This document shows, piece after piece, positions 1 to 49,452 of a stretch of 49,452 nucleotides of DNA. This DNA is from Lachnospiraceae bacterium (GTDB taxonomy: Bacteria; Bacillota; Clostridia; Lachnospirales; Lachnospiraceae), in the NCBI GenBank assembly GCA_017448245.1, contig JAFSLV010000008.1, positions 1-49,452 on the forward strand, written 5' to 3'. The position numbers and the translations under genes are program-made. Within the stretch, counting starts at the first letter, position 1; every line of letters begins with the position of its first letter. The notes beneath the pieces are model-generated. The model was given only the letters and a program-made list of their open reading frames with translations, searched no databases and was not told the origin of the DNA.

Positions 1-38
1 AAACACTGGCCATCCGGGAGCAGATCGGCAATATTTGA
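1..38 (+). CDS. C-terminal end of an upstream gene (partial, unidentified)
   Basis: Reading frame 3 is open from the window edge to a TGA at 36-38 and ends in TLAIREQIGNI. Only about a dozen codons are visible, so the product cannot be named. In many clostridia the genes before rpmF are ackA and a YceD/DUF177 gene, but this tail does not clearly match either. Downstream, at 87-102, there is a small perfect hairpin (ATTCTC, 4-nt loop, GAGAAT) that could be a weak terminator. The assignment of this frame as coding is an inference. Confidence 0.3.
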   Translation, partial: TLAIREQIGNI

Positions 39-156
39 CGGGAACAGAAAAACTGGATAAGATGAATGCGGCAACAGTTCAAAGCCATTCTCAAGGGAGA
101 ATTCTCGTTTTATCCAACTGACAGTGAGCTTACACCATCACGTCCGCTGTAGCTGC

Positions 157-185
157 TTGACAAGGAAGCGGCAGGACGCTATAAT
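157..185 (+). promoter_or_regulatory. Consensus sigma-A promoter of rpmF
   Basis: A perfect -35 TTGACA (157-162) and a perfect -10 TATAAT (180-185) are separated by 17 bp. The predicted start, near 192, leaves a leader of about 60 nt before rpmF, with a GGAGG-type ribosome binding site at 240-245. Confidence 0.9.
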
Positions 186-252
186 ATATCACGCTGCGCC
201 TCGAGGGCGCGGTCAGACGTACAAGGTTAAGACGATACAGGAGGAACGTACC

Positions 253-438
253 ATGTCTATTTGTCCTAAAAATAAAATGAGCAAATCCCGCAGAAACAAG
301 CGTCGCAGCGGCAACTACAAGATGCAGGCGCCGACGCTGATCGCGTGCAGCCATTGCGGAGAGCTGTGTGCGCCCCACAAGGTCTGCAAGGCCTGCGGCT
401 ATTACAACAAAAAGAGTGTCGTTGCCGTAGAAAACTGA
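253..438 (+). CDS. rpmF: 50S ribosomal protein L32
   Basis: 61-residue small basic protein of the large ribosomal subunit. The N-terminus (MSICPKNKMSKSRRNKRR) and the C-terminal zinc-binding pattern CSHCGE...CKACGYY (four cysteines as two CxxC pairs) are those of the zinc-binding L32 form. The open frame extends upstream to 124, but the start at 253 is preceded by an AGGAGGA site and gives the normal L32 N-terminus; the upstream part overlaps the promoter. The gene has its own consensus promoter and a strong terminator after it, so it is largely monocistronic, although rpmF-plsX adjacency is conserved in bacteria. Confidence 0.96.
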   Translation: MSICPKNKMSKSRRNKRRSGNYKMQAPTLIACSHCGELCAPHKVCKACGYYNKKSVVAVEN

Positions 439-472
439 CGACATTTCGTTTTATAACACACGATATCACGAT

Positions 473-516
473 AACAGCATGCCGGAAGCGTATCTTCCCG
501 CGTGCTGTTTTGTTTT
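473..516 (+). terminator. Rho-independent terminator after rpmF
   Basis: A 16-bp stem (473-488 with 494-509) closes a 5-nt loop, with one G-U pair and one mismatch, and is followed by TTTGTTTT. It separates rpmF from plsX. Confidence 0.88.
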
Positions 517-541
517 CCTTATAATAAGCACGTCCGTTTAC

Positions 542-570
542 TTGATTATTGGGCGCTTTTTCGGTAAAAT
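542..570 (+). promoter_or_regulatory. Probable promoter of the plsX-acpP-rnc-smc-ftsY operon
   Basis: TTGATT (542-547), a 17-bp spacer and TAAAAT (565-570) lie 63 bp before plsX and just past the rpmF terminator. The placement fits a new transcription unit. Both boxes are one or two bases from consensus. Confidence 0.6.
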
Positions 571-633
571 ATGCTTTGCGGCAAACGCGGGCCGTTTGCG
601 CGCAGACTGTAGAAAAGGGAAAAGGTTCAGGGG

Positions 634-1641
634 ATGAGTGAACTTGTCAGAATCGCGGTCGATGCGATGGGCGGCGACAACGCGCCCGGAGAAATCATCA
701 GGGGTGCGGTCGACGCGGTCAACGAAAATCCGCAGATCAGTATGTTTCTCGTCGGACAGGAAGATAAGATCCTGCCTCTTTTGACGACGCTTTCTTATGA
801 CGCGGAGCGTCTCGAGGTCGTGCACGCGCCGGAGGTGATCGAAACCGGCGAGCCGCCCGTGATGGCGATCCGCCAGAAAAAGGATTCGTCGCTGGTCCGG
901 GCGATGTACATGGTCAAGGAGGGCAAGTGCGACGCCTATGTATCCGCGGGCTCGACCGGTGCGATCTTAGTCGGTGCACAGACCATCATCGGACGCATCA
1001 AGGGTGTCTCGAGAGCGCCGCTTGCGCCGCTGATCCCCACGAGAAAGGGCAACTCGCTGCTGATCGACTGCGGGGCCAATGTCGATGCGAGACCGGTGCA
1101 GCTCGTGCAGTTTGCAAAGATCGGCTCCATCTACATGGAGAATGTCTGCGGGATCAAGTATCCGAAGGTCGCGCTCGTCAACATCGGCGCGGAGGAGGAA
1201 AAGGGCAACGCCCTGGTGCGCGAGACCTATCCGCTGTTAAAGAACTGTCCGGACATCAATTTCACGGGCAATATCGAGGCGCGTGATATTCCCGCGGGCG
1301 AGGCGGATGTCATCGTCTGCGAGGCCTTTACCGGCAACGTCATCCTCAAGATGTACGAGGGCGTCGCCACCTCGCTGATGGCGGTGTTAAAGGATGCGAT
1401 GATGCAGACGACACGCGGTAAAATCGGAGGCTTTCTGGTCAGGCCTTCGCTCAGGAACGCTTTAAAGGACTATGACATGAACCGCTACGGCGGCGCGCCG
1501 ATGCTCGGCTTAAACGGTCTCGTCGTCAAGGCGCACGGTTCGAGCAATGCACAGACGTTTAAGAATGCCATCGTACAATGCATCCGGTTTCACGAGACAC
1601 GTGTCGGCGAGCTGATCTTTAACCAGCTGAGTGAGGAGTAG
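634..1641 (+). CDS. plsX: Phosphate acyltransferase PlsX
   Basis: 335 residues, normal family length. PlsX converts acyl-ACP and phosphate to acyl-phosphate, the acyl donor for PlsY in phosphatidic acid synthesis, and acts at the inner face of the membrane. The N-terminus carries the family signature AVDAMGGDNAP; later segments such as DCGANVDARP and CEAFTGNVILKMYEG are typical. The start at 634 has an AGGGG site just upstream. The gene precedes acpP, whose product supplies its acyl substrate, in what appears to be one operon running to ftsY. Confidence 0.96.
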   Translation: MSELVRIAVDAMGGDNAPGEIIRGAVDAVNENPQISMFLVGQEDKILPLLTTLSYDAERLEVVHAPEVIETGEPPVMAIRQKKDSSLVRAMYMVKEGKCDAYVSAGSTGAILVGAQTIIGRIKGVSRAPLAPLIPTRKGNSLLIDCGANVDARPVQLVQFAKIGSIYMENVCGIKYPKVALVNIGAEEEKGNALVRETYPLLKNCPDINFTGNIEARDIPAGEADVIVCEAFTGNVILKMYEGVATSLMAVLKDAMMQTTRGKIGGFLVRPSLRNALKDYDMNRYGGAPMLGLNGLVVKAHGSSNAQTFKNAIVQCIRFHETRVGELIFNQLSEE

Positions 1642-1686
1642 AGGCGCACGGAACCGAAAGCGTGCGATGCGACCGAAGGGAGTCCT

Positions 1687-1929
1687 ATGGAAGAATTAGA
1701 AAAATTAAAAGAAATCATTGCCAACGTCTTAAGTCTCGACCCGAACGAGATCCATCCCGACATGACCTTTCTTGAGGATCTCGGTGCGGACTCACTCGAT
1801 GTCTTTCAGATCATCGTGGACCTGGAGGACGCGTTTGATGTCTCGATTCCGCAGGAGCAGGCCGAGAAGATCTCGACGGTCGGTCAGGCCGCGGAGATGA
1901 TCAAAAAAGCGACATCGGAAAAGTCGTAA
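1687..1929 (+). CDS. acpP: Acyl carrier protein
   Basis: 80-residue acidic protein carrying growing acyl chains in fatty acid synthesis. The phosphopantetheine attachment motif is DLGADSLDVF with Ser36, in the normal position. A GAAGGGAG ribosome binding site precedes the ATG. It sits between plsX and rnc, a conserved order in Firmicutes. Confidence 0.96.
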   Translation: MEELEKLKEIIANVLSLDPNEIHPDMTFLEDLGADSLDVFQIIVDLEDAFDVSIPQEQAEKISTVGQAAEMIKKATSEKS

Positions 1930-1941
1930 CACCAGCGCACG

Positions 1942-2637
1942 ATGAGTGAGCACAAGCTGCCGGAAGAACTGCAGGAGCGAATCGGATACCGTTTTCGCAA
2001 GCCTTCCCTCCTGATGCAGGCGCTGACGCATGCGTCTTTTGCCAATGAGCAGCAGGAGGAGGGCGACTACGAGCGGCTCGAATTCCTGGGCGACGCGGTA
2101 CTCGAGATGGTGTCGAGTGTCTGGCTCTACGAGACGTATCCGGAACTGAGCGAAGGCGAGATGACGAGGATGCGCGCAAAGCTCGTGTGCGAGGACGCGC
2201 TCTTTTTCCGTGCGGAAGCGCTGGATCTCAAGTCCTGTATCCGTCTGGGCAGAGGCGAGCGCAAGAACAAAGGAAACGAGCGCCCTTCGATCATCGCCGA
2301 CGTGACGGAGGCCTTGATCGGCGCGATCTATCTCGACGGTGGGATCGAAGAGGCGAGGGGATTTATCCTCAGGCATCTGTTACGCAAGGAAAGCGACATG
2401 GCGGACAGGACGGATTACAAGACGGAGCTGCAGGAACTGCTGCAGGCAAAGGGCATCCGCAGGATCCGCTACGAGGTGACGGACGAGTCGGGCCCCTCCC
2501 ACGCAAAGACCTACCGGACGGCCGTCTATGCGGGAGACACGCTGCTTGCCGAAGGGGAGGGCAGCGCCAAGCGCAAGGCGGAACAGCAGGCCGCGAAATA
2601 TGCCGTCAAAAAAATAAAGGAACAGAGAGTTATCTAA
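1942..2637 (+). CDS. rnc: Ribonuclease III
   Basis: 231 residues. Double-strand-specific endoribonuclease that processes rRNA precursors and structured mRNAs. The catalytic domain has the signature ERLEFLGDAVLEM (about residues 46-58) and a second acidic cluster at DVTEALIGAIYLD. The C-terminal third (from about residue 158) is a dsRNA-binding domain ending in the usual GSAKRKAEQQAAKYA helix. It begins 12 nt after acpP with little Shine-Dalgarno sequence, suggesting translational coupling, and its stop directly abuts the smc start codon. Confidence 0.96.
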   Translation: MSEHKLPEELQERIGYRFRKPSLLMQALTHASFANEQQEEGDYERLEFLGDAVLEMVSSVWLYETYPELSEGEMTRMRAKLVCEDALFFRAEALDLKSCIRLGRGERKNKGNERPSIIADVTEALIGAIYLDGGIEEARGFILRHLLRKESDMADRTDYKTELQELLQAKGIRRIRYEVTDESGPSHAKTYRTAVYAGDTLLAEGEGSAKRKAEQQAAKYAVKKIKEQRVI

Positions 2638-5600
2638 ATGTATTTAAAAAGTATCGAAGTCCAGGGTTTCAAATCATTTGCCAACAAACTCCGGCTGGAA
2701 TTTCATAACGGCATCACGGGAATCGTCGGGCCGAACGGCTCGGGCAAAAGCAACATCGCGGACGCCGTCCGCTGGGTGCTGGGCGAGCAGCGCACCAAGC
2801 AGCTGCGCGGTTCCTCCATGCAGGATGTCATCTTTTCCGGAACGGAGCTGAGAAAGCCGCTCGGCTATGCGTACGTGTCGATTACGCTCGACAACTCGGA
2901 TCATGCGCTTGCCATCGATTACGAGGAGGTAACGGTTTCGAGAAGACTCTACCGTTCGGGCGAATCCGAATACATGCTCAACGGCGCGGGCTGCCGCTTA
3001 AAAGACATCAACGAACTCTTCTATGATACCGGCATCGGCAAGGAAGGCTACTCCATCATCGGACAGGGGCAGATCGACCAGATCCTCTCGAGCAAACCGG
3101 AGGACCGGCGCAATCTCTTTGACGAGGCGGCGGGTATCGTCAAGTTCAAGCTGCGCAAGGACACGGCGATCAAAAAGTTAGAGGACGAAAAGGCCAATCT
3201 TTTGCGCCTGACGGACATATTGTCCGAACTAGAAAAACAGATCGAGCCCCTCGAAAAACAATCGGAGGTCGCAAAGATCTATCTGCGCGACCGCGAGCAG
3301 CTCAAAAAACTCGATGTCAACATGTTTCTGATCGACTCCGAAAGCAAACGGGAGGAGCTTGCGCAGACGGGGGAAAAACTCGAAATCGCAACGAAGGATC
3401 TGGCGGAGAGCGAGCAGGCGCTCGCTGACGCACGCACCTCCTATGACGAGACGACCGCGGCGATCGGTGCGCTTGACGAGGAGATCTCCCGCGCGATGGA
3501 GGAGATGACGGCATCGAGCGTCATGAAGGAAAAACTCGAAGGACAGATCGCCGTCCTGAACGAACAGATCCGTTCCGCCACGCAAAACGGCGCACACTTC
3601 CGCACGCGCGTCGATACACTGACGGAAGAGGTGGCACAGTCAAGGAAGGAGCTCGACGAGCGCCTGAAACTGCGTGAAGCAATCGACGAAGAACTCGCGG
3701 GCTTTGAAGAAAAACACCGCGGCTCGCGAGAAGCGCACGAAGCGATTCTCAAAGAGATCGAAACCCTGCAGGCAAAGATCGAAGAAAACAATGCGGAGAT
3801 CCTGCAGGCACTCGAGGTGCGCGCGCAGGTCAAGAGCCGTCTCGCTTCCCTGGAAACGAGAAAGGAACAGGCCAATATCAAGGGGGCGGAGCTCACGAGC
3901 CGCCTGCTGAGCGTGCAGACGGAAGGGGCCAGACAGGAAAAGGAGCTGACGCATCTGCGTGAGGTCTTTGACAAGGTCACCGCGGAGATCGAATCGCTCA
4001 ACACCTCGCAAAAAAACGCGGAGGAAGAACTCTCCGGCATCAAGGGCAGGCTCTCCGAGCTGGACGAGGTCCTGCGCACGGCGCAGGCCGATTATCATAC
4101 GGAGCGCTCCAGACTCGAAGCGCTCGTCAATCTGGCGGAACGCTACGAAGGATACGGCGGCTCCGTCAAGCGCGTGATGGAACAAAAGAGCACGCACAAG
4201 GGCATCGAAGGCGTGGTTGCGGACATCGTGCGCACATCCGAAAAATACGAGGTCGCGATCGAGACGGCGCTCGGCGGCGCGATCCAGAACGTCGTCACCG
4301 ACAACGAGGAGACGGCCAAAAAGCTGATCGCCTATCTCAAGGAAACGAAGGGCGGTCGCGTGACCTTTCTCCCGCTTTCCGAGATCAGGGAGCATAAGGA
4401 ATTTGACCATCCGGAGGCGCTGAAGGAGCCCGGCGTCATCGGACTTGCGGATACGCTCGTCGAAACGGACAAGCGCTACCGTGACGTGGCCGTATCGCTT
4501 TTGGGACGTATCGTTGTCGTGGACTCCTACGACGCGGCGATTGCGCTCACGCGCAAGTTCGGACACAAGATCCGTGTCGTGACGCTCTCCGGCGAACTCT
4601 TTGCCCCGGGCGGAGCGATCTCGGGCGGCGCCTTCAAAAACCAGAGCAATCTGCTGGGGCGGCGCAGGGAGATCGACGCGCTCAAAAAGAAGGTGGAGGA
4701 GCTCGAAAGAAAAGCAAAGGAAGCGGAAGAGGGCATCGAAAAGACCAAGGCCCACCGCAATGAGCTGCGCGAGACGATCGACCACGCAAGAAAAACACTG
4801 CAGGAGAAATTTATCGAGCAGAACACCGCGCGTCTCAATGTCGTACGCGAAGAGGAAAAGCAAAAGGAAGCGGAGGGCAGCGCGGAGGAAATCGCAAGGG
4901 AAAAGGAAGAACTGGCCGCGACCCTGAAGGAGATCGAAGAGGAAAGCAAAAGGGCGCAGGAGCAGCTTGCGGAAACCGAAGAAACGGAGCGTAAGAGACA
5001 TCAGGAGTCGGAAGCGGCGCAGGAACAGGTAAAGGAGCTGCAGGAAAAAGAACAGGAAGCGCTCGGCAGGGTCAACGAGGAGCAGGTCGAAGCGGAAAAG
5101 ATCCGGCAGAAGAGATCCTTTGAACAGGAAAACATCGACCGTATCACCGAGGAGATGAACGCAAAGCAATCCGACCTGACGGAGGTCGAGACTTCCTTAA
5201 AGGAAAACGAAGAGACGCTTGTGCGTTGCAGGGAGGATATCGAAAAGGTCTCCTCCACGATCGAGGCGAGTCAGGACGCGGGCTCCGAAGCAAAGCAGAT
5301 GCTCGAGAAAAAACAAAAGGAAAAGGAAGATCTCGGCGCAAAGCAGAAGACCTTCTTTGACCGGGCCGGTGCGCTCTCCGAGCAGATGAACGCACTCTCC
5401 CGCGAGGTCACGAGACTCGAGGCGCTCAAGGCGCGCAACATGGAAGCCATCGAGGCGCGCATCAACTATATGTGGGACGAGTACGAGATCACGCTCTCCG
5501 ACGCACAGACGATGCGCGATCCGGAACTCACGGACGCCGCGCAGATGAAGAAGGACATCACGGCCCTGAAGGACGCGATCAAAAAACTCGGCGATGTCAA

Positions 5601-6192
5601 TGTCAACGCGATCGAGGACTACCGCAATCTGAGCGAGCGCTATACCTTTATGAAGGGACAGCACGACGATCTGGTCGCCGCAGAGGAACAGCTGCGCGGC
5701 ATCATCGCGGAGCTCGACCAGTCGATGCGCGAGCAGTTCACGGAGCAGTTTGCGCGGATCAACGAGGCCTTTAACGAGGTCTTTAAGGAGATGTTCGGCG
5801 GCGGCAAGGGAACGCTCGAGCTCGTAGAGGAAGAGGACGTGCTGACGGCCGGCATCCGCATCATCGCCCAGCCCCCGGGCAAAAAGCTGCAGAACATGAT
5901 GCAGCTGTCCGGCGGTGAAAAGGCGCTGACCGCGATCGCGTTGCTCTTTGCGATCCAGCAGCTGAAGCCCTCGCCGTTTTGTCTGCTCGACGAGATTGAG
6001 GCGGCACTCGACGAAAATAACGTCGTGCGTTTTGCGCAGTATCTGCACAAGCTCGCCGACACACAGTTTATCGTTATCACACACCGGCGCGGCACCATGG
6101 AGAGTGCGGACCGTCTCTACGGCATCACCATGCAGGAGAAGGGCGTCTCTGCGCTCGTGTCGGTCAATCTGATCGAAAAGGACCTGACGTAG
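2638..6192 (+). CDS. smc: Chromosome segregation protein SMC
   Basis: 1184 residues, normal for bacterial SMC. This ATPase works with ScpA and ScpB to compact and segregate chromosomes. Walker A GPNGSGKS is at residues 31-38. Two long charged coiled-coil arms flank a globular hinge (about residues 500-690, with [10 protein letters not shown] and a GGAIQNVV segment). The C-terminal head has the ABC signature [14 protein letters not shown] and Walker [14 protein letters not shown]. The rnc-smc-ftsY order is conserved in Firmicutes. Many long open frames on the opposite strand here are artefacts of the high-GC coiled-coil codons. Confidence 0.97.
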
Positions 6193-6193
6193 C

Positions 6194-7135
6194 ATGGGAT
6201 TTTTTGCAAGGCTCAAAAACGGACTCGGAAAGACGCGCGAAGGGATGGTGCGCGGACTCGACAATGTCTTTCACGGGTATTCCAATATCGACGACGAGTT
6301 TTACGAGGAGATCGAGGAGACCCTCATCATGGGGGACGTGGGCGTTGCGGCGACGAGCCGCATCATGGACCGGCTGCGTGAGCAGGTCAGGGAGCAAAAG
6401 ATCCGCGACGCGCAGGATTGCAGGAATCTCCTGATCGAAGATATCCTGGAGCAGATGCGCACCGGCGAGGCGGCGTATGATTTTGAAAACGGCAAAGCCG
6501 TCGTCTTTATCATCGGCGTCAACGGCGTGGGCAAGACGACCTCCGTCGGCAAGCTCGCCTCGCTCTATGCGCGGGCGGGGAAAAAGGTTCTGGTCGCGGC
6601 GGCGGATACCTATCGCGCGGCGGCAACGGAGCAGTTAAACGAATGGACGGACCGGGCAGGCGTTGCGCTGATCGCCGGAAAAGAGGGAGCGGATCCCGCG
6701 AGTGTCATCTATGACGCCGCGTTTGCGGCCAGGTCGCGGGGCACCGATATCCTGATCATCGATACGGCGGGCAGACTCCATAACAAAAAGAATCTCATGG
6801 AGGAGCTGCGCAAGATGAACCGTATCCTCGACAAGGAGCTGCCCGACTGGCACAGGGAAAATCTGATCGTGCTCGACGGCACGACCGGACAAAACGCCCT
6901 GGTGCAGGCAAGGGAATTCGGGGAGGCGGCGTCTCTCACCGGCATCGTTCTCACCAAGCTCGACGGGACCTCCAAGGGCGGCATTGCGGTCGCCATTGTA
7001 TCGGAACTCAATATTCCTGTCAAATACATCGGTGTCGGCGAAGCACTCGAGGATCTCGAGCGGTTTGATTCCGACCAGTTTGTCGCGGCGCTGTTCGGAA
7101 CAGAGCCTCCCGCAGGAGAAGAAACGGATGAATGA
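6194..7135 (+). CDS. ftsY: Signal recognition particle receptor FtsY
   Basis: 313 residues. Membrane-associated GTPase that receives the SRP-ribosome complex. It has essentially only the NG domain, with a very short basic N-terminus (MGFFARLKNGLGKTREG) in place of the long acidic A domain of proteobacterial FtsY. G1 GVNGVGKTT is at about residues 108-116; G3 DTAGRLHNK and G4 TKLDGTSKGG are present. It starts one base after the smc stop. Its end overlaps the start of the next gene by 8 bp, so the two are probably translationally coupled. Confidence 0.96.
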   Translation: MGFFARLKNGLGKTREGMVRGLDNVFHGYSNIDDEFYEEIEETLIMGDVGVAATSRIMDRLREQVREQKIRDAQDCRNLLIEDILEQMRTGEAAYDFENGKAVVFIIGVNGVGKTTSVGKLASLYARAGKKVLVAAADTYRAAATEQLNEWTDRAGVALIAGKEGADPASVIYDAAFAARSRGTDILIIDTAGRLHNKKNLMEELRKMNRILDKELPDWHRENLIVLDGTTGQNALVQAREFGEAASLTGIVLTKLDGTSKGGIAVAIVSELNIPVKYIGVGEALEDLERFDSDQFVAALFGTEPPAGEETDE

Positions 7136-8348
7136 CGAACTGAGCCTTGTGCGATTTGAAGAAGCATCGGAAGCGGTTGCGCATGTGACGCTGGAGACCA
7201 AGCTCATCTACAGCGATTACCTGAGTGCGCTCACCGGGGGCAGGGTCTTCCTCAAGCCCGAAAACATGCAGCGCACCGGCGCCTACAAGCTGCGCGGCGC
7301 GTATTACAAGATCACGCGCATGAGCGACGAGGAACGCAAAAAGGGACTCATCACGGCCTCCGCCGGCAATCACGCGCAGGGTGTCGCGTATGCCGCACAG
7401 CGCTTTGGCGTCCGTGCCGTGATCGTGATGCCGAAGATCACGCCGCTCATCAAGATCAACCGCACCAAGGAATACGGTGCGGAGGTGATCCTCGAGGGCG
7501 ATGTCTACGACGAGTCCTATGCCCATGCAAGGGAACTGGCCGAAAAGGAGGGCTATACCTTTGTCCATCCGTTTGACGATATCGATGTGTCGATCGGACA
7601 GGGCACGATTGCGATGGAGATCGTCAAGGAGTGTCCGACGGTCGATGCGATCATCGCACCCGTCGGCGGCGGAGGACTGCTGCTGGGGGTCTCCGCGCTC
7701 GCACATCTCCTCAATCCGCGCATCAGCGTCTACGGTGCGGAGCCCGAGGGTGCCGCCTGCCTCAAGGCGTCTCTTGACGCGGGACGTGTCGTAACCCTCG
7801 AGCATGTCAATACGATCGCGGACGGTACCGCGGTCAAGACGCCCGGCGAAACCATTTTTCCGTATCTGAAGGAAACGGTAACGGGGGTCGTGACGGTGCC
7901 GGACGAAGAGCTGGTCGTCTCCTTCCTCGACATGGTCGAGAATCACAAGATGATCGTCGAGAACTCGGGTCTTTTGAGTGTGGCGGCCTTAAAGCGCATC
8001 GACCTGAAGGGAAAGACGGCGGTCTGTATTCTCTCCGGCGGCAATATGGATGTCATCACCATGTCCTCCGTGATCCAGCAGGGTCTGATTAAAAGGGACA
8101 GGATCTTTACGGTATCTGTGCGTCTGCCCGACCGTCCGGGCGAACTGCACCGGATCTCCGGTGTCGTCGCCGCGTCGAGTGCCAATGTCATCAAACTCGA
8201 ACACGATCAGTTTGTTACTATCAACCGCAACGATGCGGTGGAGATCCGCATCACCATGGAAGCCTTCGGTACGCAGCATAAGGAAGAGATCCTTGAGGCA
8301 TTGCGCAAGGCGGGCTACGAGCCGAAGGTCATCCGCACGGTTATCTGA
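7128..8348 (+). CDS. ilvA: Threonine ammonia-lyase with C-terminal ACT domain
   Basis: 406 residues. PLP enzyme that deaminates threonine to 2-oxobutanoate, the first step towards isoleucine or a catabolic route. The PLP-binding lysine lies in GAYKLRGAYYK, the substrate loop in SAGNHAQGVAYAA, and the phosphate-binding loop in VGGGGLLLG. The last 80 residues look like a single ACT domain (VSVRLPDRPGELHRISGVVA), matching the one-ACT-domain subgroup; whether it is biosynthetic or catabolic cannot be decided here. The ATG at 7128 is preceded by GGAGAA, whereas the open frame further upstream lies inside ftsY. Its position between ftsY and the ylxM-ffh operon is unusual. Confidence 0.9.
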   Translation: MNDELSLVRFEEASEAVAHVTLETKLIYSDYLSALTGGRVFLKPENMQRTGAYKLRGAYYKITRMSDEERKKGLITASAGNHAQGVAYAAQRFGVRAVIVMPKITPLIKINRTKEYGAEVILEGDVYDESYAHARELAEKEGYTFVHPFDDIDVSIGQGTIAMEIVKECPTVDAIIAPVGGGGLLLGVSALAHLLNPRISVYGAEPEGAACLKASLDAGRVVTLEHVNTIADGTAVKTPGETIFPYLKETVTGVVTVPDEELVVSFLDMVENHKMIVENSGLLSVAALKRIDLKGKTAVCILSGGNMDVITMSSVIQQGLIKRDRIFTVSVRLPDRPGELHRISGVVAASSANVIKLEHDQFVTINRNDAVEIRITMEAFGTQHKEEILEALRKAGYEPKVIRTVI

Positions 8349-9469
8349 TGGACGATTTACAATTTGAAGGCTTTCCCGACGACCGGGAACCGAAAGCCAA
8401 AAAGAAAAAAAAGAAAAAGAAGGGCGTGAATGTGCCCGTCATCCTGATTACGCTGATTGCGCTGACCGCAATCGCGGCATCGGTCGTGCTCGTCATGCAT
8501 CTGATGCGCGTCTCGGAAGAACGCGACGCTCTCGCGCGGGAGCTCGCCGTCGAGCATTACTCCGCGGAAGAGATGCAGCAGGCGGTCACGGAGGCCAGGG
8601 AGCGCGCAGGCGAAGAAGGAAGGGAGAGCGTCCTTACGTATTTTGAAGACCAGATGTCCTCCGGTGCGAGGGGACCGGTCGATACGCTGCGCTCTTTGCG
8701 GCCCGATACGATCATTCTGTATTACCGGAACCGTTATATCTTCCAACCGGTGGACGAGACGCTTGTACGCAACAATTATACCGAAGACTCCTTTACGATC
8801 GATGAGGAGACGGGAAGGCTTGAATATACCGGAGACGATCCGGATGTGCGCACACATTTCGGGATCGACGTGAGCGCGTTTCAGGGAGAGATCGACTGGG
8901 CGCAGGTCGCCGCGGACGGTGTGGAATTTGTTTTTTTGCGTGCGGGCTTTCGCGGCTGGGGCACGCAGGGGTCCTATAATACCGACCAGTATTTTGAACA
9001 GAACATCACGGGCGCTTACGAAGCGGGACTGCGCGTCGGCGTCTACTGGGTGACGCATGCGATCAGCGAGCAGGAGGCCCGCGAGGAGTGCGATTATTTT
9101 CTGGAACTCATCGAGCCGTACCGCGAGATGATCACGCTGCCCGTCGTCTGGGATCTCGAGCAGCCGGAAGGGGCGGACAACCGCATCTGGGACGTGCCGG
9201 CCGCGGAACTGACGGATTATGCGCTGCTCTTTTGCGAGCGGATGAAGCTCGAGGGCTTTACGCCGATGATCTATGCCAATCTCACGAGCATGGTGACGAT
9301 GCTGGAGCCCGCGCGGATACAGGACTATCCTCTGTGGTACGCGTGGTACAGCGTGCCGCTCTATTATCCTTATACCTTTCAGATCTGGCAGTACGGAACG
9401 GACGGCAACATCGCCGGCATTCGCGGGGAGGTGGATGTCAATCTGATGGTGACCGAAGAACTCTGGTAA
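8348..9469 (+). CDS. Membrane-anchored GH25 lysozyme (muramidase)
   Basis: 373 residues. After a short acidic segment and a poly-lysine run there is one transmembrane helix (about residues 29-52), then a coiled region, then a glycoside hydrolase family 25 domain from about residue 172 to the end. The domain begins with FGIDVSAFQGEIDW and carries the catalytic DxE pattern in VVWDLEQPEG; it ends with the typical QYGTDGNIAGIRGEVDVN. GH25 enzymes cleave the MurNAc-GlcNAc bond of peptidoglycan, so this is probably an extracytoplasmic wall hydrolase tethered by its N-terminus. The ATG overlaps the preceding stop codon (TGATG), indicating coupling to ilvA. Confidence 0.9.
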   Translation: MDDLQFEGFPDDREPKAKKKKKKKKGVNVPVILITLIALTAIAASVVLVMHLMRVSEERDALARELAVEHYSAEEMQQAVTEARERAGEEGRESVLTYFEDQMSSGARGPVDTLRSLRPDTIILYYRNRYIFQPVDETLVRNNYTEDSFTIDEETGRLEYTGDDPDVRTHFGIDVSAFQGEIDWAQVAADGVEFVFLRAGFRGWGTQGSYNTDQYFEQNITGAYEAGLRVGVYWVTHAISEQEAREECDYFLELIEPYREMITLPVVWDLEQPEGADNRIWDVPAAELTDYALLFCERMKLEGFTPMIYANLTSMVTMLEPARIQDYPLWYAWYSVPLYYPYTFQIWQYGTDGNIAGIRGEVDVNLMVTEELW

Positions 9470-9486
9470 GACGGTCCCCTTTGGCC
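9470..9486 (+). repeat. Partial copy of the CCGTCCCCTTTGGCC dispersed repeat
   Basis: GACGGTCCCCTTTGGCC fills the whole gap between the GH25 stop and the stop of the convergent GGDEF gene. It differs by one base from the core of the tandem repeat at 39971-40034 (CCGTCCCCTTTGGCC). It is a single shorter unit. Confidence 0.55.
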
Positions 9487-10964
9487 TATTTTTGTGATAT
9501 CTGGTCGTATTCCTGGGAAACGATGCCCGCGTTTGCGAGCGAGGGGTAGAAGTCTTCCGTCATGTGCACGATCTCGTAGTCGTTTTTCGTCCGGTTCTTG
9601 ACGTCGTAGAGCGCGCCGTCGGCGAGATAGATGAAATCATTGAAGCGCTGCTTGGGCAGCGGGACGCCGATACAGAAGCCCTGCGAGATCGTTACGTAGT
9701 CGGCGGCATCGGAGTAGGCATGCGGCATGTGCCGTTCCCTGACACGTTCCATGATCTCGCCGGCCATCTTTGTGATCCGCTGCGGGGTAAAGGATTCGCA
9801 GACCACGACAAATTCGTCGCCGCCGAAACGCGCACAGCAGATGTTTTCTTTTTCTTCGACCTCACGCAGGATATCGGCAAGCATGATGATGCATTCGTCG
9901 CCGGCCGTATGGCCGTAGTGGTCGTTGTATGGCTTGAAATAATCGATGTCCATGATGCCGACGGTCAGCGGCAGACCCTGCTTGAAGCAGCGTTCAAAGA
10001 TCTCCTCCGCACGACGGTTCAGGCCGAAGCGGTTGCTTAAGCCCGTGAGCTGGTCGGTCTCCGATTTGATGCGCAGCGCCTCGTTTTCGCGCAGCGTATC
10101 GGTCATGCGGTTGACACCGGAGATCAGCATGCCGATCTCGTCGGCAGAGCCCGTATTTTCGATCGGTTCCTCCGGAATGCTTCCTTCCTCGATCCTGCGG
10201 ATGTGGTCGGTGACCAGGGCGAGCGCGCCGGTCCAGCGGTTGACGATGAAGAGGATAAAGAAGACGGCAAGCGTGACCACGAGGATCACGGCAACGATCA
10301 GCGTCGTCATGACGCTGCGGACCTGCGCCTGCAGCTCCGAGATGTTGCGGCCGACGACGATCGCGCCGACGACCTCACCGTCCGCGTTTTTGAGCGTATT
10401 GTAGCGGCAATAGATCATGCCGCCCGCGACATTGGCTTCGCCGCCGTAGGTGTCCTCCGCATCGAGGATATCCGCAACCAGCACATCCATGTAGGTGCCG
10501 ACGATGGAGTTGCCATCGGGGTCCCGCGTGCTTCCCGCAACACGCAGGAAGTGTCCCTCCTTATAGCCTCTGGCGGTCGCGGTTGATTCGACAACGCCGA
10601 GTCCTTCATCGCCGACGCGTTTGAAGACATACGAAAAGGTACCCGTTTTTTCTTCATGTTCCAGGAAGGGTGCGAGATTGGCTTTTTCATGTGTGCCGTC
10701 GCCGACTAAGATATCACCGAGATAGATCCCGCCTTCCGGTCCGATATTCCATTCTCCTGAGCCGATGTGTGTTGCGTCGCTCAGGGCGATCAGATCCTCG
10801 ATGTAATTGATGTCCGCATTGAGCCGGTCCGCAATCAGGGTTTCTTCCATGCGGCTGACCATGGTGCGCGAAATGACATAGGTCGCGAGCACCAGGACAA
10901 CACCAAACACCAGGAAAAGAGCCGTGATCTTGAACCGGATACTGCGCCAGCCGGAAGTGTTCAT
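9486..10964 (-). CDS. Membrane-bound diguanylate cyclase (GGDEF) with extracytoplasmic sensor
   Basis: 492 residues from the chosen ATG. TM1 lies at about residues 11-31, followed by an extracytoplasmic region of roughly 190 residues that looks like a Cache-type sensor, then TM2 (LIVAVILVVTLAVFFILFIV), a HAMP-like segment and a GGDEF domain. The active-site motif is RFGGDEF, and DIDYFKPYNDHYGH is the usual GTP-binding stretch, so it should make cyclic di-GMP. The RxxD inhibitory site is not visible upstream of GGDEF. The frame can be extended 13 codons to a GTG, but an extended -10 box lies only 9 nt from the ATG at 10964, favouring that start. It runs opposite to all its neighbours. Confidence 0.88.
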   Translation of the reverse strand: MNTSGWRSIRFKITALFLVFGVVLVLATYVISRTMVSRMEETLIADRLNADINYIEDLIALSDATHIGSGEWNIGPEGGIYLGDILVGDGTHEKANLAPFLEHEEKTGTFSYVFKRVGDEGLGVVESTATARGYKEGHFLRVAGSTRDPDGNSIVGTYMDVLVADILDAEDTYGGEANVAGGMIYCRYNTLKNADGEVVGAIVVGRNISELQAQVRSVMTTLIVAVILVVTLAVFFILFIVNRWTGALALVTDHIRRIEEGSIPEEPIENTGSADEIGMLISGVNRMTDTLRENEALRIKSETDQLTGLSNRFGLNRRAEEIFERCFKQGLPLTVGIMDIDYFKPYNDHYGHTAGDECIIMLADILREVEEKENICCARFGGDEFVVVCESFTPQRITKMAGEIMERVRERHMPHAYSDAADYVTISQGFCIGVPLPKQRFNDFIYLADGALYDVKNRTKNDYEIVHMTEDFYPSLANAGIVSQEYDQISQK

Positions 10965-10973
10965 AGTGCTATG

Positions 10974-11002
10974 ATTATAACATATCCGGCAGACTTTGCC
11001 CA
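10974..11002 (-). promoter_or_regulatory. Extended -10 promoter of the GGDEF gene
   Basis: On the minus strand TGTTATAAT (10982 to 10974) is an extended -10 box, with TGGGCA (4 of 6) 17 bp upstream. Only 9 nt separate the -10 from the ATG at 10964, so the transcript would begin about 2-3 nt before the start codon. Confidence 0.65.
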
Positions 11003-11073
11003 CCGCACGTGATAGAGGCTTCTAACCGTTACGGCGCAGATACGGCAGCGGACAGGGTGTAAAGGAAAAACAC

Positions 11074-11102
11074 TTGACATCTGTTTTCGTTTGTCGTATG
11101 AT
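11074..11102 (+). promoter_or_regulatory. Promoter of the ylxM-ffh operon
   Basis: TTGACA (11074-11079), a 17-bp spacer and TATGAT (11097-11102). The -10 ends 9 nt before the ylxM ATG, implying an almost leaderless mRNA. Confidence 0.85.
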
Positions 11103-11111
11103 ACCGTAGTT

Positions 11112-11456
11112 ATGGACGATCTGGACAAAAAAGCGCTGTTATTTGACTTTTACGGAGAGCTGCTGACCGGCAGGCAGCGTCAGATCTATGACGACGCGGT
11201 CAACGGTGACCTGTCGCTCGCGGAGATCGCGGCCAAATACGGGATCACGAGACAGGGCGCAAGCGACCAGCTGCGCCGCACGACCGGGAAGCTCGCCTCG
11301 TACGAGAAGACGCTCGGCATGGTGAAGCGTTACCGCACGATCGGTGCGATCGTCCGGCAGATGGATACGATTTGCGAAACAGAGGGCGCGTCTGTTTCCA
11401 AAAAAGAGATCCGGCGCTTTGCGTCGCGGATCAGACAGGCGCTCGACAGTGAATAA
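11112..11456 (+). CDS. ylxM: YlxM-family DNA-binding protein of the SRP operon
   Basis: 114 residues. Small helix-turn-helix protein of the UPF0122/YlxM family, found next to ffh in Firmicutes and thought to assist or regulate the SRP pathway. Typical segments are LLFDFYGELLTGRQRQIYDD, LSLAEIAAKYGITRQGASDQL (a sigma-70 region 4-like HTH) and the C-terminal helices. The ATG at 11112 gives the usual N-terminus; an upstream ATG at 11099 runs into an immediate stop. There is no ribosome binding site, because the promoter -10 box is only 9 nt upstream. Confidence 0.9.
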   Translation: MDDLDKKALLFDFYGELLTGRQRQIYDDAVNGDLSLAEIAAKYGITRQGASDQLRRTTGKLASYEKTLGMVKRYRTIGAIVRQMDTICETEGASVSKKEIRRFASRIRQALDSE

Positions 11457-11509
11457 GAAGCCCCCTGCCTGCAGACGGCATGAGGCACGGCATTTGAGAA
11501 AGAATACCC

Positions 11510-12871
11510 ATGGCATTTGAATCACTCACCTCCAAACTGCAAAATGTCTTTAAAAACCTGCGGGGCAAGGGACGTCTTTCGGAAGAGGACGTGAAGCTTG
11601 CGTGCAAGGAGGTCAAGATGGCGCTGCTCGAAGCGGACGTCAACTTTAAGGTCGTTAAGCAGTTTGTGAAACAGGTCGAGGAGCGTGCGGTCGGGGAAGA
11701 GGTGCTCTCCGGTCTCAATCCCGCACAGACCGTCATCAAAATCGTCAACGAGGAGATGACGCAGCTCATGGGCGGCGAGGTGCAGGAGCTTCCCCTGAAA
11801 GGAAGCGGCACCACGATCATCATGATGTGCGGTCTGCAGGGTTCCGGTAAGACGACGAGCGCCGCCAAGATCGCATCGAGGATCCGTTCGCGGGGCAAGG
11901 CGCCGCTCCTTGTGGCCTGCGACGTGTACCGCCCTGCCGCGATCGGGCAGTTAAAGATCAATGCCGAAAAGGTCGGCGTGGACTGTTTTGACATGGGAAC
12001 GGACGTAAGTCCCGTAGAGATCGCAAGGGCCTCGGTCGATTATGCCAAAAAGAACGGTAAAAACGTCATCCTTCTCGATACGGCGGGACGTCTGCAGATC
12101 GACGATGCGCTGATGCGGGAGCTTTCCGATATCAAGCAGGCCGTCGAGGTCAACGAGACGCTGCTGGTGGTCGACGCGATGACCGGTCAGGAAGCGGTCA
12201 ACGTCGCGGAGACCTTCCATGAAAAGGTGGGACTGACGGGACTGGTGCTCTCCAAGCTCGACGGCGATTCCAGAGGCGGTGCCGCGCTCTCCGCCAGGGC
12301 AGTGACAGGGATGCCCGTGCTCTTTGCCGGCATGGGCGAAAAGCTCACCGACCTCGAGCCTTTTTATCCGGACCGTATGGCGAGCCGGATCCTCGGGATG
12401 GGCGACGTGCTCACCCTGATCGACAAGGCGATGGAGGCCAATGCCGGGCTCGATGCCGAAAAAGAGCGCGAGATGGCCAAAAAGCTTGGCAAGGGCAGGA
12501 TGGATTTTGAGATGTATCTGGAGAGCATGAAGCAGATGCGCGGCATGGGCGGCATGGGTTCGATTCTTTCGATGCTGGGCTTAGGGCCCAAGGTCGACGA
12601 GTCGATGCTGCCGGACGAAAAACAGCTCGCCAGAATGGAAGCGATCGTGCTGTCGATGACCAAAGAGGAGAGACAGAATCCCAAGCTCATGAATCCGCGC
12701 AGGAAGGCACGCATCGCAAAGGGCAGCGGCAACGACATTTCCGAGGTCAACCGTTTCATCAAGCAGTTTGAACAGGCCGGCAAGATGATGAAGCAGATGG
12801 GCGGCATGAAAGGAAAACGCGGTATGGGTCCGCTCGCCGGAATGTTCGGCTCAAAGAACGGATTGTTTTAA
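11510..12871 (+). CDS. ffh: Signal recognition particle protein Ffh (SRP54)
   Basis: 453 residues. GTPase that binds signal sequences of nascent membrane proteins together with SRP RNA and docks on FtsY. The N domain is followed by the G domain with GLQGSGKTT (about residues 107-115), DTAGRLQID and SKLDGDSRGG. The C-terminal M domain is methionine-rich (MKQMRGMGGMGSILSMLG) and ends in a basic GMKGKRGMGPLAGMFG tail. The ATG is preceded by a weak GAGAAAG site. Ribosomal and tRNA modification genes follow it, as in other Firmicutes. Confidence 0.97.
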   Translation: MAFESLTSKLQNVFKNLRGKGRLSEEDVKLACKEVKMALLEADVNFKVVKQFVKQVEERAVGEEVLSGLNPAQTVIKIVNEEMTQLMGGEVQELPLKGSGTTIIMMCGLQGSGKTTSAAKIASRIRSRGKAPLLVACDVYRPAAIGQLKINAEKVGVDCFDMGTDVSPVEIARASVDYAKKNGKNVILLDTAGRLQIDDALMRELSDIKQAVEVNETLLVVDAMTGQEAVNVAETFHEKVGLTGLVLSKLDGDSRGGAALSARAVTGMPVLFAGMGEKLTDLEPFYPDRMASRILGMGDVLTLIDKAMEANAGLDAEKEREMAKKLGKGRMDFEMYLESMKQMRGMGGMGSILSMLGLGPKVDESMLPDEKQLARMEAIVLSMTKEERQNPKLMNPRRKARIAKGSGNDISEVNRFIKQFEQAGKMMKQMGGMKGKRGMGPLAGMFGSKNGLF

Positions 12872-12907
12872 AGAACCAATGGTTTTTATGAAAGGAGAAA
12901 CACAGCA

Positions 12908-13150
12908 ATGGTAAAGATCAGACTCTCAAGAATCGGCAAGAAGAAGAACCCCTTCTACAAGATCATCGTCTCCGATGCCAAATCGCCCGTGGACGGGAGA
13001 TTTATCGAGCAGATCGGCACGTACGATCCCAACACGGATCCGGGGACGGTCAAAATCAATGAGGAACAGGCAAAGAAGTGGCTCGCCAACGGAGCACAGC
13101 CGACACAGACCGTGGCCAAACTCTTTAAGCAGGCCGGCATCAAAAAGTAA
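12908..13150 (+). CDS. rpsP: 30S ribosomal protein S16
   Basis: 80 residues, full length. The N-terminus [18 protein letters not shown] and the central GTYDPNTDP are characteristic. A strong AAAGGAG site precedes the ATG. It belongs to the ffh-rpsP-khpA-trmD-rimM operon. Confidence 0.97.
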
Positions 13151-13197
13151 GTAGCAACGAAGAAACAGGACGAAGCACTTGCGACGAAGGAGCAACC

Positions 13198-13425
13198 ATG
13201 AAAGAGTTAGTGGAAGTGATCGCGAAGGCGCTCGTCGATCAGCCGGACGAGGTCGTCGTGACCGAAGAAAAAGAAAAGAATAACGTGCTTTTGACCCTGC
13301 ATGTGGCGCCCTCCGATATGGGCAAGGTCATCGGCAAGCAGGGGAGGATTGCCAAAGCGATCCGCAATGTCGTCAAGGCGGCATCCACAAGGGAAAATAT
13401 CCGCGTGGATGTGGACATCAAATGA
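13198..13425 (+). CDS. khpA: KH-domain RNA-binding protein KhpA
   Basis: 75 residues. Single KH domain with the GxxG loop as [12 protein letters not shown], in the family once called YlqC. KhpA binds RNA together with KhpB in Gram-positive bacteria and affects cell division and wall synthesis. A GAAGGAG site precedes the ATG. The stop overlaps the trmD start by four bases (ATGA). Confidence 0.95.
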
Positions 13426-14141
13426 TGACCTTTGACATCTGCACGCTGTTTCCGGAAATGTTTGAGACCTTTACGAAAACGTCGATCATCGGCCGCGCGG
13501 TCGCACAGGGCCTGATCGGCGTTTGTACGCATCAGATCCGGGAGTATTCGGCGGATGAAAAACACCGCAAGGTGGATGATTACACGTACGGGGGCGGCGC
13601 CGGGATGCTGATGCAGGCGCAGCCCGTGTATGACTGCGTTTCCGCAGTACTCGGGAAGGCCGACGCGGGAGACAGGACGCACGTCATCTATCTCACCCCG
13701 CAGGGAAGAGTGCTGACGCAGGAGGTCGCAAAGGAACTCACCGCCTATGACCGCCTTGTCCTTTTGTGCGGGCACTATGAAGGCGTCGACGAGCGTGCCC
13801 TCGAAGCGCTGGATGCCGACGGCATCTCGATCGGCGACTATGTACTCTCCGGAGGGGAGCTCGCCGCGATGGTGTTGACCGATACGGTCGCACGTCTTTT
13901 GCCGGGGGTCCTCGGCAATGAGGAGAGCGCACAGACCGAGTCTTTTGACGAAGGACTGCTGGAATATCCGCAATATACAAGGCCCGAGGTCTGGATGGAA
14001 AAGAGGGTACCGCAGATCCTGATCTCCGGCGATCATAAAAAAGTCGACGAATGGAGAAGGGAGCAGGCGCTTCAGAGGACCAAGGAGCGCAGGCCCGATC
14101 TCTATGCGGCCTATCAAAAAAGACAGGAAGCGGACGGGTGA
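13422..14141 (+). CDS. trmD: tRNA (guanine-N1-)-methyltransferase TrmD
   Basis: 239 residues. Uses S-adenosylmethionine to form m1G37 in tRNAs, which prevents frameshifting. The trefoil-knot motifs [13 protein letters not shown] and [15 protein letters not shown] are intact, as is the C-terminal RRPDLY segment. Its start overlaps the khpA stop and its stop overlaps the rimM start, so the three are translationally coupled. In most genomes rimM precedes trmD; here the order is reversed. Confidence 0.96.
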
Positions 14142-14746
14142 AGGAAGAAGAAAAAAAGACGGCAGAGGGAGCGCTCACGGACCGTAGCCGCTATTTTCTC
14201 GTCGGGGAGATCGCGGGGACGCATGCCTTAAAGGGCGAGGTGCGCGTCTTTCCCGTGACGGAGGATCCCTCGCGTTTTACGACGGGGCTGCAACTGTATC
14301 TCGAAACGAAGCGCGGGGAGACGATCCCGCTCATTGTCGCGAGCGCGCGCAGGCACGGGAAATTTGTGCTCGTCAAATTCAGGGATTACGATACGGTCGA
14401 AGCGGTCGGGCATTTTCAACGCTGCAGGCTCTATGTCGACCGAAAGGACGCGATTCCTCTCGAAGAGGGAGAGTATTATGTCGCCGATCTGATCGGCCTT
14501 CTTGTGTATGACGAAGAAGAGCGGCTCCTCGGGACGCTTGCGGAGGTCATCGAAACCGGCGCCAACGATGTCTACCGGGTGGCGCTCGATCCGTCCTTTG
14601 CGGAAAGCCTCTCCAAAGAAAGCACAGAGAAAAAGCGGGCAAAGACCCCGAAGGAGGTACTGCTTCCCGCGATCAAAGACTGCATTTTGCAGGTGGATGT
14701 CGATGCGGGGCGCATGCGCGTGCGTCTGATGCCCGGTCTTTTGTAA
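14138..14746 (+). CDS. rimM: Ribosome maturation factor RimM
   Basis: 202 residues from a GTG start at 14138 that overlaps the trmD stop (GTGA) and has AGGAAG upstream; the open frame to 14051 lies inside trmD. RimM binds S19 and assists assembly of the 30S head. The N-terminal barrel begins [20 protein letters not shown], and the PRC-barrel domain begins [13 protein letters not shown] short, highly charged insert (about residues 158-170, [13 protein letters not shown]) interrupts the PRC barrel before [10 protein letters not shown]. The usual next gene, rplS, is absent: the sequence changes abruptly to a transporter gene. Confidence 0.93.
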
Positions 14747-14787
14747 ACGTATCCGCTGATGCATATGCAACGATCAGTTTTATCAAC

Positions 14788-15247
14788 ATGACGCTGCGCA
14801 ACATGGGGATGGATCCGATCGGCTGGTTCAATAACGCGTGGACGGCGCGTATCGTCATCATCATCGCGCTGCTTTGGCGCTGGACCGGCTACAACATGGT
14901 CTTTTATCTGGCGGGACTGCAGAACATCGAGTATTCGGTCTATGAGGCGGCCAGGATCGACGGGGCTTCGCCGATGCAGGCCTTTTTCAAAATCACGGTG
15001 CCTCTGCTCAAGCCGACGATCCTGTTGACGACGATCATGTCCGTCAACGGAACGCTGCAGCTTTTTGACGAATCCTTCAACCTGACCAACGGCGGACCTT
15101 CCAACCAGACGATCACGATGGCGCACTATATCTACAATACGTGCTTTGTATCGACGCCCAATTTCTCCTACGCGTCGGCGCTGTCGATCCTCATCCTGAT
15201 TGCGGTTGCGGTGCTGTCCTTTATCCAGATGAAAGCAGGTGATACAC

Positions 15248-15255
<8 letters not shown>
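14788..15255 (+). CDS. Sugar ABC transporter permease (MalF/UgpA type), N-terminally truncated
   Basis: 155 residues from the first ATG. The homologous frame seems to run back to about 14749 with no start codon that gives a full protein. What remains is the C-terminal half of a binding-protein-dependent permease: transmembrane segments and the EAA loop (YEAARIDGASPMQAFFKITVPLLKP) that contacts the ATPase. Family members are about 290 residues, so roughly the first 120-140 residues, with the first helices, are missing. The truncation point lies directly after the rimM stop, so this is a pseudogene created by a rearrangement, or an assembly join. It is unlikely to be functional as it stands. 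Confidence 0.8.
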
Positions 15256-20114
<4,859 letters not shown>

Positions 20115-20132
20115 CTTCGGAGATGAAAGCCG

Positions 20133-20185
20133 GGGGACGGTTCTCACCCGCCTGTTTCCGGTCAAAGGAGACAGATCCCTGCGGA
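20133..20185 (-). repeat. Two-unit dispersed repeat, reverse orientation
   Basis: GGGGACGGTTCTCA at 20133-20146 is the exact reverse complement of part of the tandem repeat at 39971-40034. The adjoining stretch TGTTTCCGGTCAAAGG matches the inter-unit segment of that repeat, and a second, degenerate unit follows (GGAGACAGATCC). The homologous element is about 50 bp. It lies between the U32 gene and the LUD gene. Confidence 0.65.
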
Positions 20186-20210
20186 TTGCACACATACAAA
20201 GGAGGATGCC

Positions 20211-20849
20211 ATGACCGACTATCGGAAAGAAAGACAACAAAAACGGGCGGAGACCGTCATCCGGGGACTAAAAAGCCGCGGGATGGAGGGGTATTACGCG
20301 GAGACAAAAGAAGAAGCGCTGAAGAAGGCGCTGTCGCTGATCCCCGAGGGCTCCAAAATCGGTTGGGGCGGCAGTTTTTCCGTCAATGAAATCGGGCTGA
20401 AGGAAGCCGTGCTCAACGGGAATTACGAGGTGAAAAACCGCGATACGGCAAAGACGCCGGAGGAAAAGCGCGAGGCGGAGATCTTTGGCTATGCGTCGGA
20501 TTTCTTTTTGACCTCCTCCAATGCGGTGACGGAGGACGGCGTGCTGGTCAACATCGACGGCAGCGGCAACCGCGTGTCGGCGATCGCATCGGGACCCCGG
20601 CATGTGCTGATGATCGTGGGCATGAACAAGATCACCAAAAACGTGGACGATGCCGTATACCGCGCGCGTAACATCGCCGCGCCCATCAATACGCAGCGCT
20701 TTCCGATCAGGACGCCCTGCAAGACGACCGGTGCCTGCGCCGATTGCAAATCCCCGGACAATATCTGCTGCAGCTTTTTGATTACGAGGTTTTGCCGGGA
20801 CGCAGGCAGGATCAAGGTGATCCTCGTCAATGAGGATCTCGGTTTTTAA
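20211..20849 (+). CDS. LUD-domain (lactate utilization-like) protein
   Basis: 212 residues. The LUD/DUF162 fold is indicated by IGWGGSFSVNEIGL, LVNIDGSGNRVSAI, NVDDAVYRARNIAAP and a C-terminal cysteine cluster (CKTTGACADCKSPDNICC). Relatives include LutC/YkgG of the lactate oxidation complex, but no lutA/lutB genes are nearby, so the substrate is unknown. The cysteine spacing could hold a metal or an Fe-S cluster; that is inference. A perfect AAAGGAGG site precedes the ATG. Confidence 0.85.
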   Translation: MTDYRKERQQKRAETVIRGLKSRGMEGYYAETKEEALKKALSLIPEGSKIGWGGSFSVNEIGLKEAVLNGNYEVKNRDTAKTPEEKREAEIFGYASDFFLTSSNAVTEDGVLVNIDGSGNRVSAIASGPRHVLMIVGMNKITKNVDDAVYRARNIAAPINTQRFPIRTPCKTTGACADCKSPDNICCSFLITRFCRDAGRIKVILVNEDLGF

Positions 20850-20851
20850 CA

Positions 20852-20967
20852 ATGAGATGCCGGAATGCTCATGGACACACGTCCTGTGTAGTCCTTCACA
20901 TTCCGGCATTCCTCACGTCCGTGTTCGTCATGAGATGCCGGAATGTTCATGGACACACGTCCTGTGT
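20852..20967. repeat. Pair of 38-bp direct repeats with a palindromic core (REP-like)
   Basis: Two 38-bp copies (20852-20889 and 20930-20967) differ at one base. Each begins ATGAGATGCCGGAATG and ends ACACACGTCCTGTGT, itself a small hairpin. Between them is an inverted copy of the core, CATTCCGGCAT (20899-20909), which pairs perfectly with ATGCCGGAATG at 20857-20867. The element fills the gap between the convergent LUD and PepSY genes and may act as a bidirectional terminator, although it has no T-run. Confidence 0.8.
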
Positions 20968-20969
20968 GA

Positions 20970-21770
20970 TCAGTCGTAGACGGATTCGGCGTCATAGCCG
21001 CGGATCGCGCCGCTTGCGGCGTCCACGTCAACTTCGTATTCCGTGGTGCCCGCGATAAATTCGATTTCGTAGACGGCGATCCCGTCGTCAATATCATAAT
21101 CCACTTTGGTAAAGACCACATTGCCCGCGGCAACGCCGGCCTGTGCGAGTGCGATCTGCTTGGCCTGGTCGACGCTGATCGTCGCGGTCTGTGCGGCGGG
21201 CTGCTGTGCGGGCTGCTGAGCGGGTTGCTGTGCCGGCTGCTGAGCGGGCTGCTGTGCGGGCTGCTGTGCCGGTGTCTGCGGTGCGGTCTGCTGCGGCGTT
21301 CCGATCGCATAGCCCTCGACGTCATAGTCGAAGGAAAGGATGGCGCCGGTGTAGGCGTCGATCTCATAATCGTATTCCGTCATCTGCGCATAGAACTCGA
21401 CGTCGTAGTTGTAGAAACCGTCGTCAAAATCCAGATGCGACTTGATGAAGGTCACGTCGCCTTCCGCAAGTCCCGCGTGCGAAAGCGCGATATTTCTGGC
21501 CTCATCCTCGGTGATCATCTGTGCCGTGCCTGCCTGCGGCTGGTAACCGCCTTGCGGTGCGGGAAGCTGCTCCTGCGTATCCTGTGAACCCCCGGTCGCC
21601 GCGTTGTCCGGCACGACCATCTGCGTGGAAGCGGAAGTCTGCGTGGAAGCGGAAGTCTGCGCGTTGCCTGCGGGTACGCCTGCCTGCGGATATTGGGATA
21701 CGCAGCCCGTGACCGTAAGGATACAGGCGACCGCGAGGGATGTCAGGATCATCTTCTTTTTTGTGTTCAT
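20970..21770 (-). CDS. PepSY-domain lipoprotein with PAQQ linker
   Basis: 266 residues. Lipoprotein signal peptide with lipobox LTVTGC (Cys23). Two PepSY domains follow, about residues 88-150 (ITEDEARNIALSHAGL) and 198-266 (ISVDQAKQIALAQAGV), separated by a low-complexity linker of QQPA repeats. Each ends in a conserved pattern of the type EYEVDVDAASGAI. PepSY domains are thought to modulate extracytoplasmic enzymes or sense surface conditions; the exact role is unknown. A strong AGGAGGTG site precedes the ATG. The promoter carries the same 17-bp direct-repeat box as the beta-helix operon at 28584-29969, so it may be controlled by the regulator encoded at 30099. Confidence 0.9.
   Translation of the reverse strand: MNTKKKMILTSLAVACILTVTGCVSQYPQAGVPAGNAQTSASTQTSASTQMVVPDNAATGGSQDTQEQLPAPQGGYQPQAGTAQMITEDEARNIALSHAGLAEGDVTFIKSHLDFDDGFYNYDVEFYAQMTEYDYEIDAYTGAILSFDYDVEGYAIGTPQQTAPQTPAQQPAQQPAQQPAQQPAQQPAQQPAAQTATISVDQAKQIALAQAGVAAGNVVFTKVDYDIDDGIAVYEIEFIAGTTEYEVDVDAASGAIRGYDAESVYD
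21196..21267 (-). repeat. 12-bp tandem repeat encoding the PAQQ linker
   Basis: Six 12-bp units of the type GCGGGCTGCTGT encode the linker between the two PepSY domains. Near-identity of the units suggests recent expansion and possible length variation between strains. Confidence 0.8.
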
Positions 21771-21846
21771 CGTTATTCACCTCCTGTGTTCCGCCCGTTT
21801 TTCAGGGCATCGGTTGTCCTGTAGGGACCTCCTATGCAAATATCCT

Positions 21847-21875
21847 AATCCGCACACATTAAAGAAACATTAGAA
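21847..21875 (-). promoter_or_regulatory. PepSY gene promoter with OmpR-type direct-repeat box
   Basis: On the minus strand the 17-mer TTCTAATGTTTCTTTAA (21875 to 21859) contains two half-sites, TTCTAA and CTTTAA, 11 bp apart. The ATGTTT between them sits in the -35 position, and 17 bp further on is TAGGAT (21847 side), a plausible -10. The box at 30028-30044 matches it at 14 of 17 positions and has the same 17-bp spacing to its -10. Direct repeats with an 11-bp period next to -35 are typical of activation by OmpR-family regulators. Confidence 0.6.
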
Positions 21876-21895
21876 CCGTCCGGAGGCCCTATTTG

Positions 21896-21904
21896 TGGTA
21901 CAAT
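21896..21904 (+). promoter_or_regulatory. Extended -10 promoter of the TtcA-like gene
   Basis: TGGTACAAT is an extended -10 box. It overlaps the first in-frame ATG (21903) and lies 7 nt before the second (21912), which argues that translation starts at 21912 on a leaderless mRNA. No good -35 is seen. Confidence 0.55.
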
Positions 21905-21911
21905 GGAACGT

Positions 21912-22802
21912 ATGGAAAGAAAAGACATCGAACGTGCCATCATCAAAACCTACCGCAAGGAGCTCTGGAGCGCCTTTACGAGAGCCGTGCGCACTTATGA
22001 TCTGATACGGGACGGAGACAAAATCGCCTGCTGTATCTCGGGCGGCAAGGATTCGACGCTTCTTGCGAAGCTCTTCCAGGAGATGCTCCGGCACGGAAAA
22101 AAGAATTTTGACGTCGTCTTTCTCGTCATGAATCCCGGCTACAATGACAACAATCTGCGCCTGATCCAAGAAAACGCGGCGCATCTGGGCATCCCGATCG
22201 AGGTCTTTGATTCGGATATCTTTGCGGTCGTGGACGAGGCGGATGCCAAAGGACACCATCTCGACAAGAACCGGCGCTCCAAGACGTCATCGCCCTGTTA
22301 TCTGTGCGCCAGAATGCGCCGGGGGGCGCTGTATGACCGTGCGGGGAAGCTCGGCTGCAACAAGATTGCGCTCGGCCATCACTACGATGACGTGATCGAG
22401 ACGATTCTTATGGGGATGCTCTACGGCGGACAGATCCAGACGATGATGCCCAAACTCCGCTCGACCAATTTTCCCGGCATGGAGCTGATCCGTCCGCTCT
22501 ATCTGGTACGCGAGCATGATATCCTGCGCTGGAAGGAGGCGTGCGGGCTGCAGTTTATCCGCTGTGCCTGCCGGCTTACGGAGAAGTGGGATCCGACGGC
22601 CGAAGGCGCCGGTGAGGCGCTCCTTCCCGACACCGGTTACAAGCGCCTCGAGACCAAGCGTCTGATTGCGGAGCTCAAAAAGCGCTCGCCCTACATTGAA
22701 TCCAATATCTTTAAAAGCGTCGAAAACGTGCATCTGGGAGCGATCACCGGGTATAAGGACCGGGAAGGCAAAAGACACAGCTTCCTCGATGAGTATACGT
22801 AA
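21912..22802 (+). CDS. TtcA/TilS-type PP-loop ATPase, probable tRNA 2-thiolation enzyme
   Basis: 296 residues from the ATG at 21912 (299 if 21903 is used). The PP-loop SGGKDS is at residues 43-48. Cysteine motifs SPCYLCARMRRGAL and RCACRL, and the LGHHYDDVIETILMGMLYGG segment, fit the TtcA group, which thiolates tRNA (C32) using a [4Fe-4S] cluster held by conserved cysteines. The precise tRNA position modified cannot be told from sequence. The first ATG lies within the -10 box, so the second is preferred. It diverges from the PepSY gene. Confidence 0.87.
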   Translation: MERKDIERAIIKTYRKELWSAFTRAVRTYDLIRDGDKIACCISGGKDSTLLAKLFQEMLRHGKKNFDVVFLVMNPGYNDNNLRLIQENAAHLGIPIEVFDSDIFAVVDEADAKGHHLDKNRRSKTSSPCYLCARMRRGALYDRAGKLGCNKIALGHHYDDVIETILMGMLYGGQIQTMMPKLRSTNFPGMELIRPLYLVREHDILRWKEACGLQFIRCACRLTEKWDPTAEGAGEALLPDTGYKRLETKRLIAELKKRSPYIESNIFKSVENVHLGAITGYKDREGKRHSFLDEYT

Positions 22803-22884
22803 AAAAGAAGATATAGGGACGTAAAAACGAATACATTAAAACGCAAAAACGCCTACAGAGAAACGTAAAAACGACAATACACAG
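22801..22884 (+). repeat. Phased A-tract repeats, 22-bp period
   Basis: ACGTAAAAACGA (22819), ACGCAAAAACGC (22841) and ACGTAAAAACGA (22863) start exactly 22 bp apart. A further A-tract at 22801-22806 is in the same phase. Two helical turns per repeat places all A-tracts on one face of the helix, which should bend the DNA. The array ends about 25 bp before the GH3-gene promoter. Confidence 0.75.
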
Positions 22885-22908
22885 ACAACCCCGCTCTGTG
22901 TTATACTG

Positions 22909-22917
22909 ACTTGTCTG
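22909..22917 (+). promoter_or_regulatory. Extended -10 promoter of the GH3-like gene
   Basis: TGTTATACT is an extended -10 box located 51 bp before the ATG. There is no recognisable -35, but the phased A-tracts just upstream could act as an UP-like or bending element. Confidence 0.55.
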
Positions 22918-22968
22918 CGCTTTTTTGATCCGGCGCGCAGGCGGACATACCGGAACCATAAGAGTACG

Positions 22969-24540
22969 ATGGCAAAAGAAAAAACGAAACCCGAAAAAAC
23001 AGAAGAGAAAAAAACTGCGGAATCCGCCGGCGCGGAAAAGAAGGCGCAGGACAAAGAGCCTGCAAAAGATCCCGAAAAGCAGCCGGAGAAAGAGGCGGCG
23101 AAGGAGCCTGAGAAGCAGCCGGAGAAAGAGGCGGACAAAGAATCCGAAAAGCAGCCGGAAAAAGAGGCGGACAAAGATCCCGAAAGGCAGCCGGAAAAAG
23201 AGGCGGACAAAGATCCTGAAAAGCAGCCGGAGAAAGAGACGGCAAAAGAGCCCACCCGGGAGGAAGTACGCGAGGAGCTCAGGGAAAGCGCGCAGGAGGC
23301 GCGGCTCCGTCGCAGAAGGCGGCGCCTGCGGCAGCAGCGCATCTATACGCTGGTGGCGCTTCTTGTGGTTGGTGCCATCATCGCCGGCGGCTACTTTGGC
23401 GGCACTTATGTCTACGGGCGATTCTTTGGCAAAGAAGAGCCGCTCCGCGCGGAGCCCGAGGGGCAGGCCCTGCAGGCGGGGACGGTCGACACCTCCGTCA
23501 TGAGCGAGGAAGAGCTCTTGAATTATCGTGTGGATGAGATGATTTCGCAGATGTCACTCTCCGACAAGGTGTCCTCGCTGTTTATCGTGACGCCCGCACA
23601 GCTGACGGGATACGGCGCGCTGACGGGCGCGACCAGGGAACTGACGGATGCGCTGACATCCTATCCGGTATCGGGACTCGTGCTCGATCCGGAAAATATC
23701 ACGGACCGCAGACAGCTGCAGAACATGCTCTCCGGCGCACAGCGCGCGAGTCTCTATCCGCTCTTTTTATGCGTCTCCGAACCGGGAGGAGAGAGCGGCA
23801 GCGCAATCGCGGCGGTGCTCGGCAAAGAGATCACGGAATCGCCGTATGCCATCGGCGAGCGCACGGACGCGCAGGCCGCACGGGACGCGGGACTTGCGAT
23901 CGGCACCTACCTGACCGAGGCGGGTTTCAATCTCAACCTCGCACCGTACGCTTCGCTTCTGACAGGCGGCACGGATGACAGGCTCTACGGAACACAACCG
24001 CAGGCGGTGGCGTCGCTGACGGGCGCTTTTATCATGGGCGCGCACGAGGCGGGCTGCTTTGTCTGCGCGGGTGTCTTTCCGGTGCCCGGGGCGGAGGATC
24101 CGGGCGGGAGCGATACGACAACCGCACGGTCACTCGCCGAGCTGTCGGAAAATGAATACATGCCCTTTGTCGCGGCCAGGGACGCGGGCGCGGAGATCAT
24201 CATGGTCAGCAATGTCTCGGCTTCACGTGCCACCGGCGCCACCGGCACCGTTCCCTGCTCGATCTCGGAGGCGATGATTACGGGACAGCTGCGCGGCACG
24301 ATCGGATACGAAGGCATCATCATGACGGATGCCTTTGACCAGCAGCTGATCCTTGCGGGCTATACCTCGGATCATATCGCGGTCGCGGCGATCGTTGCGG
24401 GAGCGGACATCGTCTTTCGTCCGGCCGATTTTTCGCTGGCGCACAGGGGCATCATGGATGCGATCGAAAACGGCGTGATTACGGAGGAGCGCATCAACCA
24501 GTCGCTGCGGCGCATCCTGCGCGTGAAACTCGCGGAATAA
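22969..24540 (+). CDS. Membrane-anchored GH3 (NagZ-like) protein with altered active-site loop
   Basis: 523 residues. The first 120 are cytoplasmic and extremely charged, with five 12-residue repeats of the type EKQPEKEADKDP (residues 36-95), then an arginine-rich segment, one transmembrane helix (about 125-147), and an extracytoplasmic glycoside hydrolase family 3 domain from about residue 180. Relatives are beta-N-acetylhexosaminidases of the NagZ type. The nucleophile-bearing segment YEGIIMTDAF is present (Asp454). The usual KHFPGHGD loop, which supplies the catalytic histidine, is replaced by GVFPVPGAED near residue 370. The protein may be inactive, binding only, or use another acid/base. 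Confidence 0.83.
   Translation: MAKEKTKPEKTEEKKTAESAGAEKKAQDKEPAKDPEKQPEKEAAKEPEKQPEKEADKESEKQPEKEADKDPERQPEKEADKDPEKQPEKETAKEPTREEVREELRESAQEARLRRRRRRLRQQRIYTLVALLVVGAIIAGGYFGGTYVYGRFFGKEEPLRAEPEGQALQAGTVDTSVMSEEELLNYRVDEMISQMSLSDKVSSLFIVTPAQLTGYGALTGATRELTDALTSYPVSGLVLDPENITDRRQLQNMLSGAQRASLYPLFLCVSEPGGESGSAIAAVLGKEITESPYAIGERTDAQAARDAGLAIGTYLTEAGFNLNLAPYASLLTGGTDDRLYGTQPQAVASLTGAFIMGAHEAGCFVCAGVFPVPGAEDPGGSDTTTARSLAELSENEYMPFVAARDAGAEIIMVSNVSASRATGATGTVPCSISEAMITGQLRGTIGYEGIIMTDAFDQQLILAGYTSDHIAVAAIVAGADIVFRPADFSLAHRGIMDAIENGVITEERINQSLRRILRVKLAE
23074..23253 (+). repeat. 36-bp tandem repeat in the GH3-like gene
   Basis: Five units of 36 bp, each encoding a variant of EKQPEKEADKDP. Units differ at a few bases. 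They code for the charged cytoplasmic tail. Confidence 0.85.
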
Positions 24541-24590
24541 ATAAAAGAAAAACGGTGTGCGCACAGAGCTGGCACCGGTGAAACACGCGA

Positions 24591-24630
24591 AAAAAATCCC
24601 CGCGGAATCTGTCCGCGGGGATTTTGTGTG
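24591..24630. terminator. Bidirectional rho-independent terminator
   Basis: A perfect 14-bp stem (24593-24606 with 24612-24625; AAAATCCCCGCGGA) with a 5-nt loop. The A-run on one side and the T-run on the other let it work in both directions. It lies between the convergent GH3 gene and the 24660-25295 gene. Confidence 0.93.
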
Positions 24631-24659
24631 TGGTTTTTACCTTGCCGCGATACGAGGGA

Positions 24660-25295
24660 TCAGACCGCCGTATCGATGGCAACCGAGCTGTTGGCCGCGG
24701 TCGAAACCGCCGCATTCTGGTCATAGCTCTTGAGATGGTTGTCCAGCCAGGACGTCTGCATGTTGGCGTACTGTTCCTGCGCGGCAGGATCCTGTGCCTG
24801 TGTTTCCTGCGTTGCCGCCGGGAACGGATTGCTCATGCCGGTTGCTTTTTCCGCCGCTTCGATGGCTCTCTGCACGCCGGTTTTTTCCGTGCCGGCCGCT
24901 TCCTTTAAGTGCTGGTTGAGGAAGCCCTTTCCGGCCGCCGTGGTCGAAGAGACTCTCGTCTGACCGATGCTCGACAGATGGCTGTCGAGGAAGTTGGACT
25001 TGTAGCGCGCGTACTTGCCGGCCGTGGTCGTGGCAGCGGCACCGGCGCCCGATGTCTGTGCGGTCGTACCGGAGACTTCCGTCGCGCTCTGCACCGTCGT
25101 ACCGTTTGATCTGTACGCGTTGAGAGCGGCCTTGTTACCGACCTTGCCGACGTACGCCTTCATCAGCTTGCCGTAGGATCCGTTCTGGATCTGGCTGCGC
25201 TGGGAAATGACCGAACTCATGTCGGCCGCGGCGTTGTACTGTCCGTTCAGGCTGGAAAACATGTTGGAGTAATTGTTACCGATCGACATACCCAT
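24660..25295 (-). CDS. Ala/Ser-rich protein with three (F/W)L(D/N)xHL motifs, function unknown
   Basis: 211 residues, not recognised with confidence. It begins MGMSIGNNYSNMFSSLNGQY and has neither signal peptide nor transmembrane helix. The composition is rich in Ala, Ser, Thr, Gln and Asn. A short motif recurs three times: SNFLDSHLSS (about residue 100), KGFLNQHLKE (about 125) and TSWLDNHLKS (about 184), which suggests a repeated binding segment. It has a perfect AGGAGGTGA site and a good promoter, so it is probably well expressed. Short N-termini of this kind occur in Lachnospiraceae proteins of unknown role; a flagellar or secretion link would be a guess. Confidence 0.75.
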   Translation of the reverse strand: MGMSIGNNYSNMFSSLNGQYNAAADMSSVISQRSQIQNGSYGKLMKAYVGKVGNKAALNAYRSNGTTVQSATEVSGTTAQTSGAGAAATTTAGKYARYKSNFLDSHLSSIGQTRVSSTTAAGKGFLNQHLKEAAGTEKTGVQRAIEAAEKATGMSNPFPAATQETQAQDPAAQEQYANMQTSWLDNHLKSYDQNAAVSTAANSSVAIDTAV

Positions 25296-25377
25296 ATACT
25301 CATCACCTCCTTGCTGGTATAGATGCGGCCTCCTTGCCTGAAACGCCCAATCAGGGCATCTTTAAGTATGTACTATA

Positions 25378-25406
25378 GTTATACCACGCCATCTATCATA
25401 AATCAA
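25378..25406 (-). promoter_or_regulatory. Promoter of the 24660-25295 gene
   Basis: On the minus strand TTGATT (25406-25401), a 17-bp spacer and TGG-TATAAC (-10 at 25383-25378, extended). The leader is about 75 nt and contains GCAAGGAGG twice (complement of 25306-25314 and 25329-25337); only the proximal one is positioned as the ribosome binding site. Confidence 0.75.
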
Positions 25407-25410
25407 GCGG

Positions 25411-25469
25411 TTTCATAAAAAAAAATATGAAATCTATCCGTTATCTCTATCGACAGAATTTCATAAAAA
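25411..25469. repeat. TTTCATAAAAA repeats and a TTTCAT/ATGAAA inverted repeat
   Basis: TTTCAT (25411-25416) and ATGAAA (25427-25432) are perfect inverted repeats flanking an A-tract. TTTCATAAAAA recurs at 25459-25469. They lie just upstream of both divergent promoters in this intergenic region and could be regulator binding sites or curved DNA. Confidence 0.45.
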
Positions 25470-25478
25470 CTTTATACT
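25450..25478 (+). promoter_or_regulatory. Promoter of the zinc-ribbon protein gene
   Basis: TCGACA (25450-25455, 5 of 6), a 17-bp spacer and TATACT (25473-25478, 5 of 6). It would give a leader of about 64 nt ending in an AGGAGGAGG-like site. Confidence 0.75.
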
Positions 25479-25548
25479 TATCGGCAACCGTAAGGGTGTT
25501 TTCCGGGACTTTTTTCATGGAACGAACCACACGGGAGGAGGAGGCTGT

Positions 25549-27210
25549 ATGTTTTGTTCAAATTGCGGAAAAGAAATCGCGGATACGTCGACAATCTGTC
25601 CCTTTTGCAGGGAGAGCGTCACACCGATGGGGGTGCAGGCGCAGGGACAGGCACTGCCCGCGAAAAAGAGCCGTCTGCCCCTGATTCTTGCGGGCTGTGC
25701 GGGGCTTTTCGCTGTTGTCGTTTTGCTCGTCATTTTTCTTATGCGCGGTTCACGGACAGGGAGCGGCAGCGGCAACTACATGCGCATGGGTGCCCTGATC
25801 TATACGATCAATGTCGGTGAAGAAGCGGGTGTGGTTTTTGAAAACGGGAAGGAGCCGATCGATTTTCCCGTGGACGGACATCCGTCCATGATCACCTACA
25901 GCTTTGACCGTACGGCCATTGCGGCGGTTGTGAGGGAGACGGATTCCGGAAACGGCACGCTCGTGTATTACGGTGACGGGGAGATCACCGGGGTCGATGA
26001 CGATGTGTCCTGGGCGGCCGTTGCGCCCGCGGGAAAGGGCGCCGTGTACGTCAAGGGCAGTCATGAGGCGCGTGAGCTGTGGATCTGGGACGGAGAAGAG
26101 ACCATGCGCCTGACGAGGATGTATACACCGGGAAATAAAAGGGACTATGGCGGCGCGGTCTTTTCCCCGGACGGCACGAAGCTCCTCTATCTCGAGGAAA
26201 ACCGCGACGGCATGTCGCTGATGCTCTATGACGGAAAGGAGAGCACGGAGATCGAGACCGATGATTACCTTTGTCCCGTGATGGTCTCTAACGACGCAAA
26301 GCTCGTCTATTACCTTTCGGAAAACAGGGCGGGCGATCCCGTGCTCTGTCTGTATGACGGAAAAGAGATCCGCGATCTCTCAAAGGTCACGACGTATACA
26401 AATTACGCGTATTACTATTTCAACGCGGACGCGACGCAGCTGATCTTTACCGACGATAAGGATGATCTGAGGATCGTCATCGGGGGCGGCGAGCCCGAAA
26501 AGCTGGCGGGCAGTGACTTTACGATGACCGCACCGGTATTGATGATGCGTTATGCCACAACCAACCATGAGACGTATGCGATGGTCTACGGCGTAAAGAC
26601 CTTTGCGGACACGTATTACTACGATTACAGCGACGGATCGTTTTACCGGATCGGCAGGGATTTTAAGACGGAGAAAAAAGCGCGCAGGGGAACCGGTTAC
26701 ATCATCTCCGAAGACAACCGGAGTGTGATCTACGAGAAGTCAAACGGAGATCTCGTCCGTCTGGATCTGACCGGGGAAAAGGGGGAAGAAACGGTGCTTT
26801 TTGAAGACTCCCATGAATGGATGAGTGCGTCTTTGGACAACCGTGTCGTGGTGCTGATGTCTGAGGATCATGCCGTGTACTACATCGACGCTTCCGGGGA
26901 ATCCGTCGAGCTCACGGGCAAGGACGGCGTGGATATGTCCGGTGGCCGGTACAACCGATCCGTGATACCGGTGCTGTGCTATCATATGCCTTCGGATACG
27001 GTATTTTTTGCCGAGCAGGGCGTGATCTATGCGTCCGAAGGCGGCGGTGTGCCTGAGAAGGTCGGGGGCCTTGAGGGCGATGCCTATGCCCTGTACGGCA
27101 ACGAGTTCGGCGTCTATATCTGGACGGAGGGTGGCGAATACGACCGGCTGTATTATTCCGCGGACGGCGTGACCTTTGATCTGATCCTCGATGACGTCAA
27201 CGAGCGCTGA
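25549..27210 (+). CDS. Zinc-ribbon membrane protein with extracytoplasmic beta-propeller-like domain
   Basis: 553 residues. An N-terminal zinc ribbon (Cys3, Cys6, Cys17, Cys20; CSNCG...CPFC) is followed by a transmembrane helix at about residues 43-65. The outer part of roughly 480 residues consists of repeated short beta-strand motifs such as FSPDGTKLLYLEE and LVYYLSENRAGDPVLCLYDG, which look like WD40/TolB-type propeller blades. This architecture is common in clostridia, and no function is known to me. The strong GGAGGAGG site fixes the start. It faces a convergent operon at its 3' end. Confidence 0.8.
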   Translation: MFCSNCGKEIADTSTICPFCRESVTPMGVQAQGQALPAKKSRLPLILAGCAGLFAVVVLLVIFLMRGSRTGSGSGNYMRMGALIYTINVGEEAGVVFENGKEPIDFPVDGHPSMITYSFDRTAIAAVVRETDSGNGTLVYYGDGEITGVDDDVSWAAVAPAGKGAVYVKGSHEARELWIWDGEETMRLTRMYTPGNKRDYGGAVFSPDGTKLLYLEENRDGMSLMLYDGKESTEIETDDYLCPVMVSNDAKLVYYLSENRAGDPVLCLYDGKEIRDLSKVTTYTNYAYYYFNADATQLIFTDDKDDLRIVIGGGEPEKLAGSDFTMTAPVLMMRYATTNHETYAMVYGVKTFADTYYYDYSDGSFYRIGRDFKTEKKARRGTGYIISEDNRSVIYEKSNGDLVRLDLTGEKGEETVLFEDSHEWMSASLDNRVVVLMSEDHAVYYIDASGESVELTGKDGVDMSGGRYNRSVIPVLCYHMPSDTVFFAEQGVIYASEGGGVPEKVGGLEGDAYALYGNEFGVYIWTEGGEYDRLYYSADGVTFDLILDDVNER

Positions 27211-27262
27211 TTGCCGCGGCGCGCGGACAAAAACGGGACAAAAGATGAGGTATACGGCTGAT

Positions 27263-27646
27263 TCAGGAGCGTCCGGGAAAAAGCGCCGACAGCAGTGACA
27301 GTATGAGAGTAACGCCGCCCGCGGCCGCATACACGGCCGTGAGCGGTGTTTTTGTGCCGTAGATGTCGAGTGCGCCCTGAAAAAGCGAGCCGACCGTGAG
27401 GGTTGCTATGCCCAGCCGGTAGAGGACAGAGCCCGCCTCGGTGAGCGGATTATGCTTCTTTGCGAGGAAGAGGACGAGGCAGGGCAGGAAGCCTGCAAGC
27501 AGCGGGATGAGAAAGGCCAGATGCATAAAGGGGGAGGTGACGCCGAAGCCGAAGGCCTCATAGACCAGACCGAAGGTAAGGACAAAGACCGTCGCCGCCG
27601 CATACAGGATGATTACCTGTAACTGTTTTTTTCTTGTGAGAGTCAT
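27263..27646 (-). CDS. Small integral membrane protein with four predicted helices
   Basis: 127 residues with four hydrophobic segments (about 10-30, 40-61, 76-92 and 102-122). No family is recognised. It is the last gene of the leftward three-gene operon; its start overlaps the stop of the phosphodiester glycosidase gene by 4 bp (ATGA), indicating translational coupling and a shared task. Confidence 0.78.
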   Translation of the reverse strand: MTLTRKKQLQVIILYAAATVFVLTFGLVYEAFGFGVTSPFMHLAFLIPLLAGFLPCLVLFLAKKHNPLTEAGSVLYRLGIATLTVGSLFQGALDIYGTKTPLTAVYAAAGGVTLILSLLSALFPGRS

Positions 27647-28587
27647 GTTGTTTTCCTCCCGATGTAAATGATGTCACTGACCGCACGCTCGTCGACGCGG
27701 CGTCCGTTTGTCGTCGGATGATTGAGGACCTCCCCCTGAAACACGAGGGTGGAGGAGCCGCCGCCGTCGAGGTTGTAGGCATCCGTTACGCCGACGGATC
27801 GCATCACCTTGGCAAGCTCGCTTAAGGAAAGCCCCGTGCTTTCGCTTGTGCGTCCGTCGCTTACGACAAAGACATAGTGGAGATCACTGACAAAGCCGAT
27901 GGCCGTGCGCGGGTTGGAGGCCATCGCCCTGCCGACCTCCTCGTTTTCGGTGACGGCGATTTCGCCGTCCGCAAGGAGCGCGGGTCCGAAGGACCAGGCC
28001 TGCACCGCGCCCTGCGCAAGGAGGTCCGCCGCAGGGATCTCGCTCTCCCGATACATTGCAAAGCCTCCGTCCGCAAAGAGGGCCAGCCCCTCCGCGTCGC
28101 TGTCGGCGCTGTCGCGGTAGAGGACGCCGTTGCGGATGACGTAGCCCTGCGTCCTTGAGCCGTAAAAATCACCGTTGATCGCAAGGACGGCGTCGTTGGA
28201 CGCGGCGATGTCCGAGGTGTCTTCCTTGACATTGCGCCCGTATGTGCCCTCGGCAAAGGCGCTGCGCAGGGCGGACACGTCGGAGACCAGGATGTCCGCG
28301 ATGTAGATGTCGGTATTGTACTCCCGGACCTTGGTGATGACGATCGAGGTGTCGTCGTCTTCATAGGTGCCGACGACCTCGCCACCGGTGTCAAGGTGCT
28401 GCGCGGATGTGACCTGTGCAGCGGCACTCTGTGCCTCCCCGGTCAGGGCGGCCTGTGCCTGCTCCGCGGCGGACACCGCCGTCATCCGGTGAGGGATGAC
28501 GAAGGTGTCCAGAGCCGCGTAGAGGGTAAAGAGGAGGAGGGCCGCGATATATCCCCAGATCAGGGTGCGTCTGAGTCTTTTGTTCAT
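27643..28587 (-). CDS. Phosphodiester glycosidase family (NAGPA-like) exoprotein
   Basis: 314 residues. One N-terminal transmembrane helix (about 9-30) anchors a NAGPA-type domain. Family markers are NDAVLAINGDFYG, NPRTAIGFV and NLDGGGSSTLVFQG near the C-terminus. Eukaryotic NAGPA removes GlcNAc from a phosphodiester; bacterial homologues are linked to cell-surface glycopolymers or exopolysaccharides, with substrates largely unknown. It is the middle gene of an operon with a beta-helix lipoprotein (start overlapping its stop) and a small membrane protein. Confidence 0.9.
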   Translation of the reverse strand: MNKRLRRTLIWGYIAALLLFTLYAALDTFVIPHRMTAVSAAEQAQAALTGEAQSAAAQVTSAQHLDTGGEVVGTYEDDDTSIVITKVREYNTDIYIADILVSDVSALRSAFAEGTYGRNVKEDTSDIAASNDAVLAINGDFYGSRTQGYVIRNGVLYRDSADSDAEGLALFADGGFAMYRESEIPAADLLAQGAVQAWSFGPALLADGEIAVTENEEVGRAMASNPRTAIGFVSDLHYVFVVSDGRTSESTGLSLSELAKVMRSVGVTDAYNLDGGGSSTLVFQGEVLNHPTTNGRRVDERAVSDIIYIGRKTT

Positions 28588-29969
28588 GGTGTGGTATCCT
28601 CCGTCGTCTGCTGCGTGCTGTTGTCGGGCGGGCCGCCGATGCCAGCGCCGGGACCGCCGAAGGTACCGTCAGGCCTGCCGCCGCCGGGGCCGCCGTGGCC
28701 TCCAAAGCCGCCGTCAGGTCTGCCGCCGGGACCGCCAAAGGTACCGTCCGATGTGCCCGTGCCGTCGGGGGCGCCGAAGCTGCCGTCGGGTCTGTCAAAG
28801 CCTCCGTCCCGCCCGCCGAAGCCGCCGGGGCCCGTCTGCTGCATGGTCAGGGAGGCGACCTCCGTGCCGTTGACGATGACGGTGCCGTTCGTCCACTGCG
28901 CGGTGCCGATGTAGTCAAAGGGCGACTGCGCGGTGATGTCGATGGTGCCGCCGTTGATGTACAGATCCCCGTTGGAATCGATCGCGTCGGTATCGCCCTG
29001 CGCCATGACGATCGTGAGCATACCGTCATTCATCGTAAAGCAGGGGGTCGCGACGGTCGATTTGGCCGACGCGTTGATCCCGTCGTCGCTTGCGGCGATG
29101 TCGATGGTGCCGCCGTTGATTTCGATCAGCGTGGCCTCCATTCCCTCCGCGGCGGTGAGGGTGAGGGCGCCGCCGTTGACGGTAAGATACGTCGTCGCGT
29201 GGATGGCGTCGTCGACTGCGTTGATCGTGAGTGTCCCGCCCGTGATGCGGATGTCGCCGATGGTGTTGTCGTCATTGTTTTCCGCGTGCAGTCCGTCCTT
29301 CTTCGAGACGATCGTGATATCGCCTCCCGCGACCTCGATCGTGTCATTGGCCTCGACCGCGTCTGCGACGCTTTCGACCGTGATCGTGCCTCCTTCTATT
29401 GTAATGTCGTCCTTGCCGGAGATGCCGTTGTCGCTTGACGTCACCGCAAGCGTCCCCGTGCCCGCAAGGATCAGATCGTCTCTCGAAAAGATGACGGCAT
29501 CCGTATTGGTGTCCCCGTCCGCACGAAAGGTCCCCGTGACGGAAAGCGCATTGTCCGTTGCCGTTGTGGTGATCGTCACCTTGTCCGCGTTTTTTACATA
29601 GATGCAGGGAAAATCGTCATTGGTAATTTCCGCGCCGTCAAGGACGAGCTTCACGTACTCCGTATCGGCGGCGTCGACGATGATCGTCGCGTTGTGCGCA
29701 GATCCGGTGACAGTGTAGGAACCTCCCGTTTCAATCGTATAATCCGTGCCGTCCGTTAAGGTAAGCGTACCCTCGGCGGCGGTGATGTCAGCGTCTTTTG
29801 CACTGCCTGCGTCCTCCGCAGTGACCTCCTGCAGCAGGGCGCTCTGCTTTGCGGCGGCATCCGTGGATGCGCCTGCAACGGCGCCGTTTTCCGTCAGTGT
29901 CTGTTGTCCGCAGGCCGCAAGCGTAAGCGTGATCGCCGCAAGCAGGGTGAGTGTTTTCTTTTTCATCAT
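28584..29969 (-). CDS. Cthe_2159-like beta-helix lipoprotein (carbohydrate-binding domain)
   Basis: 461 residues from the ATG at 29969, which has AAAGGA at the right distance; the frame can be extended six codons to 29987. Lipoprotein signal MMKKKTLTLLA with lipobox ending in Cys (LAACG). The body is a right-handed parallel beta-helix of Asp/Asn/Gly/Thr-rich rungs, such as ITIEGGTITVESVADAVEAN, matching the Cthe_2159/DUF4353 family; the founding member binds acidic polysaccharide and calcium. The last 80 residues are a Gly/Pro/Asp-rich tail (FGGPGGRPDGGFGGHGGPGG). A paralogue lies at 33433-35379. It leads the leftward operon and has the direct-repeat box in its promoter. Confidence 0.87.
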   Translation of the reverse strand: MMKKKTLTLLAAITLTLAACGQQTLTENGAVAGASTDAAAKQSALLQEVTAEDAGSAKDADITAAEGTLTLTDGTDYTIETGGSYTVTGSAHNATIIVDAADTEYVKLVLDGAEITNDDFPCIYVKNADKVTITTTATDNALSVTGTFRADGDTNTDAVIFSRDDLILAGTGTLAVTSSDNGISGKDDITIEGGTITVESVADAVEANDTIEVAGGDITIVSKKDGLHAENNDDNTIGDIRITGGTLTINAVDDAIHATTYLTVNGGALTLTAAEGMEATLIEINGGTIDIAASDDGINASAKSTVATPCFTMNDGMLTIVMAQGDTDAIDSNGDLYINGGTIDITAQSPFDYIGTAQWTNGTVIVNGTEVASLTMQQTGPGGFGGRDGGFDRPDGSFGAPDGTGTSDGTFGGPGGRPDGGFGGHGGPGGGRPDGTFGGPGAGIGGPPDNSTQQTTEDTTP

Positions 29970-30015
29970 ACGTGCAGTCCTTTCCATTCCGGCATTTTTT
30001 ATACAGGATGATAAT

Positions 30016-30044
30016 ATCCCGGGCAGGTTGAAGAAACATTGAAA
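30016..30044 (-). promoter_or_regulatory. Beta-helix operon promoter with OmpR-type direct-repeat box
   Basis: On the minus strand TTTCAATGTTTCTTCAA (30044 to 30028) holds half-sites TTTCAA and CTTCAA 11 bp apart. ATGTTT occupies the -35 position and a 17-bp spacer leads to TATTAT as -10. Sequence and spacing match the PepSY promoter. The regulator gene starts only 55 bp away on the other strand, so it is the obvious candidate to bind here. Confidence 0.65.
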
Positions 30045-30064
30045 AAGTGAGTAATCTTTTTCAA
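30039..30064. repeat. Inverted repeat TTGAAAAAG/CTTTTTCAA
   Basis: A perfect 9-bp inverted repeat with an 8-bp spacer, overlapping one half-site of the direct-repeat box and followed by a T-run. It may be an operator for the divergent promoters; as a terminator its stem would be weak. Confidence 0.55.
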
Positions 30065-30085
30065 TTTTTTTTCAATCATGCGGTG

Positions 30086-30091
30086 TATAAT
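30086..30091 (+). promoter_or_regulatory. -10 box of the response regulator gene
   Basis: A perfect TATAAT ends 7 nt before the ATG at 30099, so the mRNA should start at or next to the start codon. No consensus -35 is seen, which fits a regulated promoter. Confidence 0.6.
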
Positions 30092-30098
30092 GGTACTC

Positions 30099-30788
30099 AT
30101 GAAGCTGCTTGTGGTTGAAGACGAAAAAGGCTTAAGAGAGGCGCTGATCAGGGCGCTGACGGACGAGGGATATCTCGCGGACGGAGCTGCGGACGGAGAG
30201 GAAGGATACGAGCTCATCCGCACGGGGCTCTATGATCTGGTGATCCTCGATATCATGATGCCCGTCATGGACGGGCTCGAGGTCCTCAGGCGCATCCGCA
30301 AGGACGGCATCTCCACCCCCGTCATCCTGCTGACGGCGCGATCCTCCGTGGAGGACAAGGTCACGGGCATCGACAAGGGGGCCGACGACTATATGACCAA
30401 GCCCTTTGCGATGAAGGAGCTTTTGGCGCGTATCCGGATGGTGAGCCGCCGCGGCGGTGAAGGGATGCCGGATGCCGGCCTCAAGGCAGGCGATCTTGTG
30501 CTCGATACGCAGAGCTATCAGCTTTCCTGCACCGCGGGGAAGCGCAGCGTGCGTCTCCCCGTCAAGGAGTATCAGATGATGGAATATCTGATGCGCAACG
30601 CGGGCGCGGTGCTGACGAGGGAGCAGATCACGGAGCGGGTCTGGGGCTTTGACACGGAGGCCGAGTACAATAACGTGGATGTCTATATTTCTTTTTTAAG
30701 AAAGAAGCTTGCCTATATCAAAACAAAGACGGTGATACGCGCGGTGCGCGGTGCGGGGTACATGCTTGAAGCAGCAGACGATGATTGA
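30099..30788 (+). CDS. OmpR-family response regulator
   Basis: 229 residues. Receiver domain with acidic pocket VVEDEKG, phosphorylated Asp51 (VILDIMMPVMDG), Thr79 region LLTARS and Lys101 (TKPF), followed by a winged-helix DNA-binding domain (LPVKEYQMMEYLMRNAG...VDVYISFLRKK...RAVRGAGYML). The start at 30099 gives the usual MKLLVVEDE; the upstream ATG at 30078 lies before the -10 box and so would not be transcribed. It overlaps the kinase gene by 8 bp. It probably controls the divergent beta-helix operon and its own locus, and perhaps the PepSY gene, through the shared box. Confidence 0.94.
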   Translation: MKLLVVEDEKGLREALIRALTDEGYLADGAADGEEGYELIRTGLYDLVILDIMMPVMDGLEVLRRIRKDGISTPVILLTARSSVEDKVTGIDKGADDYMTKPFAMKELLARIRMVSRRGGEGMPDAGLKAGDLVLDTQSYQLSCTAGKRSVRLPVKEYQMMEYLMRNAGAVLTREQITERVWGFDTEAEYNNVDVYISFLRKKLAYIKTKTVIRAVRGAGYMLEAADDD

Positions 30789-31941
30789 AAAACTGAGAAA
30801 AAGGGTATTCCGGAGCGTGCTCCTAAGCGCCGCGGGCGTCCTGTTTGTGATTCTTCTCGGATGGAATATCATCAACGGATACCGGCTCGTGCAGCGCAGG
30901 GATCATTCGATCGCTGCGGCGGAGCGGTATTTCGGTCCGGGCGAGGGCAGGCCGTTTCGTCCGGGAGGACGGGGCGAGGGGGCCTTTGGCCCGGGAGATG
31001 CCGATGGCGCTCCCTCCGGCCCCGGAGAAGGAGAGCGTCCGGGCCTGCCGCCGGAGTTTGACGGCGGAGAGCTCATGATCTGGGAGACGGACGGAGAGGG
31101 ACGCACGGTCTTGGTCAGCACGCCCGACATCCGCGCGGAAATCTTAAGCGCCGCGGGATGGTCCGCGCTGGCGTTTGGCATCGCCTGCTGTCTCTTTGCG
31201 CTGATGGCAAGGCTCATCGCCGCAAGGATCACCGCGCCCGTCGAGACCGCCATGGAGCGGCAAAAGCAGTTTATCGCGGATGCCTCGCATGAGCTCAAAA
31301 CCCCGCTCACCGTGATCGATGCCAATGCGGCAGTGCTCGAAAAAAGTGTCGGCGAAAGCAAGTGGCTTGACTATATTAAGGAGCAGACCGCAAGGATGTC
31401 GTCTTTGGTGTCGCAGATGCTTATGCTCTCGAGGCTTGAGGCGATGCCCGCAGAAAGCGCGGCGCAGACCTTTGACGCCGCGGAGATCGTGATGGAGAGC
31501 GCGCTCCCATTTGAGAGCGCGGCCTACGAGCGGGGGATGACGCTCGAGAGTGACGTGCCGGATACGCTGATGATGAAGGGCGCACCGGAGGATATCCGGC
31601 AGCTTACGGGGATACTGATCGACAACGCGATCAGGCACGCCGGACCCGAAGGAAGCATCTCACTTTCGCTCGGCGAGGGGACGATGACCGGAAAAAGAAA
31701 GGAGATCCCTGCGGCGGTGCTTACGGTGAAAAACACCGGGGAGACGATCCCGGAGGATGCGCTCCCGCATCTTTTCGAGCGCTTTTACCGGGCGGATCCT
31801 TCGCGTGCCTATGAGGGGGAAAGCTTTGGCCTGGGGCTTGCGATCGCAAAGACGATCACGGAAAAGCACGGCGGCACGATCGATGTGACCAGCGCGGACG
31901 CCGTGACGACCTTTACGGTGCGCCTGCCGCGCGGCCTCTGA
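30781..31941 (+). CDS. Sensor histidine kinase with low-complexity extracellular loop
   Basis: 386 residues. Two transmembrane helices (about 11-32 and 124-147) flank an extracellular loop of about 90 residues, much of it Gly/Pro/Arg/Glu-rich (FGPGEGRPFRPGGRGEGAFG, residues 51-70, and onwards). The kinase core has His170 in ASHELKTPLTVID, the N box IDNAIRHA, the F box HLFERFYRADPS and the G box FGLGLAIAKTI. No complete HAMP domain is seen. The loop composition resembles the tails of the beta-helix proteins encoded on either side, which may point to a common ligand such as a cation or polyanion. Its start overlaps the regulator gene. Confidence 0.93.
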   Translation: MIEKLRKRVFRSVLLSAAGVLFVILLGWNIINGYRLVQRRDHSIAAAERYFGPGEGRPFRPGGRGEGAFGPGDADGAPSGPGEGERPGLPPEFDGGELMIWETDGEGRTVLVSTPDIRAEILSAAGWSALAFGIACCLFALMARLIAARITAPVETAMERQKQFIADASHELKTPLTVIDANAAVLEKSVGESKWLDYIKEQTARMSSLVSQMLMLSRLEAMPAESAAQTFDAAEIVMESALPFESAAYERGMTLESDVPDTLMMKGAPEDIRQLTGILIDNAIRHAGPEGSISLSLGEGTMTGKRKEIPAAVLTVKNTGETIPEDALPHLFERFYRADPSRAYEGESFGLGLAIAKTITEKHGGTIDVTSADAVTTFTVRLPRGL

Positions 31942-31996
31942 GGGCGATGCGGACAAAGACAGCCACGACGCAGTGATGAAGGGAAGGGAAGGAAGG

Positions 31997-32680
31997 ATGC
32001 AAAAAAACTACAGACATGAGATGAAGCATGTGATCAATACCGCGGACATGCTCGCGATCAGACAGCGGATGCGCGCGGTCGCGACACCGGATCCTCACGC
32101 GGAAAACGGGGCCTACAAAATCCGGAGCCTGTATTTTGACAATGCGGACGACAAGGCGCTTAGGGAAAAGATCGACGGCGTCAACCGCAGGGAAAAATGG
32201 CGGATCCGCTACTACAATCTGGATCCCGCGTCCGTCATTCATCTCGAAAAAAAGAGCCGCACGGGCGGCCTCGGCACCAAGTATGACGCGGTTTTGACGA
32301 AGGAAGAGGCTGCGGCAATCGTAAGGGGCGAGACCGACTGGATGATCGATGCAAAGGATCGTCCGCTGGTGCAGGAGTTTTACTCCGCGTACAAAAATCA
32401 GGGGATGCGCCCCGTCGTGATCGTGGATTATACAAGGGAGCCCTTTATTTACGCGCCCGGCAACGTGCGCGTCACCCTCGATTACGATATCCGCACGGGC
32501 TTAAAAAACACGGATTTCCTGGATCCCTTGTGCGTGACCGTCCCCGCGCGTGATGCGCCGATCCTGCTCGAGGTCAAGTGGGACGCGTTTTTGCCGGACG
32601 TCATACGCGATGCCGTGCAGCTGGGCAGCCGCAGCGCACAGGCGTTTTCCAAATACGCGCAATGCAGGATGTACGGCTGA
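31997..32680 (+). CDS. VTC-domain (polyphosphate polymerase-like) protein
   Basis: 227 residues from the ATG at 31997, directly after a GGAAGGAAGG run. Cytoplasmic VTC fold with the tunnel residues in order: RHEMKH near the N-terminus, IRSLYFDN, KWRIRYY, HLEKKSR, VDYTREPF, RVTLDYDI, LLEVKWD and the final SKY. In yeast Vtc4 this fold makes polyphosphate from ATP. Bacterial relatives commonly stand beside DUF4956 and CotH or beta-helix genes, and their product has not been settled to my knowledge. It lies 55 bp after the kinase gene and before DUF4956. Confidence 0.9.
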   Translation: MQKNYRHEMKHVINTADMLAIRQRMRAVATPDPHAENGAYKIRSLYFDNADDKALREKIDGVNRREKWRIRYYNLDPASVIHLEKKSRTGGLGTKYDAVLTKEEAAAIVRGETDWMIDAKDRPLVQEFYSAYKNQGMRPVVIVDYTREPFIYAPGNVRVTLDYDIRTGLKNTDFLDPLCVTVPARDAPILLEVKWDAFLPDVIRDAVQLGSRSAQAFSKYAQCRMYG

Positions 32681-32747
32681 CAATACGGATTGCTTACCAT
32701 AGGGCTTTTGTCTTATCAATATAACGAAACAGGAGGAGAAAAAGACA

Positions 32748-33419
32748 ATGACATTTCAGGACATCTTCAAATCAAGCTTTCTGGATAACGTAACGAGCAT
32801 CTCCCTGCTGGACATGGTGCTCGCCATGGTGCTCGCCTTTGCGATCGGTCTCTTTATCTATCTGATCTACAAAAAGACCTACGCGGGCGTGATGTATTCG
32901 CAAACCTTCGGCGTGACGCTGGTGGCGCTCACGATGATCACGACCTTTGTGATTCTTGCGGTGACGAGCAACGTCGTGCTGTCCCTCGGTATGGTCGGTG
33001 CATTGTCCATCGTCCGCTTTCGTACCGCGATCAAGGAGCCTCTGGACATCGCCTTTTTATTCTGGGCGATCGCCGCGGGCATCGTGCTGGCGGCGGGACT
33101 CATCCCGCTTGCGGTCTTCGGCTCCGTCATGATCGGGATCATCGTGATGGTCTTTGCCTCGCAAAAGGAGCACACAAGCCCTTATATCGTCGTGCTTAAG
33201 GTCGACGGGGACGAGGCGGAGAAAAAGGCGCAGAAGCTGTTGAAGGAGCACACGAAAAAGTGCGTCATCAAGTCCAAGACCGTAAGGCCCGGTGAGGTGG
33301 AGCTCAATTACGAGATCCGCCTTGCCAGGGACAATACGGACTTCATCAATGCGCTCGCCGCGGGGGATGGCGTCAGCAGCGCGGTACTCGTAAGCTACAA
33401 CGGGGATTACATGGGATAA
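32748..33419 (+). CDS. DUF4956 membrane protein
   Basis: 223 residues. Three or four transmembrane helices occupy about residues 20-140, including the conserved LGMVGALSIVRFRTAIKEP stretch, followed by a cytoplasmic domain of about 80 residues (VVLKVDGDEAEKKAQKLL). DUF4956 proteins regularly pair with VTC proteins; a channel or export role for the VTC product is plausible but unproven. A strong AGGAGGAG site precedes the ATG. It is followed 13 bp later by the second beta-helix protein gene. Confidence 0.9.
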   Translation: MTFQDIFKSSFLDNVTSISLLDMVLAMVLAFAIGLFIYLIYKKTYAGVMYSQTFGVTLVALTMITTFVILAVTSNVVLSLGMVGALSIVRFRTAIKEPLDIAFLFWAIAAGIVLAAGLIPLAVFGSVMIGIIVMVFASQKEHTSPYIVVLKVDGDEAEKKAQKLLKEHTKKCVIKSKTVRPGEVELNYEIRLARDNTDFINALAAGDGVSSAVLVSYNGDYMG

Positions 33420-33432
33420 CAGCGAGGAAAAA

Positions 33433-35379
33433 ATGAAACACTTTAATATCATCGCCACCGTCGTCACGATCTGCGCCGTTCTTCTCACCGTCCTCTTCAT
33501 CAACGGCGAGGCGCTCGGTATCGAAAAGATCGTCGACGAGGATGCGGAGAGCTACACGGGCAGCGAAGATTTTACCACAAACGATCTGGACGGCGACTGG
33601 GACACCTCCTCCGCGACGATCATCACCTTAAACGGCACGGACGCACAGATTTCGGGGAGCGGCGCCTATGCCTACGACGGCAATGTCGTCATCTCCAACG
33701 CCGGCGATTATGTCATTTCGGGAACGCTGACGGACGGCTCGATTATCGTCGACGCCTACCAGTCCTCCAAGGTCCGGGTGATGCTTTCCGGGGCCGATGT
33801 GACCTGTACGGATGACGCGGCTTTTCGCGTCAACCAGGCGGACAAGGTCTTTCTGACCCTGGCGGAGGGGACGCTCAATACACTCACAAGCGGTGAGACG
33901 TACTCCGACGATGCGCTCTCGGACAACGCGGGCGGCGCGATTTTTTCTCATGACGATCTGACGATCAACGGATCGGGGACGCTCACCGTGTCCGCATCAT
34001 ACAAGCACGGGATCGATGTCAACGACACGCTGGTGATCACCGGCGGAACTATCACGGTGCGTGCGCCCGCGGACGGCCTGCACGTCAATGACGCGGTCAA
34101 AATCGGCGGCGGGGCGCTGACGATCGACGCGGGGGACGACGCCCTGCACTGCGACATGACGGTCCTCATTGCGGGAGGTGACCTCCTTGTCACGTCCTGC
34201 TACGAGGGCATCGAGGCGCAGCAGATCACGGTGAGGGACGGCAATGTCACGATTTATGCCTCGGATGACGGCTTTAACGCCAACGGCGGCACCACCATGA
34301 ATCTGTCCTTCCTGCCGGGCGCAGCCGCGTATGACACGGAGACGTCTGCAGCTGATGAGACAACGCTTGACCCCTTTATCGATATCTCGGGCGGCGTCGT
34401 CACGATCATCAACGAAACCGGACGTGACGCGGACGGTCTCGATTCCAACGGAGACATCTATATCTCCGGCGGTGAGGTATATGTGTCCCTCGTCAACAGC
34501 GGATCCAACTCCGCGATCGACTATGCCTCGGAGGCGGGCGGCGTGTGCGTGATCACGGGCGGGCGTGTCATCGCCTGCGGCTCCTACGGGATGGCGGAGC
34601 ATTTTGACGCCACGAGCACGCAGGCAGCGGTATTGTACAATTTTTCGGACGGTGCCGTGGCGGGGACGCGCTTTGTGCTCGAGGACGCGTCCGGCCATGA
34701 GCTGATGAGCTGGGAGGTGCCCTGCAGCTTTTCCTCGGTCAACGTGAGCTGTCCGGAGATCGCGGTCGGGGACACCGTAAACATCGTCATCGGGGAGCTG
34801 ACGGAGGAGATCACGATCGCCTCGGCCTCCGCCTCCTACGGTGATGTGGAGAGCGCGGGCTTTGGCGGAGGCTTTCATCAGGGCGGAGGCATGAGGCAGC
34901 GCGGACAGGGTGCTGACGGTGCCAATGCCGAAGCAGGCGGCGGAATGCCGTCACTGCCCGAAGGGATGACGGAGGGAGAGATGCCGACACCGCCGGAGGG
35001 CATGACAGAAGGAGAGATGCCGACACCGCCGGAGGGCATGACAGAAGGAGAGATGCCGACACCGCCGGAAGGCATGACGGAAGGAGAGATGCCGACACCG
35101 CCGGAGGGCATGACAGAAGGAGAGATGCCGACACCGCCGGAAGGCATGACGGAGGGAGAGATGCCGGCACTGCCCGAAGGTATGACGGAGGGCGAAATGC
35201 CTTGGGAGATGATGCGGGAGGCGGAGACTGCCGGGACGCAGACGCAGACCGTACAGACTGCAGGAGGCACCTCACTCTCAGAGCTGACGACGGGTGCCCG
35301 CGCGGAGCTTATCGCGGCCGCGGCTCTCCTTGCGGCAGGCATCGGCTTTGCCTGCGCCTACCGCAGACGCGGGATATAA
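33433..35379 (+). CDS. Cthe_2159-like beta-helix protein with PEGMTEGEMP repeats and two membrane anchors
   Basis: 648 residues. N-terminal hydrophobic anchor (about 5-24), then a Cthe_2159/DUF4353 beta-helix to about residue 480 with rungs such as ITGGTITVRAPADGLHVNDA and DGLDSNGDIYISGGEVYVS. A Gly/Gln-rich stretch is followed by seven 12-residue repeats of the type MPTPPEGMTEGE (from residue 505), then a C-terminal transmembrane helix and a short RRRG tail without an LPXTG motif. This topology would hold the helix outside the cell near the membrane. Paralogue of 28584-29969. Position after VTC and DUF4956 is the place where other genomes often have a CotH-kinase gene. Confidence 0.87.
   Translation: MKHFNIIATVVTICAVLLTVLFINGEALGIEKIVDEDAESYTGSEDFTTNDLDGDWDTSSATIITLNGTDAQISGSGAYAYDGNVVISNAGDYVISGTLTDGSIIVDAYQSSKVRVMLSGADVTCTDDAAFRVNQADKVFLTLAEGTLNTLTSGETYSDDALSDNAGGAIFSHDDLTINGSGTLTVSASYKHGIDVNDTLVITGGTITVRAPADGLHVNDAVKIGGGALTIDAGDDALHCDMTVLIAGGDLLVTSCYEGIEAQQITVRDGNVTIYASDDGFNANGGTTMNLSFLPGAAAYDTETSAADETTLDPFIDISGGVVTIINETGRDADGLDSNGDIYISGGEVYVSLVNSGSNSAIDYASEAGGVCVITGGRVIACGSYGMAEHFDATSTQAAVLYNFSDGAVAGTRFVLEDASGHELMSWEVPCSFSSVNVSCPEIAVGDTVNIVIGELTEEITIASASASYGDVESAGFGGGFHQGGGMRQRGQGADGANAEAGGGMPSLPEGMTEGEMPTPPEGMTEGEMPTPPEGMTEGEMPTPPEGMTEGEMPTPPEGMTEGEMPTPPEGMTEGEMPALPEGMTEGEMPWEMMREAETAGTQTQTVQTAGGTSLSELTTGARAELIAAAALLAAGIGFACAYRRRGI
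34945..35196 (+). repeat. 36-bp tandem repeat, seven units
   Basis: Seven 36-bp units encode MP(T/S/A)(P/L)PEGMTEGE. The five inner units are nearly identical at DNA level (differences only at a few wobble bases), a sign of recent expansion. It is coding and lacks spacers, so it is not a CRISPR array. Confidence 0.92.
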
Positions 35380-35393
35380 CAACTGTCCCGTTT

Positions 35394-35422
35394 TTGACCC
35401 CGGACACAAGATGTGGTATAAT
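35394..35422 (+). promoter_or_regulatory. Promoter of the CAP-domain protein gene
   Basis: TTGACC (35394-35399), a 17-bp spacer and TGG-TATAAT (-10 at 35417-35422, extended). Predicted leader about 30 nt with an AGGGGGA site. Confidence 0.88.
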
Positions 35423-35459
35423 TTTTAAAGTGTGTGCTTTGTCAGGGGGAGCAGGGGAG

Positions 35460-36329
35460 ATGAAAAAAATCATGGCAGCGGCACTGGCCGTTCTGATGCT
35501 GATCAGTCTGTATCCTTCGGTGGCCTGTGCCGCCGATGTCAACATCAACAATTTTGATTCCAAAAGATATGCGGACAATTATCCCGATCTGAAGGCGGCG
35601 TTTGGTTACGACCATTATGCGCTGTGGCATCACTATGTCAATAACGGCGCCGCGGAGCGGCGCGTCGTCTATACGCTCGGGGGCGAGGTCGGCACCTTTA
35701 CGGAGGTGGCGCTGTCGAGTGCGACCTTTGACTCGAGACGCTATGCCGATGATTATGCCGACCTGAAGGCGGCGTTCGGCTACGATCACAATGCGCTCTG
35801 GAATCATTACATCGTCTACGGCAGGACCGAGAACCGCAGGGTCTATACGATCGAAGGTCAGCCCATGCAGGGAGAGCCCGTGCGGGCAACGTTTGAGGCG
35901 CAGTTTGCGCAGCAGATGCTTTCGCTTGTCAACGCGCAGCGTTCGGCGGCGGGGATGAGCCCGCTGCAGCTGTCCGACGGTGCGATGGCGGCGGCACGCG
36001 TGCGGGGCGAGGATTTTCTGCGTTATTACGAGGCGGGTTATGTGCTCACCAATGTACCGCATATCCGGCCGGACGGGTCTTCTTTTACATCCGCGTACGC
36101 GGTGCGTTCTCCCTCCAAATACGGGGAAAATGTCATGGCGACCTACTGGTTCTCGTATGACGACGCGGCCTCTTTTACGGCGAGGGCCAACGCGTCCTTT
36201 GCGGCATCGAGCAGCCATTATCTGCAGATGATCAGCGGCAATTACAGCTACGCGGGCTTTTATCCCGCCTACATCCGCGAGTACGGTGCCGCGACACTGT
36301 ACGTGGTGATACAGGAGTATCATAACTAA
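35460..36329 (+). CDS. Secreted CAP-domain protein with two YPDL repeats
   Basis: 289 residues. Signal peptide (about 1-25, ending ACAAD). Two 37-residue repeats follow, FDSKRYADNYPDLKAAFGYD and FDSRRYADDYADLKAAFGYD with matching HHYVNNG/NHYIVYG ends, a repeat type frequent in Lachnospiraceae surface proteins. The C-terminal half is a CAP/SCP domain (MLSLVNAQRSAAGMSPLQLS, SKYGENVMATYW, YAGFYPAYI). CAP proteins are extracellular with varied roles; the repeats probably attach it to the cell surface, which is inference. The start at 35460 fits the signal peptide and follows AGGGGAG. Confidence 0.87.
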   Translation: MKKIMAAALAVLMLISLYPSVACAADVNINNFDSKRYADNYPDLKAAFGYDHYALWHHYVNNGAAERRVVYTLGGEVGTFTEVALSSATFDSRRYADDYADLKAAFGYDHNALWNHYIVYGRTENRRVYTIEGQPMQGEPVRATFEAQFAQQMLSLVNAQRSAAGMSPLQLSDGAMAAARVRGEDFLRYYEAGYVLTNVPHIRPDGSSFTSAYAVRSPSKYGENVMATYWFSYDDAASFTARANASFAASSSHYLQMISGNYSYAGFYPAYIREYGAATLYVVIQEYHN

Positions 36330-36334
36330 AGCCG

Positions 36335-36546
36335 GCGTCCTGCGGCGATGCGGATGCCGTGCTTGCACGGGCAGAGGCATCGACATAGGACGCGCAAAAG
36401 AGATGAGGAAAAAAGTGACGCGAAATGCTTTTCTGAGCGGCACGATTTCCGAATCTCTTTAGGATTTCGTAAGTTGCGTCAGCAACGGAGAAATCCGTCG
36501 GCTTTAGAGAGCTGCTTAAGCAGCGAAGCGACGCGCAGCCCTAAAG
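36335..36546 (+). other. Highly structured region between the CAP gene and carB
   Basis: Three hairpins occupy the gap. The first (36335-36393) has outer arms GCGTCCT/AGGACGC, a middle stem GATGCC/GGCATC and an alternative inner stem CCGTGC/GCACGG. The second (36462-36496) has GGATTTC/GAAATCC with GTTGC/GCAAC inside. The third (36502-36546) has CTTTAG/CTAAAG enclosing the 14-bp palindrome GCTGCTTAAGCAGC (36511-36524). No T-run or recognised PyrR site is visible. It could be a carB attenuator, a structured transcript or a REP-type element. Confidence 0.5.
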
Positions 36547-36566
36547 ACTTAAGAGGGAGTAGAATC

Positions 36567-39500
36567 ATGTCCAAAAAAGTACTCATCATCGGTTCCGGCC
36601 CGATCATCATCGGGCAGGCGTGCGAGTTTGACTACTCCGGCACGCAGGCGCTCAAGGCGTTGAAGAGTCTCGGCTACGAGATTGTTCTTGTCAATTCCAA
36701 TCCCGCCACGATCATGACCGATCCGGAGATGGCGGATATCACTTACATCGAACCGCTCAACGTAGCGCGGCTGACACAGATCATCGAGAAAGAAAGACCG
36801 GACGTCCTCCTCCCGAACCTCGGCGGACAGTCCGGTTTAAATTTATGCGCCGAATTATACAAGGCGGGCGTTCTGGACCGGTACGGAGTCGAGGTCATCG
36901 GCGTCGAAGTGTCCGCGATCGAGCGCGGCGAAGACCGGATCGAGTTCAAGGAAACGATGAACCGGATCGGCGTGGAGATGGCCAGGAGCGAGGTCGCCTA
37001 CTCCGTGGAGGAGGCGCTGTCGATTGCGGAGGGACTCGGCTATCCGGTGGTGCTGCGTCCCGCTTACACGATGGGCGGTGCCGGCGGGGGCCTCGTCTAC
37101 AACCGCGACGAATGCAGGACGGTATGCGAAAGAGGTCTGCAGGCCTCCCTGATCGGGCAGGTGCTGGTCGAGGAATCGATCCTCGGCTGGGAGGAGCTGG
37201 AGCTGGAGGTCATCCGCGACAGGACGGGTCACATGATCACGGTCTGTTTTATCGAAAATATCGACCCCGTGGGTGTCCATACGGGCGATTCTTTCTGTAC
37301 CGCACCGATGCTGACGATTTCCGAAGAACTGCAGAAAAAACTGCAGGAGCAGGCGTACCGGATCGTCGAGCATATCGGTGTCATCGGCGGCACCAATGTG
37401 CAATTCGCGCATGACCCGGTGTCGGGACGTGTTGTCGTCATCGAGATCAATCCCCGCACGTCGAGGTCGTCGGCGCTCGCCTCGAAGGCGACCGGTTTTC
37501 CGATCGCGCTCGTTTCCGCCAAGCTCGCGGCGGGGCTTACGCTTGCCGAAATCGAATGCGGCAAATACGGCACGCTCGACAAGTATGTGCCGGGTGGCGA
37601 TTACGTCGTGGTCAAATTTGCCAGATGGGCTTTTGAAAAATTCAAAGGTGTCGAGGACAGGCTCGGCACACAGATGCGCGCGGTCGGCGAGGTCATGTCG
37701 ATCGGAAAGACGTACAAGGAGGCGCTGCAAAAGGCGGTGCGCTCCCTCGAAAAAGACCGCTACGGCCTCGGATACGTCAGGGACTTTCATGAGAAGAGCA
37801 GGGAGGAACTCCTGTGGATGCTGGCGGTGCCTTCGAGCGAGCGGCACTTCCAGATGTATGAGGCGCTCCGCAAGGGCGCCACGGTGGAGGAAGTCCATGA
37901 GGCGACCAGGGTCAAGGAGTATTTTATCGCGCAGATGAAGGAGCTGGTGGAGGAAGAGGAAGCGCTCCGGAAGGAGTATGCCGGAGCGGTTTCCCGCATA
38001 CCCGGGGAAACCCTCCGCAAAGCAAAGGAGGACGGCTTTTCCGACAAATACCTCGCGCAGATCCTTCACTGTGAGGAAAAGGAGATTCGCGATGCGCGCG
38101 AGGCGGCCGGCATTGTGCAGCGCTGGGAGGGCGTCCACGTCTCCGGAACCGAAGACAGCACCTATTATTACTCCACCTACCACCCCTCCGCCCCGCCCGC
38201 AAGAGGTGTTGGTACGGGTGACGGCCAAGGGCCCTTGAGCGACCACATCGAAGATCACAGGACGAAGCACTCCGCTGCTGAGTCCGTAAGTACGTCTTCA
38301 TTGCGCAGGGAGGCGACGACGCCCATCGACGCGGATGCGTCGATTTCAAATGGCGGAGGAGCTCTCAATGCCCTGACCGGGAGCATTGCGTCAATCGGGG
38401 AAACAGGCGCTCACAAGGTGATGATTTTAGGCGGGGGACCTAACAGAATAGGTCAGGGCATTGAATTTGATTATTGCTGCGTCCATGCCGCCAAAGAACT
38501 CCGCCGCCTGGGCTTTGAGACGATCATCGTCAACTGCAATCCGGAGACGGTATCCACCGACTACGATACCTCGGACCGTCTCTATTTTGAACCTCTCACA
38601 CTCGAGGATGTGCTCTCGATCTACCGGCATGAACAGCCGCTCGGCGTCATTGCACAGTTTGGCGGGCAGACGCCGCTGAACCTGGCAGCCTCCCTGAAGG
38701 CAAACGGTGTCACGGTGCTCGGCACGCAGCCGGAGGTGATCGATCTGGCGGAGGACAGGGACCGTTTCCGCGCGATGATGGAAAGACTGCATATCCCGAT
38801 GCCGGAGTCCGGCATGGCGACCACGGTCGAAGAAGCGATCGCGATTGCCGTGCGCATCGGATATCCCGTCATGGTGCGGCCCTCCTACGTGCTCGGCGGG
38901 CGCGGGATGGAGATCGTCTATGACGACGAGGACATGACGTCTTACATGCAGGCCGCGGTCGGCGTGACGCCGGACCGTCCGATCCTGATCGACCGTTTCC
39001 TCGATCATGCCCTGGAATGCGAAGCCGATGCGATCGCGGACGGCACACATGCTTTTGTCCCGGCGGTCATGGAGCATATTGAACTGGCGGGGATACATTC
39101 GGGCGATTCCGCCTGTATCATCCCTTCGCGGCATATCCCGGGCGATCTGCTGCGCACGATCGAGGAATATACGAGAAGGATCGCGGAAGAGATGCATGTC
39201 GAGGGTCTCATGAATATGCAGTATGCGATCGAAGGCGATACCGTCTATTGCATTGAGGCCAATCCGAGAGCCTCACGCACGGTGCCGCTGGTGTCCAAGG
39301 TGTGTAACATCCGGATGGTGCCTCTTGCGATTGATGCGATCATGCGTACCGTGACGGGAGAGACATCGCCCGTGCCCGGCCTGAAGCGGTCGGAGATTCC
39401 TTATTACGGGGTCAAGGAGGCCGTGTTCCCGTTTAATATGTTCCAGGAGGTCGATCCGGTGCTCGGTCCCGAGATGCGCTCGACCGGAGAAGCCCTCGGG

Positions 39501-39998
39501 CTTGCGCAGACCGCCGGAGAAGCCTATCTCAAGGCGCAGGAGGCGGCGGGAGCCCATCTGCCTTCCGCGGGGACGGTACTGATCAGCGTCAACCGGAAGG
39601 ATAAGCCGGAAATGCCGCAGATCGCACAGATGTTCCATGAAAACGGGTTTCAACTGATGGCGACCGGTCGTACCGCCGACATGATCGAGGCGGCGGGCAT
39701 TCCCGTACAGCGCGTGCTCAAGCTGTATGAGGGGCGGCCCAATATCATCGATCATATGAAAAACGGCGAGATCGACCTGATCATCAATTCGCCGGTCGGC
39801 AAGATGAGCGCACATGACGACTCATATCTGCGCAAAAATGCGATCAAACTGGGAATTCCGTATCTGACGACGATTGCGGCTGCCAGAGCCGCAGCGGAAG
39901 GGATCCGCAATGCCGGACAGCACGGGACGGGAGTGCTGCAGTCACTGCAGGCCTGGCACGGGCAGATAAAACAAGCCACTGAGAACCGTCCCCTTTGA
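36567..39998 (+). CDS. carB: Carbamoyl-phosphate synthase large subunit
   Basis: 1143 residues from the ATG at 36567; the 73 codons open upstream cross the hairpin region and are not part of it. It makes carbamoyl phosphate for arginine and pyrimidine synthesis. The two homologous ATP-grasp halves begin [20 protein letters not shown] and [20 protein letters not shown] (about residue 617), and an MGS-type allosteric domain lies near 1000-1143. The link between the halves has an extra stretch of about 60-65 residues (roughly 540-615), and the usual VDTCAAEF segment is replaced by [10 protein letters not shown]. The last seven residues (ATENRPL) are encoded by a dispersed repeat. No carA is adjacent. 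Confidence 0.94.
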   Translation: [1143 protein letters not shown]

Positions 39999-40034
39999 CC
40001 GGAAACAAGCCACTGAGAACCGTCCCCTTTGGCC
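39971..40034 (+). repeat. Tandem 30-bp repeat ACAAGCCACTGAGAACCGTC...
   Basis: Two 30-bp copies (39971-40000 and 40005-40034) differ at one base and are joined by GGAA. The first contains the carB stop codon. The complement of this element occurs at 20133-20185 and a single unit at 9470-9486. Similar CCGTCCCC repeats are familiar from clostridial genomes; a REP-like origin is likely but not shown here. Confidence 0.85.
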
Positions 40035-40117
40035 CTTTCTTCTTATAAAAAATATTTTTTGAAAAACTATAAACTTATCACGTCAAACGGCCGATAAAAA
40101 AAGTGACCCGGCGGATG

Positions 40118-40126
40118 TGATATATT
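40118..40126 (+). promoter_or_regulatory. Extended -10 promoter of the first surface-protein gene
   Basis: TGATATATT is an extended -10 box without a clear -35. It places the transcript start near 40133, about 20 nt before the conserved leader block, as in the paralogous gene. Confidence 0.6.
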
Positions 40127-40152
40127 TTCCGCAACGGGCAAAAAAGATTCAG

Positions 40153-40257
40153 ATCTGACGGAACGCCCGCAACATCGAGCCAAGGATTTAATGAACGAAG
40201 GGATTCGTACACGTAGGTACCATCCCGATCGCACATGAATCGACGGCTCGTTTTTTA
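40153..40257 (+). promoter_or_regulatory. Candidate cis-regulatory RNA with terminator, copy 1
   Basis: A 31-nt block (40154-40184), beginning ATCTGACGGAACGCCCGCAA, is identical to one in the leader at 44977-45007. GATCT (40153-40157) can pair with GGATT (40185-40189, wobble included) around it. CGAGCC (40177-40182), inside the block, pairs with GGCTCG (40246-40251), which is followed by TTTTTT: an intrinsic terminator enclosing two smaller hairpins. The two pairings compete. No known riboswitch class was recognised. The gene starts 80 nt later. Confidence 0.7.
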
Positions 40258-40337
40258 TTGGAGCGGGACGTGAAAAGGAGACAAAAGGAAGGGCATGTGG
40301 TTCCGGGGGCGGAACCGAGGGTGAAGGAGGACATATC

Positions 40338-43300
40338 ATGAGACTCTTACTCAAAAACCAGGCAACAAGAAAAAAGGTCAGAACCAGAATCGCGGCATTT
40401 ATGGTGGCGCTTTTGGTTCTTATCTCCACGGTAGGAAGTAATTTCTACGCGATGAAAGCCTATGCGGCGGAAGAAGGCGTGGCGGAGGAGGTGCAGCTGG
40501 CGCAGGAGGCGGCGGCCGAGCCCGCACAGGAAGCGCCCGCACAGGAAGAAGCACCGGCCGAGCCCGCGCAGGAAGCACCCGTACAGGAAGAAGCAGTAGC
40601 GGAACCCGTACAGGAAGCTCCCGCACAGGAGGAGACGCCTGCCCCCGTACAGGAAGCACAGCCCTCACAGCCCGAGACCCCCGCAGCCCCCGCGGAAGAA
40701 ATCACCCTGCCCGAAACCATAGAAGAAGTACCCGCACAGGAAGCGGAAGAGCAGACAGAAGAAGCAGCAGAAGCGGAAAAAACAGAAGAAACGGCGCAGG
40801 AAGCGCCCGCGGAAGAGGAAAAAGCATATCCCGCAGCCACCTGGACCGGTGAAACCGCGGATGTGCGCGTGAGCGCCTCCGTCGGCGAGGGCGTCTTCCC
40901 GGAAGGCACGGAGATGAGGGTGTCTCCGGTTTCCGCACAGGCGGCGATCAGCGCGGCGCAGAAGATGACGGGTGAGAGCACCGAGATCGTGGACGCGGTC
41001 GCGGTGGACATCACCTTCCATTACGACGGAAAAGAGATCCAGCCGCAGGGCGCGGTGAATGTGCAGCTTTTCGCGAAGCGCGCGGTGCAGGGCGAAAGCC
41101 ACAACGCCGTCACGATCGACGACCACGGCAACGCGGCACCGGTGGCGGATGCCTCCTCCCGCACGAGCGCATTTGATACGGATCATTTCACGGTCTATGG
41201 TATCGTCGGCGGCAACTACACGGATGAGGATGTGCAGGAGCATGTCCGCCACACCTATATCTTCTATGTGGACGACGTCAAGGTCGACGAGGTCATCGTG
41301 CATAACGGCGACGCGTTCACGGTGCCTGCGAACCCGGCAGGAGACGCAAAGCACAAATTTGCCGGCTGGTATGAGATTGAAACGGATGCGTCCGGCACAG
41401 CGGCAAAGGAAGGTGACGCATGGAAGCTGACGACAGAGGCGGTCATTTCGGCTGCTTCTTACGACAAGGTGGCGGATGACGAAACGGAGGACAGGATCAT
41501 TTATGTCGCCGCGAAATTCGACACGCAGTATACGATTACGATTTATACGAATGAGGATCAAAAGGTTGTCTTTGACACCGACACCGGAGAAGATGAGGAA
41601 ACTATAGAGCTGACCTCTCCGGATGAAGCGATGAAAGCGGGCTTCCCCGTTCCTGCCGGTGAAACATTGACCGGATGGAAGAATGTTGACCCGGATGGTG
41701 CGCAGGTGAGTGCCGATAATACAATCAAAATTGACGGCGACGACATCGAGCTCGTGCCGGTCTTTGCGGCCGCCCACACGGTGAGCTTCGATAAAGTAAA
41801 GACGCTGTTTGAGGATTATCAGGTGCCGGACCAGCGCGTACTGGACGGTGAGAAAGTAACGGCTCCCGATGTGTTCAAGGTTGGCAGCGTGTACAGGGGC
41901 TATCGGTTTGACGGCTGGTATGATAAGAATCCGGATGAATATGACGACGCGAAAGAATTTAATTTTGACGATAAGCTGACCACGGAGAGTCCGGATGCGT
42001 TCACCCTCTACGCCAAGTGGACGCCGCAGGAAGTGCAGATCAAAGTTGAGATCTGGCTGGAAAACGCCAATGACACCGGCTATACGCGGCATGCTACGGA
42101 TGACACGTTCAAGGTCGAGGCGGACGGAACGATTCCGCTGGATGAGATTCTGAAAGTATATCATGACAATAAGTACCGGACACCCAAGGACCCCGGCTAC
42201 TTCCATCTGAACGGGACGAAGAGTTATGAGCAGAATCCGGATGCCACGGAGCAGCTGCTTTCCGACAACCGTCCCGCGGTGGAGATTTCCGACAGCAGGG
42301 GCGAAGTCGCGAAGTATTCCGTGGCGGAGGTCAATGGCGGCAGCTACGATGCCGCGGCCAATCCCGACGGCACGACGGTGGTGCGCATCAACTACAGCCG
42401 CGACACCTACAACCTGAAATTCGCGTTTTACAATACCGGCGGATTCATCACGGACGCTAACGGCAGCCAGGTTTTGAATGAGGACGGAAAAAAGCTGGCG
42501 CCCGAGGGGTATGCAAATGTCGAGCTTCCGACACTCCGGGTCAAGTACGGCCAACACCTGTACAAGCGCACGCATTTTTACAGCGACTGCGATGGCGCAA
42601 TGTTTGACGCTTATCTTAAGACGCAGCCCTGGTTCTTTGAAAAGTCCGGTATGGACACCGGCGGACAGACCGTGTTTGACGAGTCCAACCAGAACTATCC
42701 GATCAGACCGGCCAGCGATATCGGTGATGGAGGGGAGCTCGGTGTCAGGGTCTATCTCAACGGCGACCAGAAGAACTATCCGATCGAAAGCCGCTTCTAC
42801 GACGAGGCGTGGACGGCGGAGCAGGTCGTCAATGGAGAAGCCGGCGCGTATTCTTCCGAGACAAGAACGGTCGTCTATCTGACGGATCATCCGCATGAGT
42901 ATACGATCGGCGCAAGCGGCGGCGGTTACCGGCTGGTGCAGATCACAAACTTTGGGTCCGTCCAGCTGAACAAAGCGGGCGATTATCAGGCGCTTAACGG
43001 GCAGGTGATTGCAAACGGAACCCACAAATTCAAGTGGATCAACGGCAACAACAGAAATGAGGAATGCGAGCCGATCATCCTGCACTATATGCCGGTCAGC
43101 TACACGATCACCTTTAAGCAGACGCGGGGCGGCACGGTCAATGGCGGACGCCTGGTGGATGGTGACACCAAGGTGAATGACATCGTACTGGGACCCTTCT
43201 TCTATGACCAGGAGATCAATATTGCGGCGCTGATGGCGGCGAACGAACGCTTTGCAAATGACGGCTGGACGACCTTAAAGGACGCTAACGGCGTGGTCTA

Positions 43301-44876
43301 CAGCGCAAAGGACGGCTGGCAGGGCAATGTGGATGAAGAAGGCAATTTCCCTGTCAGGATGCCCGCACAGAACCTTGTCTTCTATAAAGAGTGGGAATGT
43401 GACACCTACACGGTGACCTTTGACTGGAGCCGCGACGGACTGCCTGACGGGACCGAAAAGGTCTTTACGGAGGAAAACATCGCCTACGGCGACGCCGTGA
43501 AGAATCCGGCGGATGCAGACAAAGCCGCCGCGAGCAGGGAAGGCTATGTGCTGCTGGGCTGGAAGGCCTTTGAAAGAAACGCTGACGGTACGAAGGGTGC
43601 TCCGATCAGCGATGCCTTCTACAGCTTCAATACGCCGGTGACGAAAAACCTCTATATCGAAGCGCAGTGGGCGTCCGTGAACGGATACAACGGATACAAC
43701 GTCGTGTATGATAAAGGAGCGCATGGCACAGTCAGCGGTGCGGATGAATACGGAAAGAAAGAGGATCCGCAGAAGTATGATTCCAAAGCCAATGCACCCG
43801 TGAAATATATCGCGACCCCGGAGGAAGGATGGGTATTCACCGGCTGGGCGATCGGCAAGGCGGACGAAAATTCGACGCTCTACGGCTCCGGCAGTGTGTT
43901 CTACTATACCGAAGCAGCCGATGCGGCGGACGGGGCGGAAGACAGCGTCCTTACGCTCATCGCGCAGTATGAAAAAATCGAGCGCCTGACGGATGTGACC
44001 TATCATACGAATTTCCCGGAGGGAATCGGACAGACCGAGCGGTACCTCAAATTAGAGAAGGTTGCGGTATGGAATGACGGGTTCATCGTTGCCGTACCGG
44101 ATACGGAGCTCGGATTCCCGCGCAGGGTTACTGTCGGAGACAGCATCTTCGAGTTTGTGGCCTGGACGAATACGGAAGGCGAGAAGATCTTTACGGATGA
44201 CAGTAACCGTGAGTACTTCGATCCCGGAGAGACTGCCGCGGCCGGCATCAAGGACAACCATCTCTACGCCACCTGGCGCGTGATTGAGCTGACGACGCTG
44301 ACGGTGAATAAGGTCTGGAGCGATGCGTTCAATGCGGACGGCTCACGTCCCGCTTCCGTGACGATCCGCGTGATGGCGGGTGGCGTGGAAGCAGCCCGCG
44401 TGACACTGTCCGCGGAGAACAGCTGGACGCATACCTTTACGGGTCTGGATGCAAGCAAAACCTATACGGTAGAGGAAGTGGACGTACCTGCGGGCTACAC
44501 GGTTTCGTACAGCGGAAATGCACAGGACGGCTTCACGGTGACCAATGCGCATACGCCCGTGACACCGCCGACACCGCCGACCCCGGTACCCCCGACACCG
44601 GTACCTCCGACGCCGGTACCTCCGACGCCGGTACCTCCGATTCCCGAGGGAGAACTTCCGGACGATGATCCGGACGATGTGCTCCCGCCGATCGCGGAAG
44701 CGGACGCCCCGGCCGTCCTCGGAGTGCTGCGCAGGACGGATGCCGATGCCACGGTATTCGGTGCAAGACGCGGCAAGACCGGTGAATCGAGAGCGGCTAC
44801 GGCCGATGCGCTGGCCTTCTTATTCGGCAGTCTCGCGCTGACGGCCCTGATCAAGGGAAAGAAAAAGGAAGGCTGA
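40338..44876 (+). CDS. Large surface protein with InlB-type repeats and a Cna-B domain (paralogue 1)
   Basis: 1512 residues. Signal peptide of about 43 residues beginning MRLLLKNQATRKKVRTRI. A Glu/Ala/Pro/Gln-rich stretch (about 50-165) is followed by a domain shared with paralogue 2 (from YPAATWTGETADVRVSASVG to FTVYGIVGG). Then come several Listeria-Bacteroides (InlB B/Flg_new) repeats marked by FxGWY...LYAKW, a Cna-B domain at about 1318-1402 (LTVNKVWSDAFNADGSRP), a PVPPT repeat stalk, and a C-terminal hydrophobic segment with KGKKKEG tail. There is no LPXTG; FGARRGKTGES stands in its place. Likely an adhesin. A GAAGGAGG site precedes the ATG. Confidence 0.87.
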   Translation: MRLLLKNQATRKKVRTRIAAFMVALLVLISTVGSNFYAMKAYAAEEGVAEEVQLAQEAAAEPAQEAPAQEEAPAEPAQEAPVQEEAVAEPVQEAPAQEETPAPVQEAQPSQPETPAAPAEEITLPETIEEVPAQEAEEQTEEAAEAEKTEETAQEAPAEEEKAYPAATWTGETADVRVSASVGEGVFPEGTEMRVSPVSAQAAISAAQKMTGESTEIVDAVAVDITFHYDGKEIQPQGAVNVQLFAKRAVQGESHNAVTIDDHGNAAPVADASSRTSAFDTDHFTVYGIVGGNYTDEDVQEHVRHTYIFYVDDVKVDEVIVHNGDAFTVPANPAGDAKHKFAGWYEIETDASGTAAKEGDAWKLTTEAVISAASYDKVADDETEDRIIYVAAKFDTQYTITIYTNEDQKVVFDTDTGEDEETIELTSPDEAMKAGFPVPAGETLTGWKNVDPDGAQVSADNTIKIDGDDIELVPVFAAAHTVSFDKVKTLFEDYQVPDQRVLDGEKVTAPDVFKVGSVYRGYRFDGWYDKNPDEYDDAKEFNFDDKLTTESPDAFTLYAKWTPQEVQIKVEIWLENANDTGYTRHATDDTFKVEADGTIPLDEILKVYHDNKYRTPKDPGYFHLNGTKSYEQNPDATEQLLSDNRPAVEISDSRGEVAKYSVAEVNGGSYDAAANPDGTTVVRINYSRDTYNLKFAFYNTGGFITDANGSQVLNEDGKKLAPEGYANVELPTLRVKYGQHLYKRTHFYSDCDGAMFDAYLKTQPWFFEKSGMDTGGQTVFDESNQNYPIRPASDIGDGGELGVRVYLNGDQKNYPIESRFYDEAWTAEQVVNGEAGAYSSETRTVVYLTDHPHEYTIGASGGGYRLVQITNFGSVQLNKAGDYQALNGQVIANGTHKFKWINGNNRNEECEPIILHYMPVSYTITFKQTRGGTVNGGRLVDGDTKVNDIVLGPFFYDQEINIAALMAANERFANDGWTTLKDANGVVYSAKDGWQGNVDEEGNFPVRMPAQNLVFYKEWECDTYTVTFDWSRDGLPDGTEKVFTEENIAYGDAVKNPADADKAAASREGYVLLGWKAFERNADGTKGAPISDAFYSFNTPVTKNLYIEAQWASVNGYNGYNVVYDKGAHGTVSGADEYGKKEDPQKYDSKANAPVKYIATPEEGWVFTGWAIGKADENSTLYGSGSVFYYTEAADAADGAEDSVLTLIAQYEKIERLTDVTYHTNFPEGIGQTERYLKLEKVAVWNDGFIVAVPDTELGFPRRVTVGDSIFEFVAWTNTEGEKIFTDDSNREYFDPGETAAAGIKDNHLYATWRVIELTTLTVNKVWSDAFNADGSRPASVTIRVMAGGVEAARVTLSAENSWTHTFTGLDASKTYTVEEVDVPAGYTVSYSGNAQDGFTVTNAHTPVTPPTPPTPVPPTPVPPTPVPPTPVPPIPEGELPDDDPDDVLPPIAEADAPAVLGVLRRTDADATVFGARRGKTGESRAATADALAFLFGSLALTALIKGKKKEG
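44577..44636 (+). repeat. 15-bp tandem repeat encoding the PVPPT stalk
   Basis: Four 15-bp units of the type CCGACGCCGGTACCT encode the proline-rich wall-spanning stalk before the C-terminal anchor. Confidence 0.8.
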
Positions 44877-44915
44877 AGCGGTAAATATTAAAAAATCATA
44901 AATAGGGAGATTTTC

Positions 44916-44944
44916 TTTACAACAGATCGTTTTTATGATAAAAT
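44916..44944 (+). promoter_or_regulatory. Promoter of the second surface-protein gene
   Basis: TTTACA (44916-44921), a 17-bp spacer and TGA-TAAAAT (-10 at 44939-44944, extended). The transcript would start near 44951, about 25 nt before the conserved leader block and 214 nt before the gene. Confidence 0.8.
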
Positions 44945-44975
44945 GAGTCTGTAAAAAGAAAAGCAGGTATACACC

Positions 44976-45087
44976 AATCTGACGGAACGCCCGCAACATC
45001 GAGCCAAAGATTCGTGAAAGCGGGAGATTCGACGGAACTTGAGTCTCCCGTTTTGTTACATGAATGTAGTTTGGCTCGGTTTTTTTT
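44976..45087 (+). promoter_or_regulatory. Candidate cis-regulatory RNA with terminator, copy 2
   Basis: AATCT (44976-44980) pairs with AGATT (45008-45012) around the 27-nt conserved loop. CGAGCCAAA (45000-45008) pairs with TTTGGCTCG (45070-45078), followed by eight T residues within 45080-45087. Between the terminator arms are two hairpins, CGGGAGA/TCTCCCG (45021-45050) and TACAT/ATGTA (45057-45068). The arrangement matches copy 1, although the inner hairpins differ completely in sequence. Confidence 0.75.
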
Positions 45088-45164
45088 ACGGACAAACAAA
45101 GGGCAGAAGGGAAACGCAGGGAAGCAGGGAAGTACGTTACAAGGATGTAACAAGGAGGTGCGTC

Positions 45165-48100
45165 ATGAGACGGTTGTTGAGAAACCAGGCGGTAAGAAAA
45201 AAGATCAGGACAAGAATCGGCGCGGGGCTGATCGCCTTTCTGGTGATCTGTTCCACCATCGGTTCCAACTTTTTGTCGCTGAAAACGTATGCGGCGGAGG
45301 AGGGACTGTTTGAAGAAGCCCCGCCCGCGGAAGAGCCGCCTGCACAGGAGGACCCGCCCGCAGAAGAGCCGCCCGCGGAAGCTCCGCCCGCGGAAGAGCC
45401 GCCCGCACAGGCACCGGCGGAAGCCGCGCCCGCGGAAACACCCGCGGAGCAGGCGCCCGTGAATGTGCGCTTTGAATATCGTGCCTCGGAGGGCGGTACG
45501 GTCACGTTGCCCGCGGAAGACATCAATCCCGCAGCGGTTGCCGTTCAGGGTTCGCTGGCTGTTGCACAGGAAGGATATACCTTTGCATACTGGGCCGATG
45601 AAAACGGCGTTGCGGTTTTCTATCAGGCGCATTTCATTCCCGCTTTTGAAGGCAGCCCGCGAATCTTTACCGCGTTCTTTAATAAAGTAGAAACGCCTGC
45701 ACCCGCGCAGGAGGAGACACCCGCTCAGCCTGAAGGGGAGACGCCTGCGGATAACGGGCAGGAAGAGACGGCTGTAACAGAGGAAGAGAAGACAGAAGAG
45801 ACGAAGGAATCCGCGGAGGAGACTGCGGAAACCAAAGAAGCATCCGAAGAGGAGGAAGCGGAGGAAGAGAAGGAAGAGGCGAAAGAGGAAGAGGCGGAAG
45901 AAGAGGAAGAAACGGAAGAGGAAGCGGCAGAGGAAGAAACAAAGTATCCCGCCGCGACCTGGACGGGCGAGACGGGCGATGTGAGAGTCTACGCCTCCGT
46001 CGGCGAGGGCGTCTTCCCGGAAGGCACCTCGATGCAGCTGGCGGCGGTATCTGCCTCGAGCGCGATCGCCGCGGCACAGGAGACTGCGGAGGAAGGAAAG
46101 ACGGTCGTCGACGCGGTTGCGGTCGACATCACCTTCCATTATGAAGGCGCGGAGATCCAGCCGGAGGGCCCGGTCTCTGTCCGCATCAGCGCAAAGCGTT
46201 CCGTCGAGGGCGAGTCCCACGAGGCGGTCACGATCGACGGTAGCGGTTCCGCGTCGGTTGTGGGCGGTGCCAGCGACCGCACGGGCGCTTTTGAAACCAA
46301 TCATTTCACGGTCTATGCCATCGTCGGCGAGAGCTATGAGGACGAGGTGGCGGCACATGCCAGATATACATACGAGTTTTATGTGGACGGTGTCCTGATC
46401 GATACGCAGATCGTCAAGGACGGGGAAACGCTGACGGTGCCTGCGGACCCGGCGGGCGACGGTAAAAAGGTCTTTGCCGGCTGGTTTACCGGGGACGAAG
46501 CAGGTGAGCGTGCACAGGAAGTGACAGCAGGCCCGGTCACCATCCCCGCGAAGGATGCGGAGGGCAATCCGACGCAGGATCAGACCATCGCGGTCCATGC
46601 GGCCTTTGATGACGGTTATGAGGTGATCTTTTATACCGATCCGGTAAAGAGTGCGATCCTGACCACCGTGACGGGCGCCGCGCCCGATACGGTATCGACC
46701 GCGGGAATCGAGCCCGCGCAAAAGGACGACTTTGTCTTTATCGGATGGAAGAAAGACGGCGCGGAGGATACGGACATTGTCGGGAGCGCCGGCGCCGATG
46801 ACGCGGACGAAGAAGGCAACGTACATCTCGTGCCGGTATACGGCGAAGAGGTGACGGTGTATTTCGACAGCCTCGGCGGATCGGACGTGGAGCCTGAGAT
46901 TGCGGGAAAGGGAGAACTCATGGATCCTCCCGCGAATCCCGTGCGCGAGGGCTATTCCTTTGACGGATGGTACGAGGACTATACGCCCGAGACGGAGGGA
47001 AGTGAGGCCGTATATGGCGGACAGTGGTTTGCGTCAGGTGCGCAGGAGGTCAACGGGACTGCCACGCTGTATGCGAAGTGGAAGGCGGAAAAAGCGACCT
47101 ATACCGTGCAGGTGCGCAAGGAGCACGCCAATGATGACGGATATGATGTCGTGGAAACAAAGGAGCTTACGGGCGACGTGGACGGGGTCATCCCGATGCA
47201 GGACATCATCAGCAGCTATGCCGGGAGATCTTATGAGGGCTTCCATCTCAACGGCACGGGTGCAAAACAAAGTGATGCCAAGTTTAAGGACAACGGCGCC
47301 TCCATCGAGATCCTCGACGGCAGCGGCAATATCGTCGGCGCATATGATGTCATGAGCGGCTGGGTCAGCGGAAGCGAGGATACCGCAAGGATCGCCGCGG
47401 ACGGTTCGACGACCGTGCGCGTCAATTACAGCCGCCATACCTATACGTTGTATTTCCGCCTGGATATCAATATCAGTACAAAAGACAACGGCAATTTTGC
47501 GGGCACTCCGTACGGATTGAACCTGGCAAACGGCGTGTCGCCGGCCTATGATGCCGAGGGCAATGCGGTCACGTCGATTGCCGGTCAGACCACCGTCATC
47601 AAATACGGGGAGAACATGTACCAGAGGGCCTATCTGCAGAACCCCGCAGTGCAGGCATTTATGGGAACGCCCGGCTTCAAGTTTAATGCCTACTGGCGCG
47701 ATATCGGCGGACAGACGGTTTTTGACAGCACCAACCAGGGACTCAATTTCTATCCGAAGAGCGGCATCGAGGACGGCGGCGGAGCGGTGTGCGTGATCAC
47801 GCTGGCCCAGAACCAGAAGCCGTATACCTTCCGCAGTGTCTTTTATGAGCAGGACGGTCAGACGGTGGCGTTTGAAACGATCAATACCATCGGATATGAT
47901 ATCTATCACGCGCACACGTTCCAGACCGGCGCGGTGATTGCGGGCATTGACAGCAGCGGCACAAACAGGGGTAAGTACCGCCTGGTCAACGTGACGGGAT
48001 ACCGCGAGGTGGCTGACGGCGGGGATCCGCAAGCGAACGGATCGCATAAATACCGGTTTGTGATCGGCCCCGACGGCAACCCGGAGGAGCTGGTACTGCA

Positions 48101-49452
48101 CTATGTCCCTGTCGCCTACAGTGTGCGCTTCTATCACAATGACGGCACGGGAGCGAAAACCGACGGTGTCGTGGGAGGCAGCACCGACATCTATCCCGGG
48201 GCGGACATCAGCGCCATCTGTGCTTCTTCTCTGCCGGATTACGTGGTCAATGAAAAGACCTGCGTCAGGGAGGGCAGACTCTATGTGTTTCAGGGCTGGT
48301 ACGACAATGCGGCCTGTGCCGGCGATCCCTTCAATTTTGCGGGAGCCGTCATGCCGCTTGAAAATCTCAGCTTTTATGCCAAGTGGGCACCGGCCAATGT
48401 CGCGGTTACCTTCCATCCGATGAACGGGGCGGAGGGCAATGAGGATATCAATACGGAAACAAAGGCCCTGACGCCGAGCGGCAAGGCACCGTGGCGCGGC
48501 GCGCCTGCGGCCGCGGGCGTAAGGCAGGGACAGACCTTCCTGTACTGGGCAAAGGACAGCGAGGACGGTGAAAGATTTAACTTCAATGAAAAGCTGACGG
48601 CGGACACGCACCTGTATGCGGTATGGGCCGAACCCGAAGTGCCTTATACGGTACGCTACGAGACGGACGCGCGCGGCAGACTCCCCGCAGGTCTGACAGA
48701 CATGACCACGGATGCCGACGGCAACAGCTACGGCACGGATCCCAGGTCCTATGACGCGGGCGCGTATGCGGCGGTTTTCGGGCAGGCCATACCGGAGACG
48801 GGCTATATCTTCACCGGCTGGCAGATCAAAGACAGTGCGGATGTGACGGTCACATCCGGCACCTTCAGGATAAGCGACGGCAATCCGGCGGCAGAGTCGC
48901 ATGAGATTACGCTGGTTGCGCAGTACGCACCGGTGGAAAAGAAGACGACCTTTGTCACCTTCCATTCCAACTATCCCGCCGGTCCCGCGGATACGTCCGT
49001 AAAGAAGGGCGTGGAATTGACGGGCGACGTGGAGAAAGGAACACTCACCGTCAACGGTGATTATGTGATTGATGATGATGCGCAGAGCCTTGGATTTGCG
49101 CCCGAGCAGCCGGCAAACGGCACCTATACGTTTATCGGCTGGTCGACGGATCCCGCAGGCGGCAATGTCTTTGCGACCGAAGAGGAAGCGATGGCCGCGG
49201 CGGAACTGTATGTGAGGGGAGAGACGGCGGTGGCCGGCATGGAGGAAAATCATCTCTATGCGGTCTGGAAGCTGGAAGTCATAGAGGCCCCGCGTTCGAA
49301 CCCGCCCGGTCCCGACCCGGGCCCCGGATCCGATCCGACGCCTGCGCCCGCGGATCCGGAGACACCTCCCGTCGGCGGCGGCGATGAGTCCGATGTGCCG
49401 GAGATGCCGGTAGCGGCAATCCTCGAGGAAGAGGAAGAGGAGGAAGAGGAGG
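45165..49452 (+). CDS. Large surface protein, paralogue 2 (3' end beyond the window)
   Basis: At least 1429 residues, open to the window edge. The N-terminus MRRLLRNQAVRKKIRTRI and signal peptide resemble paralogue 1. Next come a PPAEE-rich stretch, a region with Glu/Lys-rich low complexity (about 205-260), the shared domain from YPAATWTGETGDVRVYASVG, and at least five InlB-type repeats (FDGWYEDY...LYAKWKAE, FQGWYDNA...FYAKWAP, FLYWAKDS...LYAVWAEP). A Pro/Asp-rich stalk and a Glu run end the visible part. A strong AAGGAGGTG site precedes the ATG. Presumably an adhesin; the anchor is not visible. Confidence 0.86.
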   Translation, partial: MRRLLRNQAVRKKIRTRIGAGLIAFLVICSTIGSNFLSLKTYAAEEGLFEEAPPAEEPPAQEDPPAEEPPAEAPPAEEPPAQAPAEAAPAETPAEQAPVNVRFEYRASEGGTVTLPAEDINPAAVAVQGSLAVAQEGYTFAYWADENGVAVFYQAHFIPAFEGSPRIFTAFFNKVETPAPAQEETPAQPEGETPADNGQEETAVTEEEKTEETKESAEETAETKEASEEEEAEEEKEEAKEEEAEEEEETEEEAAEEETKYPAATWTGETGDVRVYASVGEGVFPEGTSMQLAAVSASSAIAAAQETAEEGKTVVDAVAVDITFHYEGAEIQPEGPVSVRISAKRSVEGESHEAVTIDGSGSASVVGGASDRTGAFETNHFTVYAIVGESYEDEVAAHARYTYEFYVDGVLIDTQIVKDGETLTVPADPAGDGKKVFAGWFTGDEAGERAQEVTAGPVTIPAKDAEGNPTQDQTIAVHAAFDDGYEVIFYTDPVKSAILTTVTGAAPDTVSTAGIEPAQKDDFVFIGWKKDGAEDTDIVGSAGADDADEEGNVHLVPVYGEEVTVYFDSLGGSDVEPEIAGKGELMDPPANPVREGYSFDGWYEDYTPETEGSEAVYGGQWFASGAQEVNGTATLYAKWKAEKATYTVQVRKEHANDDGYDVVETKELTGDVDGVIPMQDIISSYAGRSYEGFHLNGTGAKQSDAKFKDNGASIEILDGSGNIVGAYDVMSGWVSGSEDTARIAADGSTTVRVNYSRHTYTLYFRLDINISTKDNGNFAGTPYGLNLANGVSPAYDAEGNAVTSIAGQTTVIKYGENMYQRAYLQNPAVQAFMGTPGFKFNAYWRDIGGQTVFDSTNQGLNFYPKSGIEDGGGAVCVITLAQNQKPYTFRSVFYEQDGQTVAFETINTIGYDIYHAHTFQTGAVIAGIDSSGTNRGKYRLVNVTGYREVADGGDPQANGSHKYRFVIGPDGNPEELVLHYVPVAYSVRFYHNDGTGAKTDGVVGGSTDIYPGADISAICASSLPDYVVNEKTCVREGRLYVFQGWYDNAACAGDPFNFAGAVMPLENLSFYAKWAPANVAVTFHPMNGAEGNEDINTETKALTPSGKAPWRGAPAAAGVRQGQTFLYWAKDSEDGERFNFNEKLTADTHLYAVWAEPEVPYTVRYETDARGRLPAGLTDMTTDADGNSYGTDPRSYDAGAYAAVFGQAIPETGYIFTGWQIKDSADVTVTSGTFRISDGNPAAESHEITLVAQYAPVEKKTTFVTFHSNYPAGPADTSVKKGVELTGDVEKGTLTVNGDYVIDDDAQSLGFAPEQPANGTYTFIGWSTDPAGGNVFATEEEAMAAAELYVRGETAVAGMEENHLYAVWKLEVIEAPRSNPPGPDPGPGSDPTPAPADPETPPVGGGDESDVPEMPVAAILEEEEEEEEE

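Follow-up and report, generated by a model that had tools for sequence, protein, structure and literature searches.

A candidate leader RNA of about 44 nt, proposed to control terminators ahead of giant surface-protein genes in Lachnospiraceae

In B. thuringiensis, the Bc2 RNA, a c-di-GMP-I riboswitch, precedes the collagen adhesion gene cap; according to the available part of the report, a terminator forms by default and c-di-GMP brings about an antiterminator that turns the adhesin on (PMC4933901). In Clostridioides difficile, riboswitches are described, in the portion of the source at hand, as prominent in the c-di-GMP control of putative colonisation factors (PMC6200980). Protein-bound leaders are represented by LoaP, an RNA-binding paralog of NusG, which binds a small leader hairpin upstream of a terminator, as set out in the accessible sections of PMC12691694. 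The leader RNA analysed here occurs twice in a 49,452-nt stretch of DNA from a Lachnospiraceae bacterium (GCA_017448245.1, contig JAFSLV010000008.1), referred to below as the window, ahead of two adjacent genes for giant surface proteins. An undescribed on/off switch is proposed because the stem of this RNA has been kept by paired changes in numerous gut and rumen species and competes with a terminator. On comparative sequence grounds, it appears to represent an undescribed family of leader RNAs, about 44 nt long and of the terminator-controlling-switch type, and is no more than a candidate riboswitch.

The original prediction started from a 31-nt block shared by the two leaders. This identity held: the sequence ATCTGACGGAACGCCCGCAACATCGAGCCAA is letter-for-letter the same in copy 1 and copy 2 and occupies 40153-40183 and 44977-45007, respectively (all window features are on the + strand unless noted); the second interval had been given correctly and the first, 40154-40184, one base too far right. 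The leaders are otherwise diverged, as had been claimed, with all common 9-mers of the approximately 300-nt upstream regions falling within the block. By a rough estimate, two 300-nt regions would share 31 nt by chance with odds of about 1e-14, and a BLAST search with 131 nt of leader against the genome of the window returned only the two places in the window (E<=0.001), the second being 36 nt at 97%. A CGAGCC near the end of the block serves as the terminator 5' arm in both leaders. In copy 1 the terminator stem-loop spans 40176-40250 (basal arms 40176-40181 and 40245-40250; folding z -3.3) and is followed by a run of six U at 40251-40256. In copy 2 a stem-loop with an inner hairpin spans 45000-45078 (basal arms 45000-45008 and 45070-45078; z -6.0), with a run of eight U at 45080-45087; both U-runs were read in the sequence. 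From U-run to ATG there are 81 nt in copy 1 and 77 nt in copy 2, in agreement with the intrinsic terminator predicted about 80 nt before the gene. Since the hairpin loops are long, neither leader terminator was listed by a simple scan restricted to loops of 3-8 nt. A sigma-70-like promoter, TTTACA-17-TAAAAT, is present upstream of copy 2 at 44916-44944 as a consensus match only, and a scan for sigma-70-like promoters upstream of copy 1 found none. The start of the block 20-25 nt after the transcript start therefore stays a mere prediction for copy 1, which has no promoter to count from; in copy 2 the block begins 32 nt past the end of the -10 box.

The two genes encode surface protein 1 (40338-44876; 1512 aa, signal-peptide-like N-terminus, List_Bact_rpt (Flg_new) and Cna_B) and surface protein 2 (45165-49452; at least 1429 aa, running past the window end, Flg_new and Flg_new_2 repeats). 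Both have a signal-peptide-like N-terminus and List_Bact_rpt / InlB-B-type repeats, and they are adjacent paralogs with 59% identity over the N-terminal 61 aa. Direct repeats of CCACTGAGAACCGTCCCC are found at 39973-40032, where the gene preceding copy 1 ends, and likewise upstream of another surface protein on contig C44 (L027).

Relatives of the two leaders were collected stepwise. A 27-mer with up to three mismatches (<=3) was found only in the genome of the window among 145 genomes. The leader of a same-genus surface-protein homologue (L011) contains CTCAGGGAACGCCCGGTATTTTGAGCCCTG, and covariance model R1 was composed of this leader and both window copies. Over 79 genus genomes R1 gave matches in 20 (E<=1), of which 15 were accepted on reading the sequences and five (G071, G027, G041, G069 and G030) were rejected in the same way. 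Model R2, built from 18 instances, matched 92 of 397 family genomes at E<=0.1; among the places down to E 4.5e-4, the core lay in a sensible leader in 11 genomes and not in three others (L085, L086 and L087). The fraction of 11/397 is a lower bound, as it covers the places down to E 4.5e-4 and many weaker R2 places lie at E 0.001-0.1. Over 392 order genomes, counted together whatever their family, model R3 matched 8 genomes at E<=0.002, all in the family of the window. An exact pattern scan of genome contigs, with the core fixed and the flanks and linker free, found 55 stretches. The 40 that were kept carry Lachnospiraceae, Butyrivibrio, Oribacterium or Lacrimispora labels in 38 cases, a Saccharofermentans label in one and an uncultured bacterium label in one. 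The other 15 were dropped on taxon or context, 14 as unrelated taxa and one as a Family XIII contig without leader context (L124, L128, L130, L133, L138, L140, L144, L146, L151, L156, L162, L165, L168, L170 and L176), and a GC-rich viral pattern match (L212) was judged to be chance. A pattern search of the collected loci, minus the 15, yielded 57 instances that are distinct in sequence and nearly all from Lachnospiraceae; L167 is counted among them although it has no following gene and may be chance. Because the search pattern prescribed the core, the invariance that the core shows in alignment A4 is partly by construction. On one contig (C21 of G368, 23-45 kb; L104 and L105) the leader RNA occurs four times in 21 kb, every copy with a large surface protein of its own behind it, one of them PilZ-first; two of the four have a linker of only 4 nt (TAAT).

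Alignment of the 57 sequences revealed a conserved loop, GGAACGCCCG-N4..8-RAGCC, closed by a stem, P1, in which GG and the 5' flank pair with CC and the 3' flank, the flanks being variable. The inner five pairs of P1 are 83.5% paired, compared to 7-64% if the strands are slid by 1-3 columns, and their covariation score of 0.414, against 0.152 in shuffles, was reached by none of 500. The pair that adjoins GG/CC (12-36) is AU in 19 sequences, GC in 17, CG in 7, GU in 5, UG in 2, UA in 1 and other in 6. Across eight P1 pairs, 70.8% are paired versus 22-54% when slid, and the first 17 distinct sequences, which predate the pattern scan, gave the same answer (74.3% versus 18-49%). Two of the five P1 measures were uninformative, the number of pairs with two-sided changes being equalled in 486-491 of 500 shuffles; the outer P1 pairs (columns 7-10) are unpaired in 23-32 of 57 sequences, and RNAalifold alone gave a weak consensus (-1.5 kcal/mol, 4 pairs). 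Inside the loop, a 2-bp step (C17-G31, G18-Y29) fits most sequences with one-sided changes only, C17-G31 failing in 8/57, and the linker from AACGCCCG to RAG measures 7 nt in 51/57, 8 nt in 3, 4 nt in 2 and 5 nt in 1. The pairing and covariation of P1 thus describe a conserved structured element in the 5' leader, as is required of a riboswitch aptamer. The claim of selection as RNA rather than mere duplication is upheld by this covarying stem and by the presence of the 57 instances before unrelated protein families. A reading as promoter or DNA operator was discarded, given that P1 covaries as RNA and that the spacing from the -10 box is variable (about 17 nt in L061 and about 40 nt in copy 2, read by eye). 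In the PilZ-first Butyrivibrio loci L059, L060 and L061, a near-perfect inverted repeat, GCGTTCC...GGAACGC, lies just upstream of the core and spans the -10 box TATAAT and the leader start; it may be an operator or chance.

In copy 1, the 5' strand of P1 (AGATCT, the 3-nt internal-loop side GAC, and GG) lies at 40151-40161 and pairs with 40180-40189, on the covariation of the 57 sequences. This 3' strand (CC, AA, GGATTT), placed by covariation and folding, overlaps the terminator 5' arm. The conserved core, GG-AACGCCCG-CAACATC-GAG-CC, a putative effector-binding loop, spans 40160-40181 (alignments A3 and A4). The corresponding elements of copy 2, placed on the same evidence, are a 5' strand (AATCT, GAC, GG) at 44976-44985, a 3' strand (CC, AA, AGATT) at 45004-45012, both by covariation and folding, and a core at 44984-45005. 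P1 contains a 3x2 internal loop (GAC/AA) in both window copies, so that the first pair outside GG/CC is mismatched there; due to this loop, simple complementarity missed the antiterminator of the window copies, and it was the relatives that revealed the stem. Folded alone, the window aptamers form P1, an AA/AG internal loop and the 2-bp step at -5.2 (copy 1) and -4.7 (copy 2) kcal/mol. With the terminator formed, the folds of the complete leaders reach -33.6 and -47.7 kcal/mol, respectively, and an unaided leader should therefore terminate.

A U-run is found no more than 125 nt downstream of the motif in 53/57 instances. In 32/57, including both window copies, the core/CC segment pairs with the arm that abuts the U-run, under a test demanding a minimum helix length of 6 bp and no fewer than three G-C pairs. 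When the bases downstream were shuffled 200 times, the test was passed by 2.9 instances on average and by 8 at most; of the real instances, 25/57 failed it. Two registers occur. In the first, which includes the window copies (linker/RAG/CC side), the 5' arm consists of RAGCC and P1' at an offset of 14-19; in the second, the 5' arm is the core CGCCCG itself at an offset of 4-6 (e.g., L075, L107, L129 and L135). Five register-2 passes (L081, L116, L155, L164 and L172) coincide with the beginning of the coding sequence in a single protein family (KKARFWA...), where conservation of the protein may account for them; 27 remain without them. An automatic fold classification (25 in the window register, 12 + 6 with the 5' arm in or before the core, 8 downstream and 6 with none) was noisy and has been superseded by this test. 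Since P1 and the core overlap the terminator arm in either register, formation of P1 and core excludes the terminator, and the excess of 32/57 over a shuffled mean of 2.9 is what an expression platform mutually exclusive with its aptamer would give. The family, its stem P1 and the overlap of P1/core with the terminator arm (window copies, 32/57 in total) stand firm at the level of sequence. The prediction of an unrecognised conserved leader RNA thus survives in an altered form: rather than forming a stand-alone ligand site with a terminator behind it, the block supplies the loop and some of the strand positions of an antiterminator stem in competition with the terminator.

These features suggest, with a probability of roughly 0.7, that the leader RNA is a cis-acting transcriptional ON switch of the terminator/antiterminator kind, the effector being left unspecified. 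We take the P1 form to be the active one and infer that it has to be bound by some effector. In such a switch, the polymerase would make the small hairpin first, comprising P1, the AA/AG internal loop, the 2-bp step and the CCCG loop. Binding of the effector would hold the P1/core hairpin and so bar the CC strand or the core from the terminator, and with the terminator blocked the giant surface-protein gene would be transcribed. Without effector, the far stronger terminator would form, and the leader would be off by default. In one subgroup, whose leaders lack a terminator, the core may instead act on the ribosome site or the start region. An ATG is found about 43 nt past the motif, with no leader terminator between, in L114/L125, L116/L157, L134, L155, L164, L172 and L175. 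Possible translational control is suggested at these loci by CUCC/GGAG-type base pairs and by complementarity between the core and the first codons.

Analysis of the genes behind the leader RNA found, in 46/57 instances, a frame of 250 aa or more whose N-terminus is hydrophobic, mostly encoding giant surface proteins; this test, applied to whichever frame was longest among those with a start no further than 520 nt away, is crude and used no signal-peptide predictor. Among the remaining 11, six are cut by contig or locus ends (L057, L078, L111, L141, L172 and L175). L080 has a GTG-start frame, invisible to an ATG-only search, and the surface-protein frame of L152 breaks just past a run of nine G, through an assembly error or a phase-variable tract. 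L129 precedes a 140-aa HAD-like protein under the Pfam cut-off, L075/L154 a membrane protein cut at the contig end, and L167 has no frame behind the motif. The L154 membrane protein matched no Pfam family at E<=0.01 and has a 21%-identical relative in G212 that overlaps an HD_5 protein. The domains of the led proteins vary (List_Bact_rpt, Flg_new_2, Cna_B, BspA-type LRR, CHB_HEX_C_1 with DUF6273, or none). In 5/57 instances (L059, L060, L061, L079 and L104 at 16223) a PilZ-like protein of about 105 aa comes first and the surface protein next; of three such proteins scanned, two pass the Pfam cut-off and that of L061 falls just under it (22.2 versus 22.5). Copies before unrelated genes, which the original prediction had set as a test against gene duplication, were looked for and found ahead of several unrelated protein families and in other genera.

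A direct repeat, YATGAT-N6-YATGAT, was observed in 16/19 surface-protein loci without the leader RNA (L007-L010, L012, L013, L015, L017, L018, L020 and L023-L028) and in 0/5 loci with it. It occurs once in 276 kb of other DNA and in 3/57 leader-RNA instances, the PilZ-first Butyrivibrio loci L059, L060 and L061; in the window's own genome it stands before a third surface protein (L027). The repeat looks like an operator standing in for the leader RNA in relatives, as a second device. A frame of about 70 aa (type GTFVVKIEYCQNETWQGKVVWAEENRTERFRS) lies between the YATGAT box and the surface-protein gene in L008, L009, L012 and L025.

Comparison with known RNA families agreed with the prediction that the leaders match no known riboswitch class, as the covariance models for RF01051, RF01786, T-box, SAM and preQ1 were unmatched at gathering score. 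Rfam 15 at gathering thresholds returned only Clostridiales-1 for the whole window, elsewhere than in the leaders (RF01699, 95 bits; 36327-36506); this RNA overlaps the first ATG of a 1216-aa carbamoyl-phosphate synthase frame, whose true start is therefore probably further downstream. Searching the two window leaders against Rfam at E<=10 gave at most four sub-threshold hits and none above threshold. L061 gave 8 sub-threshold hits, mostly to eukaryotic microRNA models (best, mir-304, 22.3 bits versus a threshold of 99, E 0.012); such hits look like hairpin noise, and an Rfam scan of L061, L064 and L107 gave no hit at the motif. RF01051 has one match in the window's own genome, elsewhere (G000:C10), and an Rfam scan of 17 of the 19 surface-protein loci without the motif, meant to find c-di-GMP-I in their leaders, gave no hit. 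No description of the leader RNA was found among the open-licence papers listed, a fraction of those matched, and Butyrivibrio and Lachnospiraceae go unmentioned in the available main text of two RNA-discovery papers (PMC11109978 and PMC8632094).

Several explanations compete for what the conserved hairpin does. A recent tandem duplication that copied leader and gene together, leaving the block as a functionless relic, would fit the two genes being adjacent paralogs; however, outside the block the two leaders are no longer recognisably similar, and copies of the core lie ahead of unrelated protein families in other genera. Because the led genes come from several unrelated families, this explanation falls, and its probability is negligible. 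A trans-acting small RNA with the sequence CGGGCGUUCC could instead base-pair with the core, whose ten near-invariant bases are mostly unpaired in the P1 form, yet such a target would need neither the two-sided covariation of P1 nor a fixed RAGCC side, and we regard this as very unlikely. Better placed, if still improbable on balance, is a binding site for an antiterminator protein, in the manner of the LicT/BglG RAT or for the operon-encoded PilZ protein, in place of a small-molecule site. Protein-bound antiterminators have the same plan, a short hairpin over the terminator 5' arm; a longer invariant loop would be expected of a metabolite aptamer, and PilZ is the first gene in 5/57 instances. 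Against this, no common regulator gene was noticed in the first downstream frames read. A PilZ homologue (query L061, E<=1e-5) is present in 19/24 motif genomes, is missing in five including the window's own, and also occurs in 4/12 genomes without an accepted motif, a distribution on which PilZ was rejected as an obligate RNA-binding partner.

Recruitment of LoaP for processive antitermination of long genes would suit the position of the leader RNA, and the genome of the window has three LoaP-like genes beyond the housekeeping NusG (154.9, 124.0 and 118.2 bits; curated cut-off 125). In four of five motif genomes tested, however (G061, G042, G063 and G062), there is a single NusG-family match (E<=0.001), beside rplK. 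LoaP hairpins are, moreover, of the UNCG type in the part of the source available (PMC12691694), which the conserved loop AACGCCCG... is not when compared by eye, and the stretches around the LoaP genes of the window's genome (L047, L048 and L049) contain no exact GGAACGCCCG and three 9/10 matches. LoaP was accordingly rejected for the whole family, four motif genomes having only the housekeeping NusG, and its involvement is highly improbable; as both LoaP and PilZ are patchy across motif genomes, neither is a general partner. The three LoaP-like paralogs lie at G000:C16:32384-32878 and G000:C1:57891-58978. One LoaP-like gene lies between glycosyltransferase-like and nucleotide-sugar-dehydrogenase-like genes, and two lie in tandem ahead of a membrane protein resembling a polysaccharide chain-length regulator, all named by eye.

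Within the reading as an ON switch, gene context and analogy make a small molecule, c-di-GMP first, the likeliest effector, ahead of a binding protein; for c-di-GMP this is a tentative choice that falls well short of even odds. It is possible, if doubtful, that the leader RNA forms a third natural class of c-di-GMP riboswitch, of about 44 nt, that would turn giant adhesin genes on by antitermination; in the genomes sampled, such a class would be restricted to Lachnospiraceae and perhaps their near relatives. The context counted for c-di-GMP includes the adhesin-like genes and PilZ in some operons, besides the GGDEF genes, c-di-GMP-I riboswitches and HD_5 gene described below. The original prediction had pointed to a diguanylate cyclase in the window as a hint toward a second-messenger ligand. 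This gene exists (9486-11003, - strand; GGDEF, sCache and HAMP) but carries almost no weight as a hint, being 29 kb off in a genome with 31 GGDEF matches. GGDEF genes are present in 24/24 motif genomes and do not discriminate, as 127/150 sampled family genomes carry them too. c-di-GMP-I riboswitches occur in only 17/24 motif genomes; if the ligand is c-di-GMP, a single signal would be read by at least two RNA folds within these cells. Of 20 c-di-GMP-I loci viewed at short range, six start with the same coiled-coil and signal-peptidase genes, and the remainder lie ahead of other gene kinds, without pilus-operon-like starts. Three of the six, chosen for their first genes, lead pilus operons and carry a signal peptidase, giant FctA protein, SpaA pilin and sortase (L213), a 2212-aa SpaA/Cna_B/LPXTG protein (L214) and a SpaA pilin (L215). 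If these riboswitches work as named, c-di-GMP therefore governs one class of surface fibre there. In G212, an HD_5 gene, of a family that we take to be HD-GYP-like, lies about 500 nt behind a motif-led gene, probably on a separate transcript. A DUF3800-XI RNA (RF02975, 56.7 bits; L107:4086-4132, minus strand) was observed with a motif-led surface gene on one side and an HD_5 gene on the other.

Giant surface proteins decide the attachment of commensal and rumen Lachnospiraceae, and a common switch would provide one handle on many adhesins of bacteria for which genetic tools are scarce. A small leader-switch family without an Rfam entry would, at about 44 nt, be easy to synthesise and test directly. 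Among known systems, the RAT antiterminators of LicT and SacY (BglG type) are also short hairpins with a 3' strand that overlaps the terminator 5' arm, as in the leader RNA, but their loop is not known to share its sequence. The dfn-mln leaders bound by LoaP likewise have, in the sections of the source available, a small hairpin upstream of a leader terminator and a very long transcript (PMC12691694); by contrast, that hairpin is of the UNCG type and bound by a NusG paralog that is absent from 4/5 tested motif genomes, and the published scheme sets a spacer between the hairpin and the terminator, as two distinct elements (Fig. 2 legend of PMC12691694). The c-di-GMP-I and c-di-GMP-II riboswitches of C. 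difficile likewise belong to Clostridia, and the leader RNA has no Rfam match to either. Bc2 differs in having a c-di-GMP-I aptamer (RF01051, 87 model positions), compared to a leader RNA of about 44 nt with no RF01051 match, yet as far as Bc2 is described in the available text, the likeness would extend to an adhesin-gene leader that is repressed by default and whose antiterminator form is the ON state.
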